Shown: positions 1 to 64,000 of the stretch, in pieces | Numbering within the stretch: the stretch's first letter is position 1 | Layout of the letters: each line of letters opens with the position of its first letter | NCBI RefSeq assembly: GCF_018882055.1 | Contig: NZ_JACVPF010000001.1 | Span: forward strand, 248,001-312,000 | Source: Polynucleobacter sp. es-MAR-4 | GTDB taxonomy: Bacteria; Pseudomonadota; Gammaproteobacteria; Burkholderiales; Burkholderiaceae | DNA length: 64,000 nt | Direction: 5' to 3' | Made by a program: the position numbers and the translations under genes | The notes under the pieces: generated by a model | Seen by the model: the letters and a program-made list of their open reading frames with translations, nothing else | The model's database searches: none | Told to the model about the DNA's origin: nothing

Positions 1-1
1 C

Positions 2-1510
2 GCTGCTGGTAAAGAAGATAAATCGCACGGTACCCGTGTACGCGCATGGCCGGATGGTAAGTACTTTGATAGTGCCGCTATCCCGATGCCTGAACTCATT
101 CGTTTATTGCGCTCTAAGGCGGTTCTGCTTCCTGGAGTCAAAGTTACTCTGATTCAAGAAAAGTCTGGCGAGAGTCAAACTTGGCAATATGCCCAAGGAT
201 TACGCGGCTATTTAAATGAAGCGATGGCTCAAGCAGGCCATGGCGCAGAAGTGATTCCACCATTTGAGGGTGAGCAATATGCCACTGGTAATGGTGATGA
301 TGATTCTTTTGCTGAAGGTGAGGGCGCGGCCTGGGTCGTAACCTGGACCGAAGATGGCCCGCCAGTACGTGAGAGTTACGTCAACTTAATTCCGACTCCA
401 GCAGGCGGTACCCATGAGAGCGGCTTGCGTGAGGGCCTCTTTAACGCTGTCAAAGGTTTTATCGAAATGCATGCTTTGCAACCAAAAGGCGTGAAGCTCA
501 TGCCTGAGGATGTATTTGCACGTGCCTCATTTATTTTGTCTGCCAAAGTATTGGATCCGCAATTCCAGGGACAAATTAAAGAACGTTTGAACTCCAGAGA
601 TGCAGTACGTTTAGTTTCTGGTTACGCTAAATCTGCACTGGAGCTTTGGCTTAACGAGCACGTAGATTACGGTCGCAAATTAGCGGACTTAGTGATTAAA
701 CAGGCTCAAGCGCGAACCCGCGCTGGTCAAAAGGTGGAGAAGAAAAAATCTTCTGGCGTAGCAGTTCTTCCAGGAAAGCTCACTGATTGTGAGAGCCAAG
801 ACATTGGCCTGAATGAAATCTTCCTCGTTGAGGGTGACTCCGCAGGTGGTTCAGCCAAGATGGGTCGCAATAAGGAATATCAAGCGATTCTGCCTTTGCG
901 CGGTAAGGTTCTCAACACCTGGGAAGCGGAGCGCGATCGCTTGTTTGCAAACAACGAAGTGCATGACATTGCAGTTGCTATTGGGGTTGATCCGCACGGG
1001 GCTAATGACAGCCCTGATTTATCAAACCTACGTTATGGCAAGGTTTGCATCCTCTCAGATGCGGACGTGGATGGTGCACATATTCAGGTACTGCTACTCA
1101 CATTGTTCTATAAACATTTCCCGAAACTGATTGAGTTGGGTCATGTACATATTTCTAGGCCACCTTTATTTAGGGTGGATGCACCAGCACGTGGCAAAAA
1201 GCCAGCGCAAAAGATTTATGCACTTGATGCAAATGAACTGCAAGCCATTGAAGACAAATTACGCAAGGATGGCGTTAAAGAAACTGCTTGGCAGATTTCT
1301 CGCTTCAAAGGTTTGGGCGAGATGAGCGCTGAGCAATTGTGGGATACCACTTTGAATCCAGATACCCGTCGCCTTTTACCGGTGACCTTGGGCACATGGA
1401 CAGAAGATGAAACGATTAAAACAATGGATATGTTGATGGGTAAATCCGAATCCGGGGCGCGTCGTGATTGGCTAGAAGAGCGCGGTAACGAAGTAGAGGC
1501 GGATATCTAA
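2..1510 (+). CDS. parE: DNA topoisomerase IV subunit B, C-terminal part (5' end outside the window)
   Basis: This is the ATPase/Toprim subunit of topoisomerase IV, which separates daughter chromosomes together with ParC. The reading frame is open from base 2, upstream of the first in-window ATG at 86, so the gene is cut by the window edge. About 502 residues are visible and roughly 150 N-terminal residues (most of the GHKL ATPase domain) are missing, judging by the usual length near 630-650. The Toprim motifs are clear: [10 protein letters not shown] around bases 829-860 and DADVDGAH around 1060-1080, which supply the metal-binding acidic residues. The stop codon overlaps the parC start in a TAATG arrangement, so the two subunits are probably translationally coupled. 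Pairing with a ParC-type rather than GyrA-type partner supports parE over gyrB. Confidence 0.95.
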
Positions 1511-3957
1511 TGGCAACTAAAAAAACCCCAGGCGGTACTGGCTCAGATGATCAAGCAGACTTGTTTGCTGGTGAACCAATTGAAATGAATATCGTTGAAG
1601 TGGATGAGCCTATTGCTGCTCAAGCAGGTGGCCCTAAGGATCCGCATGATCCAAAAATTGTTGAGCTCAATGAGGATGACAAAGACAGCCTAACGCTGGC
1701 AGTCTATGCAGAACGTGCTTACCTTGACTACGCCATTAGTGTAGTTAAAGGTCGTGCATTGCCCGACGTGTCTGATGGTCAAAAGCCGGTTCAACGCCGT
1801 ATCCTCTTCTCGATGAGCGAGATGGGTTTACGCGCTGATGCTAAGCCGGTGAAGAGTGCTCGTGTTGTCGGTGACGTATTGGGTAAGTTTCATCCGCACG
1901 GCGACCAATCTGCTTATGACGCATTAGTACGTCTTGCCCAGAGCTTCTCATTACGTTACCCATTGATTGATGGTCAAGGTAACTTTGGCTCACGCGATGG
2001 TGATGGCGCAGCGGCAATGCGTTACACGGAAGCACGTTTAACTAAAATTGCCGGTCTATTACTGAGTGAGATTGATGAGGGTACGGTTGATTTTGCGCCG
2101 AACTACGACGGATCTTTCCAAGAGCCTAAGTTATTGCCAGCACGCTTGCCATTTGTTCTCTTGAATGGCGCCTCTGGTATTGCTGTTGGTATGGCGACGG
2201 AGATTCCATCGCATAACTTACGTGAAGTAGCTAGCGCAGCTATTGCTTTGATGAAGTCTCCAAAAATGAGTACTTCCGAGTTGTTAGAGATCATGCCCGG
2301 CCCTGACTATCCAGGTGGCGGTCAAATTATTTCTTCTCCAGCAGAGATTGCGCAGATTTATGAAGCAGGTCGCGGCAGTCTTAAAGTACGTGCCCGCTGG
2401 TCTATCGAAGAATTGGCTCGCGGACAGTGGCAGATTGTGGTCAATGAGTTGCCACCATCCACCTCATCACAACGCGTACTGCAAGAGATTGAAGAGATCA
2501 CTAATCCGAAGGTTAAGGTTGGTAAGAAGACCCTAACCCCTGAGCAGAACAATCTCAAATCCACCATCTTGAATGTACTTGATGGTGTTCGAGATGAGTC
2601 AAGCAAAGATGCGGCTGTACGTTTGGTATTTGAGCCAAAGAGCAAAAATATTGATGTCAATGAGTTTGCGAACTTATTGTTGGCCCATACATCCTTGGAA
2701 TCCAATGCACCAATGAACTTGGTGATGATTGGCACTGATGGTCGTCCGCGTCAAAAAGGTCTCAAAGAGATTATTGCTGAGTGGATTTCTTTCCGAGTCG
2801 GCACTGTTACACGTCGTACTCAGCACCGCTTGGGTAAGGTTAACGACCGTATGCATATTTTGGAAGGGCGTCTAATCGTTCTTTTGAATATTGATAAGGT
2901 CATTAAGATCATTCGCAATAGCGATGAGCCTAAGGCTGACCTGATTAAAGAATTTAAGCTCAGCGATCGTCAAGCAGAAGATATCTTGGATATCCGTTTG
3001 CGCCAGTTGGCTAGACTCGAAGGCATCAAGATTGAGCAAGAGTTAAAAGAGCTCAAGTCTGAGCGCGACGACCTTGAAGGTTTGTTACAGAGCGATAGCG
3101 TTCTCCGTAAGCGCATCATCAAAGAAATTGAATCCGATATGAAGGATTTTGGTGATGATCGTCGTACCTTGATTCAGGAAGATAAGCGCGCTGTTGCCGA
3201 AACCAAAGTATTGGATGAGCCAGTAACAGTCATCGTGTCTCAAAAAGGCTGGGTGCGTGTACGCCAAGGTCATGAGCATGATGCAACCCAGTTTGGCTTT
3301 AAAGCAGGCGATGCCCTCTATGGCACATTTGAGTGTCGCACGGTGGATGTCATGCAAGGCTTCGGTAGTGATGGTCGCGTCTACACCGTTCCTGTGAGTG
3401 AATTGCCAGGAGCTCGTGGCGATGGCTCACCATTAACGAGCTTTGTGAATTTGGCTGCTGGATCGCAGATGGTTGCCTACTATGCAGGCCAGTCTGATGA
3501 TTTAGTACTCATTTCTACTAGATCGGGTAACGGCTTCCTTGCGAACGTAGCCGATATGACTACCCGGAATAAGGCTGGTAAATCATTTGTTGGTATTGAT
3601 AGCAAATTCCCGGGTGGTGATGCTCCTCTTGGTGCGGCTAAGGTCACTGCAGGCATGAAGCAAGTAGCCTGCTTATCTGAGAGCTCTAAGTTATTGGTAT
3701 TCCCGCTAGATGAGCTCAAGCGTTTACCTACAGGCGGTAAAGGCGTGATCCTGATGGGCTTAGACGATAAAGAGAAGCTGGCTTCCGCAATTGCAGTTGG
3801 ACCTGATGGCGCGACCTATTCGGGTGCTGGACGCGCAGGTAAGCCAACGGAATTGAGTCTTGATGCAAAAACCTTGAAGTCTTTTGCAGGTAATCGTGCT
3901 CGTAAGGGCCACTTTGTAGAGCCAAGACTAAAAGACGGAAAACTCAAGGCAAACTAG
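1510..3957 (+). CDS. parC: DNA topoisomerase IV subunit A
   Basis: This is the DNA-cleaving subunit of topoisomerase IV, 815 aa, longer than E. coli ParC (about 752) because of an acidic N-terminal extension of about 60 residues. The winged-helix/tower core contains the active-site Tyr172 in AAMRYTEAR. The quinolone-pocket helix reads [10 protein letters not shown], so the residue matching E. coli Ser80 is Gln133 and Glu84 is Asp137. The C-terminal third is the beta-pinwheel, with an imperfect GyrA-box-like segment ([10 protein letters not shown]) near residues 580-590. The absence of a canonical GyrA box and the immediate parE neighbour make it ParC rather than GyrA. The ATG at 1510 shares a base with the parE stop. 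A strong hairpin terminator follows. Confidence 0.96.
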
Positions 3958-4010
3958 TTTCTTTGCCCTAAAAGCTTGTAAAGCTTATAGAGCTTATAGT
4001 CTTAATAGGA

Positions 4011-4044
4011 GAATCCCGACACTAGAGGTAGTCGGGATTTTTTT
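4011..4044 (+). terminator. Rho-independent terminator of parEC
   Basis: A perfect 9-bp stem, AATCCCGAC paired with GTCGGGATT, around an 11-nt loop is followed by a run of T. It lies between the convergent parC stop and the end of the Rid-family gene and faces the parEC direction. Confidence 0.88.
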
Positions 4045-4048
4045 GAAC

Positions 4049-4507
4049 TTAGATTTCTGCAATTAACTCGATTTCAACGCAGGCACCCAAAGGAATCTGC
4101 GCCACACCAAATGCACTACGAGCATGCTTACCTGCATCACCAAACACTTCAAAAAGCAGTTCTGAGCAGCCATTAACAACCAAGTGTTGCTCAGTAAATT
4201 CAGAGGTGGAATTCACCAAGCCCATTACTTTCACAATGCGCTTCACTTTATCCAGTGATCCCAAGTGATTTTGTAAGGTAGAAATCAAATCAATCGCAAT
4301 AGACTTAGCAGCTGCTTTGCCAGTATCTGTATCCATATCTAAGCCTAGCTTGCCGACCCATGGCTTGCCATCTTTCTTCGCAATATGGCCTGATAGAAAA
4401 ACAGTATTACCGGTGGTCGCTGCCATGACATAAGCAGCGGCAGGGGGTCCGGGTGGTGGTAAATCGATACCAAGAGTTTTGAGGCGGTCGCTAATGTGAT
4501 TTGTCAT
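4049..4507 (-). CDS. RidA/YjgF-YER057c-UK114 family protein
   Basis: This is a 152-aa member of the Rid superfamily. The best known members hydrolyse reactive enamine/imine intermediates released by PLP enzymes and act as cytoplasmic trimers. The diagnostic C-terminal segment HARSAFGVAQIPLGACVEIE is present, and Arg130 matches the arginine that binds the substrate carboxylate in active RidA proteins. The protein is longer than RidA itself (about 128 aa) and has a proline-rich N-terminus, so it belongs to a longer Rid subgroup whose substrate is not known to me. It stands between the parC terminator and the VWA/MoxR pair on the same strand, with a gap of about 55 bp to the VWA gene. Family assignment is firm; enzymatic activity is an inference. 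Confidence 0.85.
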   Translation of the reverse strand: MTNHISDRLKTLGIDLPPPGPPAAAYVMAATTGNTVFLSGHIAKKDGKPWVGKLGLDMDTDTGKAAAKSIAIDLISTLQNHLGSLDKVKRIVKVMGLVNSTSEFTEQHLVVNGCSELLFEVFGDAGKHARSAFGVAQIPLGACVEIELIAEI

Positions 4508-4563
4508 ATGAGTTCAATCAAATAAAAATGAAGTGGTAACGATAATAAATAACGTTAAGTGTA

Positions 4564-5739
4564 TTACTTTGATAACTGACGCATGGCATTCTCAAGGCCA
4601 TTTAATGTCACGGGATACATGCGATCCTTCATTAGGCCCTTCATAATGTCGATCGACTGTCGATACTGCCAGACTGATTCAGGCTCTGGATTGAGCCAGG
4701 CAAAGTGGGGGAAGTGGTCAATCAGACGATTGATCCACGCTGCACCAGTTTCTCGATTGTTATATTCCACCGATCCATTCGGGCTCAGAATTTCATAGGG
4801 AGACATAGTGGCATCGCCAATAAAAATGAGTTTGTAGTCGGGACCATATTTGTTGATGACGTCTTGGGTTGCGGTAACTTGATCGCGTCTGCGGCGATTA
4901 CTTTGCCATAAATGCTCATAGACGCAGTTATGAAAATAGTAATACTCCAGGTGTTTGAATTCTGTTTTGACAGCAGTAAATAATTCAGAGATGCGTTGAA
5001 TATGATCATCCATAGATCCCCCAACATCCATTAACAACAATACTTTGACTTGGTTATGGCGCTCGGGTCGCATTTGAATGTCGAGCATGCCAGCATTTGC
5101 GGCGGTTGAATGAATGGTCTTATCGAGATCTAATTCAAGAGTGGAGCCTTCTCTAGCAAATCTACGCAAGCGACGCAGTGCCATTTTAATATTTCGGGTT
5201 CCCAGGCTGAGATCGCTGTCGTAGTCCTTAAACTCCCGCGCTTCCCAAACTTTGATGGCGGTTCGATTGCCTGCGCTCTCGCCACCAATACGAATACCCT
5301 CGGGGTGATAGCCGCTATGACCAAAAGGAGAGGAGCCTCCAGCGCCAATCCATTTATTACCACCGCCATGCCATTCTTTTTGCTCCTTCATCAATTCTTG
5401 AAGGCGCTTTTGTAAGGCTTCAGGCCCGCCCAATTTTTTGAGTGCTGCTTTTTCTTCTTCAGTTAATAAGCGCTGTAACTTTTTCTCAAGCCAGTCCAGC
5501 GGAATGTCTGGGGCTAAGGCCATGATTTGCTCTACGCCATTGAAGTAAGAGCCAAAGACTTGATCAAAGCGATCAAAGTGTTGCTCATCCTTCACCAAGG
5601 TCATGCGTGCTAACTGATAAAACTCATCAATCGAAGGCTCTATGACGCCTGCCTTTAAAGCCTCCAATAGAGTTAAAAATTCTCGAACAGAAACCGGCAC
5701 CTTAGCCTCTTTGAGTTTGAGAAAAAATTGAATCAACAT
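4564..5739 (-). CDS. VWA domain (CoxE-like) protein
   Basis: This 391-aa protein has a C-terminal von Willebrand A domain with the MIDAS motif DVGGS at residues 238-242, where a divalent metal would bind, followed by IFIGDATMSPYEI, another typical metal-site segment. The N-terminal 130 residues are helical and charged. A Gly-rich stretch (residues 125-158) links the two halves. It has no signal peptide and should be cytoplasmic. CoxE-like VWA proteins work with a MoxR-type AAA+ ATPase, as here, where the ATPase gene lies just upstream on the same strand. Such pairs insert metals or remodel protein complexes; the client here is unknown. The two cytochrome c genes next door are a possible hint but are transcribed away. 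Confidence 0.88.
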   Translation of the reverse strand: MLIQFFLKLKEAKVPVSVREFLTLLEALKAGVIEPSIDEFYQLARMTLVKDEQHFDRFDQVFGSYFNGVEQIMALAPDIPLDWLEKKLQRLLTEEEKAALKKLGGPEALQKRLQELMKEQKEWHGGGNKWIGAGGSSPFGHSGYHPEGIRIGGESAGNRTAIKVWEAREFKDYDSDLSLGTRNIKMALRRLRRFAREGSTLELDLDKTIHSTAANAGMLDIQMRPERHNQVKVLLLMDVGGSMDDHIQRISELFTAVKTEFKHLEYYYFHNCVYEHLWQSNRRRRDQVTATQDVINKYGPDYKLIFIGDATMSPYEILSPNGSVEYNNRETGAAWINRLIDHFPHFAWLNPEPESVWQYRQSIDIMKGLMKDRMYPVTLNGLENAMRQLSK

Positions 5740-5764
5740 GATTCAGCTGGTGCCGTATAAAAGA

Positions 5765-6622
5765 TCAGCGGTGATTTCGGTTCATCATCACTAAGCGTTC
5801 AAATAAATGAATATCTTGTTCATTCTTCAGAAGTGCGCCATGTAGCGGTGGAATCGCAATCTTGTCTTCATTGCTATAAAGCGCCTCAGCAGGAATATCT
5901 TCAGACAGCAATAGTTTTAACCAATCAATTAACTCAGAAGTAGAGGGTTTCTTTTTCAAACCCGGTAGGGATCTGATTTGATAAAAAGATTTAAGGGCTG
6001 CATCCAGTAACTCTTGTTTGATATTGGGGTGATGTACGTCCACAATGCTTTGCATGGTTCCAGCATCCGGAAATGAGATGTAATGAAAAAAGCAGCGCCG
6101 TAAAAATGCATCCGGCAATTCTTTTTCATTATTTGAGGTAATGATGACAAGAGGGCGGTGCTTAGCCTTAATGAGCTCTCTTGTTTCGTATACGTAGAAT
6201 TCCATGCGATCAATTTCTCGCAGAAGATCATTCGGAAACTCGATATCCGCTTTATCAATCTCATCGATCAAGAGAACAACAGGTTCATCCGCTTCAAATG
6301 CTTGCCAAAGAACGCCTTTGACAATGTAGTTGCGTATGTCATTTACTTTTTCATCGCCGAGTTGAGAATCTCTCAGGCGGCTAACGGCATCGTATTCATA
6401 TAGACCTTGTTGTGCTTTGGTCGTTGATTTGATATGCCATTGCATGAGGGGCATCTTTAAGGCTGCAGCTACTTCCTCGGCCAACATGGTCTTGCCCGTT
6501 CCTGGCTCGCCTTTAATTAATAGAGGGCGTTGAAGTTGCATTGCTGCATTCACAGCCAATTTCAAGTCATCCGTTGCTACATAACTTTGGGAGCCATCAA
6601 AGCGGGTTTTGGTCTTTGTCAT
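5765..6622 (-). CDS. MoxR-family AAA+ ATPase
   Basis: This AAA+ ATPase of the MoxR family is expected to power the action of the adjacent VWA protein. From the ATG at 6622 it is 285 aa. Walker A is GEPGTGKT at residues 38-45, Walker B is LLIDEID near residue 120, and a sensor segment (ITSNNEKELPDAFLRRC) follows. I chose ATG 6622 because family members usually begin shortly before the RFDG-YVATDDL segment. An in-frame TTG at 6658 would add 12 residues without an obvious ribosome-binding site. It precedes the VWA gene by 25 bp and forms an operon with it. It is divergent from the cytochrome genes across about 150 bp. Confidence 0.88.
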   Translation of the reverse strand: MTKTKTRFDGSQSYVATDDLKLAVNAAMQLQRPLLIKGEPGTGKTMLAEEVAAALKMPLMQWHIKSTTKAQQGLYEYDAVSRLRDSQLGDEKVNDIRNYIVKGVLWQAFEADEPVVLLIDEIDKADIEFPNDLLREIDRMEFYVYETRELIKAKHRPLVIITSNNEKELPDAFLRRCFFHYISFPDAGTMQSIVDVHHPNIKQELLDAALKSFYQIRSLPGLKKKPSTSELIDWLKLLLSEDIPAEALYSNEDKIAIPPLHGALLKNEQDIHLFERLVMMNRNHR

Positions 6623-6752
6623 CGTTGGGGCATTCAATTTGTCTGAAATAGCGTTCAAGTATAGGTAAAAGGGGGCTTATTTTCAGTGTTTTCACTAATT
6701 TAAGGGTCTGAAACGGGGTGTAGCGGTCTGTCTCCGCTATACTCTTTCCAAA

Positions 6753-6766
6753 TTGATCTAAATCAA
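6753..6766. promoter_or_regulatory. FNR/Anr-type binding site
   Basis: The sequence TTGAT-CTAA-ATCAA is an exact match to the FNR/Anr/Dnr consensus TTGAT-N4-ATCAA. It lies 9 bp before the first possible ATG (6775) and 20 bp before the preferred ATG (6787) of a c-type cytochrome gene, and about 130 bp upstream of the divergent moxR gene. A possible -10 box (TATACT, 6738-6743) lies just upstream, so the site would sit at about +4 to +17 of that promoter, a position that suggests repression or a different start site. A regulator gene is not in the window. Confidence 0.6.
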
Positions 6767-6786
6767 ACTCGTTAATGATGATTTCT

Positions 6787-7152
6787 ATGAAAAAACACCT
6801 CATTCTTTCCCAATTGACCCTCTGCGCAGGTTTGGCTTTTGCTGGATTTTCAGCCCAAGCTCAGGATGTCAAAGGTTCCGCTCAGGCTGGACAAGGCAAG
6901 GTTTGGCTTTGCGTTGGTTGCCATTCCATCCCTGACTACCGTGCTGACTATCCTTTGGTTTACAGAGTGCCGATGCTAGGCGGTCAAAACGCCGCTTATA
7001 TCTCAACTGCTTTAGCTGCCTACAAGAAAGGCGAAAGAAAGCATCCAACGATGCGTTCTATTGCTGCCAGCTTGTCTGATCAAGACATGGCCGACCTTGG
7101 CGAATACTATGCTGCGCAAACTGCCAGCTCACCAAATAACCCATTGAAGTGA
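6787..7152 (+). CDS. Periplasmic c-type cytochrome
   Basis: This is a 121-aa monohaem cytochrome c from the preferred ATG at 6787. That start gives a clean signal peptide (MKKHLILSQ...FSAQAQ), whereas the upstream in-frame ATGs at 6775 add only MMIS. The haem-binding motif CVGCH is at residues 42-46, and a Met in the PTMRSIAA segment is the likely sixth ligand. The fold resembles small class I cytochromes (c553/c4-half type) that shuttle electrons in the periplasm. A second cytochrome follows 17 bp downstream. The perfect FNR-type site upstream suggests oxygen-responsive control. The redox partner is unknown. Confidence 0.88.
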   Translation: MKKHLILSQLTLCAGLAFAGFSAQAQDVKGSAQAGQGKVWLCVGCHSIPDYRADYPLVYRVPMLGGQNAAYISTALAAYKKGERKHPTMRSIAASLSDQDMADLGEYYAAQTASSPNNPLK

Positions 7153-7169
7153 TATTTAGAGGCACGTTT

Positions 7170-7514
7170 ATGAAATTCGCACTAATTACCGCCATTTTGT
7201 TATCCAGTATTGGCGTTGCTCAAGCAGCTAACGCTGATAAAGGTCAGGCACTTGTTGAGAAAGCTAATTGCGCCTCTTGTCATGGTGCTGGTCTTAATGC
7301 TCCGATTTTGCCAGCCTATCCAAAGCTAGCTGGTCAATACCCTGATTACCTCTATTACGCCTTAAAAGCGTACAAAGTGGGTAATGGCAATGCACAATAC
7401 GGACGTAATAATGCCGTGATGGGCTCCCAAGTTCAGTCATTTACGGATGCGGATTTGCAAGATATGGCTGCTTACATCTCTAAATTACCTGGAAATTTCG
7501 TCATTAAGAAGTAA
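7170..7514 (+). CDS. Periplasmic c-type cytochrome
   Basis: This second small cytochrome c is 114 aa. The start at ATG 7170 has an AGAGG ribosome-binding site seven bases upstream and gives a standard signal peptide cleaved after AQAA. An in-frame GTG at 7149 overlapping the previous stop would spoil the signal peptide. The haem motif is CASCH at residues 34-38 and a Met in the NAVMGSQ segment is the likely axial ligand. It forms a two-gene unit with the preceding cytochrome; together they resemble the two halves of a dihaem cytochrome c4 encoded separately, which is an inference. A bidirectional terminator follows. Confidence 0.88.
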   Translation: MKFALITAILLSSIGVAQAANADKGQALVEKANCASCHGAGLNAPILPAYPKLAGQYPDYLYYALKAYKVGNGNAQYGRNNAVMGSQVQSFTDADLQDMAAYISKLPGNFVIKK

Positions 7515-7538
7515 TCCAGCGGATTTAGCGGCACAAGT

Positions 7539-7572
7539 AAAAAGGCTTAGGTTAATCACCTAAGCCTTTATT
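7539..7572. terminator. Bidirectional rho-independent terminator
   Basis: An 11-bp perfect stem (AAAGGCTTAGG / CCTAAGCCTTT) with a 7-nt loop lies between the convergent cytochrome and gntR genes. There is a five-base A run on its left (a U tract for the minus strand) and a T-rich right flank, so it probably stops transcription from both sides. Confidence 0.85.
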
Positions 7573-7599
7573 CATTTTGGTTTGATACTTCTTGAATGC

Positions 7600-8238
7600 T
7601 TATTTTGTGGCTTCCAGGCCCCTGGCAAGATGTTTGCGCATGGCCAGCTCTGCGGCCAATGGATCTCTCCTGAGGATGGCCTGGAGTATCTCCCGATGCT
7701 CAACAAGAGAACTCAGTAGGCGACCGCTTCTACTTAAAGAGTCGCGTCTTTGAAGCTTGAGCACCTTACGTAGATCCTCAATCACGCCATTCATCCATTT
7801 ATTTCCCGCGATTTCTTGTATCAATTCATGAAATTTGACGTTAATTTCAAAGAATTGCTCTAGGTCGCGGTCTGCAGCTGCCTTTTCTAGGCGGTGATGC
7901 AGATTATCCAGCTGAGTAAGTTGGGCTTCCGATGCCTTTAGAGCTGTCTCCTTGGCTGCTTGACCCTCGAGTAGGGAGAGGACGGTAAAGATTTGCTCTA
8001 AATCCCGTCTATCCACCTCGGTCACATAGGCGCCTTTATTCATCTTGGTAGTTACGAGCCCTTCGGATGCTAAAACCTTGATTGCTTCTCGCATCGGTGT
8101 GCGTGAGATACCAAAGGCTAGGGCAAGGCTTTGCTCGTCCAGCCAGCTACCTGGAGCCAATTCATGGGAGAAGATCTGCTCTCGTAGGCGCTCAGCTACA
8201 TCTTCATATAAAGGTCTATTAATTAGTTTTGTATTCAT
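7600..8238 (-). CDS. GntR-family transcriptional regulator, FCD/FadR subfamily
   Basis: This 212-aa regulator has an N-terminal winged helix (residues 8-75, with GISRTPMREAIKVLASEGLV as the recognition region) and a C-terminal all-helical FCD ligand domain. Histidine-containing segments such as KFHELIQE could form the metal/carboxylate site usual in this subfamily. FCD regulators commonly sense organic acids or acyl-CoA-derived metabolites. It is divergent from the methylmalonyl-CoA mutase operon, with 96 bp between the two genes, and a TGTATACA palindrome lies six bases upstream of its own start. It is therefore the likely regulator of the propionyl-CoA pathway and of itself, by inference. 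It may correspond to GntR-type propionate regulators described in proteobacteria, which I cannot verify here. Confidence 0.88.
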   Translation of the reverse strand: MNTKLINRPLYEDVAERLREQIFSHELAPGSWLDEQSLALAFGISRTPMREAIKVLASEGLVTTKMNKGAYVTEVDRRDLEQIFTVLSLLEGQAAKETALKASEAQLTQLDNLHHRLEKAAADRDLEQFFEINVKFHELIQEIAGNKWMNGVIEDLRKVLKLQRRDSLSRSGRLLSSLVEHREILQAILRRDPLAAELAMRKHLARGLEATK

Positions 8239-8243
8239 AATTA

Positions 8244-8251
8244 TGTATACA
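8244..8251. promoter_or_regulatory. Candidate GntR/FCD operator (TGTATACA)
   Basis: A perfect 8-bp palindrome, TGTATACA, lies in the divergent gntR-mutase gap, six bases from the gntR start. It resembles the core of known FCD operators (TTGTATACAA-like), though the flanking bases here are not symmetric. It would suit autoregulation and control of the operon starting at 8335. Confidence 0.45.
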
Positions 8252-8334
8252 GTATCTAGACAAATTAAAAAATGTCAAGCAAAATAGCTCTACAAATTTA
8301 GTAACAATGTAATAAAGCCAACCGGGAGTGCTTT

Positions 8335-10530
8335 ATGAGTACAAGTGAAAAAAAGTCAGCGTCGAATTCATCTGCTTCATGGCCGAATGTGCCGGATAGC
8401 AATTTAGATGCCTGGAAAAAATCAGCCCAAAAGTCAGCGCCTAACGGTGATGTTGATAAATTAGGTTGGCAAACGCCAGATGGAATCCATCTCAAGGCTT
8501 TATATACAGCCGAAGATACGGAAGGCCTTCAATACACCCATTCCTTGCCGGGCTTCGAACCTTTCGTACGCGGACCACAAGCAACGATGTACTCAGTACG
8601 TCCATGGACTATTCGTCAATACGCTGGCTTTTCAACTGCAGAAGAATCCAATGCGTTTTATCGCAAGGCTCTCGATGCAGGCGGTCAAGGTGTTTCTGTT
8701 GCCTTTGACTTGGCAACCCATCGTGGCTATGACTCCGATCATCCGCGTGTGACTGGTGATGTTGGAAAAGCAGGTGTTGCCATTGACTCTGTTGAGGATA
8801 TGAAAATTTTGTTCGATGGAATTCCATTGGATAAGGTTTCTGTTTCGATGACGATGAACGGTGCTGTATTGCCAGTATTAGCTGGTTACATTGTTGCCGG
8901 TGAAGAGCAGGGCGTTAAGCAAGAATTGTTATCTGGAACGATTCAGAATGACATTCTGAAAGAGTTCATGGTGCGTAATACTTATATCTATCCACCAGAG
9001 CCTTCCATGCGCATCATCGGTGACATCATTGAATACACCGCTAAGCATATGCCGAAGTTCAACTCGATCTCCATCTCGGGTTATCACATGCAAGAGGCTG
9101 GCGCGAACCAAGTTCTCGAACTCGCTTTCACATTGGCCGATGGTAAAGAGTATGTAAAAACTGCCTTGGCTAAAGGTTTGGACGTTGATGGTTTTGCTGG
9201 TCGTCTTTCATTCTTCTTTGCTATTGGTATGAACTTCTATTTGGAAGTGGCTAAGTTACGTGCTGCACGCCTTTTGTGGTGGCGCATCATGAAGTCCTTT
9301 GAGCCAAAGAATCCAAAGTCACTCATGTTGCGTACGCATTGCCAAACATCGGGTTGGTCTTTAACTGAGCAAGATCCCTATAACAACGTGGTGCGAACAA
9401 CGGTTGAGGCGATGGCTGCAGTATTTGGCGGCACACAATCCTTGCATACGAATTCATTTGATGAAGCGATTGCATTGCCATCCGAATTCTCTAGTCGTAT
9501 CGCTCGCAACACCCAGTTGATCTTGCAAGAAGAAACCCACATCACTAGCGTGATTGATCCATGGGCTGGTTCTTACATGATGGAGAACCTCACTCAAGAG
9601 ATGGCTGATAAGGCCTGGGAGATTATTCAAGAAGTTGACGCTATGGGAGGCATGACTAAGGCTGTTGAAAGTGGTTGGGCTAAGCTGAAGATTGAAGCAG
9701 CAGCCGCTGAAAAACAAGCCAAGATCGATTCCGGCTCCGATGTCATTGTTGGCGTGAATAAATACAAGCTCGGCAAGGAAGATTTGGTTGATGTCTTGAT
9801 GATCGATAACGACAAGGTTCGTGAAAGCCAAGTTGCGCGATTAAAAGATATTAAGGCGAAGCGCGACTCCAAAAAAGTCGAAGCCGCATTAGTGGCATTA
9901 ACTAAGGCTGCAGAAGAAAACACCGGCAACTTATTAGAGTTGGCTGTGCAGGCGATTCGTTTGCGCGCTACCGTTGGCGAAGTTTCTGATGCATTAGAAA
10001 AAGTTTACGGGCGCCATCGCGCCGATACTCAAAAGGTGACCGGTGTGTATGCAGCTGCTTATGACTCAGCAGAAGGCTGGGAAAAATTGAAGGTTGAGAT
10101 TGCTGATTTTGCAAATGACTTTGGTCGCCGCCCACGCGTGATGATCGCCAAGCTTGGTCAAGATGGTCATGATCGCGGCGCTAAAGTGGTTGCAACTGCC
10201 TTCGCTGACTTGGGCTTTGACGTAGATATTGGACCTTTGTTCCAAACTCCGGAGGAGTGCGCTCGTCAAGCGATTGAGAATGATGTCCATGCTTTAGGAA
10301 TCTCTACTTTGGCTGCAGGGCATAAGACTTTGGTGCCAGCCATCATTGCTGAGTTGAAAAAGCAGGGCGCTGACGACATCATTGTTTTCGTGGGAGGAGT
10401 AATTCCAAGGCAAGACTACGACTTCTTGTATGAGGCTGGTGTGAAGGGTATTTATGGTCCAGGCACTCCAATTCCAGCATCAGCGAAAGATGTACTTGAG
10501 CAGATTCGTAAATCTGTAAAGCCTGATTAA
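8335..10530 (+). CDS. scpA: Methylmalonyl-CoA mutase
   Basis: This adenosylcobalamin-dependent enzyme converts (R)-methylmalonyl-CoA to succinyl-CoA. At 731 aa it is the long single-chain type like E. coli ScpA. The N-terminal TIM barrel contains the substrate segment [21 protein letters not shown]. The C-terminal B12-binding domain carries the base-off motif DGHDRG, with cobalt-ligand His612, followed by GISTLAAGH and FVGGVIP. The N-terminal 30 residues are low-complexity and rich in Ser/Lys. The start has a GGGAGTG ribosome-binding site. It leads an operon with its GTPase chaperone and propionyl-CoA carboxylase, so propionyl-CoA from odd-chain or branched substrates enters the TCA cycle here. 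A cobalamin supply is needed; no B12 riboswitch was seen in the 96-bp leader. Confidence 0.96.
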
Positions 10531-10552
10531 TTCATAGATCGAAGACATCAGC

Positions 10553-11578
10553 ATGCTCAATGCAGTTGACCAAGCTTTAGTGAATGATCTCACTGCTGCA
10601 CCTTCATCGGCGCAGCGTAGGGCCTTGGCCAAGATCATTACCTTGCTTGAGTCTACTCGTATGGATCATCGTAAGCGAGCCGATGAGGTTCTAAATACCT
10701 TGCTGCCAAAGACTGGTAAGTCATTCCGTTTGGGCATCTCAGGCGTACCCGGCGTTGGTAAGTCCACCCTCATCGAGACTCTGGGTTTGTATCTCATCGA
10801 AAAAGGTCATCGTGTCGCTGTTTTAGCCATTGACCCTTCCTCAAGCCTATCTGGCGGATCTATTTTGGGGGATAAGACGCGTATGGAAAAGTTATCCGTT
10901 CTGGATAACGCGTTTATTCGTCCAAGTCCCTCATCTTGCACATTAGGTGGTGTAGCCGAAAAAACACGTGAGGCAATGTTGGTTGCTGAAGCGGCAGGAT
11001 TTGACGTTGTGATTGTCGAAACCGTCGGTGTAGGTCAAAGCGAAATTGCTGTTGCGGGTATGACTGATATGTTTTTGCTATTGCAGTTACCGAATGCAGG
11101 CGATGATTTACAGGCGATTAAAAAGGGCGTCATGGAGATTGCCGATCTGATTGTGATCAACAAGGTTGATATCGATCCAGACACAGCCATGCGAGCCCAA
11201 TTATTTATTACCAGCTCTTTGCGTTTATTGGGCTTTCAGGGAAATCCTGATCACGCTTCCCACAATCAAGAGTATTGGCATCCTACAGTGATGACCTTAA
11301 GTGCCCTAGAAGGTAATGGCGTACCTGAGTTATGGGAAAAAATTCTGCATTTTCAGAAACTGCAAAACGCAAATGGCCAGCTACAGTCTCGCCGCAAGCA
11401 ACAAGCGGGCTCCTGGATGTGGGATCGAATTGATGCAGGCCTTAAGAACGCATTTCAGAATCACCCAGCAGTACAAGCACTTTTGCCTGGCCTGAGTGCC
11501 GAGGTAAATGAAGGAACCATGGCCGCTTCTGTTGCTGCGAGACGTTTACTCGAAGCAATGGGACACGAATTTTTCTAA
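10553..11578 (+). CDS. meaB: Methylmalonyl-CoA mutase-associated GTPase
   Basis: This 341-aa G3E-family P-loop GTPase (MeaB/ArgK) protects and reloads methylmalonyl-CoA mutase with intact cofactor. Walker A is GVPGVGKST at residues 64-72, the switch/base segment IDPSSSLSGGSILGDKTRM is typical of MeaB, VETVGVGQSE supplies the G3-like region and NKVD the guanine-specific motif. It starts 22 bp after the mutase gene and is followed 9 bp later by the carboxylase beta gene. The older name ArgK (an arginine transport kinase) is now regarded as a misassignment for this family. Confidence 0.95.
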   Translation: MLNAVDQALVNDLTAAPSSAQRRALAKIITLLESTRMDHRKRADEVLNTLLPKTGKSFRLGISGVPGVGKSTLIETLGLYLIEKGHRVAVLAIDPSSSLSGGSILGDKTRMEKLSVLDNAFIRPSPSSCTLGGVAEKTREAMLVAEAAGFDVVIVETVGVGQSEIAVAGMTDMFLLLQLPNAGDDLQAIKKGVMEIADLIVINKVDIDPDTAMRAQLFITSSLRLLGFQGNPDHASHNQEYWHPTVMTLSALEGNGVPELWEKILHFQKLQNANGQLQSRRKQQAGSWMWDRIDAGLKNAFQNHPAVQALLPGLSAEVNEGTMAASVAARRLLEAMGHEFF

Positions 11579-11587
11579 GGAGTAGTT

Positions 11588-13120
11588 ATGAAGGAAATCA
11601 TTCAACAGCTTGAAGCAAAGCGTGAGCTTGCCAGATTAGGTGGCGGGCAAAAGCGTATTGCTGCTCAACATTCCAAAGGTAAGTTAACGGCTCGCGAGCG
11701 TATTGAGCTCTTGCTAGATGCCGGTACTTTTGAAGAGTGGGATATGTTCGTTGAGCATCGTTGCTATGACTTTGGCATGGCCGATCAAACTGTCCCAGGC
11801 GATGGCGTTGTTACTGGTTACGGCATGATTAATGGCCGTTTAGTTTTTGTATTCTCACAAGACTTTACGGTCTTGGGTGGCTCTTTATCTGAGGCTCACG
11901 CTGAGAAGATTTGCAAGATCATGGATCAAGCCCTTAAAGTAGGCGCCCCAGTGATTGGTCTCAATGACTCTGGCGGCGCTCGTATTCAAGAGGGTGTTGC
12001 CTCATTAGGCGGCTATGCTGAAATTTTCCAGCGTAATGTCACTGCCTCTGGCGTTATCCCACAAATATCCTTAATCATGGGGCCATCAGCTGGTGGTGCT
12101 GTTTACTCTCCAGCGTTAACGGATTTCATCTTCATGGTGAAAGATAGCTCCTACATGTTTGTTACCGGGCCAGAAGTGGTTAAGACGGTGACGCATGAGG
12201 ATGTCACTGCAGAAGAGTTGGGTGGAGCAGTAACGCACTCGACTATTTCAGGCGTATGTGATTTGGCTTTTGATAATGATGTTGATGCCATCATGATGCT
12301 CCGTCGCTTCTTTAATTATCTCCCTTTATCAAACCGCGAAAAGCCACCAACCATCAATGGTGCGCAACGCACTGAAGAGCCTGATTTTTCTCTCGATACA
12401 TTGGTGCCAAGCAATCCGAATCAACCTTACGATATGAAAGAGTTGATCGGCAAGATTGTTGATGATGGTGAGTTCTTTGAGTTGCAGCCTGATTATGCAA
12501 AGAATATATTGATCGGTTTTGCACGTATGGAAGGTCGCTCCATCGGTATCGTAGCTAATCAGCCTTTGGTGCTAGCAGGCTGTTTAGATATCAAGGCATC
12601 TATTAAGGCGGCTCGTTTTGTTCGCTTCTGCGATGCCTTCAATATTCCAGTTGTGACTTTGGTTGACGTACCTGGATTTATGCCTGGTACATCGCAAGAA
12701 TATGGCGGCATTATTAAGCATGGCGCGAAGTTGTTGTACGCCTATGCGGATTGCACTGTTCCTAAAGTAACCTTGATTACACGTAAGGCCTACGGCGGTG
12801 CCTATGACGTGATGGCTTCCAAACATCTCCGTGGCGATGTGAACTTTGCCTGGCCTTCTGCAGAAATTGCAGTAATGGGGCCTAAGGGCGCTGTTGAAAT
12901 TATTTTCCGTGAAGAAAAATCTGACCCGGCAAAAATTGCTGCTCGTGAAGCAGAATACAAAGCGAAGTTTGCAAATCCATTTGTAGCGGGTCGACGTGGC
13001 TACATTGATGATGTGATCTTGCCGCATGAGACACGCAAGCGTATCTCACGTTCTTTGGCAATGCTCAAAGACAAAGAGCTCACAAACCCACCGCGTAAAC
13101 ACGGCAATATTCCTCTTTAA
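11588..13120 (+). CDS. pccB: Propionyl-CoA carboxylase, beta (carboxyltransferase) subunit
   Basis: This 510-aa carboxyltransferase moves CO2 from carboxybiotin to propionyl-CoA. It shows the two crotonase-fold halves typical of acyl-CoA carboxylase beta chains: an N-terminal half with [13 protein letters not shown] and [13 protein letters not shown], which forms an oxyanion site, and a C-terminal half with [13 protein letters not shown] and [11 protein letters not shown], which forms the second. The GGQKRI and [10 protein letters not shown] segments near the N-terminus are standard. The GGAGTAG ribosome-binding site starts nine bases before the ATG. The mutase and alpha-subunit neighbours make propionyl-CoA the likely substrate rather than methylcrotonyl- or acetyl-CoA. 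Confidence 0.94.
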
Positions 13121-13134
13121 GGCGCCGATCAACT

Positions 13135-15171
13135 ATGACTACGAAAATGTTTAAGAAAATTTTAATTGCTAACCGCGGTGAGATTGCGTGCCGCGTGATG
13201 AAGACTGCCAAGAAGATGGGCATCAAGACAGTTGCCGTCTATTCAGAAGCGGACAAAGAGGCGCGCCATGTCCAAATGGCTGATGAGGCTATTTGCATCG
13301 GGCCAGCACCTTCACGCGAATCTTATTTAGTAATGGATCGCATCATTCAGGCCTGCAAGGACACTGGCGCCGAAGCGGTTCACCCCGGTTATGGCTTCTT
13401 GTCGGAGAACGAGCAATTTGCACGTCGCTGTGAAGAAGAGGGCATTGTATTTATTGGACCAAAGCATCAGTCTATTGCGGCTATGGGCGACAAGATCGCC
13501 TCGAAAAAGCTGGCTCTTGAGGCTAAGGTTAATACTATTCCTGGCTACAACGAAGCGATTGATACAACTGAAGAAGCGGTCAAGATTGCCCAAGGTATCG
13601 GTTACCCGGTGATGATTAAGGCGTCTGCAGGCGGCGGTGGCAAAGGCTTGCGTGTTGCATTTAATGATAAAGAGGCTGCCGAAGGTTTTGCTGCTTGTAA
13701 AACAGAGGCGATGAATAGCTTTGGTGATGATCGTATCTTCATTGAGAAGTTTGTTGAAGGGCCGCGCCATATCGAGATTCAGGTACTAGGTGATTCGCAC
13801 GGCAATGTTGTCTACTTGGGTGAGCGGGATTGCTCTATTCAGCGACGCCACCAAAAAGTCATTGAAGAAGCTCCATCCCCATTCATTGATCCAGCTACAC
13901 GTAAGGCAATGGGTGAGCAAGCTGTTGCTTTGGCAAAAGCTGTGAACTATCAATCTGCGGGTACCGTTGAGTTTGTAGTTGGTAAAGATAAATCTTTCTA
14001 CTTCCTCGAAATGAATACCCGCTTGCAAGTAGAGCATCCTGTTACCGAGGGTATTACTGGGCTTGATTTGGTTGAACAGATGATTCGCGTTGCTGCTGGT
14101 GAGAAGCTGGCATTTAAACAAGAAGATATCAAGCTAGATGGTTGGTCAATGGAGTGCCGCATCAATGCGGATGATCCATTCCGCAACTTCTTGCCATCGA
14201 CTGGTCGTCTAGTGAAATACCGTCCACCAGAAGAGTTGGATGGTGTACGTGTAGATACCGGTGTATATGAGGGTGGCGAGATACCGATGTATTACGACTC
14301 CATGATTGCCAAGTTAATCGTACATGGCAAGGATCGTACGGAAGCTATCGAAAAAATGCGCGCTGCATTGAATGATTTTGTGATTCGTGGCATTCATTCG
14401 AATATTCCTTTCCAGGCAGCGCTTTTGCAGCATCCGCGCTTTGTATCCGGCGACTTCACCACCGGCTTTATTGCTGAAGAGTATCCGGATGGCTTTAAAA
14501 AGGATTCTGTTCAGCCAGCTGATCCTAAGCGCTTAGCTGCCTTGGCGGCATTCATGCGCTATCGCTATCTTGAGCATATTCAAATGATCGATGGTCAATT
14601 AGCCGGTCATGAGATGACAATTGCCAATAAGTTTGTTGTCGTTACTGGATCACGTGTTGGATCAAGCGAAGAGATGAAAGAAGTCCCTGTCCGTGTTGAT
14701 CTAAAAGAAGGCGTGTACTCTGTCTACATTGAGGAGGGTGGCGATGTTAGTCGCTACAACATCGTTAGCGCTTGGCGACCAGGCGAGCTTTGCTTGCACG
14801 CAACTATCAATGGTACCCATAAGATCACGGCTCAAGTAGAGCGTAAGGGTGTGAAATACGCTCTAGTCTTAGATGGTGCCCACTACGAGTGCATGGTCTT
14901 GAGCCCATTAGGTGCAGAACTTCAGCGTCGCATGCTGGTTAAGGTTCCACCAGATACTTCTAAATTGGTGATGTCACCAATGCCTGGCCTTTTGACCAAT
15001 ATTTCTGTAAAAGTTGGCGAGGCAGTAACGGCTGGCCAGAAATTGGCTGCTATCGAGGCAATGAAAATGGAAAACACACTCGTTGCTGCACAAGACGGCG
15101 TGGTTGCCGAAATCTGTGCCAATGTTGGTGAAAGCTTGGCGGTTGATCAATTGATCATTCGCTTTGAATAA
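13135..15171 (+). CDS. pccA: Propionyl-CoA carboxylase, alpha (biotin carboxylase / biotin carrier) subunit
   Basis: This 678-aa protein carries an N-terminal biotin carboxylase with ATP-grasp ([14 protein letters not shown] at the start, the Gly-rich loop [27 protein letters not shown]), a linker domain, and a C-terminal biotinyl domain with EAMKMEN, where Lys644 is the biotinylation site. The length matches bacterial PccA. An alternative start is the in-frame Met seven codons from the annotated one ([11 protein letters not shown]), which is closer to many homologues. It follows pccB by 14 bp in the same operon. Biotin attachment requires BirA encoded elsewhere. Confidence 0.94.
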
Positions 15172-15179
15172 GGCTTGCC

Positions 15180-15644
15180 ATGACTAAACCATTCAAAATA
15201 TTGGGGATTCAGCAAGTCGCTATTGGCGGGGAGAATAAAGATCGCCTCCGCAAGCTTTGGGTTGAGTTGTTAGGCTTTGAATACAAGAGCACTTTTGTCT
15301 CTGAGCGTGAAAACGTAGATGAAGATATTTGTGCTATCGGCAAGGGTGCTCACGAAATTGAGGTAGATCTCATGCAGCCCTTTGATATTGAAAAGAAGCC
15401 TGCAGTCCATCAAACCCCTTTAAACCACATTGGCTTGTGGGTTAATGATCTTCCCAAGGCCGTTGAGTGGTTATCTGCACAGGGCCTGCGCTTTGCCCCA
15501 GGCGGAATTCGTAAGGGTGCAGCTGGATATGACATTACCTTTGTGCACCCTAAAGGGAATGAAGAATTTCCCTTCTGCGGTGAGGGCGTCTTGATTGAAC
15601 TAGTTCAGGCGCCACCAGATATCATTGCGGGTCTGAGTTCATAA
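15180..15644 (+). CDS. VOC-family protein, methylmalonyl-CoA epimerase-like
   Basis: This 154-aa protein has two beta-alpha-beta-beta-beta repeats of the vicinal oxygen chelate fold. As the last gene of the propionyl-CoA operon it most likely interconverts (S)- and (R)-methylmalonyl-CoA, the step needed between carboxylase and mutase. Three of the four expected metal-ligand positions look plausible (an acidic/polar residue in EIEVDLMQP, His in PLNHIGLWV, Glu in VLIELVQ). The first, usually His in an IDHVAIAV-type strand, is Gln12 here (IQQVAIGG). The enzyme may tolerate Gln as ligand or may have drifted to another lactoylglutathione-lyase-like role. The assignment is supported mainly by the operon and overall fold. 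Confidence 0.78.
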
Positions 15645-15662
15645 GAAGTAAGAGAGTCCAAA

Positions 15663-16385
15663 TTGACCCGTATATTGGCCATCGACACCTCCTCGGCTTG
15701 GTGTTCGGTGGCCTTGTCTTTACCTAATGCTGTGCCTTTAGTTCGCCACCAAAAAGTGTCGGCTGGCGCTAGCCAGCTCATCCTACCTTGGGTTGAAGAG
15801 TTGTTATCTGAAGCAGCCATCAAGCTCTCATCCCTAGACGCAATTGCAATTGGTAATGGTCCAGGAGCCTTTACAGGGGTTCGCTTAGGTGTGGCTGTTG
15901 TCCAGGGCTTGGCGATAGCAGCCAAGCTGCCTGTGATAGCTGTAGCAAGTCTGGATGCGATTGCCAGTCGGCTCGTGTTAACACCCGCATATATTTCGTC
16001 AGGCGCCCAATCATTTGTTGTGGCTATTGATGCTCGTATGGGTGAGGTGTATTGGGCCAACTATAAGAAGGCTGATAATCAATTGCCTGAACGTCAAGGC
16101 GAAATTCATCTAACAACTCCAGAGGAAATTGAACTTAAAAATATTGATTTTCTGGCTGGTAGTGCGATTCCGGAGTTTGGTGATCGTGTGTTTACCTCCA
16201 TCCCGAATTCATTGCCAAGCTCCCATCTAGATTCTGCAATAGGAGTTGATGCGTTAGGGGTTTTAGCTTGCGCTCAGGATATGTGGAGCAAGGGGTTGCA
16301 ACAAGACGTACATCTTCTAGAGCCGCTCTATATTCGCAACAAGGTAGCCTTAACATCTGCGGAGCGCAGTCAACAACATGGCTGA
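15663..16385 (+). CDS. tsaB: tRNA t6A37 biosynthesis protein TsaB
   Basis: TsaB is the non-catalytic partner of TsaD in making N6-threonylcarbamoyladenosine in ANN-decoding tRNAs. This 240-aa protein has the ASKHA-fold start ILAIDTSSAWCSVAL and the signature IAIGNGPGAFTGVRLGVAVVQGLA. The start codon is a TTG at 15663, with a weak AAGAGAG purine tract upstream; no ATG precedes the conserved ILAIDTS strand, so the TTG is needed. It overlaps rimI by 8 bp, an arrangement common in proteobacteria. Confidence 0.93.
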   Translation: MTRILAIDTSSAWCSVALSLPNAVPLVRHQKVSAGASQLILPWVEELLSEAAIKLSSLDAIAIGNGPGAFTGVRLGVAVVQGLAIAAKLPVIAVASLDAIASRLVLTPAYISSGAQSFVVAIDARMGEVYWANYKKADNQLPERQGEIHLTTPEEIELKNIDFLAGSAIPEFGDRVFTSIPNSLPSSHLDSAIGVDALGVLACAQDMWSKGLQQDVHLLEPLYIRNKVALTSAERSQQHG

Positions 16386-16923
16386 CAATATCGAATCTTT
16401 GGGCTCTCGAACAGAGGGCGTATCAGAGCTTTCGTTTCTACCTATGACGGTGGCAGACTTGGATTCAGTTTTGGCGATCGAATCTGTCTCACATATTCAT
16501 CCTTGGACAAAAGGTAACTTCTCTGATTCACTCGCTGCTGGTCATTGGGCCTATTGCGTTAGGCCGCAATTATCAGACGCAGTAAAAGGTAGCTATCTCG
16601 ACCCAGAGGTTCTGTGGGCATACTGCATCTTGTTTCCAGCAGTAGATGAGTTGCATCTACTGAATATCACCGTTTCCCCTAAATTGCGTCGCCTAGGCAT
16701 TGGCGTAAAAATGATGACTGCAATCGAGGGCGTTGCTGCACAACAAAATATGCCTCGAATTATTCTTGAGGTTCGCCCCAGCAATGAAGCCGCCTTAAAA
16801 CTTTATCAAAGCCTAGGGTACGAGCAAATTGGCGTACGTAAAAACTATTACCCAGTTGATGTGGCAAGTGGATTGCGAGAAGATGCCCTGGTTTTGGCTA
16901 AATCGATTAAGCTTGAGGCATGA
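16378..16923 (+). CDS. rimI: Ribosomal-protein-alanine N-acetyltransferase
   Basis: RimI is a GNAT acetyltransferase that modifies the N-terminal alanine of ribosomal protein S18. This 181-aa copy contains the acetyl-CoA-binding loop LRRLGIGVKMM (Q/RxxGxG/A motif) and the typical C-terminal ILEVRPSNEAALKLYQSLGYEQIGVRKNYYP. It is somewhat longer than E. coli RimI (148 aa) because of an N-terminal extension and an insertion before the core strands. It overlaps tsaB by 8 bp and the next gene by 4 bp (ATGA), so the three genes are co-translated. Confidence 0.92.
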   Translation: MADNIESLGSRTEGVSELSFLPMTVADLDSVLAIESVSHIHPWTKGNFSDSLAAGHWAYCVRPQLSDAVKGSYLDPEVLWAYCILFPAVDELHLLNITVSPKLRRLGIGVKMMTAIEGVAAQQNMPRIILEVRPSNEAALKLYQSLGYEQIGVRKNYYPVDVASGLREDALVLAKSIKLEA

Positions 16924-17480
16924 ATATGAGTACAAATTCTGCCTTTCTTAAAGAGATGGGTATTACTGAGTGGACTTCGCGAGATTCTGCTTCTGGGCGT
17001 TCTCAAACAGTGGCTGCGGCTGAAGCATCATCTCATCAAGCTGATCCTATGGTCACTACATCACCAGTTGTTGTAGAAGATCAGGTGAGAGTTTCTGCGG
17101 GATTGTGGTGGTTTTTTGGTAATAAACCCCAAGGTGAAGCAGAAGTACTATTTCAAAATATCATTCGTGTGCTTGGCTTAAGCCCCCAAGAGTGGTCCTG
17201 GAAAAATCCTGCGGAAAAGTTAAATCCTGAACTATTGCCACAAGATGGAACGCCTATAGTTGCCATGGCCTTTGGTGGTCCAGTCGCTCAAAAATTATCA
17301 GGTGAGCGAGATGCACTCCCACAGCTTCGAGAAACCGTCTTGGCAATCAATGCTGATGGTGCTGAGGATCTTCCGCTGATTGCTACTTTTGAATTCAATC
17401 ATTTGCTAGCGAAGCCAAAAGATAAAGCGCTATTTTGGCAGGATCTATTGCTTGCTAAATCGGTATTGCAAAATATCTAA
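16920..17480 (+). CDS. Catalytically degenerate uracil-DNA-glycosylase-fold protein, candidate DNA polymerase III psi (HolD) subunit
   Basis: This 186-aa protein has no cysteine. Its C-terminal half aligns by eye with family-4 uracil-DNA glycosylases: AMAFGGPVAQKLSG (residues 115-128) for the ALGRFAAQ-LLG strand, and LPLIATFEFNHLLAKPKDKALFWQDLLLAK (151-180) for the VVTYHPAYLLR-P-DKA-AW-DL segment. The catalytic His-Pro is replaced by Glu-Phe and no Fe-S cysteines remain, so glycosylase activity is unlikely. The N-terminus, FLKEMGITEWTSRD, resembles the clamp-loader-binding peptide of E. coli psi (LQQLGITQWSLRR), and VLGLSPQEWSW...LLPQ resembles a later psi segment. HolD is adjacent to rimI in gammaproteobacteria. 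The start at 16920 gives a 4-bp overlap with rimI; ATG 16926 is the alternative. Confidence 0.6.
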   Translation: MNMSTNSAFLKEMGITEWTSRDSASGRSQTVAAAEASSHQADPMVTTSPVVVEDQVRVSAGLWWFFGNKPQGEAEVLFQNIIRVLGLSPQEWSWKNPAEKLNPELLPQDGTPIVAMAFGGPVAQKLSGERDALPQLRETVLAINADGAEDLPLIATFEFNHLLAKPKDKALFWQDLLLAKSVLQNI

Positions 17481-17493
17481 GCTTTGCGCTTAG
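17469..17493 (-). terminator. Weak minus-strand terminator spanning two stop codons
   Basis: A 6-bp stem (CTAAGC / GCTTAG) with a 5-nt loop covers the stop codons of both convergent genes, and reading on the minus strand it is followed by ATATTTT. It could end lplT transcription inside the HolD-like gene. The stem is short, so confidence is low. Confidence 0.4.
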
Positions 17494-18809
17494 TGCTTGT
17501 GCTCACCAATCAAATGCATTGAGTCATACTCAGCCTGATTGGCTCGGTGACGCTTGATGACAAGCCACATAATTGCACTTACGGCGACACCAAAGCCAAT
17601 AATGACTGCCTGAATTGGCGCATCTAGCCAAATCAATCCAGAGTAGATTAGAAGCATCATTAATACAGAGATGTTTTCATTAAAGTTTTGTACTGCAATT
17701 GAGTGGCCGGCAGACATCAATACATGTCCACGATGTTGCAATAGCGCATTCATTGGAACAACAAAGTAACCCGCTAACCAACCAACCAAGATTAATAAGA
17801 AATAAGCTGGCAGTAAATTGAGTGAGATCTCAAACTTACCAATAGTCCAGATGGTCGTGTTGGGAAGCATGTCAGAGTTGTAAATTGCCATTACGCAGAC
17901 CACTAGGCCCATAGCAATGCCATAGGGCAGGACTTTAAGGGAGCTACGAAGCGGTACACGCCAAGCAGCCCAAACAGCACCTCCAGCGACGCCAACTGCT
18001 GAGATCGCCTGAAGAATAGCCCCCTGAGACAGGGTCATGTGTAGAGCAACTTGAGCCCACTTAATCACAATAAATTGCAGAGTGGCACCAGCACCCCAAA
18101 ATAGCGTAGTAACCGCTAAGGATATTTGACCAAGACGATCAGCCCAAAGCGTCTTAAAGCATACAGAAAAATCTTTAACTAATTCAATGGGGTTAGTTTT
18201 TTGGGACTCATAGCGTGCTCCAGTATCCGGAATACGTAAATTAATGAGGGCGGCCAATATGTAAATCAGCATGATGATCATGATGGCTGATTCAGCGGCA
18301 GTATCAATACTGGTATCCAGCAATGGCATATCTAAAGACAGGAGGCTCTGGGAGACCGATTTACTAATGAGAACCCCTCCAAGAACAGTGCCCATAATGA
18401 TGGAGCCAACCGTGAGACCTTCAATCCAGCCATTGGCCGCAACCAGTTTCTCGGGTGGAAGTAATTCAGTGAGGATGCCGTATTTGGCTGGAGAGTAGGC
18501 GGCTGCCCCAAGGCCAACAATCGCATAGGCTAATAAAGGATGGCTTCCAAATAGCATCACCACGCATCCCACAAATTTAATCGTGTTGGTAATGAACATG
18601 ACGTTGCCTTTTGGGCGGGAGTCTGCAAAGGCTCCCACAAAGGCTGCCAGCAAGACGTAGGAGAGAACGAAGAATAATTTGAGTAAAGGAGTCATCCAGG
18701 CCGGAGCGCTAAGCTGGACCAAGAGGGCGATTGCTGCGATCAGCAATGCGTTATCAGCAAGCGACGAAAAAAATTGCGCCGCCATAATGATGTAAAAACT
18801 ACGGTTCAT
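17490..18809 (-). CDS. lplT: Lysophospholipid transporter, MFS family
   Basis: This 439-aa inner-membrane protein of the major facilitator superfamily has about 12 hydrophobic segments and closely resembles LplT, which flips lysophospholipids to the inner leaflet for re-acylation. The N-terminal FYIIMAAQFFSSLADNALLIAAIALL and the loop GAFADSRPKGNVMFITN are characteristic. In E. coli lplT is coupled to the acyltransferase gene aas; no acyltransferase is adjacent here. The gene is divergent from alr by 50 bp. A TAGATT hexamer lies six bases upstream of its ATG with no Shine-Dalgarno, one of several near-leaderless arrangements in the window. Confidence 0.88.
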   Translation of the reverse strand: MNRSFYIIMAAQFFSSLADNALLIAAIALLVQLSAPAWMTPLLKLFFVLSYVLLAAFVGAFADSRPKGNVMFITNTIKFVGCVVMLFGSHPLLAYAIVGLGAAAYSPAKYGILTELLPPEKLVAANGWIEGLTVGSIIMGTVLGGVLISKSVSQSLLSLDMPLLDTSIDTAAESAIMIIMLIYILAALINLRIPDTGARYESQKTNPIELVKDFSVCFKTLWADRLGQISLAVTTLFWGAGATLQFIVIKWAQVALHMTLSQGAILQAISAVGVAGGAVWAAWRVPLRSSLKVLPYGIAMGLVVCVMAIYNSDMLPNTTIWTIGKFEISLNLLPAYFLLILVGWLAGYFVVPMNALLQHRGHVLMSAGHSIAVQNFNENISVLMMLLIYSGLIWLDAPIQAVIIGFGVAVSAIMWLVIKRHRANQAEYDSMHLIGEHKH

Positions 18810-18859
18810 TCGTACAATCTAGTCATTAATGTAATTAAAACATGAAAGGAGGGGTGGAT

Positions 18860-19984
18860 ATGGGCTCATCGGCTAATCGCTTGATTAATAGGCCAATTTT
18901 GGCAACTATACACACAGATGCCTTTCGTCATAATTTGAGCCGTATTCGTGAGCTAGCTCCTGAGTCGAAGATTTGGTCGGTTGTAAAGGCCAAAGCCTAC
19001 GGCCATACGCTAGAAGCGGCATTTAAAGGTCTTTCGTCTACAGACGGTTTTGCTCTGCTAGATATTGCAGATGCACAATGGTTGAGAGAGCATGGTTGGG
19101 AGGGTCGAATCCTTCTCTTGGAAGGGCTTTTTAGTCCCCAGGAATTGGAATTGGCTCTCAAACTTCAGTGTGACTTGGTGGTCCATAGCGAAAAGCAAGT
19201 CGCCTGGCTTGAGTCTGTTGCAAATCAGTCTGCCCACCAGCCTAATATATTTTTAAAACTGAACTCTGGGATGAACCGGCTTGGTTTTAGATCAGGGCAG
19301 TATCGAACAGCTTTTCACCGCTTGCATGCTGCCGGATATCGCCTCCACCACATGACCCATTTTGCTAATGCCGATCAAGTAGATCAAGCGCCATCGGTAG
19401 GTGAACAAATGGACTGTTTTCAACAGACAATTGAGGGCTTGGAAGCTCCAAGCTCCTTAGCTAATTCAGCGGCTATTCTGTGGCACCGTAACGCCCTCGG
19501 CGATTGGGTTCGTCCTGGAATTATGCTGTATGGGGTTTCTCCAACTGGCGTGCATGCTGATATTGTTCGATCCGATCTTCAGCCTGTGATGCAGCTCCAA
19601 AGTGAAATCATCGACATTCAGGAATTAAAGAAAGGCGATCATGTTGGATATGGTGGTCGCTATCAAGCTCCTGAAGATATGCGTATTGGTGTAATTGCTT
19701 GTGGCTATGCTGATGGCTATCCCCGTCATGCGGAAGATGGCACTCCTGTTTGGGTTGATGCTGCAGATCCCCGTGGCGATGGCGTGATTTGTCCGATTGT
19801 TGGGCGAGTATCAATGGATATGCTGACGATTGATTTGCGTGAAGCGCCCAATGCCAAGATCGGCAGTGTGGTTGAGCTATGGGGTCAGGAGGTACCAGTG
19901 GATGATGTAGCTCAGATGAGCGGAACCATTGGCTATGAGCTTATTTGCGCATTGGCGCAGAGAGTGCCAGTAGTCATCAAGTAG
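18860..19984 (+). CDS. alr: Alanine racemase
   Basis: This PLP enzyme makes D-alanine for peptidoglycan. From the ATG at 18860 it is 374 aa. That start follows a strong AAAGGAGGGG ribosome-binding site (18845-18854), which itself lies inside the longer reading frame beginning at 18842, so the shorter form is preferred. Lys43 in VVKAKAYGH is the PLP-binding lysine; GYGGRY contains the catalytic Tyr region and GRVSMDMLTIDL the conserved C-terminal domain segment. It is monocistronic, with lplT divergent upstream and bamD convergent downstream. Confidence 0.94.
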   Translation: MGSSANRLINRPILATIHTDAFRHNLSRIRELAPESKIWSVVKAKAYGHTLEAAFKGLSSTDGFALLDIADAQWLREHGWEGRILLLEGLFSPQELELALKLQCDLVVHSEKQVAWLESVANQSAHQPNIFLKLNSGMNRLGFRSGQYRTAFHRLHAAGYRLHHMTHFANADQVDQAPSVGEQMDCFQQTIEGLEAPSSLANSAAILWHRNALGDWVRPGIMLYGVSPTGVHADIVRSDLQPVMQLQSEIIDIQELKKGDHVGYGGRYQAPEDMRIGVIACGYADGYPRHAEDGTPVWVDAADPRGDGVICPIVGRVSMDMLTIDLREAPNAKIGSVVELWGQEVPVDDVAQMSGTIGYELICALAQRVPVVIK

Positions 19985-20014
19985 CGTGGCGCCACTTGAT
20001 GAAACCTATTTTTT
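19975..20014 (+). terminator. Probable terminator of alr
   Basis: CATCAAGT (19975-19982) pairs with ACTTGATG (19994-20001) around an 11-nt GC-rich loop, and a T7 run follows after seven bases. The stem starts inside the last codons of alr and the T run touches the bamD stop. The T run is separated from the stem, so efficiency is uncertain. Confidence 0.5.
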
Positions 20015-20841
20015 TATTTATTCCAGATCTGCCACCAGCGACGTTCTTTTTGAACGCGTTGGCCGGTAACCATCATTTGGCTATCGGGGAAATTGAGTTT
20101 AAATACACGTAGTGAATCATTACTCAAGTCAGTCATGCCGAGATTTTCGTATGACTTCGTCAGGATATAGAGAGCCTCTTCAACCGCAGGTGCGCGATCG
20201 TAATCTCGAATAACGAGTTGCGCTCTATTGGCGGAAGCTAGGTAAGCACCGCGTTGATAGTAGAAGCGAGCAACAATAACGTCGGCTTCTGCCAAAGAGT
20301 TCACGATATAGCGCATGCGGTCTAGGGAATCTGGAGCGTATTTGCTATCAGGGAAACGTTCAACTACCACCTTGAAAGCTTCAAAAGCCTCTTTGGATGC
20401 TTTTGGATCGCGCTCACTTAAATCTTGCCCGGTAAATTTACCAAGCCAGCCCAAATCATCATTGAAGCTAATCAAGCCTTTGAGGTAGTAGCCGTAATCT
20501 AAATTAGGGCTACCTTGATGAAGCTTAATAAATCGATCAATCGCAACTTGAGCTTGAGCTTGCTCTTGAGCCTTCCAGTAGCAGTAGGCTGCATTAATTT
20601 GCGCTTGCTGTGAATAAGGTCCAAAAGGGAATCGACCTTCTAGCTTTTCAAAGTACTTGCCGCACTTTGCGTAATCAGCATCTTTTAGCTTCTCAGTTGC
20701 TTCGGAATAGAGCTTCGTCTCAGACCAAATATCGGTATCGTCCTTTTGGCCATCGCTACCAGCACATCCACTGAGGATGAGGCAGGCTGCGCTAGCTCCA
20801 ACGAATAAAGAAATAAGGGATTTTTTGGAAGATGACCCCAT
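20014..20841 (-). CDS. bamD: Outer membrane assembly lipoprotein BamD
   Basis: BamD is the essential lipoprotein of the BAM complex that inserts beta-barrel proteins in the outer membrane. From the ATG at 20841 it is 275 aa and begins with a lipoprotein signal (KKSLISLFVGASAACLILSGC), with lipidation at the Cys of LSGC. TPR-like helical repeats follow (YSEATEKLKDADYAKCGKYFEKLEGRFPFGPYSQQAQINAAYCYW). Longer starts at 20886 and 20913 would place up to 24 charged residues before the signal peptide and run into the divergent rluD start, so they are disfavoured. The divergent bamD/rluD-pgeF layout is the same as in E. coli. Confidence 0.93.
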   Translation of the reverse strand: MGSSSKKSLISLFVGASAACLILSGCAGSDGQKDDTDIWSETKLYSEATEKLKDADYAKCGKYFEKLEGRFPFGPYSQQAQINAAYCYWKAQEQAQAQVAIDRFIKLHQGSPNLDYGYYLKGLISFNDDLGWLGKFTGQDLSERDPKASKEAFEAFKVVVERFPDSKYAPDSLDRMRYIVNSLAEADVIVARFYYQRGAYLASANRAQLVIRDYDRAPAVEEALYILTKSYENLGMTDLSNDSLRVFKLNFPDSQMMVTGQRVQKERRWWQIWNK

Positions 20842-20906
20842 AGTGGCAGCAAGCCTTAAACTGGCGTCTGTAATAACGTCCGACATAACTAAAAGGCTCT
20901 TTAAGC

Positions 20907-21947
20907 GTGGCATTGCCGCATACTCCCGATTCGAATCCCATTGATTATATCGATGATGAGGATTTCATAGCTCTAGAAGTTCCCTTTGAGGTAACTGGGG
21001 AGCGTTTGGACAAGTTCCTCGGTGGCGCTTTGCCAGATTATTCCCGGAATCGCCTTCAGGCCTGGGTTGAGGCTGGGGCGGTTACGGTTGATGGAAAAGC
21101 CACTAAAGTTCGTCATTTACTCCGTGGGGGCGAGAGTATTAGGGTCTTTCCACAAGAAATGCCTGAACAATTTGCATTTTCACCAGAAGATATCCCCTTG
21201 GACATAGTTTATGAGGATGACTCCATTATTGTGGTCAATAAACCAGCGGGATTGGTAGTTCATCCGGCTGCTGGTAATTGGACCGGAACCCTATTAAATG
21301 GACTCTTGCACCATTTTCCAGAGTTAAAGCATTTACCTAGAGCGGGCATTGTCCATCGCTTGGATAAAGATACTTCTGGGCTGATGGTGGTTGCCCGTAC
21401 AGATATTGCTCAGACTTCCTTAGTCAGACAACTGCAGGAGCGTACTGTAGGTCGACGCTATCTCTCCTGGGTATGGGGCGATGCCCCATCGCAGGGTAAG
21501 GTGCTAGCAACTGTTGGTCGTGATCAGCGCGATCGCCTCAAAATGGCGGCTGGTTCTGCTCAGGGTAAGCCTGCAGCTACCTTATTTCGACGCTTGGCCA
21601 AAGGTACTTTTGCTGAAAGCGCTCTTGCCTTATTGGAGTGCCGTCTGGAGACTGGCCGTACGCATCAGATTCGTGTTCATCTGGAATCCTTAGGTTTTCC
21701 ACTTCTGGGGGATCCAGTCTACCGAAAAAGGACTCCAGGAGCCGCTAAATCCTTGCCTTTTGCCCGTCAAGCTCTGCATGCTTATGCTCTGAGTTTGCAG
21801 CATCCAAGAACACAAGAAGTAATGACCTGGTTTAGATTGCCTCCGCAAGATTTAATCGAATTATTGCCATTGGTGGGGATGAGTGAAGCAGACTTGCCAA
21901 AAGAAGAGGCCTTGATGGCCTCAATCAAAAATGATCAGCGCAATTAA
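20907..21947 (+). CDS. rluD: 23S rRNA pseudouridine synthase RluD
   Basis: RluD makes pseudouridines in helix 69 of 23S rRNA (E. coli positions 1911, 1915 and 1917). The 346-aa protein has an N-terminal S4 RNA-binding domain (GERLDKFLGGALPDYSRNRLQAWVEAGAVTVDG) and a catalytic domain with HRLDKDTSGLMVVA, where the Asp is the nucleophile, plus LETGRTHQIRVHL. The start codon is GTG at 20907; no nearby ATG fits. It overlaps pgeF by 17 bp. Confidence 0.93.
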   Translation: MALPHTPDSNPIDYIDDEDFIALEVPFEVTGERLDKFLGGALPDYSRNRLQAWVEAGAVTVDGKATKVRHLLRGGESIRVFPQEMPEQFAFSPEDIPLDIVYEDDSIIVVNKPAGLVVHPAAGNWTGTLLNGLLHHFPELKHLPRAGIVHRLDKDTSGLMVVARTDIAQTSLVRQLQERTVGRRYLSWVWGDAPSQGKVLATVGRDQRDRLKMAAGSAQGKPAATLFRRLAKGTFAESALALLECRLETGRTHQIRVHLESLGFPLLGDPVYRKRTPGAAKSLPFARQALHAYALSLQHPRTQEVMTWFRLPPQDLIELLPLVGMSEADLPKEEALMASIKNDQRN

Positions 21948-22710
21948 TAAGATCAAACCAAGCTGGGTTGTGCATGAACAAATCCAGGCCTTCTGCACCA
22001 CTAGGTTAGGCGGAGTTAGTAAGACTCCATTTGCCAGCCTCAATCTAGGGCTTAATGCAGGCGATGATTCAGAAACTGTTCTGCAAAATCGCAGCATCCT
22101 CAGATCAAATCTCCCAAATGAGCCAATTTGGCTTAAGCAGATTCATGGCATTGCTGTTAGCACTCCGGCGACAAGAGGGCTTCAAGTCGATGGGCCATTT
22201 GAAGCTGATGCTGCGGTAACCAATATCCCAAATGAGGTTTTGGCAATTCTGACGGCTGATTGCATGCCTGTATTGTTTGCCAGTAAGAGTGGCGTTGTAA
22301 TTGGTGCTGCTCATGCTGGCTGGCGTGGCCTCAGTGGTGGAGTTCTAGAACGCACTATTCAAGAGATGATCGCTTTGTCTCCTGGCCTGAGCCCAAAAGA
22401 GATTGTTGCGTGGATGGGTCCAGCGATTGGTCCAACAGCATTTGAAGTTGGTGAAGATGTTCTGAAGGCTTTTTCCGGTCAGGATCAGTCCCCACTCTCG
22501 AAAGCATTTACGCCAATTCTCGAAAGACCTGGAAAGTATTTGGCAAATCTATATTTGCTTGCCAGGGAGAGATTGCAATTAGCCGGCATTGAGCAAATCT
22601 CTGGTGGAGATTTTTGTACCTTTAATGATCCTAAAAATTTCTTTTCTTATCGTAGGGATAAAGAAACCGGTCGCTTTGCCTCCTTGATTTGGATCTCTAG
22701 TGATATCTAA
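21931..22710 (+). CDS. pgeF: Peptidoglycan editing factor PgeF (YfiH family)
   Basis: This 259-aa protein belongs to the DUF152/YfiH family, also annotated as a multicopper polyphenol oxidase. In E. coli it removes wrongly incorporated amino acids such as L-Ser from UDP-MurNAc precursors. The conserved site residues are visible: His in WLKQIHG, Cys in LTADCMPVLF and His in AAHAGWRG, followed by WMGPAIGP. It is translationally coupled to rluD, as in E. coli. Confidence 0.9.
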   Translation: MISAINKIKPSWVVHEQIQAFCTTRLGGVSKTPFASLNLGLNAGDDSETVLQNRSILRSNLPNEPIWLKQIHGIAVSTPATRGLQVDGPFEADAAVTNIPNEVLAILTADCMPVLFASKSGVVIGAAHAGWRGLSGGVLERTIQEMIALSPGLSPKEIVAWMGPAIGPTAFEVGEDVLKAFSGQDQSPLSKAFTPILERPGKYLANLYLLARERLQLAGIEQISGGDFCTFNDPKNFFSYRRDKETGRFASLIWISSDI

Positions 22711-22730
22711 ATTGGGGTTATTACTAGCTT

Positions 22731-22765
22731 AGCCCTAGGGCTAGGGTTAGTGCGTATAACCCTAG
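22731..22765 (+). repeat. Overlapping palindrome and hairpin upstream of phaC
   Basis: AGCCCTAGGGCT (22731-22742) is a perfect 12-bp palindrome. It overlaps a second perfect inverted repeat, CTAGGGTTA (22741-22749) with TAACCCTAG (22757-22765), around a 7-nt loop. The two structures exclude each other in RNA. No T run follows, so it is not a standard terminator; it lies between pgeF and phaC. Confidence 0.6.
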
Positions 22766-22811
22766 ATGCCTTATAGATGCAGAATGGTCTCAATAACTAT
22801 ACGAGATCATT

Positions 22812-24446
22812 ATGTTTGCAGGTATGAATACGGGTGTTGCGCCATCCTTGGCTCCGCACCACATGGCATTAATTCCCCCGGAAAGTTTGGCGGAAATTCA
22901 AAAAGAGTACTTCTCAGAGTTCGCTCATCTTGCAACTAATCCCGAAGCTATTGAAGTAAAAGATCGTCGCTTCTCTGGCAAAGCCTGGCACTCTTCTTGG
23001 AGCAAGATGATTGCCGCAACTTACTTGCTGAACTCCAAGCATTTATTAGCGCTTGCAAAAGCAGTTGATGCGGATGAAAAGACTAAGGCCAAAATTTTGT
23101 TCACAACAGAACAAATGATCGATGCTTTGTCCCCCTCAAACTTTATTGCAACCAATCCCGAAGTTCTTGAAAATATTATTAGCTCTCAAGGTCAGTCGAT
23201 TCAGAATGGAATAGTGAACTTGCTGGGTGATTTAAAAAAAGGCAAAGTTTCACTGACGGATGAAAGTGCCTTTGAGGTTGGTAAGAATATTGCAACCACT
23301 GAAGGTCAGGTGGTATTTCGCAATGATCTATTTGAGTTAATTCAATACAAGCCACTGACTGATACTGTCTATGAGCGCCCATACTTAATGGTGCCGCCTT
23401 GCATTAACAAGTATTACATTTTGGATTTGCAGCCAGACAATTCTGTAGTGCGTTACATGGTGGAGCAGGGCCACACTGTTTTCTTGGTTTCCTGGAAGAA
23501 TCCCGATGCCTCGATGTCGAAAGTGACGTGGGATGACTACGTTGGTGAAGGCGTGATTAAGGCTATTGAGGTGGTCAAGGATATCGGTGGTACAGATCAA
23601 ATTAACGTACTTGGCTTTTGCGTAGGCGGAACTTTAACTTCTACCGCTTTAGCCGTCTTGGCCGCGCGTAAGAAAGATTATGTTGCTAGCTTAACCTTGC
23701 TGACTACCTTATTGGACTTCAGTGATACCGGCATTCTCGATGTCTTCATTGATGAAGGTATGGTGAAGTTGCGCGAGAGCACCATTGGTGGTGAGGGTGG
23801 TCATTTCGGGATGATGTCTGGTTTAGATCTCGGCAATACATTCTCCTTTCTGCGCCCAAATGATTTGGTGTGGAACTATGTTGTCGAGAATTATTTGAAA
23901 GGTAATTCACCGCCGCCATTTGATTTGCTCTATTGGAATGGTGACTCCACCAATTTGCCTGGTCCAATGTATTGCTGGTATCTACGTCATACCTATCTAC
24001 AAAACGAATTGATTAAACCAGGCAAGCTCACCGTTTGCGGTGAAAAGGTCGACTTAGGCAAAATCACTGTGCCAGCCTATATTTATGCATCACATGATGA
24101 TCACATCGTGCCCTGGAAATCGGCTTATGAATCTACCCATATTCTGAAGGGCAAGAATCGATTTGTCTTGGGCGCATCAGGCCATATTGCCGGGGTAATT
24201 AATCCACCAGCAAAAAATAAACGTCATTATTTTGAAAATAATAAGTTAGCTAAGACAGCAGATGAGTGGTTAGCTGTAGCAAAAGATATCAAGGGTAGTT
24301 GGTGGCCCAACTACGCTCAATGGTTAGAACAATTTGGTGGCAAGAAAATTAAGGCTAGCAAGTCGTTTGGTAATGCACAGTACAAAAAACTAGAAGCGGC
24401 GCCTGGTAAGTACGTGAAAGAAAAAGTATCCGCAGCTGCTCAATAA
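22812..24446 (+). CDS. phaC: Class I poly(3-hydroxyalkanoate) synthase
   Basis: PhaC polymerises (R)-3-hydroxyacyl-CoA into storage granules. The 544-aa protein has an alpha/beta-hydrolase catalytic domain with the modified lipase box GFCVGGT (nucleophile Cys270), then HDDHIVPWKS with the general Asp and GASGHIAGVINPP with the catalytic His. It is shorter than the Cupriavidus enzyme (about 589 aa), mainly at the N-terminus. The start at 22812 has only a weak GAGAT upstream; the in-frame ATG at 22824 is a possible alternative. phaB follows after 21 bp. A hairpin pair sits upstream. A granule-associated phasin gene is not in the window. Confidence 0.95.
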   Translation: MFAGMNTGVAPSLAPHHMALIPPESLAEIQKEYFSEFAHLATNPEAIEVKDRRFSGKAWHSSWSKMIAATYLLNSKHLLALAKAVDADEKTKAKILFTTEQMIDALSPSNFIATNPEVLENIISSQGQSIQNGIVNLLGDLKKGKVSLTDESAFEVGKNIATTEGQVVFRNDLFELIQYKPLTDTVYERPYLMVPPCINKYYILDLQPDNSVVRYMVEQGHTVFLVSWKNPDASMSKVTWDDYVGEGVIKAIEVVKDIGGTDQINVLGFCVGGTLTSTALAVLAARKKDYVASLTLLTTLLDFSDTGILDVFIDEGMVKLRESTIGGEGGHFGMMSGLDLGNTFSFLRPNDLVWNYVVENYLKGNSPPPFDLLYWNGDSTNLPGPMYCWYLRHTYLQNELIKPGKLTVCGEKVDLGKITVPAYIYASHDDHIVPWKSAYESTHILKGKNRFVLGASGHIAGVINPPAKNKRHYFENNKLAKTADEWLAVAKDIKGSWWPNYAQWLEQFGGKKIKASKSFGNAQYKKLEAAPGKYVKEKVSAAAQ

Positions 24447-24467
24447 TAATTTCAAAAGGGGAAATAC

Positions 24468-25208
24468 ATGTCTCAAAAAATTGCATACGTAACCGGTGGT
24501 ATGGGCGGCATTGGCACTGCTATTTGTCAGCGTCTCGCCAAAGATGGCTTCAAGGTCATCGCTGGTTGCGGCCCGAATTCCCCGCGTAAGGATCGCTGGA
24601 TTGGCGAACAAAAAGCTTTAGGTTATGACTTCATCGCTTCAGAGGGCAACGTTTCCGACTGGGATAGTACAGTTGCTGCTTTCGATAAAGTGAAGGCTGA
24701 AGTAGGGCGTGTCGATGTGCTGGTAAATAACGCTGGAATTACTAAAGATAGCGTATTCCGCAAAATGACTCCGGATCAGTGGAAGGCAGTAATTGATACC
24801 AACCTCAATTCTTTGTTTAATGTAACTAAGCAAGTTGTAGATGGCATGGCTGATAACGGTTGGGGTCGAATTATCAATATTTCCTCCGTAAATGGTCAGA
24901 AGGGTCAGTTTGGTCAATCTAACTATTCCACGGCAAAAGCAGGCTTGCATGGATTTACGATGGCTTTGTCACAGGAGTTGGCCTCAAAGGGTGTAACCGT
25001 AAATACAGTTTCTCCTGGGTACATCGGTACGGATATGGTTAAAGCTATTCGTGAAGATGTCCTTGAGAAGATTGTTGCCGGCGTTCCTGTTAAGCGTTTG
25101 GGCACCCCAGAAGAGATCGCTTCGATTTGCTGCTGGATTGCCTCTAATGATGGCGGTTATGCGACTGGCGCTGACTTCTCTCTGAATGGTGGCCTGCATA
25201 CAGGTTAA
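24468..25208 (+). CDS. phaB: Acetoacetyl-CoA reductase
   Basis: This 246-aa short-chain dehydrogenase reduces acetoacetyl-CoA to (R)-3-hydroxybutyryl-CoA, normally with NADPH. It has the cofactor loop TGGMGGIG, NNAG in VLVNNAGITKD, catalytic Ser in NISSVNGQKGQFG, and YSTAK with the catalytic Tyr and Lys. SVNGQKGQFGQ is typical of PhaB rather than FabG. AAAGGGGAAA upstream is a good ribosome-binding site. It forms an operon with phaC; the classic phaCAB order lacks phaA here, and a BktB-like thiolase is found 2 kb downstream. Confidence 0.94.
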   Translation: MSQKIAYVTGGMGGIGTAICQRLAKDGFKVIAGCGPNSPRKDRWIGEQKALGYDFIASEGNVSDWDSTVAAFDKVKAEVGRVDVLVNNAGITKDSVFRKMTPDQWKAVIDTNLNSLFNVTKQVVDGMADNGWGRIINISSVNGQKGQFGQSNYSTAKAGLHGFTMALSQELASKGVTVNTVSPGYIGTDMVKAIREDVLEKIVAGVPVKRLGTPEEIASICCWIASNDGGYATGADFSLNGGLHTG

Positions 25209-25240
25209 ACCCCTCAAAAATGCAGTTTTAGTAGTGTGCT

Positions 25241-25289
25241 CATCGGCATATTTACCTTTAGATCAAACTAGAGATAAACTATGCCGATG
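25241..25289. repeat. 10-bp inverted repeat flanking the phaR promoter region
   Basis: CATCGGCATA (25241-25250) and TATGCCGATG (25280-25289) form a perfect 10-bp inverted repeat separated by 29 bp. A possible -10 (TAAACT, 25275-25280) overlaps the right arm. The spacing allows either a long hairpin in RNA or two half-sites about four helical turns apart. Confidence 0.6.
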
Positions 25290-25300
25290 TTGCATTGCAG
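25290..25300 (+). promoter_or_regulatory. Candidate PhaR autoregulatory site
   Basis: TTGCATTGCAG contains TGC-N3-GCA symmetry of the kind reported for PhaR operators and lies 23 bp upstream of phaR. PhaR is an autorepressor in related bacteria. The motif is short, so this is tentative. Confidence 0.35.
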
Positions 25301-25322
25301 TATCGAGAGTTAGGAAAAACAC

Positions 25323-25883
25323 ATGGCCACACGTTCCAAAAAAGCCGGCGATAGCCGCTTGATCAAGAAGTACCCCAATCGTCGTTTATATGACACCCAA
25401 ACCAGCACCTATGTCACGCTGGCTGATATCAAAAGTTTAGTGATGGCTGGCGATGCTTTTAGCGTTGTGGATGCGAAAACAGAAGATGATTTAACGCGCA
25501 ATATTTTGCTGCAAATTATTTTGGAGGAAGAAGCAGGCGGTGCGCCGGTTTTTTCTACGCAGATGCTTTCTCAAATCATCCGCTTCTATGGCAACTCCAT
25601 GCAAGGGTTGATGGGTAGCTACCTTGAAAAGACGATGCAATCATTTGTGGATATTCACAATAAACTGGGTGATCAAACTCAGGGCTTAGGTGCTGGCAGC
25701 ACGCCTGAAGCTTGGGCCAAGATGATGAATTTGCAAAACCCGATGATGCAGGGTCTCATGGGTAACTATATGGAGCAAAGTAAAGATCTGTTTGTGAAGA
25801 TGCAAGAGCAAATGCAAAACTCCCCAACAATATTTAAAGGTTTCCCATTTCCGGGGCAGCCTAACCCAACAGAAAAAGAATAG
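25323..25883 (+). CDS. phaR: Polyhydroxyalkanoate synthesis repressor PhaR
   Basis: PhaR is a DNA- and PHA-granule-binding repressor that controls phasin and its own gene. The 186-aa protein has the N-terminal DNA-binding signature [23 protein letters not shown] and a second conserved PHB accumulation domain ([29 protein letters not shown]). The C-terminal part is rich in Met and Gln ([32 protein letters not shown]), an amphipathic region that probably binds polymer. It follows phaCB and precedes rimO by two bases. The TGC-type motif and the long inverted repeat upstream may be its operator. Confidence 0.92.
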
Positions 25884-25885
25884 TT

Positions 25886-27244
25886 GTGGCGGGTAAAGTA
25901 GGTTTTGTTTCCTTGGGGTGCCCCAAGGCGCTGGTTGATTCTGAACTCATCCTCACGCAATTAAGTGCTGAGGGTTATGAGACGGCCAAGGATTATTCTG
26001 GCGCTGATCTCGTTGTCGTGAATACCTGTGGCTTTATTGATTCTGCCGTAGAGGAAAGTCTCGCAGCCATTGGTGAGGCCTTGTCTGAAAATGGCAAAGT
26101 GATTGTGACCGGCTGCTTAGGTGCACGTAAAAACGCTGATGGCAGTGATCTTATTCAAAGCATTCATCCTAAGGTCCTTGCAGTAACGGGCCCACATGCC
26201 ACGCAAGAGGTGATGCAGGCCATTCACCTACATCTTCCAAAGCCACATGATCCTTTTACCGATTTACTGCCTCCGATTGGCGTCAAGCTCACTCCTAAGC
26301 ATTATGCGTATTTAAAAATTTCCGAGGGATGTAATCACCGCTGTACTTTTTGCATCATTCCAAGTTTGCGTGGCGATCTGGTTTCACGTCCGATTGGTGA
26401 AGTATTGCTTGAGGCAAAAAAATTATTTGAGTCAGGCGTTAAAGAGCTGTTGGTGGTTTCTCAAGACACGAGCGCCTATGGAGTTGATATTCAATATCGC
26501 ACTGGCTTTTGGGATGGCAAGCCAGTTAAGACGCGGATGTTTGATTTAGTAAACGCCTTAAATCAAATCGCAAGAGAACATCAAGCCTGGGTTCGCCTGC
26601 ATTATGTTTACCCTTATCCTCATGTTGATGATGTTTTGCCTTTAATGGCCGAGTTTTCTGATCATGGCTATGGCGTACTTCCTTATTTAGATATTCCTTT
26701 GCAGCACGCCCATCCAGATGTACTGAAGCGCATGAAGCGGCCTGCGAGCGGAGAAAAGAATTTAGAGCGTATACAAGCGTGGCGTGCTGCATGTCCCGAT
26801 TTGGTAATTCGCAGCACCTTTATTGCTGGCTTTCCAGGCGAGACAGAAGAGGAGTTTGACTATCTTCTGAATTTCTTGGATGAGGCTCAAATTGATCGTG
26901 CTGGATGCTTTGCTTACTCACCCGTTGATGGTGCTACTGCCAATGCCTTGGATAATCCAGTTCCGGATTCTTTGCGGGAAGATCGTCGCGCTCGTTTTAT
27001 GGCTAAGGCTGAAGAAATCTCCATAAAACGCCTTGCTAAAAAAATAGGCAAGCGCATTCAGGTCATTATTGATCGCGTAGACGAATCGGGTGGAATCGGT
27101 CGAACCATCGGGGATGCCCCTGAAATTGATGGTTTGGTGCGGGTTTTGCCCCCTAGCAAGCCTTCAAAACGCTATCGCACTGGTGAAATCATCAAAGTAA
27201 CGGTTATTAGCTCCCAAGGGCATGACCTAATAGCCGAAACTTGA
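25886..27244 (+). CDS. rimO: Ribosomal protein S12 methylthiotransferase RimO
   Basis: RimO adds a methylthio group to the S12 aspartate (E. coli Asp89) using two [4Fe-4S] clusters. The 452-aa protein shows the N-terminal MTTase cysteines ([26 protein letters not shown]), the radical-SAM motif CNHRCTFC, and a C-terminal TRAM domain. [12 protein letters not shown] distinguishes RimO from MiaB. The start is GTG at 25886, two bases after the phaR stop, so it is read from the phaR transcript. Confidence 0.94.
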
Positions 27245-27292
27245 CTATTGGAATAAAAATAGTGTTTTGGTCTTTTATTGAGGCCAATATTT

Positions 27293-27306
27293 TGCCTAAT
27301 TAGGCA
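27293..27306. promoter_or_regulatory. Perfect 14-bp palindrome upstream of the thiolase gene
   Basis: TGCCTAATTAGGCA is fully symmetric and lies 17 bp before the thiolase start codon, just upstream of its AAGGGGA ribosome-binding site. It is a candidate repressor operator or a very short RNA stem. The cognate regulator is unknown. Confidence 0.5.
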
Positions 27307-27323
27307 CCGTTAAGGGGATTGAT

Positions 27324-28508
27324 ATGAGTCGTGATGTCGTCGTTTTAAGTGCTGTACGTTCTGCTATTGGTACATTCAATGGATCACTCAGCAGCCTGGA
27401 GCCAAGTGAGCTCGGCGGCATCGTGATGAAAGAGGCAGTTGCCCGCTCTGGCGTAGATCCAGCTTTAATTAATTACATTACTGTTGGAAATACTATTCCT
27501 ACAGATAACCGTTATGCCTATGTAGCTCGTGTAGCTTCTATCCAAGCTGGTCTGCCAATGGAATCGGTTGCCATGGCCCTAAATCGTTTATGCAGCTCAG
27601 GTTTGCAAGCGATTGTGACGACTGCCCAACAAATTATGTTGGGTGACTGCGATTACGGTATCGGTGGTGGTGTTGAAGTGATGTCACGCGGTATGTACGG
27701 TTCACCAGCAATGCGCAGCGGTGCTCGCATGGGTGACACCAAAATGATCGACTTGATGGTTTCTGTATTGACAGATCCATTTGGCGTTGGTCATATGGGT
27801 GTTACTGCAGAGAACCTCGTTGAAAAATGGAAGCTGACACGTGAAGAGCAAGATGCTCTCGCAGTGGAGTCACATCGTCGTGCAGCGCATGCAATTAAAG
27901 AAGGTCGCTTTAAATCACAAATCGTTCCGATCACTATCAAAACACGTAAAGGTGATGTGGTGTTTGATACTGATGAACATTGCAAGCCAGATACCACCAT
28001 GGAAACTTTGGCGAAGATGAAGGCAGTCTTCAAAAAAGAGGGTGGCAGTGTTACTGCGGGTAATGCATCTGGTATCAATGATGGCGCAGCATTCTTTGTT
28101 CTGGCTGAAGCTGAAGCGGCTAAGAAGGCTGGTCATAAGCCAATCGCTCGCTTAGTGTCATATGCTGTAGCTGGCGTACCGAATCACATCATGGGTGAAG
28201 GCCCAATTCCAGCAACCAAGATTGCCCTTGAGCGTGCTGGCCTGAAATTGGATCAAATCGATGTGATCGAATCCAATGAGGCGTTTGCTGCGCAAGCTTT
28301 GGCAGTGACTAAAGGCTTGGGTCTTGATCCAGCCAAGACTAACGTTAACGGTGGAGCGATTGCATTGGGTCACCCAATTGGTTGCTCTGGTGCTGCTATT
28401 GCTACCAAAGCAATCCATGAACTGCATCGCGTTCAAGGTAAATATGCTTTGGTCACAATGTGTATTGGTGGTGGTCAGGGTATCGCAACTATTTTTGAGC
28501 GTATGTAA
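27324..28508 (+). CDS. Thiolase, BktB/PhaA-like acetyl-CoA C-acyltransferase
   Basis: This 394-aa biosynthetic-type thiolase condenses two acyl-CoAs (acetyl + acetyl or propionyl) into 3-ketoacyl-CoA. Cys90 in NRLCSSG is the acylated nucleophile; the GHPIGCSGA segment has the catalytic His, and Cys380 in MCIGGGQG is the second Cys. The sequence resembles Cupriavidus BktB (GHMGVTAENL, ARLVSYAVAGV, RVQGKYALVTMCIGGGQGIA) more than PhaA, suggesting it can use propionyl-CoA and feed PhaB/PhaC with C4 and C5 units. It is close to the PHA genes but separated from them by rimO and has its own leader with a palindrome. The terminator lies inside the convergent serB. Confidence 0.9.
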   Translation: MSRDVVVLSAVRSAIGTFNGSLSSLEPSELGGIVMKEAVARSGVDPALINYITVGNTIPTDNRYAYVARVASIQAGLPMESVAMALNRLCSSGLQAIVTTAQQIMLGDCDYGIGGGVEVMSRGMYGSPAMRSGARMGDTKMIDLMVSVLTDPFGVGHMGVTAENLVEKWKLTREEQDALAVESHRRAAHAIKEGRFKSQIVPITIKTRKGDVVFDTDEHCKPDTTMETLAKMKAVFKKEGGSVTAGNASGINDGAAFFVLAEAEAAKKAGHKPIARLVSYAVAGVPNHIMGEGPIPATKIALERAGLKLDQIDVIESNEAFAAQALAVTKGLGLDPAKTNVNGGAIALGHPIGCSGAAIATKAIHELHRVQGKYALVTMCIGGGQGIATIFERM

Positions 28509-28547
28509 TCAACGTTCATTTACTACCCATGGCTATCTCTTGTTGAG

Positions 28548-29438
28548 CTAGTCAATGAACAGTAAAGCTGCATCCAAGCCGACTCGGTCAAAAGCCGCGT
28601 CGGCTTTTTCTTTGACGATTGGTTTTGCTTTGTAGGCAACACTAATTCCAGAGCCATGCATCATTGGTAGGTCGTTTGAGCCATCACCCATGGTGATGGA
28701 GTTACCCTTTTTGCAATTCATGAGAGTGCAGGCTTGCTCAAGATAAGCATTCTTCGCTGCGCCATCAACGATATCGCCAATGACTTTACCGGTGAGCTTG
28801 CCGTCTATGATTTCTAAGGTATTTGCTTGGGTTTGCTTGAAGCCCAACTCTTGCTGAAGTTTTTCTGTGAAGAAGGTAAAGCCACCGGAGACGAGTAGTG
28901 TGTAAAGTCCTCGGGCATTTGCTCCAGAAAGTAATTCAGCGGCACCAGGATTAGGTCGCAAGCGTTCGCGATAGACTGAATCCAATACATCCGCAGATAC
29001 GCCTTCTAGAAGGGTCACGCGTCTGCGCAAGCTTTCTTTAAAGTCCTTAATTTCACCGCGCATAGTCGCCTCAGTAATTTCTGAAACAGCGGCCTTCTTG
29101 CCTGTGAAATCTGCAATCTCATCAATGCACTCAATATTAATCAGAGTGGAGTCCATATCCATGGCCAATACCTTTACTGCGTCAGGTTTAAATCCTGGTG
29201 AAAGAAAGGCAAAATCGGTGTTGTGTGCAGCAGCGATATCACGCATAGCAACTCTTGCTTCAGGTGCTAAAGCATGGCCAGTAGTCCAACGAGCGCTGAA
29301 GTATTTTGAATGTGAAGTTTCTTTATCAAGCTTAGTGATCTTTACCCCCAGGACCTTTGCATGCTCAATCAAGGCTGAATTCAACTCTTGAGGGATTGGA
29401 GTGTTGGCAAGTGCTACAAGAGTGAGGTGGCTTGTCAT
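28548..29438 (-). CDS. serB: Phosphoserine phosphatase
   Basis: SerB performs the last step of serine synthesis. The 296-aa HAD-family enzyme carries DMDST (nucleophile and acid Asp) near residue 93, SGGF for motif II, and GDGSNDLPM for the metal-binding motif. An N-terminal domain of about 80 residues resembles the ACT-like regulatory domain of E. coli SerB. It starts 20 bp upstream of the mfd 3' end on the other side, that is, mfd lies upstream on the same strand and serB follows it by 20 bp, so the two may be co-transcribed. Confidence 0.93.
   Translation of the reverse strand: MTSHLTLVALANTPIPQELNSALIEHAKVLGVKITKLDKETSHSKYFSARWTTGHALAPEARVAMRDIAAAHNTDFAFLSPGFKPDAVKVLAMDMDSTLINIECIDEIADFTGKKAAVSEITEATMRGEIKDFKESLRRRVTLLEGVSADVLDSVYRERLRPNPGAAELLSGANARGLYTLLVSGGFTFFTEKLQQELGFKQTQANTLEIIDGKLTGKVIGDIVDGAAKNAYLEQACTLMNCKKGNSITMGDGSNDLPMMHGSGISVAYKAKPIVKEKADAAFDRVGLDAALLFID
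28576..28610 (+). terminator. Thiolase terminator located inside the serB coding region
   Basis: AAGCCGAC (28576-28583) pairs with GTCGGCTT (28599-28606). The stem extends inward with CGG/CCG across one mismatch, leaving a small TCAAAAG-type loop, and a T5 run follows. It lies 67 bp beyond the thiolase stop and codes for the C-terminal residues of SerB on the other strand. Confidence 0.8.
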
Positions 29439-29458
29439 AGATCTTGGGTTATAAAAAA

Positions 29459-32400
29459 TTAGTTAGCTTTAACGGTATTGAGCATTGCGGACTCATTGAG
29501 GCTTCTGAGAATTTTCCGGATATGGTCTAGTCGTTGCTCTAGTTTCTCAAAATCCTTCTCTTTTTGGGGAAGAATTTTTAATTTATCTTGCCCATTGAGT
29601 TGGATGTACTTTGAAGACTGTATCAACTGAATGATCTTCATTGGGTCGATCGGAGGATTGGGTATGAACTGAATCTGAATCGAGCTCGGGCTGGCATCAA
29701 TCTTTTTGATTCCAAACCCACTCATCTCCAAACGTAAGCGATGCGTTTCATAAAGTGATTTAGCTTGGTCAGGCAAATCACCATAACGATCCACCAGCTC
29801 TTCACGCAAACCCATAAGCTCAGAGAAGTCATTGGTGCCGGCGAAGCGCTTATACATAGAAAGCCGCTCATGGACATCGGGGCAATAGTCATTTGGGAAG
29901 AGGGCGGGTACACCGAGATTGACATCGGTAGTCGCCTGAAGTGGTGAGAGCAAATCCGGCTCTTTGCCACTGCGCAGGGATTTCACTGCGCGATTGAGCA
30001 TCTCGGTATATAGCTGAAATCCAATTTCATGAATTTCACCGGATTGCTTATCGCCCAAGACTTCGCCCGCTCCTCGGATTTCTAAATCATGCATCGCCAA
30101 ATAGAAACCAGACCCTAATTCTTCCATAGCTTGAATCGCATTTAAACGTAGCTGCGCTTGCTTACTGAGGGCTTCGGGATCCGGTACTAGTAAATAGGCA
30201 TACGCCTGGTGATGTGAGCGTCCAACGCGACCACGTAATTGATGTAACTGGGCTAAACCAAACTTATCTGCGCGATGCATGATGATGGTGTTAGCAGTCG
30301 GAACGTCAATACCCGTTTCAATAATGGTGGTACATAACAAGATATTCGTACGTTGAGTCACAAACTCACGCATGACTGATTCCAATTCACGCTCATGCAT
30401 TTGACCGTGGGCAACACTAATACGCGCCTCTGGAATTAGTTCTTGCAGGGCATGCTTGCGATTTTGAATGGTTTCCACTTCATTGTGGAGGAAGTAAACC
30501 TGGCCACCACGCTTAATCTCCCGAAGCACGGCCTCACGAATAACGCCATCACCTTCACGACGTACAAATGTTTTGATGGCCAAGCGTTTTTGGGGTGCCG
30601 TCGCAATGATCGAGAACTCACGTAAACCCTCCATAGCCATGCCAAGTGTTCTCGGAATAGGCGTTGCTGTCAGGGTCAGGATATCCACTTCAGCACGTAA
30701 TGCTTTGAGGGCATCTTTCTGGCGCACACCAAAGCGATGCTCCTCATCCACGATCACCAAGCCTAAGTTAGCAAACTGAGTTTCTTTTGACAGTAGCTTA
30801 TGTGTACCAATAATGATGTCAGCTTCACCTTTAGCGATTGCTTCTAATGCGGCATTAATTTCTTTGGTAGTTTTAAAGCGTGAGAGCTCAACAATGCGCA
30901 CAGGCCAATCTGCAAATCGATCCTTCCAGGTTGCAACATGTTGTTCTGCGAGCAGGGTGGTTGGCGCCAAGATGGCTACTTGCTTGCCACCCATTACTGC
31001 AACAAAGCTAGCGCGCAATGCAACCTCGGTCTTACCAAAACCTACATCGCCACATACAAGTCGATCCATAGGTGTGCCGCTGGTCATATCACCAATAACT
31101 GCGGCAATCGCATTTGCTTGGTCTGGTGTTTCTTCAAAGCCAAAGCTTTCTGCAAATGCTGCATAGTCATGAGCTGAAAATTCGAAGGCATGACCTTTGC
31201 GAATCGCTCTTGCTGCATAGAGGCTTAATAGCTCAGCAGCGGTATCGCGAATTTGTTGTGCAGCTTTACGTCTTGCCTTATCCCACTGACCAGAGCCCAA
31301 TTGATGCAACGGTGCTGAGTCAGGATCGGAGCCTGCGTAACGCGTCACCATTTGTAACTGTTGTACTGGTACATAAAGAGTCGCATCTTTGGCGTAAACC
31401 AAGTGCAGGAACTCTTCAAAAATAGGCTCTTCTTTGGGCGGCGCTAAATTGAGTAGCACTAAACCTTGATAGCGACCAATGCCATGATCTGAGTGAACAA
31501 CGGGGTCACCAATCTTAAGCTCGGATAAATCCTTAAAGAGCATATCCGGATCGGCGCTCTCACTTTCTTTACCCTTGCGACGTTGACGTGCAGTGGTGGT
31601 AAAGAGCTCAGCCTCGGTAACGACGATGAGGTTTTCAGCTGGCCAAGTAAAACCGTTAAAGAGTTGCGCTGTGACCAAGCCAAATAGCGCATCACTCTTA
31701 ATAAAGTCAGCAACACCTTCAAAGCCTTCTGGCTTTAATGGGTAGAGTGGTTTGCCATTCTGACCAGCAACTGAATTGCTTTCTTCAAAGAGTTGGCGAA
31801 TCGATTCTTTACGGCCATTACTATCGCTACAAATAAGTACGCGCACTTTTTCTTGGGAGACCAAAGCGCGCAAGCGATTCATCGGATCAGCATCACGACG
31901 ATGGACTGCTAAATCAGGAACAGCTAAAAATTGTGGGACGGCTTTCGATTCTTTATCCACCTCTTTATCCAATGCCAAACGCGCATTGGGTTTAGCTGCA
32001 GTAAAGAATTGATCAACATCTAGGAATAACTCTGCCGGCGGAAGAATAGGGCGATCAAGATCATGCTTTAAGAATTCATATCTAGAAAGCGTGTCCTTCC
32101 AAAAGCCTTTAATAGATTCTTCAACATCACCGATGCTTACTAGCCAGACGGGATCGCCTGAGCGGGGGAAGTAATCAAAGACTGTCGATGATTCTTCAAA
32201 GAAGAGGGGTAAATACGATTCGATACCAGCGCTAGGGATTCCCAGGTTGGCATCTTTATAAATTGAGCAACGCGTTGGATCGCCTTCAAATACTTCTCGC
32301 CATCTGCCGCGGAAGGCGGTACGTGAAGCATCATCAAAGGGAAATTCATGTCCGGGTAAAAGGCGAACCCCTTTAACTGGGTAGAGGCTGCGCTGTGTAT

Positions 32401-33013
32401 CGGGATCAAAAGCCCGAATTTGCTCAATCTCATCACCAAAGAGATCGAGGCGATAAGGCAGACTCGAGCCCATCGGAAATAAATCAATCAAGCCGCCACG
32501 AATGCTGTATTCACCCGGACGCATGACTGAACTGACGGGGTCATAACCGGCTTGCTGCAACTGAAGTTTTAGTGCCGCCTCATTGAGCTTGTCACCTTGT
32601 CTAAAAAAGAAAGTGTGGCCAGATAAAAAGTTTGGCGGCCCGAGTCGCTGTAAAGCCGTGGTGATAGGCACCAAGACAATGTCGCAACTGCCGTTGAGTA
32701 ATTCATAGAGCGTTGCTAAGCGTTCTGAGACCAAATCCTGATGTGGTGAGAAATGGTCATACGGCAGAATTTCCCAATCGGGCAGTAGGCGTGTTTTGAG
32801 TTGTGGAGCAAATGCTGGAATTTCTTCCAGGAGACGCTGGGCTTCCTGCGCCTGCGCACAGAAAATAACCATGACTGAGAATTCAGATCGATACCGCAGT
32901 GCGGATTGGGCTATTAATGCGGCATCTGATGAGCCAACTAGCCCTGAAAAGGTAAAGCGCTGCCCAGCCCGGGGTGCGGGTATGGGGGGTGCTAGTTTTA
33001 ATGCATCAGACAT
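29459..33013 (-). CDS. mfd: Transcription-repair coupling factor Mfd
   Basis: Mfd removes RNA polymerase stalled at DNA lesions and recruits UvrA. The 1184-aa protein has the UvrB-like N-terminal domains (PDWEILPYDHFSPHQDLVSERLATL), an RNA polymerase-interacting domain (DLSELKIGDPVVHSDHGIGRYQGL), a RecG-like translocase with Walker A GDVGFGKTEVA and the DEEH box in VIVDEEHRFGV, TATPIPRTL, and a C-terminal TRCF domain. The length is close to the E. coli protein (1148). It is divergent from ispD with only about 23 bp between start codons. Confidence 0.95.
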   Translation of the reverse strand: MSDALKLAPPIPAPRAGQRFTFSGLVGSSDAALIAQSALRYRSEFSVMVIFCAQAQEAQRLLEEIPAFAPQLKTRLLPDWEILPYDHFSPHQDLVSERLATLYELLNGSCDIVLVPITTALQRLGPPNFLSGHTFFFRQGDKLNEAALKLQLQQAGYDPVSSVMRPGEYSIRGGLIDLFPMGSSLPYRLDLFGDEIEQIRAFDPDTQRSLYPVKGVRLLPGHEFPFDDASRTAFRGRWREVFEGDPTRCSIYKDANLGIPSAGIESYLPLFFEESSTVFDYFPRSGDPVWLVSIGDVEESIKGFWKDTLSRYEFLKHDLDRPILPPAELFLDVDQFFTAAKPNARLALDKEVDKESKAVPQFLAVPDLAVHRRDADPMNRLRALVSQEKVRVLICSDSNGRKESIRQLFEESNSVAGQNGKPLYPLKPEGFEGVADFIKSDALFGLVTAQLFNGFTWPAENLIVVTEAELFTTTARQRRKGKESESADPDMLFKDLSELKIGDPVVHSDHGIGRYQGLVLLNLAPPKEEPIFEEFLHLVYAKDATLYVPVQQLQMVTRYAGSDPDSAPLHQLGSGQWDKARRKAAQQIRDTAAELLSLYAARAIRKGHAFEFSAHDYAAFAESFGFEETPDQANAIAAVIGDMTSGTPMDRLVCGDVGFGKTEVALRASFVAVMGGKQVAILAPTTLLAEQHVATWKDRFADWPVRIVELSRFKTTKEINAALEAIAKGEADIIIGTHKLLSKETQFANLGLVIVDEEHRFGVRQKDALKALRAEVDILTLTATPIPRTLGMAMEGLREFSIIATAPQKRLAIKTFVRREGDGVIREAVLREIKRGGQVYFLHNEVETIQNRKHALQELIPEARISVAHGQMHERELESVMREFVTQRTNILLCTTIIETGIDVPTANTIIMHRADKFGLAQLHQLRGRVGRSHHQAYAYLLVPDPEALSKQAQLRLNAIQAMEELGSGFYLAMHDLEIRGAGEVLGDKQSGEIHEIGFQLYTEMLNRAVKSLRSGKEPDLLSPLQATTDVNLGVPALFPNDYCPDVHERLSMYKRFAGTNDFSELMGLREELVDRYGDLPDQAKSLYETHRLRLEMSGFGIKKIDASPSSIQIQFIPNPPIDPMKIIQLIQSSKYIQLNGQDKLKILPQKEKDFEKLEQRLDHIRKILRSLNESAMLNTVKAN

Positions 33014-33036
33014 CTCCGCTCATTATAGAATCAGGT

Positions 33037-33786
33037 ATGCACCCAGCAAATCAATCTTCACCCCAATGTCACGCCTTGTTACCTACGGCTGGAACGGGAT
33101 CTAGGCTTGGTGGAGCTTTACCAAAGCAGTTTCAGGAATTGGCGGGCAAGCCAATGCTGGCCTATGCATTAGAGGCATTTTCTAAGGCACCAGAGATTGC
33201 TTCGATTTGGGTTGGTGTTAGCCCCGGATTTATTGACAACCCGATCTTGAGTTCACTTTCCGCCAAATCTGCCTTTATTCAATTTCTTCCGAGCGGTGGC
33301 CCAACTCGCCAAGAAACCGTCAGAAATACTCTGGCAGCTATGCTCAAGGCCGGCGTTCCGGAAACAGACTGGGTCTTAGTTCATGATGCCGCCCGACCTG
33401 GGATTTCTTCCGAGCTGATTCAAAAACTCATTAGCGCAGTCACGCTGGCTGGTGAGGGCGGTCTCTTGGCAATGCCGTTAGCAGATACCTTAAAAATGGC
33501 TGATGCCAACTCCGCAATTGCCGGCAATCCTAATAGGGCGATGAAGACGATTTCTCGAGATCATCTTTGGCAGGCTCAAACCCCTCAGATGTTTGGTTTA
33601 AAACGCCTGCATGATGCAATTGAAGAGGGTATACGACTAGAAGCTGATATTACTGATGAGGCAAGTGCAATGGAGCTTTCAGGCTCAAGCCCTTTATTGA
33701 TAGAGGGCGCTACTCGTAACTTCAAAGTAACCCATCCAGCAGATTGGGATTTGATGCAAACTATTCTGCAGGCCACCTCTAAATAA
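33037..33786 (+). CDS. ispD: 2-C-methyl-D-erythritol 4-phosphate cytidylyltransferase
   Basis: IspD transfers CMP to methylerythritol phosphate in the MEP isoprenoid pathway. From the ATG at 33037 the protein is 249 aa and starts just before the nucleotide-binding loop LLPTAGTGSRLGGALPKQF. LVHDAARPGIS and RDHLWQAQTPQMF are conserved family segments. The longer frame from 32974 would overlap the divergent mfd start and adds a non-conserved hydrophobic stretch, so it is rejected. There is no Shine-Dalgarno; a TATAGA hexamer ends eight bases before the ATG, compatible with a leaderless or near-leaderless mRNA. ispF follows after 27 bp. Confidence 0.9.
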   Translation: MHPANQSSPQCHALLPTAGTGSRLGGALPKQFQELAGKPMLAYALEAFSKAPEIASIWVGVSPGFIDNPILSSLSAKSAFIQFLPSGGPTRQETVRNTLAAMLKAGVPETDWVLVHDAARPGISSELIQKLISAVTLAGEGGLLAMPLADTLKMADANSAIAGNPNRAMKTISRDHLWQAQTPQMFGLKRLHDAIEEGIRLEADITDEASAMELSGSSPLLIEGATRNFKVTHPADWDLMQTILQATSK

Positions 33787-33813
33787 GACCTTAGTACCCA
33801 TAACGACAAAATA

Positions 33814-34317
33814 ATGACTTCAAGCGCTCCGCACATCCCTCAATTTCGTATCGGACAAGGTTATGACGTTCATGCTTTGGTAGCAGATCGCAAGTTGATA
33901 TTGGGTGGCGTCCATATTCCCAATGAAAAGGGCTTACTGGGCCATTCTGATGCAGATGCCTTATTGCATGCCTTGACGGATGCCTTGCTAGGCGCCGCTG
34001 GATTGAATGATATTGGCCAGCTATTTCCAGATACCGATCCCCAGTTTAAGGATATGGATAGCCGAATTTTGCTCAGAGCTGCACTTCAAAAGGTTCAAGC
34101 TGCTGGGTTTCAGGTGGGTAACGTCGACGCTACTATTATTTGCCAAAAGCCCAAATTAGCCACTTTTTTGCCCGATATGGCTCGCAATATCGCAGCAGAT
34201 TTGGCTGTCACGCCAAGCCATGTCAACCTGAAGGCCAAAACCAATGAATCCCTTGGGCACTTAGGCAGAGGTGAGGGCATTGCAGTCCATGCGGTGGCTT
34301 TGCTCTACAAGGCCTAA
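33814..34317 (+). CDS. ispF: 2-C-methyl-D-erythritol 2,4-cyclodiphosphate synthase
   Basis: IspF cyclises CDP-ME 2-phosphate to the cyclodiphosphate of the MEP pathway as a trimer. The 167-aa protein has [11 protein letters not shown], with the Zn-ligand Asp and His, [13 protein letters not shown] with the third ligand region, and [22 protein letters not shown] at the C-terminus. It is in the usual ispD-ispF operon, 27 bp after ispD. Confidence 0.95.
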
Positions 34318-34398
34318 ATATCCTCCAAAACCGCTAAGCATTGTAGAATTACGGTCTTTAGAGTGAAGCTTCAGCTCGGTAGTGTTTGCGGAATTCGC

Positions 34399-34485
34399 GC
34401 GAGGATGGCGAAATTGGTAGACGCACCAGGTTTAGGTCCTGACGCCAGCAATGGTGTGGGGGTTCGAGTCCCCCTCCTCGCACCA
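34399..34485 (+). tRNA. tRNA-Leu (anticodon TAG)
   Basis: An 87-nt gene with encoded CCA. The acceptor arms GCGAGGA and TCCTCGC pair perfectly, the anticodon loop TTTAGGT gives UAG, a long variable arm is present, and the T arm is GGGGGTTCGAGTCCCCC. The outermost pair of the anticodon stem appears to be a C-A mismatch. A possible -10 (TAGAAT, 34344-34349) lies upstream. Trigger factor begins 56 bp later. Confidence 0.95.
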
Positions 34486-34541
34486 CAAGATAGCTACTTG
34501 GCTTGGGCTTCACATATCCGATTTTCAATTAAGAGACGAGA

Positions 34542-35879
34542 ATGGCTGTGCAGATAGAAAATTTAGGTCAGTTAGACCGCAAAGTGACCTTAGAGTTCGC
34601 TCGTGCCGATTTGGCAAAGGCAAGAGAAGACCGTTTGGCTAAATTGGGTAAAACCATGAAGGCCCCAGGCTTCCGTCCAGGCAAAGTTCCTAAGAGCATG
34701 GTTGAAAAGCAATACGGCATGCAAGTTGACTTCGAACTCCAGTTCGATAAAGCTCAAGAGCTCTTCTATGACTTAGCGCAAAAAGAAAAAATTCTATTAG
34801 CTGGTCAGCCCCGTCTCGATCCGAAATCAGAATTAGACGCAGACAAAATTGTGTTTGATGCTTACTTTGAAGTCTTGCCAGAAGTAAAGATTGGCGACTT
34901 CAGCAAAGCAGAAGTAACTAAATACACAACGGATATTTCCGACGCAGAGATTGATCGCGCATTGGATGTATTGCGTAAGCAGCAAGTTCATTACCATCCA
35001 CGCGGCGAAGCTGGTGCGCATGGTGATGGCGGCTCAAACACAGCGGCTCAAGCTGGCGACCAAGTTGTCATTGACTTTGTTGGCAAGATCGATGGCGTTG
35101 AATTTGCTGGCAGTAAAGCTGAAAACTTTGAATACGTTCTTGGTGAAGGCCGCATGCTCCCTGAATTTGAAGCTGCTACATTGGGCCTCAAAGCAGGCGA
35201 GAGCAAGACTTTCCCATTGAGCTTCCCAGCGGATTACCACGGTAAAGATGTTGCTGGTAAGACTGCAGATTTCACCATCACTGTTAAGTCAGTAAATTGG
35301 GCGCACCTGCCAGCAATTGATGATGCATTTGCATTGTCTTTAGGCGTTACTGAAGGTGGTGTTGCCAAAATGCGTGAAGAAGTAAAAGAGAATTTAGATC
35401 GTGAAACAAAACGTCGCATTACTTCCTTGTTAAAGGGTGAGGTAATGGAGAAGCTCAATAGCCTTTGCGAACTCGACGCACCAAAATCTTTGGTTGCTCA
35501 AGAGCAAGAGCGTTTAGTTGAGTCTGCACGTCAAGACTTGATGCAGCGTGGCATTCCTAATGCCAAAGATGCACCAATCCCTGCGGAAATGTTTGCTGAG
35601 CAAGCTCTCAAACGTGTTCGCCTCGGTTTAATTTTGAGCGATTTGGTTAAGCAGCAAAACTTGGCTGCAACTGCAGATCAAATCAAAGCTGAAATTGATG
35701 AACAAGCTGCTACGTACGAAGATCCTAAAGAAGTAGTGCGTTGGTTCTATAGCAATCCAAGCCGCCTCAAGGATATTGAGAACTTGGTGCTGGAAGACAA
35801 CGTGATTAAGTATTTCACTTCGCAAGCTAAGGTAATCGATAAAGCAGTTACTTTCGAAGAACTCAGCAAGCTCAACTAA
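34542..35879 (+). CDS. tig: Trigger factor
   Basis: Trigger factor is the ribosome-bound chaperone and peptidyl-prolyl isomerase. The 445-aa protein has the N-terminal ribosome-binding domain with the signature FRPGKVPKSMVEKQYG, where E. coli has the GFRxGKVP loop, a central FKBP domain (GDQVVIDFVGKIDGVEFAGSKAENFEYVLGEGRMLPEFEAA) and the helical C-terminal chaperone domain. An Ala/Gly/His-rich insertion (HPRGEAGAHGDGGSNTAAQA) precedes the FKBP core. It leads the standard tig-clpP-clpX-lon series. Confidence 0.96.
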   Translation: MAVQIENLGQLDRKVTLEFARADLAKAREDRLAKLGKTMKAPGFRPGKVPKSMVEKQYGMQVDFELQFDKAQELFYDLAQKEKILLAGQPRLDPKSELDADKIVFDAYFEVLPEVKIGDFSKAEVTKYTTDISDAEIDRALDVLRKQQVHYHPRGEAGAHGDGGSNTAAQAGDQVVIDFVGKIDGVEFAGSKAENFEYVLGEGRMLPEFEAATLGLKAGESKTFPLSFPADYHGKDVAGKTADFTITVKSVNWAHLPAIDDAFALSLGVTEGGVAKMREEVKENLDRETKRRITSLLKGEVMEKLNSLCELDAPKSLVAQEQERLVESARQDLMQRGIPNAKDAPIPAEMFAEQALKRVRLGLILSDLVKQQNLAATADQIKAEIDEQAATYEDPKEVVRWFYSNPSRLKDIENLVLEDNVIKYFTSQAKVIDKAVTFEELSKLN

Positions 35880-35905
35880 GTATTCATTAATAAAGGCCTG
35901 ATCAC

Positions 35906-36535
35906 ATGAACCAGAATCATTTCCAGTCTGAGAATTTAGAACCCAAAGGTTTGGGTTTGGTTCCAATGGTGATTGAAACCTCTGGTCGAGGTGAGAGAGC
36001 CTATGACATTTACTCCCGCTTATTGAGAGAGCGTGTTGTTTTCTTGGTTGGCGAAGTAAATGATCAAACCGCAAACTTAGTGATTGCCCAGTTGTTATTC
36101 CTGGAGAGTGAAAACCCAGACAAAGAAATTTCTCTGTACATCAACTCTCCTGGCGGCTCTGTTTCTGCTGGTTTAGCAATCTACGACACCATGCAATTCA
36201 TCAAGCCACACGTCAGCACTTTGTGTATGGGTATGGCTGCGAGTATGGGTGCATTCTTGTTGTGTGCTGGTGAGAAGGGCAAGCGTTATGCATTGCCTAA
36301 TTCACGCGTGATGATTCATCAGCCATTAGGTGGTGCACGTGGCCAAGCTTCTGATATTGAAATCCAAGCTCGTGAGATTCTTTACTTACGTGAACGCTTG
36401 AACAAGATTTTGGCGGATCGCACTGGTCAATCAATTGAAACGATTGCTAAGGACACTGATCGCGATAACTTCATGTCTGCTGATCAGGCTCAGGAGTATG
36501 GCTTGATCGATAAAGTAATCGATAAGCGTCCTTAA
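35906..36535 (+). CDS. clpP: ATP-dependent Clp protease proteolytic subunit
   Basis: ClpP forms the tetradecameric protease chamber used with ClpX or ClpA. In the 209-aa protein the catalytic Ser113 is in GMAASMGAF and His138 in MIHQPLGG, with the Asp in the later DRDNFMS region. The N-terminal 14-20 residues before [23 protein letters not shown] probably form a short propeptide removed on assembly. It follows tig by 26 bp and precedes clpX by 27 bp. Confidence 0.96.
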
Positions 36536-36562
36536 TACCAATTTATTCTTTAGATATCCACC

Positions 36563-37924
36563 TTGAGCGATAAAAATACTACCAATAGCGCAGATAAAGT
36601 TCTGTATTGCTCTTTCTGCGGTAAGAGTCAGCATGAAGTAAAGAAACTGATTGCCGGACCTTCTGTATTTATTTGCGATGAGTGTATTGACCTATGCACC
36701 GACGTCATTCAAGAAGAACTCGCTAAGCTTCCTAAGACTGAGGGCGATGATGCTTTACCAACGCCACACCAGATCCGTGAGAATTTAGATCAGTACGTGA
36801 TTGGTCAAGATCATGCGAAGAAGACTTTAGCTGTAGCTGTCTACAACCATTACAAGCGCTTGCAGTATTTGCCTAAGCCTAAAAAAGAGAAGTTAGATAA
36901 GGATGGCAAACCTGTTGAGGTTGCTGATAAGAAAGAATCTAAAGTTCCTGCTAAAGCAATGGTAGATGGCGTTGAATTGGCGAAGAGCAATATTTTGTTG
37001 ATTGGCCCGACCGGCTCCGGTAAAACATTACTAGCGCAAACCTTAGCGCGCATGTTGGACGTTCCATTTGTGATGGCGGATGCAACGACATTGACTGAAG
37101 CTGGTTATGTCGGTGAAGACGTAGAAAACATTATTCAAAAGTTGTTACAAGCTTGCGATTACAACGTAGAAAAAGCGCAGCGTGGAATTGTTTACATTGA
37201 TGAGATTGACAAGATCTCCCGTAAGTCTGATAACCCATCTATTACTCGTGATGTATCAGGTGAGGGCGTTCAGCAAGCATTGCTAAAACTCGTCGAGGGC
37301 ACAATGGCTTCTGTACCACCTCAAGGTGGACGCAAGCATCCGAACCAAGATTTCTTGCAAGTTGATACAACTAATATCCTATTTATCTGCGGCGGCGCAT
37401 TTGATGGCCTTGAGAAGGTCATTCAACAGCGCACTGCGAAGACGGGTATTGGATTTAATGCCACGGTTCCAGGTAAAGATGATCGTGGTGTTAGTGATCT
37501 CTTAATCGAAGTGGAGCCAGAAGATCTAATTAAGTTTGGCCTCATTCCTGAGTTAATTGGACGTTTGCCGGTTGTAGCAACTTTGGCGCAGTTAGATGAA
37601 ACCGCCTTAATTCAGATTCTGACTGAGCCTAAGAATGCCTTGGTAAAGCAATATCAGGCGCTATTAACAATGGAAGGCTCTGAGCTTGAGGTTCGTCCAG
37701 CAGCGCTGTCAGCCATTGCCAAGAAGGCGATTGCACGCAAGACTGGTGCTCGCGGACTCCGTTCTATTCTTGAGGGCTCCCTCATGGATGTGATGTACGA
37801 CTTGCCTTCTTTGAAGAATGTTCAGAAGGTAGTAATCGATGAAAGTACCATTGCTGAGGGCGGAAAGCCCATTCTGGTCTACAAGCAAGGTGAAGAATCT
37901 ACAGAAATGAGTAAAAAAGCCTAA
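36563..37924 (+). CDS. clpX: Clp protease ATP-binding subunit ClpX
   Basis: ClpX unfolds tagged substrates and feeds them to ClpP. The 453-aa protein has the N-terminal zinc-binding domain (CSFCGKSQ...CDEC), Walker A GPTGSGKT, pore loop GYVGED, Walker [10 protein letters not shown], and the ClpP-docking loop TGIGF. The start codon is a TTG at 36563; no ATG lies upstream of the zinc domain in frame. A lysine-rich insert ([23 protein letters not shown]) sits before Walker A. No strong terminator was found before lon. Confidence 0.95.
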
Positions 37925-37982
37925 TTTTTAGTCTTTTTTGCTGTTTTCCGAGGGTTTTTGATCGCTTTTGACCTATTTACCC

Positions 37983-38010
37983 CTTGTTTTTCGCTTGGTG
38001 GCACCCATAT
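37983..38010 (+). promoter_or_regulatory. Candidate heat-shock (sigma-32) promoter of lon
   Basis: CTTGTTT (37983-37989) and CCCATAT (38004-38010) are separated by 14 bp, close to the sigma-32 consensus CTTGAAA-N11-16-CCCATnT. The -10 element is exact; the -35 differs in the A tract. It would start transcription about 85 bp upstream of lon, a known heat-shock gene in E. coli. Confidence 0.6.
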
Positions 38011-38102
38011 AGGTAGTATCCTATTCCTAAATTATGTCCGTATGTAGTGGTGCGGCATTTTTAGAGATTTTTACGGAATGACTATTTTGGAGGAATTGCC
38101 CC

Positions 38103-40535
38103 ATGCCTGGCCACTTATTACTACCCTCTGAACCTATTCAACTACCGCTTCTCCCTTTAAGGGATGTTGTGGTGTTTCCACATATGGTCATCCCCTTGTT
38201 CGTGGGTCGCCCAAAATCAATCAAAGCACTAGAAGCCGCCATGGAAACTGGCAAAAATGTGCTTTTAGTGGCACAAAAGACAGCTGCTAAGGACGAGCCT
38301 GGCGTAGAGGACCTCTATGAGGTCGGCTGTATCGCCAATATTCTGCAAATGCTCAAACTGCCTGACGGTACCGTAAAAGTATTAGTTGAAGGTGTCCAGC
38401 GCGCTGAAGTGAGTCAAGTTGAAGATAGTCAAGGTTACTTCTGTTGCGAAGCTACGCCCACTTCAATGACAGCATTAGATGCGCATGAAACTGAAGCATT
38501 GCGTCGTGCCATCATGGCCCAGTTTGATCAGTACGTAAAACTAAACAAAAAAGTTCCTCAAGAAATTCTGTCCTCATTAGGCGGCATCGATGATCCAAGC
38601 CGTTTGGCGGATACCATTTGCGCGCATTTACCAGTGAAGCTAGAACAGAAGCAACGTTTGTTGGAAATGACCGATGTGGTGCAGCGCTTAGAAAGCCTCT
38701 TGGCTGATCTCGAAAGTGAGATCGATATCTTGCAAGTCGAGAAGCGTATTCGTGGACGCGTAAAGCGTCAGATGGAAAAGAGCCAGCGCGAGTATTACCT
38801 GAACGAACAAGTAAAAGCTATTCAAAAAGAATTGGGTGAGGGTGAAGAGGGCGCAGATCTCGAGGAACTCGAGAAGCGTATCAAAGCCGCTCGTATGCCT
38901 AAGGAAGCGCTGAAGAAGGCAGAGTCTGAGTTGAAGAAACTCAAACTCATGTCACCAATGTCTGCTGAAGCAACGGTGATACGCAATTTCATTGATACCC
39001 TGGTTAATCTTCCCTGGAAGAAAAAGACCAAGATTAATAATGACTTAGCCAACGCTGAAAAAGTGTTGGATGAGGATCACTATGGATTGGATAAAGTGAA
39101 AGAGCGCATCTTGGAGTATCTCGCTGTCCAACAACGTGTTGACCGCGTCAAGGCTCCGATCCTCTGTTTAGTTGGCCCTCCTGGCGTTGGTAAAACTTCT
39201 CTAGGACAATCGATTGCCCGCGCAACTAATCGTAAGTTTGTGCGTATGGCTTTGGGTGGCGTGCGTGATGAGTCTGAGATCCGCGGCCATCGCCGTACTT
39301 ATATCGGCTCCATGCCTGGAAAGATCCTTACTAGCTTAACTAAAGTGGGTGTTCGCAACCCCTTGTTCCTCTTGGACGAAGTTGACAAGATGGGTATGGA
39401 TTTCCGTGGCGATCCTGCGAGCGCATTGCTTGAGGTTTTAGATCCAGAGCAAAATCACACATTCCAGGATCACTATGTTGAGGTTGATTTTGATCTATCT
39501 GATGTGATGTTTGTTGCTACATCAAACTCCTTGAACATTCCCGGTCCTTTATTGGATCGACTGGAAATCATCCGCCTTGCAGGCTATACCGAAGACGAGA
39601 AAACCAGTATTGCTACCAATTATTTGATCCCTAAACAGATTAAAAATAATGGTCTCAAGAAAGACGAATTAAAGATTGAAGAGTCAGCAGTTCGCAGCAT
39701 GATTCGTTATTACACACGTGAAGCTGGTGTTCGTTCTTTAGAGCGTGAAATCAGCAAGATCTGCCGTAAGGTGGTGAAGCTGCTTCTCCTTAAGAAAGAG
39801 GCTGCACCAGTCACTGTAAATTCTGACAATCTTGAGAAGTTCCTGTCTGTGAAGATGTATGACTTTGGACTTGCTGCAAAAGAGAATCAAGTTGGCCAAG
39901 TAACTGGTTTAGCTTGGACCGAGGTTGGCGGTGATCTATTGACCATTGAGGCGGCGGTGATGCCTGGTAAGGGTGTTATTACCCGTACTGGCTCCATTGG
40001 AGACGTCATGAAGGAATCAGTTGAGGCAGCCAAAACTGTGGTCCGTTCAAGGGCGAGAGCACTTGGAATTGCGGATGAGGCATTTGAAAAGAAAGATATT
40101 CATATCCACTTCCCAGATGGTGCTACGCCAAAAGATGGTCCATCAGCCGGTATTGCGATCACAACGGCCTTGGTATCGGTGTTTACGGGTATCCCGATTC
40201 GCTCTGATGTAGCGATGACTGGTGAGATTACTTTGCGTGGCGAAGTATTGCCAATTGGCGGTCTTAAAGAGAAGCTATTGGCAGCGCATCGCGGTGGTAT
40301 CAAACTGGCTTTAATTCCCGAGGAAAACGTCAAGGATCTGATCGATATTCCCGATAACGTCAAGAATGCGATTGAGATCGTACCTGTCCGATGGATTGAT
40401 AAGGTCCTAGAATTGGCTTTGGAACGCAAACCCGTTGCCTTGCCCGATCCAACGCCTGAGGAGCTTGCTAAAAAGGCTGCTGAAGCAAGTAAGGCCAATG
40501 AAAAGATTTCTTCTGGAGAGGCCTTAAAGCATTGA
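38103..40535 (+). CDS. lon: ATP-dependent protease Lon
   Basis: Lon degrades misfolded and regulatory proteins. The 810-aa protein has the N-terminal substrate domain (LPLLPLRDVVVFPHMVIPLFVGR), an AAA+ module with Walker A GPPGVGKTSLG and LLDEVDKMG, and a protease domain with the catalytic Ser681 in KDGPSAGIA and the Lys of the dyad about 43 residues later. A GGAGG ribosome-binding site lies ten bases upstream of the ATG. A heat-shock-type promoter is visible upstream. In E. coli lon is followed by hupB and ppiD; here only a tRNA-Val lies between lon and ppiD. Confidence 0.96.
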   Translation: MPGHLLLPSEPIQLPLLPLRDVVVFPHMVIPLFVGRPKSIKALEAAMETGKNVLLVAQKTAAKDEPGVEDLYEVGCIANILQMLKLPDGTVKVLVEGVQRAEVSQVEDSQGYFCCEATPTSMTALDAHETEALRRAIMAQFDQYVKLNKKVPQEILSSLGGIDDPSRLADTICAHLPVKLEQKQRLLEMTDVVQRLESLLADLESEIDILQVEKRIRGRVKRQMEKSQREYYLNEQVKAIQKELGEGEEGADLEELEKRIKAARMPKEALKKAESELKKLKLMSPMSAEATVIRNFIDTLVNLPWKKKTKINNDLANAEKVLDEDHYGLDKVKERILEYLAVQQRVDRVKAPILCLVGPPGVGKTSLGQSIARATNRKFVRMALGGVRDESEIRGHRRTYIGSMPGKILTSLTKVGVRNPLFLLDEVDKMGMDFRGDPASALLEVLDPEQNHTFQDHYVEVDFDLSDVMFVATSNSLNIPGPLLDRLEIIRLAGYTEDEKTSIATNYLIPKQIKNNGLKKDELKIEESAVRSMIRYYTREAGVRSLEREISKICRKVVKLLLLKKEAAPVTVNSDNLEKFLSVKMYDFGLAAKENQVGQVTGLAWTEVGGDLLTIEAAVMPGKGVITRTGSIGDVMKESVEAAKTVVRSRARALGIADEAFEKKDIHIHFPDGATPKDGPSAGIAITTALVSVFTGIPIRSDVAMTGEITLRGEVLPIGGLKEKLLAAHRGGIKLALIPEENVKDLIDIPDNVKNAIEIVPVRWIDKVLELALERKPVALPDPTPEELAKKAAEASKANEKISSGEALKH

Positions 40536-40652
40536 TGGCTGGGGATGATTGAGGGATTTTGAGTCAGATTGTGCACTTTATTTAGATGCTTTTTGATGAA
40601 GAATCTCTCTTTTGTTTCCACACTGGGTTACAATCTCGTCTGTATTAATTTG

Positions 40653-40728
40653 GGGCGCTTAGCTCAGATGGTAGAGCGTCTGCCTTACACGCAGAATGTC
40701 GGCGGTTCGATCCCGTCAGCGCCCACCA
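40653..40728 (+). tRNA. tRNA-Val (anticodon TAC)
   Basis: A 76-nt gene with encoded CCA. Acceptor arms GGGCGCT / AGCGCCC pair perfectly, the D arm is AGCTCAGATGGTAGAGC, the anticodon stem-loop is TCTGC-CTTACAC-GCAGA, giving UAC, and the T arm is CGGCGGTTCGATCCCGTC. It lies between lon and ppiD, with a TACAAT hexamer about 19 bp upstream. Confidence 0.97.
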
Positions 40729-40833
40729 GTTTCCCAGATCGCATTTGTTTGTCCTCTTATAGGCTTTCTAGTTCCTCTAGACCTTCCGCCTAGTACACTC
40801 GCATCATTGACTTTATTTTCGAGCGATTAATTC

Positions 40834-42300
40834 ATGTTTGATTCCGTACGTAAGCACCAAAAAATTCTGCAGTTTGTATTGATGCTATTTATCGTCCCTT
40901 CTTTTGCCTTATTCGGAATATCTAGTTATTCCGAGTTCATGGACAAAGAAACCGATATCGTGAAGGTAAATGGAAGGCCAATTACCGCCCAAGAAGTTGA
41001 CATGGCTGCAAAGCGTCAAGCGGAGCGTGTTGGCGGAAATGTTCAGATTGCACAAAGCTTGCCATTTCGTCAGGCTATTTTGAATGAGTTGCTACAACAG
41101 CGCATCCTCGGATTTGCAGTGAGTGACCTACGCTTGCAAGTGGGGAAACAAGAGCTTGTAAACAGTCTGCAGAAGATCCCTCAGATTCGTGCTTTATATC
41201 GTCAAGATGGCACATTCGATGATGTTCGTTTCAAACAGTTGCTCGCAAGCAATGGCATGAACGAAGAGCAGTTTTATGCTGGTCAAAGCTTTGACTTAAA
41301 AATTCAACAGTTATTGAACTCGGTTGCCCGTACGGAACTGGCTAGCCCAAAACTATCCGAAATTGTTTTATCTTTGTACGAGACAGAAAGACAAGTTCAG
41401 ACCATACAGTTCAACGCCAAAGATTATTTATCAAAAGTAAATCCGAGTGCTGATGAGTTAAAAGCTTTTTATGAAGCGAATTCCAAATTATTTGAGCGTC
41501 CTGAATATATTGATGTTGAATATATTGTTCTCAAGGCGGATCCAAAAGAAGATTCCAAAGTATTTAACGAAAAGGCCGATCAGTTTGCAAATATGACTTA
41601 CGATCAGTCGGATAGCTTGAAGCCTGCTGCTGATAAATTAAAGCTCAACATTCAATCCCAGAAGGGTGTAACTCGTGCTGGAGCACCTGGCGTATCTAAG
41701 GATCACCCCTTAGCCAATCCTAAAGTGATTCAGTCACTTTATGGTGATGAGGCTCTGAAGAACAAGCGCAATACAGAAGCAGTTCAGACAGCCCCAGGCG
41801 TATTCGTATCTGCTCGAGTAGTGACTTTGCATCCAGCTCAAATCTTGCCTTACCAAGATGTTGCAGCGGAAGTGAAGCGCCAAGTCAGCCAACGTGCTGC
41901 AGAGAAGTTGGCTATTGCCGCCGCTAGCGAGAAACTCGCTACCCTGGAAAAAGATCCGAAGAATACCGCCGGCTTTGGAAGCGCAAACTGGATTTCACGT
42001 AACAAGCCCGGCAGTTTGGTTGGCCCATCAATGGATGAGGTGATGTCCATTGACGCAAATAAATTACCAGCGGTGGTTTCGGTTGCGAATCCAGGTGTGG
42101 GCACCACGATTTATCGCGTTGATCAAGTTCGACAACCGGCCTCAGTAGATGCAAAAGTACACAAAGCACAGGCGCAGCAAATTCAATCATTGGCCGCGCA
42201 ATCTGAATTTGCAGGTTTTATGGGATATTGGCGCAATAGCGCTGTCGTTAAGCTTATTAACCCACTCAAACAAGCTAGCTCGGGTAGTGCGGGTAGCTAA
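40834..42300 (+). CDS. ppiD: PpiD-like periplasmic chaperone lacking the parvulin domain
   Basis: PpiD is an inner-membrane-anchored periplasmic chaperone near the Sec translocon. This 488-aa protein has the typical cytoplasmic start and single membrane anchor (VRKHQKILQFVLMLFIVPSFALFGIS, residues 5-30) and the SurA_N-type chaperone domain (40-220). After FERPEYIDVEYIVLKADPKED (220-240) it passes straight into FNEKADQFANMTYDQSDSLKPAADKL (244-269), which in longer homologues follows the parvulin domain. No HIL-type parvulin motif is present, so the roughly 120-150-residue isomerase domain appears to be missing; E. coli PpiD is 623 aa. The frame is intact, so it is probably a functional chaperone without isomerase activity. 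Confidence 0.85.
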   Translation: MFDSVRKHQKILQFVLMLFIVPSFALFGISSYSEFMDKETDIVKVNGRPITAQEVDMAAKRQAERVGGNVQIAQSLPFRQAILNELLQQRILGFAVSDLRLQVGKQELVNSLQKIPQIRALYRQDGTFDDVRFKQLLASNGMNEEQFYAGQSFDLKIQQLLNSVARTELASPKLSEIVLSLYETERQVQTIQFNAKDYLSKVNPSADELKAFYEANSKLFERPEYIDVEYIVLKADPKEDSKVFNEKADQFANMTYDQSDSLKPAADKLKLNIQSQKGVTRAGAPGVSKDHPLANPKVIQSLYGDEALKNKRNTEAVQTAPGVFVSARVVTLHPAQILPYQDVAAEVKRQVSQRAAEKLAIAAASEKLATLEKDPKNTAGFGSANWISRNKPGSLVGPSMDEVMSIDANKLPAVVSVANPGVGTTIYRVDQVRQPASVDAKVHKAQAQQIQSLAAQSEFAGFMGYWRNSAVVKLINPLKQASSGSAGS

Positions 42301-42302
42301 GG

Positions 42303-42953
42303 CTAAGGTATTTTTTTCAGCAAGTTACTGTATGGGGCCATTGAGCCCCATACGTTTTTAAAGATAATGCTCTGAGCCGCTACATTGGGATGTAGGCGAT
42401 CCGCCTGAAATAATTCAGGCCTTGTGGCGACACCTTCTAAAAAGAATGGCAGCAACTCGACATGCTCTTGATTTGCAATCTGCGGGTAGAGCTTCTTAAA
42501 TTGTGTGGTGTACGCTTGACCATAATTAGAGGGAATCTGAATACCGCAAAGTAATACCTTGGTGCCTGATTTTTTGCTCATCTGAATCATCTTCCGAAGA
42601 TTGGCTTCAGTCTGATTTACAGGCAATCCTCGTAAAGCATCGTTTGCCCCCAACTCAATCAGAACGATCCCCGGCTTCTTTTGATTTAGGAGTGTAGGAA
42701 GACGACTTAGACCTCCTGAACTTGTCTCTCCACTAATGCTGGCATTGAATACCGTCCAAGGGCTCTTCTCCACGGATAATTGCTCTTCAAGCAGGCTAAC
42801 CCAGCCCGTTCCTCGTGGCAGGCCATACTCAGCTGAAAGACTATCTCCTAATACCAGGATGACTGGCCTAACTTGAGCCCAGGAAGAAATGCTCATTAAG
42901 AGGCAAAATAGCCCTGTAATCAATTTATTGGCACTAACAAGCTTATTCCGCAT
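42303..42953 (-). CDS. tesA: SGNH-family esterase / acyl-CoA thioesterase I
   Basis: TesA-type enzymes hydrolyse acyl thioesters, lysophospholipids and aryl esters in the periplasm. The 216-aa protein has a signal peptide (KLITGLFCLLMSISSWAQ), the nucleophile Ser38 in LGDSLS, the oxyanion Gly and Asn in GANDALRG, and Asp185/His188 in DRLHPN. It is divergent from a YbbA-type ATPase gene by 24 bp, the same layout as in E. coli. A TAGAAT hexamer lies six bases upstream of the ATG, next to a GGAAAA tract. Confidence 0.92.
   Translation of the reverse strand: MRNKLVSANKLITGLFCLLMSISSWAQVRPVILVLGDSLSAEYGLPRGTGWVSLLEEQLSVEKSPWTVFNASISGETSSGGLSRLPTLLNQKKPGIVLIELGANDALRGLPVNQTEANLRKMIQMSKKSGTKVLLCGIQIPSNYGQAYTTQFKKLYPQIANQEHVELLPFFLEGVATRPELFQADRLHPNVAAQSIIFKNVWGSMAPYSNLLKKIP
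42330..42359 (+). terminator. ppiD terminator located inside the tesA coding region
   Basis: GTATGGGGC (42330-42338) pairs perfectly with GCCCCATAC (42345-42353) around a 6-nt loop and is followed by GTTTTTA. It starts 30 bp after the ppiD stop and lies wholly within the 3' end of the convergent tesA gene. Confidence 0.8.
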
Positions 42954-42977
42954 TTTTCCATTCTAGAAAATTTCTAC

Positions 42978-43658
42978 ATGAACAAACAGTCTAATTCCAT
43001 TGTTGCCGATCGTGTTGGCAAGCTGGTAAATACGGCTGACGGCAACCTCAGTATTTTGCAAGATTTGAGCTTTCAAATTACGCAGGGTGAAAGCGTGGCC
43101 ATTGTTGGAGCCTCTGGCTCTGGAAAGAGCACCTTGTTAAGTCTACTGGCTGGCTTAGATCTGCCAAGTACTGGTCAGATTGACCTAATGGGGCAACCCC
43201 TTAATCTGCTCGATGAGGATGGTAGGGCTAGATTGCGCGGCCAGTATGTTGGCTTTGTTTTTCAATCATTTCAGCTATTGCCACACCTAACGGCCTTAGA
43301 GAACGTCATGCTTCCATTAGAAATGGCTGGCGTATCACAGTCGGATGCAAAACAGGCAGCCCTTGATTGTCTGGAAAAGGTCGGTTTAGGGTCTCGCGCC
43401 AATCACTTTCCAAAGACCCTCTCCGGGGGCGAGCAGCAACGCGTGGCACTGGCCCGAGCTTTCATTAATAAGCCTGCCATTCTCTTTGCAGATGAGCCAA
43501 CCGGGAGCCTGGATGAGGCTAGCGGAAATAGGGTGATCGAGCTGCTTTTTGAGCTAAATCATGAGAATTCCTCAACCTTGGTTCTGGTGACCCATGATCC
43601 AGCCTTGGCTGCTCGGTGCGGACGTCAATTAAGTCTTCAGGGCGGCCGCCTGGTTTAA
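42978..43658 (+). CDS. ABC transporter ATP-binding protein, YbbA/LolD-like
   Basis: This 226-aa ATPase belongs to the MacB/LolD/YbbA class of mechanotransmission ABC systems. It has Walker [11 protein letters not shown] loop [15 protein letters not shown], signature [14 protein letters not shown], Walker [14 protein letters not shown] and switch His in VTHD. The divergent tesA matches the E. coli tesA/ybbA layout, where ybbA is followed by the large permease gene ybbP. No permease gene is present here: purL begins 21 bp later. The partner must be encoded elsewhere, or the protein works with another MacB-type permease. Confidence 0.88.
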
Positions 43659-43667
43659 GCAAAACCT

Positions 43668-43673
43668 TATAAT
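43668..43673 (+). promoter_or_regulatory. Consensus -10 box immediately before purL
   Basis: TATAAT is followed by six bases and then the purL ATG at 43680, so a normally spaced transcription start would fall on the A of the start codon. No Shine-Dalgarno is present. A good -35 is not evident. Confidence 0.5.
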
Positions 43674-43679
43674 CTTCGC

Positions 43680-46600
43680 ATGTCATCATTCTGTTGCTTG
43701 CCCGGGGCAAATGCCCTTTCAGCCTTCCGCCAACAGCGACTTTTAGCCTCGCTCGCAGCCCAAGGAATTCTTCTTGAGTCCATAGAGGCTCAATACCTTC
43801 ATTTCGTTTGGTCTGAGCCAGAGCTCAATGCCAAAGACAAAGAGGTGCTCGAGAGTCTTCTGACTTACGGCCAACCTTTTGTACCTCAATTGAAGGGTGG
43901 CTCCTTATTTACTAAAGCCGCTGATAAACAATCTGCGATTGCTATTCCTCGCTTTGGGACTGTTTCCCCATGGGCTAGTAAGGCAACTGATATTGCTCGC
44001 CAATGTGGACTTCAGGTCCTGCGTATTGAGCGTGGTGTTCAGTATGCATGGCAGAGTAAAAAATCACTCAGCACAGAACAACAGCAGTTAGTGTTAGGCG
44101 CTTTGCATGATCGGATGACCGAGGCTGTTATCTCAGATGTCAACGAAGCTAGTGCTTTGTATCAATCCCTGCCTGATCGCCCATTTGTCCGTATCCCGGT
44201 AATAACTGAGGGTAGGGCTGCTTTGGATAAAGCAAACCAAGAACTTGGCCTTGCCTTATCGGAAGATGAAGTGATTTATCTGGTTGAGAATTTCATTCGC
44301 CTTGAGCGAAATCCAAGTGATGTTGAATTAATTATGTTTGCGCAAGCGAATAGCGAACATTGCCGCCATAAGATTTTCAATTCAAGCTGGACGATCGATG
44401 GTGACGATCAAGAGAAATCTCTATTTGCGATGATTCGCAATACGCATCAACTGCAGCCAGAAGGTACGATCGTTGCCTATTCTGATAACTCAGCAGTGAT
44501 GGTGGGAGCCGAGTCCGAAACTTGGTCCTCTAAAGGTGAGGGTCGTCGTTACGAAAAAGATACCCGTCTTATTCACACCCTAATGAAGGTGGAGACCCAC
44601 AATCACCCGACGGCGATCGCACCATTCCCAGGAGCCTCTACTGGTGCTGGCGGCGAGATTCGTGATGAAGGTGCCACTGGTGTTGGTGGGCGTCCTAAAG
44701 CAGGTCTTACTGGCTTCTCTGTTTCAAACCTTAATATCCCTGGTACTGATTTGCCTTGGGAGTCTGAAAAGTATGGCAAACCAGAGAGAATCGCCACACC
44801 ACTTCAGATCATGATTGAAGGGCCATTAGGTGGCGCAGCATTTAATAATGAATTTGGTCGCCCGATTCTAGGTGGTTATTTCCGTGTATTTGAGCAAACT
44901 TTAGAAGGTGTGCGTCGCGGTTATCACAAGCCAATCATGATTGCCGGCGGTATTGGAAGTATTGATTCAATCCACACCGCTAAGAAAGAAATTAAAGCGG
45001 GTCATTTGTTTATTCAATTGGGTGGCCCTGGTATGCGAATCGGCATGGGTGGTGCAACTGGAAGTTCTGTTGCAACTGGAACTAATACTGCAGATTTAGA
45101 TTTTGATTCAGTCCAACGCGGCAACCCTGAAATGGAACGCCGTGCACAAGAGGTAATCAACTCTTGTATTGCCATGGGTCAAAATAATCCAATCGTTTCA
45201 ATTCATGATGTTGGTGCAGGCGGTATTTCCAATGCATTCCCAGAGCTTGCTGATGGCGCCGGTCTAGGTGCGCAATTTCAATTGCGCAATGTTCCACTAG
45301 AGGAAAGTGGCATGAGTCCCGCGGAGATTTGGTGTAATGAATCTCAAGAACGTTATGTATTGGCTATCGAAGCTAAAGATCTAGAGCTGTTTAAGTCACT
45401 CTGTGAACGTGAGCGATGCCCATTTGCTGTGGTCGGCGAAGCAACTACCGAACGACAGCTCCAGTTGGGTGATAACAAAGCAGTTGCTGGTACTGATGCT
45501 GCAATGCCCATTGATATGCCAATGGAAGTATTGTTAGGTAAGCCACCACGTATGCATCGTGACGTGAAGCGCGTTGCTCAACAGTTTGATGAATTAAATG
45601 TCACTGACGCTGATCTTGCCCAATGCATTGCTTGGGTTCTGCAACAACCAACAGTTGCCAGCAAATCCTTCTTGATTACTATTGGCGATCGTACCGTTGG
45701 TGGTCTCAATGCTCGTGATCCATTTGTTGGGCCATGGCAAGTTCCTGTTGCGGACTGTGCAGTTACCTTGATGGATTACAAGGGCTACCGTGGTGAAGTT
45801 ATGACCATGGGCGAGCGTACTCCATTGGCCGTGATTGATGCACCAGCCGCTGCCAAGATGGCAGTTGGTGAAGCCATTACCAATCTATTGGCTGCGGATA
45901 TTCGTCGCCTAGAGGATGTTAAGTTGTCAGCTAACTGGATGGCTGCCTGCGGTGCACCCGGTGAGGATGCCAAATTGTATGACTCAGTTAAAGCGATCGG
46001 TATGGAGTTGTGCCCAGCCCTTGGAATTTCTATTCCAGTAGGTAAAGATTCTTTATCGATGGCTACTGCATGGCAAGAGGGCGATCAAGCCAAGAAAGTG
46101 GTTTCTCCAGTCTCCTTAATTATTTCTGCTTTTGCTGCAGTCCAGGACGTTCGTAAAACTACAACACCTTTGCTTAAACTCAAAGATGAAACTGACGCAG
46201 CATTAGAAACTGAGTTGATCTTGATTGATTTAGGTCGCGGTAAAAACCGCATGGCGGGAAGCATTCTTGCTCAAGTACTCAATCAATCTGGTAAATCAGC
46301 CCCGAATGTAGATCACCCAGAAGATCTGAAGGCACTTGCTACTGCCATCATTGAGCTGCGCAAAGCAGATCAGTTGCTGGCTTACCATGACCGTTCTGAC
46401 GGCGGCTTGTTCGCCTGTATTGCAGAGATGGCATTTGCATCGCATACCGGCATTTCAATGAATGTCGACATGATTGCCGTTGATATTGGCCAAGAGGCTG
46501 ATTGGGGTGATGCTAAAAACTGGGCGCAACAAGTGTCCGGTCGACGTCATGAGCAAACCATGCGTGCTTTATTTAATGAAGAACTTGGTGCGGTAATTCA

Positions 46601-47711
46601 GATTCGTAAAGCAGATCGCGACGCAGTATTTGCTGTGTTGCGTAAATTGAACCTAAGCGCTTACAGTCACGTTATTGCAAAACCAAATACCAATGGCCGA
46701 ATTGAAATTTGGCGTGATGCGAAAAATATCTTTGCCGAGCCACGTGAAGTCCTGCAAAAGATGTGGGCTAACACGAGTTATCAGATCGCTCGCTTGCGCG
46801 ATAACCCAGATTGCGCTGATAGTGAGTTTGCACTTCTTGATAACGTTGCCGATAGTGGAATGTCACCAAAGCTGACATTTAATGTTGCTGACGATATTGC
46901 CGCACCATTCATCAACAAGAATGCTAGGCCTAAGGTTGCCATTTTGCGCGAGCAGGGCGTTAACTCTCATGTAGAGATGGCTTATGCCATGAATTGGGCT
47001 GGCTTTGATAGCTATGATGTTCATATGTCAGATCTGCTTTCTGGTAAATCCAAGTTAGAAGATTTCCGTGGCCTGGTTGCCTGCGGTGGATTTAGCTATG
47101 GAGACGTATTGGGAGCGGGTGAGGGTTGGGCGAAAACTATTCTGTTTAATGCTCAATTACGTGATCAATTCTCCTCATTCTTTAATCGCCAAGATAGCTT
47201 TGCATTAGGCGTCTGTAATGGTTGCCAAATGATGAGCAATCTAGCAGGAATCATTCCTGGCGCTGAAGCTTGGCCTAAATTTACCCGCAATCAATCTGAG
47301 CAATACGAGGCACGATTAGTGATGGCTGAAGTGATGGCATCACCTTCTATCTTCACACAGGGTATGACAGGAAGTCAGCTACCTATCGCTATTGCGCATG
47401 GCGAGGGCTTTGCTAACTTTAGCCAACAAGGCAATTTGGAGGCACTTCAGAAACAAGGGCTAGCTGCTCTACGTTTTGTGGATCACCAAGGTAATCCAAC
47501 TGAAACCTACCCAATGAACCCAAATGGTTCGCCTGGTGGCTTAACTGGTGTTACAACTCCAGACGGACGCTTCACAGTCATGATGCCGCATCCTGAGCGC
47601 GTCTTTAGGGCTGTGCAGATGAGCTGGGCACCAAAGGAATGGTTAGATACTCCCGATGGTGCTAGTCCTTGGATGCGCTTATTCCGTAACGCTAGAGTCT
47701 GGGCAAAGTAA
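43680..47711 (+). CDS. purL: Phosphoribosylformylglycinamidine synthase
   Basis: PurL makes FGAM in purine synthesis as a single large chain. The 1343-aa protein has the N-terminal PurS-like domain, the first synthetase half ([39 protein letters not shown]), the second half ([15 protein letters not shown] and later the [12 protein letters not shown] segment), and a C-terminal glutaminase domain with nucleophile Cys in GVCNGCQM and a His-Glu pair near [10 protein letters not shown]. The start is supported by homologues beginning just before [21 protein letters not shown] box six bases upstream suggests a leaderless transcript. Confidence 0.96.
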
Positions 47712-47715
47712 TCTA

Positions 47716-48492
47716 ATGCCAGATTCATCAATGGCGATGGAGCCGGTTACGTTTTCTGAAAGTGGTGGAGTGCGCTATTTGCACTTTGGGAGCGAGTTAA
47801 TTCAGGGGGCAATGCGCATTCGAGATCCAGATGAGATTTATCTGGAATACAACCAGCAAATGATGGCTTGGCTATTGTTTTTGGAGACTAAGCCGGGCAT
47901 GCGTATTGCTCAACTTGGCTTAGGAACTGGCGCTCTGACCAAGTTTGCTCATCGTTATTGCCCAGCTGTAAAAACGACGGTTGTTGAGCTCAATCCTGCT
48001 GTGATTGTTTCTGCTCGCAGTATGTTCTTCACGCCAGATGATGATCGTCGCCTAGAAACCTTACAAACCGATGCCAAGGCTTTTGTTGGGGCCGCAAAGT
48101 ATCGTGATCACTTCGATGCAGTTCAAGTTGACTTGTATGACGCAATTTGTGATGGTCCAGCTGCGAGCTCTTTAGAGTTCTACAAAGGTTGCTACGATAT
48201 TCTCAAGTCACCTGGTGTACTAACGGTGAATTTGTTTTCTCGCCATAAGAGCTTTGATATCAATTTAAACAATATCTGTGAAGCATTTGATAACCGGGTT
48301 CTACTATTTCCGGAGTCGCATGACTGCAACGTGGTAGCAATTGCGTTCAAAGGCCCTCAGTTGGAAGTGGAGTGGAAAGAAGTATCGAAGCGCGCTAAAT
48401 TGATCATGGAAAAAACTGGTTTACCTACAAATACATGGGCATCAGGCTTAAACCGTGAAAATGCCCGTCAAGAAAATAAACTCAGCATCTAG
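47716..48492 (+). CDS. Spermidine synthase-like protein (polyamine aminopropyltransferase fold)
   Basis: This 258-aa class I methyltransferase-fold protein has IAQLGLGTGALTKF for the nucleotide loop, VVELNP for the acidic residue after the second strand, LQTDAKAFVG for the next binding segment, and VQVDLYDAI where spermidine synthases carry the catalytic Asp. The N-terminal segment YLEYNQQMMAWLLF resembles the substrate lid of SpeE. It is shorter and less conserved than true SpeE, and many such proteins have unknown substrates, so a polyamine role is only possible. The start at 47716 lies four bases after the purL stop; the longer frame from 47656 would lie inside purL and is unlikely. Confidence 0.75.
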   Translation: MPDSSMAMEPVTFSESGGVRYLHFGSELIQGAMRIRDPDEIYLEYNQQMMAWLLFLETKPGMRIAQLGLGTGALTKFAHRYCPAVKTTVVELNPAVIVSARSMFFTPDDDRRLETLQTDAKAFVGAAKYRDHFDAVQVDLYDAICDGPAASSLEFYKGCYDILKSPGVLTVNLFSRHKSFDINLNNICEAFDNRVLLFPESHDCNVVAIAFKGPQLEVEWKEVSKRAKLIMEKTGLPTNTWASGLNRENARQENKLSI

Positions 48493-48504
48493 TCAAATTT
48501 AGAT

Positions 48505-48540
48505 AACAAAAAAGGCGATCAACTGATCGCCTTTTTTGTT
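48505..48540. terminator. Bidirectional rho-independent terminator
   Basis: A perfect 16-bp inverted repeat with a GGCGATC / GATCGCC core (48514-48520, 48525-48531), a 4-nt loop, and flanking A6 and T6 runs. It serves the spermidine-synthase-like gene on the plus strand and acnB on the minus strand. Confidence 0.92.
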
Positions 48541-48566
48541 GCCCCAAAATTCAGGGCTATTAATGC

Positions 48567-51152
48567 TTAAATTGTTACTGTGTCAGCAACATCGCTGAAT
48601 GACTTAATCTTGTCAAAGTTCATGTACTTATAAACTTCACCAGATTTGGCATTCAAGGACTCAACTTGCTCGAAATATTCCTGCGGCGTTGGTAGGCGAC
48701 CTAAGAGAGCTGCAACCGCTGAAAGCTCAGCAGAAGCGAGGTACACACGAGTATCAATACCTAAACGATTTGGGAAGTTACGTGTTGATGTGGAGACTGC
48801 TGTAGAGCCTTTACGGATCTGAGCCTGGTTACCCATGCAGAGTGAGCAACCTGGAGTTTCCATACGGGCACCTGTAGCACCCAGAATGCCGTAATAGCCT
48901 TCTTCGGTCAAAATCATCTGATCCATCTTGGTTGGAGGGGCTACCCATAAGCGAGTTGGCATATCCTTCTTGCCCTGAAGAACTTGACCTGCTGCGCGGA
49001 AGTGTCCGATGTTCGTCATGCAAGAGCCGATAAATACTTCATCGATTTTCTCGCCAGAAACTTCAGACAAGAACTTCACATCGTCTGGATCATTAGGGCA
49101 AGCCAAGATTGGTTCTTTAATCTCGCTCATATCGATTTCGATTACTTCAGCGTAGTCTGCGTTTGCATCAGCCTTGAGCAAATCAGGTTTCGCAATCCAC
49201 GCTTCCATTGCTTTGATGCGACGACCTAAAGTGCGCTTATCTTCATAGCCATTTGCAATCATCCACTTCATCAAAGTGATGTTAGAGCGCATGTATTCAA
49301 TGATCGGCTCTTTGCTGAGGGCAATTGCACAGCCTGCAGCTGAACGTTCTGCTGAAGCATCGGACAACTCAAATGCTTGTTCAACTTTGAGATCAGGCAA
49401 ACCTTCGATTTCTAAGATGCGACCAGAGAATACGTTCTTCTTGTTTTGTTTTTCTACAGTCAACAAGCCTTTCTTGATGGCGTACAAAGGAATTGCATTC
49501 ACCAAGTCACGCAAAGTGATGCCAGGCTGCATTTTTCCTTTGAAGCGAACTAATACGGACTCGGGCATATCCAAAGGCATTACACCAGTGGCAGCAGCAA
49601 AGGCAACTAAGCCAGAGCCCGCAGGGAAGGAGATGCCGATTGGGAAACGGGTATGACTATCGCCACCAGTACCGCAGGTATCTGGCAAGAGCAAACGGTT
49701 CAACCAGCTATGGATCACACCATCACCTGGACGCAATGCAACGCCGCCACGGTTAGTCATAAACGCTGGTAATTCATGGTGAGTACGAATATCTACTGGC
49801 TTTGGATATGCGGATGTATGGCAGAAAGATTGCATTACCAAATCTGCAGAGAAGCCTAAGCAAGCCAAGTCTTTCAATTCATCACGGGTCATTGGACCAG
49901 TGGTGTCTTGTGATCCGACTGTAGTCATGTGTGGCTCGCAATAAGTGTCTGGGCGTACGCCTTGACCTTCTGGCAATCCACAAGCGCGGCCAACCATCTT
50001 TTGCGCCAAGCTGAAACCTTTTTTGTTATCAGGTGGGCTAACAGGGATGCGGAATTCTGTAGAAGCTGGCAAGCCAAGTGCAGCACGTGCTTTAGCTGTG
50101 AGGCCACGACCGACGATCAAAGGAATACGACCGCCCGCACGAACTTCATCCAAAATTACTGGTGACTTGAGTGAGAAAGCGGCAATTTCTTTACCGTTCT
50201 TAAATGCCTTACCTTCGTATGGACGCAGTTCAATTTCGTCGCCCATATTCATATCAGAAACGTCTAACTCGATTGGTAATGCGCCAGCATCTTCCATCGT
50301 GTTAAAGAAGATTGGGGCAATCTTTGTGCCCAAGCAAACACCACCAAAGCGCTTGTTCGGAACAAATGGAATATCTTGACCAGTCCACCACAACACAGAG
50401 TTAGTTGCAGATTTACGTGAAGATCCTGTTCCAACAACGTCACCAACGTAGGCAATTTGATTGCCTTTCTTTTGGAGGGCTTCAATTTGCTTCATTGGGC
50501 CACGAACACCAGCCTCATCTGGCTCAATGCCTGGACGTGGATTCTTCAGCATGATCGTTGCGTGCAATGGAATATCTGGGCGACTCCATGCGTCAGGAGC
50601 AGGTGACAGGTCGTCGGTATTAGTTTCACCGGTGACTTTAAATACTGTGAGCTTCATGCTTTCTGGAACAGCGGCGCGGCTTGTAAACCACTCGGCATCA
50701 GCCCAGCTTTGCAGAACACCCTTGGCCTCTGCATTCCCTTTTTCAGCTAATTCTTGTACATCATGGAAATAGTCAAACATCAACAAGGTCTTTTTCAAAG
50801 CGGCAGCAGCAGTAGCTGCGCACTCTGAATCAGAGAGTAATTCAACCAAAGGCTTAATGTTGTAGCCCCCGAGCATAGTGCCCAAAAGCTCAGTAGCTTT
50901 AATGCGTGAAATCAAAGGGGACTTCTCAGCTCCTTTGGCAACGGCATCCAAAAATTCCGCTTTAACTTTAGCTGCTTCATCAACACCAGCGGGTACGCGG
51001 TTTGTGATGAGTTCAAGTAACTCTGCTTCTTTACCCTTTGGAGGATTTTTGAGCAAACTAACCAGTTCGGCAGTTTGATCTTTAGTCAGGGGGAGGGCTG
51101 GAATTCCAAGGGCTGCGCGTTCGGCAACTTGGGCGTTGTAGGCTTCTAGCAT
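48567..51152 (-). CDS. acnB: Aconitate hydratase B
   Basis: AcnB isomerises citrate and isocitrate and, in many species, 2-methylisocitrate. The 861-aa protein has the AcnB-specific N-terminal HEAT-like domain (residues 1-160), then the swivel domain with [16 protein letters not shown], and the catalytic domains with cluster cysteines in [13 protein letters not shown] and [11 protein letters not shown]. The order of swivel before catalytic domains marks the B type. A TAGGAAA ribosome-binding site precedes the ATG. A perfect palindrome (51238-51251) lies 86 bp upstream, a candidate operator. Confidence 0.96.
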
Positions 51153-51237
51153 CGTATTTCCTATCGGGTAAGAGTTATCAACTTAAGGCTCAGCAGGGCT
51201 TTATTCCCTATCTAGTCTATTGTAATTGCTAATTCAT

Positions 51238-51251
51238 GTCTTATATAAGAC
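51238..51251. promoter_or_regulatory. Perfect 14-bp palindrome upstream of acnB
   Basis: GTCTTATATAAGAC is fully symmetric and lies 86 bp from the acnB start. It contains a TATATA that could serve as -10 for acnB with TTGAGA on the minus strand at 51267-51272, although the 19-bp spacer is long. It looks like the operator of a dimeric regulator controlling aconitase. Confidence 0.55.
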
Positions 51252-51371
51252 TTAATTGTTAAAAGTTCTCAAAAAATGCCTCAATTAAGGGTCAAATAGG
51301 GGTTAATTGGGATAAATCAATATCTCTCAGTAATTCAACACTATTGCAGAAGGGGTATTAGAACTAGGGTG

Positions 51372-51404
51372 ATGGTGAATATGGAGTTGGCGAAAGAATC
51401 CTAG
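51372..51404 (+). CDS. Ten-residue micro-ORF before an orphan terminator
   Basis: The frame ATG-GTG-AAT-ATG-GAG-TTG-GCG-AAA-GAA-TCC-TAG encodes MVNMELAKES. An AGGG tract lies four to six bases upstream. It ends five bases before a strong terminator hairpin. Codon content shows no obvious run of a regulatory amino acid. It may be chance, a leader peptide, or part of a small RNA. Confidence 0.25.
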   Translation: MVNMELAKES

Positions 51405-51409
51405 GCTGT

Positions 51410-51438
51410 AAAAATTGCCTATAAAACAGGCAATTTTT
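51410..51438. terminator. Orphan rho-independent terminator upstream of pyrG
   Basis: AAAAATTGCCT (51410-51420) pairs perfectly with AGGCAATTTTT (51428-51438) around ATAAAAC. It has U tracts on both strands. No annotated gene ends here on either strand: acnB and pyrG both point away. It implies a short transcript or an attenuator. Confidence 0.75.
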
Positions 51439-51509
51439 ATGTTGAGCTCTCTGGTAGGCCGAGAGTTATTGGATGGCCTAAGAATTTATCCCTACAGATT
51501 CGCTATCGT

Positions 51510-51515
51510 TATAAT
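51510..51515 (+). promoter_or_regulatory. pyrG promoter -10 box
   Basis: A consensus TATAAT lies 25 bp before the pyrG ATG, predicting a leader of about 19 nt. The -35 region (TTTATC) is weak. It is downstream of the orphan terminator, so that hairpin would not control transcripts from here. Confidence 0.55.
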
Positions 51516-51537
51516 TACTTTTTCCAACAGAGCTTAA

Positions 51538-53202
<1,665 letters not shown>

Positions 53203-53211
53203 GAGATCACC

Positions 53212-54075
53212 ATGAGTGCATTTAAGTTATGTGGTTTCGATGTAGGCTTGGATCATCGCTTTTTTCTCATTGCAGGTCCTTGCGTTATTGAGTCCGAACA
53301 ATCTGCTTTAGATATCGCTGGTGAGCTCAAGGAAATTACTTCTTCGCTGGGCATTCCATTTATCTATAAGTCTTCTTTTGATAAAGCCAATCGCTCATCC
53401 GGCACCTCCTTCCGTGGTTTAGGTATGGAGAAGGGTCTCGAGATCTTAGCGCGTGTAAAGCGTGAAATTGGCGTACCAGTTTTGACTGATATCCATGACA
53501 TCAGCGAAATTGCTCCAGTATCAAAAGTAGTCGATGTTCTTCAGACTCCAGCCTTCTTGTGCAGGCAGACTGATTTCATTCGCGCTTGTGCTCAAAGTGG
53601 GAAGCCGGTTAACTTCAAGAAGGGGCAGTTTTTATCCCCTCATGAAATGTTAAACGTGATTGATAAAGCGCGTGCAGCCGCCGCTGAAGCAAATCTTCCA
53701 GATCAATTTATGGTTTGCGAGCGTGGCGCCTCATTTGGTTATAACAATTTGGTTTCAGATATGCGCAGCTTGGCAATTTTGCGTGAAGCAAAAGCGCCTG
53801 TTGTTTTTGATGCGACCCATTCAGTTCAGCTTCCTGGCGGTCAAGGTAATGCGAGTGGCGGGCAACGAGAATTTGTTCCTGTATTGGCTCGTGCTGCAGT
53901 TGCAGTAGGTATTAGTGGCTTATTTATGGAGACGCATCCAGACCCTGCTAAAGCACTTTCTGATGGTCCTAATGCAGTGCCATTAAACCGCATAAAGGAG
54001 CTGCTCGAGTCTTTGGTAGCGATTGATTCCGTTGTTAAGAAGCCCGGTTCATTTTTAGAAGATAGTTTTAAGTAA
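53212..54075 (+). CDS. kdsA: 3-deoxy-8-phosphooctulonate synthase
   Basis: KdsA condenses PEP and arabinose 5-phosphate to KDO-8-phosphate for lipopolysaccharide. The 287-aa TIM-barrel protein has [41 protein letters not shown] and [12 protein letters not shown], all standard. The segment [17 protein letters not shown] has Asn pairs typical of the metal-independent type, consistent with the absence of the metal-binding Cys near the N-terminus. An AGGAGA ribosome-binding site overlaps the pyrG stop region. Confidence 0.95.
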
Positions 54076-55395
<1,320 letters not shown>

Positions 55396-55413
55396 GCCAT
55401 TAGTTTCTAACTT

Positions 55414-55740
55414 ATGCGTATTGTCATCTACTCTATGCTGCTATTGCTGATTGCAATACAGTTCCCGCTTTGGTTGGGTAAGGGTGGATGGCTAAAGGTT
55501 TATGAAATGGAGAGGCAGCTCGAGTTGCAGCAGGCTAAGAATAGCCTGCTCAGCTTGCGTAATGCCAAACTCACCGGTGATGTTAAGGATTTAAAAGATG
55601 GCACCCGAGCGATTGAAGAGAGAGCTCGCGTTGAGCATGGCATGATTAAAGAAGGCGAGTTCTTTATTCAAATTCTGCCAACTGAAAAATCTGCCGCTAA
55701 TGCTGCAGATGGCGTAAAGCAAACAACTACCAAACAATAG
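55414..55740 (+). CDS. ftsB: Cell division protein FtsB
   Basis: FtsB is the small bitopic membrane protein that joins FtsQ and FtsL in the divisome. The 108-aa protein has an N-terminal membrane helix (IVIYSMLLLLIAIQFPLWLG, residues 2-21) and a coiled coil (about 30-70) with YEMERQLELQQAKNSLLSLRNAKLTGDVKDLKDG, then the conserved RAIEERARVEHGMIKEGEFFIQIL. Position directly after eno is the rule in proteobacteria. No Shine-Dalgarno is obvious. Confidence 0.93.
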   Translation: MRIVIYSMLLLLIAIQFPLWLGKGGWLKVYEMERQLELQQAKNSLLSLRNAKLTGDVKDLKDGTRAIEERARVEHGMIKEGEFFIQILPTEKSAANAADGVKQTTTKQ

Positions 55741-55747
55741 CCGTCGT

Positions 55748-56713
55748 TTAATGTCCGCTAGAAGGCGGTCTCGTAGCATCTGCCAATAAATCGGTTTTAA
55801 ACACCTGTCTGCAATCAACTGCATCAAAGCGATAAGCTTTCGCACAGAAATCACACTCAGTTTCTACAGCGCCTTGTTCGGCAAGAATGCTTTCTACTTC
55901 TTCTTCGCCGAGCATTCTAAGGACATCGGCTACCTTAGCTCGGGAGCAGCGACATCCGAACCGAACGGGGCGGGGCGGAAAGCTACGTACACCACTCTCC
56001 GTCGACTCCTCCAAAAAGAGGCGTCGCAGAATAGTTTCTGGTGGAAGGGTTAGCAACTCTTCATTGGTAATCGTTTCACCAAGAGTCTGAATTCTCGTCC
56101 AGCCTTCAGCGGCTAGTTGTGGATCTAGATGGGCGTGTCCGCCTGAATCAGGTAAGCGTTGCAAAAGCAATCCACCTACATGAGTATCGTTAGATGTCAG
56201 CCAAATGCGGGTATCTAATTGCTCCGAATTTTGCATATACAGTGCAATAGCCTCAGCGGCGCTGGTAACAGGTTTAATCACAGTACCGCGGTGTTCTTGG
56301 AGAGCAACAATACCTTGATAAGGAGGTTGGCCAGGCTGGCGGTCGGATGGGTCTAAAGTGATTACAAGGCGACCAGTATTGTCCGCATCCAGCAATTCTC
56401 CTAAAGTGGCATTGGGATCTATGCTGTCAGCATTTACAGACAGTTTTACTGTTGCCCTCATCGTCAGGTCAGATTTGCACTCGACCACCAGAAGCTGGAT
56501 AGGACCTTTACTTTGGGCTTGAATAATCAAAGTTCCATCAAATTTGAGGCTAGCGCTCAAGAGGGTTGCAGCACCCACAAAATCACCGAGTATGCGGCGT
56601 ACTACCGGAGGATCGTTACGTCGCTCTAAAACAGCCTGCCAAGCGCTGCTAATGGAAACAATTTCCCCGCGGACCGGGGCGCCATCGCACATAAATACAA
56701 GTAATTCGTTCAT
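55748..56713 (-). CDS. hslO: Redox-regulated chaperone Hsp33
   Basis: Hsp33 is an oxidation-activated holdase. In the 321-aa protein the zinc-binding cysteines are in FGCRC and CDFC, separated by 30 residues, within the C-terminal redox switch. The N-terminal domain includes RRILGDFVGAATLLSASLKFDG. It is convergent with ftsB and divergent from gltX. A GATACT hexamer lies seven bases upstream of the ATG with no Shine-Dalgarno, another possible leaderless start. Confidence 0.94.
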   Translation of the reverse strand: MNELLVFMCDGAPVRGEIVSISSAWQAVLERRNDPPVVRRILGDFVGAATLLSASLKFDGTLIIQAQSKGPIQLLVVECKSDLTMRATVKLSVNADSIDPNATLGELLDADNTGRLVITLDPSDRQPGQPPYQGIVALQEHRGTVIKPVTSAAEAIALYMQNSEQLDTRIWLTSNDTHVGGLLLQRLPDSGGHAHLDPQLAAEGWTRIQTLGETITNEELLTLPPETILRRLFLEESTESGVRSFPPRPVRFGCRCSRAKVADVLRMLGEEEVESILAEQGAVETECDFCAKAYRFDAVDCRQVFKTDLLADATRPPSSGH

Positions 56714-56755
56714 AGGTGAAAGTATCCACTTTTTTGTGGGTGGGGGTACTAAATA

Positions 56756-56783
56756 GTGAAATTCAAGGCCAACCTGAGATAAT
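56756..56783 (+). promoter_or_regulatory. gltX promoter with predicted start at the initiation codon
   Basis: GTGAAA (56756-56761) and GATAAT (56778-56783) are separated by 16 bp and fit sigma-70 elements at four and five of six positions. Seven bases separate GATAAT from the preferred gltX ATG at 56791, so transcription would begin at or next to that codon. Confidence 0.5.
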
Positions 56784-56790
56784 GTTACTT

Positions 56791-58185
56791 ATGCATATAC
56801 GTACACGATTCGCCCCTAGTCCAACGGGCTTTATTCACTTGGGCAACCTTCGCAGCGCTTTGTATCCATGGGCCTTTGCCCGTCATAACAAAGGTGATTT
56901 TATTTTGCGCATCGAGGATACCGATGTAGAGCGCTCTACCCAGGAGGCTGTTGACGTCATCATTGAAGGCATGGCTTGGTTAGGCCTGGATTTGGATGAA
57001 GGTCCAATTTACCAAATGCAGCGGATCGATCGTTATCGTGAAGTCGTTAAGCAGATGTTGGATGCTGGGCTTGCTTACCCGTGCTATATGAGCGAGGAAG
57101 AGCTGAACAAGCTGCGTGATCAACAGATGGCCAACAAAGAGAAACCGCGCTATAACGGCCAATGGCGCCCTGAAGCTGGCAAAACTCTGCCAGAAATTCC
57201 AGAAGGTGTTCTGCCTGTGATTCGCTTTAAGAATCCTATTGGCGGATCTGTCGTTTGGGACGATGCCGTTAAAGGCAAGATTGAAATTAGCAATGATGAG
57301 TTAGATGATTTAGTGATTGCTCGTCCTGACGGTACTCCAACCTATAACTTTTGTGTTGTGGTGGACGACCTTGATATGAATATTACCCACGTCATTCGTG
57401 GTGATGATCATGTGAATAACACGCCTCGCCAAATCAATATCATGAAGGCGCTCGGAGGTACACCGCCGGTATATGCCCATTTACCAACGGTCTTAAATGA
57501 CTCTGGTGAAAAGATGAGTAAGCGTAATGGCGCTATGAGTGTGCGTGATTATCAAAAAGCAGGGTACTTGCCTGAAGCCATTCTGAATTACCTAGCAAGA
57601 CTGGGATGGTCACATGGTGACGCAGAGATTTTTACTAAAGAGCAATTTGTTAACTGGTTTGACTTAGATAGCCTTGGTAGATCGCCAGCGCAGCATAACC
57701 CTGAAAAATTGCTATGGTTAAACCATCAATATATTCAGAATGCTGATCCGGCGGTCTTAGCAGAAGCAAGCAAACCATTTGCTCATGAGTTGGGTATTGA
57801 TACAGAAAAGGGCCCAGATTTTGTGCAAGTAGTTGCGCTTCTAAAAGATCGTGCAAATACGCTGATTGAAATAGCAGAGGGTGCCAAGTTGTTTTACCTA
57901 CCGGCACCATCTCATACTGCCGAGCAAATTACCGCCAATATCCCAGCTGAAATCATTCCAGCATTGAAGGATTTGATTGAGGCAGTTAAGTCTGCAGAGC
58001 ATACTAAAGCGGCCTATGGGGCAGTTTTTAAAGAAGTTTTGGCTAAGCATCAAATCAAAATGCCAGCATTAGCAATGCCTGTCCGTTACGCCTTATTTGC
58101 CACAACACAGACTCCAGCCATTGATTCTGTCTTGGTTGTTTTGGGTAAGGATGAAGCTGTAGAAAGGCTCTCCAAGGTCGTCTAG
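56791..58185 (+). CDS. gltX: Glutamyl-tRNA synthetase
   Basis: GltX charges tRNA-Glu. From the ATG at 56791 it is 464 aa and begins [25 protein letters not shown], containing the HIGH-type motif; the KMSKR motif is in [13 protein letters not shown] 56782 would add MLL; the still longer frame from 56716 has no conserved residues. No ribosome-binding site is evident and a promoter with its start near the ATG is seen, so the mRNA may be leaderless. The tRNA-Glu gene lies 200 bp downstream, with tRNA-Ala and tRNA-Asp. Confidence 0.95.
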
Positions 58186-58224
58186 AGCAGAATTTGCGTC
58201 CTCCTACAAAAATAGGATAAAATC

Positions 58225-58252
58225 TTGGATTGTTTTGAGTGTCTTGTAGATT
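58225..58252 (+). promoter_or_regulatory. Possible promoter of the tRNA cluster
   Basis: TTGGAT (58225-58230) and TAGATT (58247-58252) with a 16-bp spacer lie 15 bp before tRNA-Ala. The match is moderate. Confidence 0.35.
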
Positions 58253-58266
58253 TTTAGCGAGATTAC

Positions 58267-58342
<76 letters not shown>

Positions 58343-58383
58343 AGCATTTAGAATAGCAATACCGGTTTTTAGTAGTAGTCCAG

Positions 58384-58459
58384 GTCCCCATCGTCTAGAG
58401 GCCTAGGACATCACCCTTTCACGGTGAGTACGGGGGTTCGAATCCCCCTGGGGACGCCA
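58384..58459 (+). tRNA. tRNA-Glu (anticodon TTC)
   Basis: A 76-nt gene with encoded CCA. Acceptor arms GTCCCCA / TGGGGAC pair perfectly, the anticodon stem-loop is TCACC-CTTTCAC-GGTGA, giving UUC, and the T arm is GGGGGTTCGAATCCCCC. It lies 41 bp after tRNA-Ala. Confidence 0.97.
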
Positions 58460-58514
58460 AATTTTTGGCTAGTTGTGGGTAGTAAGAAGTGACACAAGTA
58501 GCAATCGCTGTATT

Positions 58515-58591
58515 GGAGCGGTAGTTCAGTTGGTTAGAATATCGGCCTGTCACGCCGAGGGTCGCGGGTTCGAGTCCCGTCCGCTCCGCCA
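58515..58591 (+). tRNA. tRNA-Asp (anticodon GTC)
   Basis: A 77-nt gene with encoded CCA. Acceptor arms GGAGCGG / CCGCTCC pair perfectly, the anticodon stem-loop is TCGGC-CTGTCAC-GCCGA, giving GUC, and the T arm is CGCGGGTTCGAGTCCCGT. It ends the cluster and is followed by a terminator. Confidence 0.97.
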
Positions 58592-58603
58592 ATTACATTA
58601 ATT

Positions 58604-58627
58604 AAGGGCCTTTGGCCCTTTTTTTTT
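58604..58627 (+). terminator. Terminator of the tRNA cluster
   Basis: AAGGGCC (58604-58610) and GGCCCTT (58614-58620) form a 7-bp stem with a TTT loop, followed by a run of T. It lies 13 bp after tRNA-Asp. Confidence 0.92.
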
Positions 58628-58695
58628 GCAGTCCTCAGTTTCGTTAATATTTAAGTTCTCTAGCCAGATCGATCAATATCGAGATCAATCCTTAT

Positions 58696-60060
58696 ATGCA
58701 TGCTCAACTATCTAATCAAAAAATCTATTCCTTAGCGTTAGCTGCATTAGGCATTGTTTATGGTGACATAGGGACAAGCCCTCTTTATGCATTTGAGCAA
58801 GTATTCAACAACGGCTTTCATTCAGTTCCAACATCTGAAGCCAACATTCTTGGGGTCTTGTCGCTCTTCTTTTGGTGCCTTGTAATGGTGGTTACTGTGA
58901 AGTATGTGGCTATTGTGATGCGGGCAAATCATGCGGGTGAGGGTGGGATCATTGCTTTAATGCGGATACTGCTTGAGAGATCACAAGGCAAGCCATTTAT
59001 TAGAGGCCTATTGATATTTTCTGGCTTGGTTGGGGCGGCTTTCTTTTACGGAGACGGTGTGATTACCCCAGCAATCTCAGTCCTTTCTGCCGTCGAAGGC
59101 ATGGAAGTAGTTTCTCCTGCATTGCAGCCATACGTCATACCAGTCGCATTGACTATTCTGGTTGGATTATTTTGGGGTCAACGATTTGGCACCGGAAAAA
59201 TTGGCATTTTATTTGGACCTGCAATGGTGATTTGGTTTGCCGTATTGGCGTTACTTGGTTTGTTAAACATTGCAGAAAACCCACATGTCTTGCTCGCCAT
59301 GAGGCCAATCTATGCGCAAGAATTTATTTCCAATAATGGACTCCTTCCGTTTTTTGCTCTTGGTGCGGTTGTTCTCTGCGTCACTGGGGCAGAGGCTTTA
59401 TATGCGGATATGGGGCACTTTGGGCCTAGGCCAATTAAGCTTGCATGGATTGGGTTTGTGCTGCCCGCCTTGTTACTTAATTATTTTGGTCAAGGCGCAT
59501 TGCTATTAAAGTCGCCGGAGTCGCTGAATAACCTTTTCTACCTGATGGCTCCAGCATCATTTCATGTTGCCTTTGTAGTTTTTGCTACTTTTGCTACTGT
59601 CATCGCCTCCCAGGCTGTTATATCTGGCGCTTTCTCAATCACTAAGCAGGCCGTAGAGCTAGGATTTCTTCCCAAGATGCGCATTATTCAAACTTCTCAG
59701 CATGATGCCGGGCAGATTTACGTTCCAGCTATCAATCTGATGTTGCTCGTGATGGTTGTAGTAGCCGTCCTACTATTCAAATCATCAACTGCACTAGCAG
59801 GTGCTTATGGGATTGCCGTAACTGGCACGATGCTTTTAACGGATTTTCTTGGCATTTCTGTAGCAATTGTCGTTTGGCGTTGGCACCCAATTGCAGCGAT
59901 GGCTGGTGGGCTCTTCTTTATTTTGATGGACTTAGCTTTTTTCAGCTCCAACTCCCTAAAATTTATGGATGGCGGATGGTTTCCGCTCGGAATGAGTATT
60001 GTGCTGATTGTGGTGATGGCTATCGTATTTTGGAAATCTAGCAAAACTAAAGAGATTTAA
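58696..60060 (+). CDS. kup: Kup-type potassium uptake protein lacking the C-terminal domain
   Basis: Kup proteins are proton-coupled K+ importers with 12 membrane segments and a large cytoplasmic C-terminal domain. This 454-aa copy begins typically (LALAALGIVYGDIGTSPLYAFEQVF) and has YGDGVITPAISVLSAVEG, TGAEALYADMGHFG and MDGGWFPLGMSIVLIVVMAIVFW, the last membrane helix. It then stops after SSKTKEI, whereas E. coli Kup (622 aa) continues for about 170 residues. The stop is genuine in this sequence: the convergent M48 gene starts 12 bp later, so no remnant of the domain exists. Transport may persist; regulation is likely altered. Confidence 0.88.
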   Translation: MHAQLSNQKIYSLALAALGIVYGDIGTSPLYAFEQVFNNGFHSVPTSEANILGVLSLFFWCLVMVVTVKYVAIVMRANHAGEGGIIALMRILLERSQGKPFIRGLLIFSGLVGAAFFYGDGVITPAISVLSAVEGMEVVSPALQPYVIPVALTILVGLFWGQRFGTGKIGILFGPAMVIWFAVLALLGLLNIAENPHVLLAMRPIYAQEFISNNGLLPFFALGAVVLCVTGAEALYADMGHFGPRPIKLAWIGFVLPALLLNYFGQGALLLKSPESLNNLFYLMAPASFHVAFVVFATFATVIASQAVISGAFSITKQAVELGFLPKMRIIQTSQHDAGQIYVPAINLMLLVMVVVAVLLFKSSTALAGAYGIAVTGTMLLTDFLGISVAIVVWRWHPIAAMAGGLFFILMDLAFFSSNSLKFMDGGWFPLGMSIVLIVVMAIVFWKSSKTKEI

Positions 60061-60084
60061 GTCTATTCGACTCAAATCTTTTTT
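60053..60084 (+). terminator. kup terminator overlapping two convergent gene ends
   Basis: AGATTTAAGTC (60053-60063) pairs with GACTCAAATCT (60069-60079) with one mismatch around a 5-nt loop and is followed by a T6 run. The left arm contains the kup stop codon and the right arm and T run lie in the M48 protease coding region. Confidence 0.7.
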
Positions 60085-60914
60085 CTTGTCGCTGTGGGCT
60101 TGGGCGCCGCCTTGTAAAGGGGCTCCACTGCAGGCATGAGAGCAGTTAATTGCTCAATACGAGTTTCACCAGAAGGGTGAGTGGATAAGAATTCTGGAGG
60201 CCCTTTATCTTGAGTTGCCTTCACCATCTTTTGCCAAACGCTAATTGCACCCATAGGGTTATAGCCGGCCCTTGCAGCAAGCTCTAATCCAATAGCATCC
60301 GCCTCGGACTCATTCTCCCTGGAGTTGGGCAAGACAATTGCATAGTGGGCCACCTGATTAGCTGCACTTACTGCAGACCCATAGGGGCCAGCTAATGCCG
60401 AAGCGATATTGACCAATATGTTTTGGGCTACCGCTTGAGAAACTCGCTCTCTGCCATGCTCTCTTAATGCATGGGCGATTTCATGACCCATAATCGCTGC
60501 AATCTCATCATCATTGAGATTGAGTTGCTCAACAATTCCAGTGTAGAAAGTAATCTTTCCTCCAGGTGCGCAGGTTGCATTCAGCACGGGGGCGTCTATC
60601 AGAGTCAGATGCCAATCCCACTGTTTAGTGTCATCACGAAAGGCCTCGGTCTGGAGGATCAGTCTGTTCGCAATAAACTTCAGGCGATCGTAAGTGGGCC
60701 CTGATGTGACCAATATATTTTTTTCTTTTGCTTTTTGATTCTGCTCGTTATAGCTTGCTGCAGAAATACGATTCACCTCTTCGGAAGAGGCCATCATGAA
60801 CTGGGAGCGACTTACGCCAACGGCACCAGGTTTTGTAGTGTTGGCACAAGCTGATAATAGGGTTACAACTGCAAGGATCCAAAGGATGCGAATATTCAAA
60901 TGAGATCCTTGCAT
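60072..60914 (-). CDS. M48-family metalloprotease lipoprotein
   Basis: This 280-aa periplasmic zinc protease resembles the LoiP/BepA-like group of M48 peptidases. It has a lipoprotein signal peptide with lipobox LLSAC (Cys23), the zinc motif HEIAH (His144, Glu145, His148) and the third ligand in ENESEADAIGLELAARAGYNP near residue 208, followed by STHPSGETRIEQL. There is no TPR region as in BepA. It probably takes part in outer membrane protein quality control. The gene starts 22 bp downstream of the next upstream gene on the same strand (60937-61536), so the two may form an operon. Confidence 0.9.
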   Translation of the reverse strand: MQGSHLNIRILWILAVVTLLSACANTTKPGAVGVSRSQFMMASSEEVNRISAASYNEQNQKAKEKNILVTSGPTYDRLKFIANRLILQTEAFRDDTKQWDWHLTLIDAPVLNATCAPGGKITFYTGIVEQLNLNDDEIAAIMGHEIAHALREHGRERVSQAVAQNILVNIASALAGPYGSAVSAANQVAHYAIVLPNSRENESEADAIGLELAARAGYNPMGAISVWQKMVKATQDKGPPEFLSTHPSGETRIEQLTALMPAVEPLYKAAPKPTATRKKI

Positions 60915-60936
60915 TTACAGCGTATTACTTAGCTAC

Positions 60937-61536
60937 TTACTTCTTTTTAGGCGTTGTAATTGAAGCGGCCATTGCATCAAAGTAAATTACCTTTACTTGC
61001 TCACCCACATTCACATCGGCTAACAGTTGTGGATTCTTTACTGTAACTACGGTAACTTTGCCGCTAGGCCCCTTAACTGAAACAAGCTTCTTAGGGCGAT
61101 CAACCGCAACAATGTCAGCAATAATGGTTGTCGTGTTTGTAATGGTACGAGTTGGCTTTTCTCCTGGCTTTGAAGCCACTTCAGATGAAGTTTCTACTTT
61201 GCTGCGAATACCATCACTCTTAGTCTTAATCAATTCGATTGCAACAGCCAATTCATACGTCACACTGAGGCGATCGCCTTTTTTGATTTGGTCAAAATTT
61301 TTGATCTCAGGACCCGCAACAAATTTAGACTCACCTTCATTGTTTTTAAAGAAAATCGTACGTGTTTTCTTATCAATTTTAGTAACAGTACCTTCATAAA
61401 GCTGAAAAATATTGTCAGTAACGGCAGCATCAACTACCACTGCATTAGCGGCTGTTGGTGTTTGAGCCATGACAAGTGCTGGGCCTGAAAGTAGGGCTGC
61501 GGCTACAAGGGTAATTGGTGCGAATTTAATTTTCAT
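60937..61536 (-). CDS. Secreted protein of unknown function with two similar beta-rich repeats
   Basis: I do not recognise a named family. The 199-aa protein has a Sec signal peptide (KFAPITLVAAALLSGPALVMAQ). Two segments look like copies of one domain: residues about 48-104 (YEGTVTKIDKKTRTIFFKNNEGESKF...IKKGDRLSVTYELAVAIEL) and about 138-192 (IADIVAVDRPKKLVSVKGPSGKVTVV...VNVGEQVKVIYFDAMAASI). Each has an x-V-x-x-(I/V)-D-x-x-x-(K/R) strand, a ligand-like loop, and a (K/V)-G-(D/E)-x-(L/V)-x-V-x-Y strand, suggestive of small beta-barrels. A Ser/Thr/Lys-rich linker joins them. An AAGGAAA ribosome-binding site precedes the ATG. It is upstream of the M48 protease gene on the same strand. Confidence 0.75.
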   Translation of the reverse strand: MKIKFAPITLVAAALLSGPALVMAQTPTAANAVVVDAAVTDNIFQLYEGTVTKIDKKTRTIFFKNNEGESKFVAGPEIKNFDQIKKGDRLSVTYELAVAIELIKTKSDGIRSKVETSSEVASKPGEKPTRTITNTTTIIADIVAVDRPKKLVSVKGPSGKVTVVTVKNPQLLADVNVGEQVKVIYFDAMAASITTPKKK

Positions 61537-61632
61537 AATTTTCCTTAATATTAAGTGCTTCTATTGTGATATTAGCGTATTTTTATGCCGAATTTAACCT
61601 AAAACACCATCTTCCAGGCCTTAAGGAAATTT

Positions 61633-61743
61633 ATGGGCTTCTTTGATAACATCAATCCTTTTGCAGCTCCTAAATTAAAAGGAATGAGATGCCCCGTTTT
61701 GCCGCCAACCTTACGATGCTTTTTAATGAAGTGCCATTCTTAG
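61633..61743 (+). CDS. Possible 36-codon upstream ORF overlapping hyi
   Basis: A frame beginning MGFFDNINPFAAPKLKG has an AAGGAA ribosome-binding site six bases upstream and ends at 61743, overlapping the first 55 bases of hyi in another frame. The ribosome-binding site of hyi lies inside it. It could couple translation of hyi, be a decayed gene start, or be chance. Confidence 0.3.
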   Translation: MGFFDNINPFAAPKLKGMRCPVLPPTLRCFLMKCHS

Positions 61744-62471
61744 AGCGTTTTGCACTTGCCAAAACTGGCGGGTTCAAAGCCGTTGAATTTCTCTTCCCCT
61801 ATGAGTTTGATGTTCATGCGATTAAGTCCGCCCTAGAAAATAATGCCCTAAAGTTATCACTTCACAATCTCCCAGCCGGCGATTGGAATGCAGGAGAGCG
61901 AGGGATTGCCTGTCTGCCGGATAGGGTGGCGGAGTTTCGCTCTGGGGTCGGTAAGGCCATTGAGTACGCTACCGCTCTTGGGGCTCCTCAATTAAATTGC
62001 CTTGCTGGCAAGGTCCCTTCAGGGGTTGATCCAAAATTACTGCACGACACTTTTGTGTCCAATCTTCAATATGCAGCAGGCGAACTCAAGAAGGTCGGGT
62101 TAAAGTTGCTGATTGAGCCAATCAACACATTTGATATACCAGGTTTTTATCTTTCCAAGACGGAGCAGGGCATAGCAATCTTGGATGCAGTGGGAGCTGA
62201 TAATGCTTTCTTGCAATACGACATCTACCATGCACAACGCATGGAGGGTGAGCTAGCCAACACCATTCAAAAGTATTTCAGCCGAATAGCACATATTCAG
62301 ATAGCCGATAACCCGGGCCGCAATGAGCCAGGTACCGGTGAAATTAATTACGAATACCTTTTTGATTTGCTGGATCGCCTTGGATACAGTGGCTACATCG
62401 GCTGCGAATATAAACCCCTCAAAACCACTGAAGTTGGTCTTGGGTGGATGGGCCAATACGAACAAGAATAA
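61689..62471 (+). CDS. hyi: Hydroxypyruvate isomerase
   Basis: Hyi interconverts hydroxypyruvate and tartronate semialdehyde in glyoxylate use. The 260-aa protein is a xylose-isomerase-like TIM barrel: FAANLTMLFNEVPFLERFALAKTGGFKAVEFLFPYEF at the start, LLIEPINTFDIPGF with the first metal-ligand Glu, LQYDIYHAQRMEGEL, HIQIADNPGRNEPGTGEINY and GYIGCEYKPL with the second Glu. AAGGA lies six bases before the ATG. glxR follows after 14 bp. The glyoxylate carboligase gene gcl, usually nearby, is not in the window. Confidence 0.92.
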   Translation: MPRFAANLTMLFNEVPFLERFALAKTGGFKAVEFLFPYEFDVHAIKSALENNALKLSLHNLPAGDWNAGERGIACLPDRVAEFRSGVGKAIEYATALGAPQLNCLAGKVPSGVDPKLLHDTFVSNLQYAAGELKKVGLKLLIEPINTFDIPGFYLSKTEQGIAILDAVGADNAFLQYDIYHAQRMEGELANTIQKYFSRIAHIQIADNPGRNEPGTGEINYEYLFDLLDRLGYSGYIGCEYKPLKTTEVGLGWMGQYEQE

Positions 62472-62485
62472 AAAAGGATTCAATC

Positions 62486-63382
62486 ATGAGTAAATTAAAG
62501 CTAGGTTTTGTTGGTCTTGGAATTATGGGTGCCCCTATGGCAGGTCACTTAGTTGCCGCAGGCCATGAAGTATTCATCAATACACGTAGCAAGATTCCGG
62601 AAGAATTGGCTAATAGCTCTGCGATTACTTGCTCTACTCCTGCCGAGGTGGCCAGCAAGGCAGACATCATCATCACAATGGTGCCAGATACTCCGGATGT
62701 CGAAAAAGTTTTATTTGGAGAAAACGGTATTGCTTCTGGATTGAGTAAGGGAAAGATTGTTGTAGATATGAGCTCGATCTCACCAATCTCTACAAAGGAG
62801 TTTGCTCAAAAGATTAACACCCTTGGCTGCGAGTATCTGGATGCACCTGTTTCTGGCGGTCAGCTGGGCGCCAAAGGTGCGACGCTGACTATTATGGTCG
62901 GCGGCAGTGCAGCATGCTTTTCAAAGGTCAAGCCAGTATTTGAATTGATGGGCAAGAACATTACCTTGGTTGGAGAAAATGGTGCAGGTCAAATCACAAA
63001 AGTTGCCAATCAAATTATTGTGGCCTTAAATATTGAAGCTGTTGCTGAGGCCTTGTTATTTGCCTCTAAGGCTGGCGCAGATCCTGCAAAAGTTCGTGAG
63101 GCTTTGATGGGTGGTTTTGCTAGCTCTAAAATATTAGAAGTTCACGGCGAGAGAATGATCAAGCGTACATTTGATCCCGGCTTTAGGATTGAACTTCATC
63201 AAAAAGATTTGAACCTTGCACTAAGTAGTGCCAAAGCATTAGGTGTATCTTTACCAAACACTGCAAATGCACAGGAATTATTAAATTCATGCACCGCCTA
63301 TGGTGGGAAAGCTTGGGACCATTCGGCGATGGTTAAGGCTCTTGAAAAGATGGCCAACTTTGAAATTGGTCAAAAAGCTTAA
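62486..63382 (+). CDS. glxR: 2-hydroxy-3-oxopropionate (tartronate semialdehyde) reductase
   Basis: This 298-aa beta-hydroxyacid dehydrogenase reduces tartronate semialdehyde to glycerate. It has the NAD(P) loop GFVGLGIMGAPMAGHL, the substrate motif DAPVSGGQLGAKGATLTIMVGG, and the catalytic Lys in GQITKVANQIIVALN. The start at 62486 has an AAAAAGGA ribosome-binding site; the longer frame from 62444 overlaps hyi and is rejected. Its operon with hyi supports GlxR over 3-hydroxyisobutyrate dehydrogenase. Confidence 0.92.
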   Translation: MSKLKLGFVGLGIMGAPMAGHLVAAGHEVFINTRSKIPEELANSSAITCSTPAEVASKADIIITMVPDTPDVEKVLFGENGIASGLSKGKIVVDMSSISPISTKEFAQKINTLGCEYLDAPVSGGQLGAKGATLTIMVGGSAACFSKVKPVFELMGKNITLVGENGAGQITKVANQIIVALNIEAVAEALLFASKAGADPAKVREALMGGFASSKILEVHGERMIKRTFDPGFRIELHQKDLNLALSSAKALGVSLPNTANAQELLNSCTAYGGKAWDHSAMVKALEKMANFEIGQKA

Positions 63383-63391
63383 GTCACGATC

Positions 63392-63979
63392 ATGAAAACA
63401 ACCTTACTTGTTTATCTTCATGGCTTTCGTTCATCACCAAATTCAACTAAGGCAGTAATGACTGGTGAGGCGGTGAGGTCGCTTTCATCTGCCGCACATG
63501 TTTATGAATGGTATTGCCCACAATTGTTAGCATCTCCAAAGGAAAGTATCGATATGGTGGTTAAACATATCGACCAATCTAAAGTGGATCGCATAGTTAT
63601 TATCGGATCTTCATTGGGTGGCTTCTATACAAACTACCTTGCCGAGAAATATCAGTGCAAAGGCATTGCGCTTAATCCCGCTGTGTATGCAGCTAGAGAA
63701 TTGGAACCTCATGTTGGCATGATGACTTCTTACGATAGTGAGGAGCCATTTGATTTCAAGGCGGAGTACATCGATGAATTACGCGCATTACAGATCGAAA
63801 AAATTACCAATCCAGAGCGTTATTTCTTAATTGCTGCAAAAGGTGACGAACTTCTCGATTGGAAAGAAATGGCTGCTTTTTACCCAGGTGCAAAACAGCT
63901 TATTCTTGAAGGAAGTGATCATGGAATTGCTGACTACGCCACTCATCTGCCAGCAGTGATCCAATTTATCGAGCATTAA
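63392..63979 (+). CDS. YqiA/YcfP-family alpha/beta-hydrolase (esterase)
   Basis: This 195-aa UPF0227-type alpha/beta hydrolase has the start LLVYLHGFRSSPNSTKA, the nucleophile Ser74 in IGSSLGGFYTNYLAEKY, a later acidic region (AAKGDELLDW) and the catalytic His in GSDHGIADY. E. coli YqiA shows esterase activity on short acyl esters; the natural substrate is unknown. It starts 9 bp after glxR, so it may share that operon, though a link to glyoxylate metabolism is not evident. Confidence 0.87.
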   Translation: MKTTLLVYLHGFRSSPNSTKAVMTGEAVRSLSSAAHVYEWYCPQLLASPKESIDMVVKHIDQSKVDRIVIIGSSLGGFYTNYLAEKYQCKGIALNPAVYAARELEPHVGMMTSYDSEEPFDFKAEYIDELRALQIEKITNPERYFLIAAKGDELLDWKEMAAFYPGAKQLILEGSDHGIADYATHLPAVIQFIEH

Positions 63980-64000
63980 TGTCTTGACTGATTCATTCGG

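Follow-up and report, generated by a model that had tools for sequence, protein, structure and literature searches.

A TATAAT element at a fixed distance from the purL start codon points to a leaderless purL transcript in the genus Polynucleobacter

Introduction

In the window analysed here, a whole stretch of 64,000 nucleotides from the 1.93 Mb assembly of Polynucleobacter sp. es-MAR-4, a -10 element TATAAT (43668-43673, plus strand) ends six bases before the start codon of purL (ATG, 43680-43682), raising the question of where the purL transcript begins and how its translation is initiated. An initial annotation made from the letters of the window had proposed that purL probably begins with a leaderless mRNA, that there is no room for a ribosome-binding site before the gene, and that similar boxes before four other genes suggest leaderless initiation to be common in this organism. 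The TATAAT was confirmed at the above coordinates, six bases before the ATG.

The 'TA-led' leaderless genes described by Zheng et al. (2011) are marked by a TANNNT signal some 12 bp ahead of the start codon; of 71 betaproteobacterial genomes, 9 were found to contain leaderless genes, which made up 6.8% of the genes on average in those nine (PMC3160421). In Cupriavidus metallidurans, 4.67% of the primary transcription start sites (TSSs) have leaders shorter than 5 nt (PMC7563307), and in Burkholderia cenocepacia 72 TSSs were located at the start codon and 42 within 10 nt, 24 of these transcripts being tRNAs; a TA-rich promoter motif immediately preceded the leaderless genes (PMC4603805). Leaderless mRNAs are bound by 70S ribosomes at an AUG located at, or close to, their 5' end, and in E. 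coli they favour AUG, other start codons working poorly (PMC9031893). Polynucleobacter is not mentioned in the main text of PMC3160421, nor is purL in the main texts of PMC7563307 and PMC4603805, and a search on Polynucleobacter found no mapped 5' ends and no paper on leaderless transcripts in the literature collection used.

Results

The purL start region

The purL gene (43680-47711, plus strand) encodes an FGAM synthase of 1343 aa, for which five FGAM-synthase/PurL Pfam families were matched; the ORF directly after it (47716-48492) had no Pfam match at E 1e-8. The PurL N-terminus aligned with those of its relatives, with the same beginning and the motif F..LPGA.ALS, and among the 30 loci listed the purL ATG was the sole in-frame ATG from the upstream stop to about 20 codons into the match, so that the annotated ATG is very probably the real start. 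Upstream lies a codirectional ABC-transporter ATPase gene (42978-43658, plus strand), whose stop codon is separated from the -10 element by 9 nt and from the purL ATG by 21 nt.

The TATAAT occupies positions -12 to -7 and is followed by the six-base spacer CTTCGC (43674-43679, plus strand), the A of the ATG being 7 bases past the last base of the box. A distance of 7 bp is the stated optimum from a -10 element to the start site, and distances vary around this value (PMC12825309). The A of the purL ATG is thus the position where RNA polymerase normally starts relative to a TATAAT, and from the position of the -10 element and the 7-bp optimum the purL transcript is predicted to begin there (43680, plus strand).

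As the initial annotation had stated, there is no ribosome-binding site: no Shine-Dalgarno (SD) sequence was found in AAAACCTTATAATCTTCGC, which precedes the purL ATG. The region resembles leaderless (TA-led) genes in having a TANNNT about 12 bp before the start codon, no SD sequence before the start, and an ATG where the protein alignment places the start; this ATG was present in each of the 77 genus loci, as read by a script in which ATG codons alone were considered. The other elements of a sigma-70 promoter, a -35 element or an extended -10, were not found in 73 distinct purL upstreams: the best TTGACA match averaged 3.85 mismatches versus 3.55 (s.d. 0.10) in shuffled sequences, which is worse than chance, and the TGn of an extended -10 was present in 0 of 73 (window equivalent 43620-43667), though the TATAAT was invariant. 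The promoter is consequently identified by its -10 element alone, and an activator, or a weak need for a -35 element, is possible.

Conservation of the purL spacing in the genus

At the aligned purL start, the TATAAT ended exactly 6 nt before the ATG in all of the Polynucleobacter loci (n = 77/77), which comprised 73 genomes, the window's own included, and four contigs (L054-L057) that may duplicate others. The purL match was present in 175 of the 186 genus genomes, 73 of which were read for the start, and identity to the 237-residue N-terminal PurL query went down to 42% within the 77 loci. Among 73 distinct 60-nt upstreams, the six columns of the box were invariant (2.0 bits per column), whereas the remaining columns from -42 to -1 held 0.04-1.42 bits, and the spacer was represented by 36 different hexamers. 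A constant length combined with varying letters would follow from the requirement of a fixed start point, and this pattern supports the claim that the purL mRNA is leaderless.

We consider it very likely, as one joint reading, that purL has its own sigma-70-type promoter, a leader shorter than 5 nt and leaderless translation, and that its leader was lost in the genus ancestor. RNA polymerase, placed by the TATAAT, would begin at the first base of the purL start codon, give or take one or two nucleotides, and the mRNA would thus be made without the usual leader. Translation would then follow the leaderless route, with ribosomes starting on the 5'-terminal AUG as 70S particles or with the help of initiation factors, and not via an SD sequence. 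The genus ancestor would have lost a purL leader of tens of bases, and a single exact spacing would have been retained since.

A transcript starting 1-3 nt beside the A of the ATG, and hence carrying a very short leader, overlaps with the above reading, the probabilities of the two being non-additive, and is rather unlikely; the distance from -10 to start does vary around 7 bp (PMC12825309), and the gene starting MKKQYFG and mfd, both described below, have spacings of 6-8 and 8, respectively, but the purL spacing was 6 in every one of the 77 loci, and 6 is also the sharp peak among called genes.

It is improbable that purL is expressed mainly on an mRNA begun in or before the ABC-ATPase gene, as a distal gene translated without an SD sequence, with the TATAAT as a minor promoter. 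The short distance to a codirectional ABC gene and the lack of a recognisable -35 element would fit such an arrangement, but where the ABC gene was matched (66 loci) its stop lay anywhere between 9 and 98 nt from the box, and in the remaining 11 of the 77, which include at least one short piece (L167), it was unmatched, yet box and spacing were constant; a distal gene needs no fixed -10 spacing. Since purL follows the ABC gene closely and in the same direction, a read-through mRNA from the latter may coexist with the transcript from the purL promoter.

More improbable still is that the box and its spacing were kept for the binding of a regulator and not for the position of the transcription start. 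A gene of the purine pathway could have an operator, and the flank AAAACC belongs to a block, AAAACCTTATAATCT, which 102 of 186 genomes carry ahead of ATGTC (always 4 nt from it in the 102 rows, equivalent to 6 from the box, in a search that tolerated 1-12 nt; the other 84 genomes were without the literal block), but outside the TATAAT no column was invariant, and the same spacing precedes unrelated genes. Chance, or a misplaced start codon, can practically be dismissed, for although AT-rich hexamers are common and the bare pattern is not enriched genome-wide when genes are disregarded, the spacing never varied across the 77 loci and alignment of the protein N-termini backs the ATG.

The purL upstream region outside the genus

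The favoured reading of a leaderless purL includes a change in the genus ancestor, on which 76 loci from outside the genus, mostly Burkholderiales and Pseudomonas by their titles, bear. Of these 76 loci, 71 had a TANAAT in the 150 nt before the chosen start, the nearest at 27 nt, where the start was taken as the candidate codon nearest the aligned N-terminus, so that single distances may be off; none of the 76 had a TANAAT 5-8 nt before the start. One of the five loci without a TANAAT (L120) offers just 16 nt upstream. In one Cupriavidus and three Paraburkholderia loci the TANAAT was 75-88 nt upstream, in contrast to 6 in Polynucleobacter, and for this reason a leaderless purL appears not to be common to those loci. 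Since no TANAAT outside the genus was nearer than 27 nt, the simplest reading is that the Polynucleobacter ancestor probably lost its purL leader.

Frequency of the spacing among called genes

Genes were called in 800 kb of the window's own genome (G000), giving 738 starts with 80 nt upstream, by a hexamer-based caller that ignores upstream signals; annotation was not used, and this caller, which underlies all of the gene-start counts including the E. coli control, misplaces ispD at 33001. A caller based on codon usage only was dropped, as it misplaced starts (purL at 43845) and missed tesA.

A count against shuffled controls, of the kind that the initial annotation had proposed as a check, gave an excess at spacing 6 in two species and none in E. 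coli. A TANNNT at spacing 6 preceded 53 of the 738 called starts versus 17.8 ± 4.4 in 100 dinucleotide shuffles (maximum 31), and a TANAAT preceded 18 versus a shuffled 2.0; among divergent genes, the TANNNT was found in 23 of 188 versus 4.7. The second species (G082) yielded 26 of 335 versus 7.5, whereas E. coli MG1655 (five 50-kb stretches, same caller) yielded 3 of 213 versus 3.2. Spacing 6 was a sharp peak across the called genes. The excess, about 35 of 738, suggests that roughly 5% of the genes are leaderless, a minority kind, as in related bacteria, and to that extent the claim that leaderless initiation is common in this organism holds; about one third of the 53 genes are expected by chance, the true cases not being separable one by one.

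All of the 53 genes start with ATG, versus 628 of the 685 others (57 non-ATG). An SD site was present in one of the 53 versus 250 of the 685, a scarcity that is partly mechanical because the box fills the SD window. Among start-consistent G082 orthologs of G000 genes, boxes at spacing 6 were kept in 10 of 11 cases, compared with 26 of 111 for spacings of 12-39 (Fisher p = 2e-5), while the comparison with other near spacings (0-11; 20/33, p = 0.08) is only suggestive. A bare count of TATAATN{5,8}ATG throughout the genome, wherever the genes lie, gave 23 versus 30 in the reversed control and was uninformative without starts: the -10 spacing signal appears solely relative to gene starts.

Other genes with a -10-like box near the start codon

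The four further boxes named in the initial annotation exist, located 7 nt (ispD, TATAGA; hslO, GATACT) or 6 nt (lplT, TAGATT; tesA, TAGAAT) before the start codon. The lplT box (18816-18821; with its six-base spacer, 18810-18821, minus strand) was conserved in G082, and the hslO box (56721-56726; with its seven-base spacer, 56714-56726, minus strand) could be seen at the same spacing in the G082 sequence; hslO itself (55748-56713, minus strand) matched the Pfam family HSP33. The ispD box belongs to a gap shared with mfd that was found in most of the genus genomes, as detailed in the next section. The box of the tesA-like gene (42960-42965; with its six-base spacer, 42954-42965, minus strand) is lineage-specific, given that a TANNNT at 6 was present in only 19 of the 65 loci with both tesA and the ABC gene matched, the window's own included and the tesA starts in distant loci being rough. 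Between the divergent tesA-like and ABC genes lie 24 bp (42954-42977) that contain TTCTAGAA, and a bidirectional leaderless pair was considered there and rejected, since the length on the ABC side varies and the tesA box is at 6 in that minority of loci.

Beyond the window, a gene starting MKKQYFGTDGIR (MKKQYFG; G000:C2:147456-147488), probably glmM, had a TATAAT 6-8 nt before its ATG in 115 of 115 matches, from 114 of the 186 genomes, in a pattern search that permitted 1-25 nt. Counted by eye, the spacing was 7 in 100 matches, 6 in eight and 8 in seven. This gene can be taken as an independent replicate of the purL pattern.

The divergent gap between mfd and ispD

The start codons of mfd (ATG 33011-33013, minus strand) and ispD (ATG at 33037, plus strand) are 24 bp apart (A to A), and the 23-bp gap between the genes (33014-33036) holds a shared symmetric -10, ATTATAGAAT (33022-33031), in which the minus strand carries TATAAT and the plus strand TATAGA/TAGAAT. 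For mfd, the TATAAT is 8 nt before the ATG, an element absent from the initial annotation; for ispD, the TATAGA has a spacing of 7 nt to the ATG, or, if the hexamer is shifted by two bases towards the gene, there is a TAGAAT at 5. The -10 elements of both strands thus overlap in a symmetric core, as in bidirectional promoters.

The gap pattern was found in 155 of the 186 genus genomes, 31 being without a match, and the reversed control gave one match (G162). Among the 150 gap matches listed, with five others outside the listing, the spacers counted by eye were 8 (mfd) and 5 (ispD) in 139, 7 and 6, with the same total, in six, and other combinations in five; the genes flanking the gap were identified in G000 and, for mfd only, in G082.

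For bidirectional promoters built on one symmetric -10, Warman et al. (2026, PMC12825309) report that the two TSSs are commonly 18, 10 or 23 bp apart. The mfd/ispD gap is like them in sharing one pseudo-symmetric -10 element, and differs in that its start codons are 24 bp apart, which could leave little or no leader on either transcript; the word 'leaderless' does not occur in the main text of PMC12825309. From this geometry, mfd and ispD may both be leaderless or nearly so, and the gap is more unusual than purL.

Short divergent gaps in general (35 bp or less, negative values included) were counted in 20 of 94 gene pairs in the 800 kb of G000 and in 2 of 25 in the E. coli stretches, the start calls being approximate.

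Discussion

Leaderless initiation in itself is a known, minority kind of initiation, which here would account for about one in twenty genes. This figure is near those published for Cupriavidus and Burkholderia, which are related betaproteobacteria (PMC7563307, PMC4603805), and near the 6.8% average of PMC3160421. What differs from the TA-led genes described in PMC3160421 is that the spacing of one gene was traced here across one genus.

The loss of leaders in Polynucleobacter might be a route of compaction affecting conserved housekeeping genes such as purL, with its extreme in mfd and ispD, both leaderless or nearly so from one symmetric -10 within 23 bp; we put this forward tentatively, as a proposal with somewhat less than an even chance of being right. 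If true, the 23-bp region would be near the smallest control region for two genes that such a design allows.

Leaderless initiation in the Betaproteobacteria has so far been described chiefly by the share of mapped or predicted start sites that it accounts for. With purL, the arrangement of one gene of the purine pathway can be traced across one genus and set against that of relatives that keep the leader, providing a clean, testable case of a switch from a leadered to a leaderless gene. A constant length between -10 and ATG, together with varying spacer letters, constitutes a criterion based on sequence only, which could find leaderless genes without RNA data.
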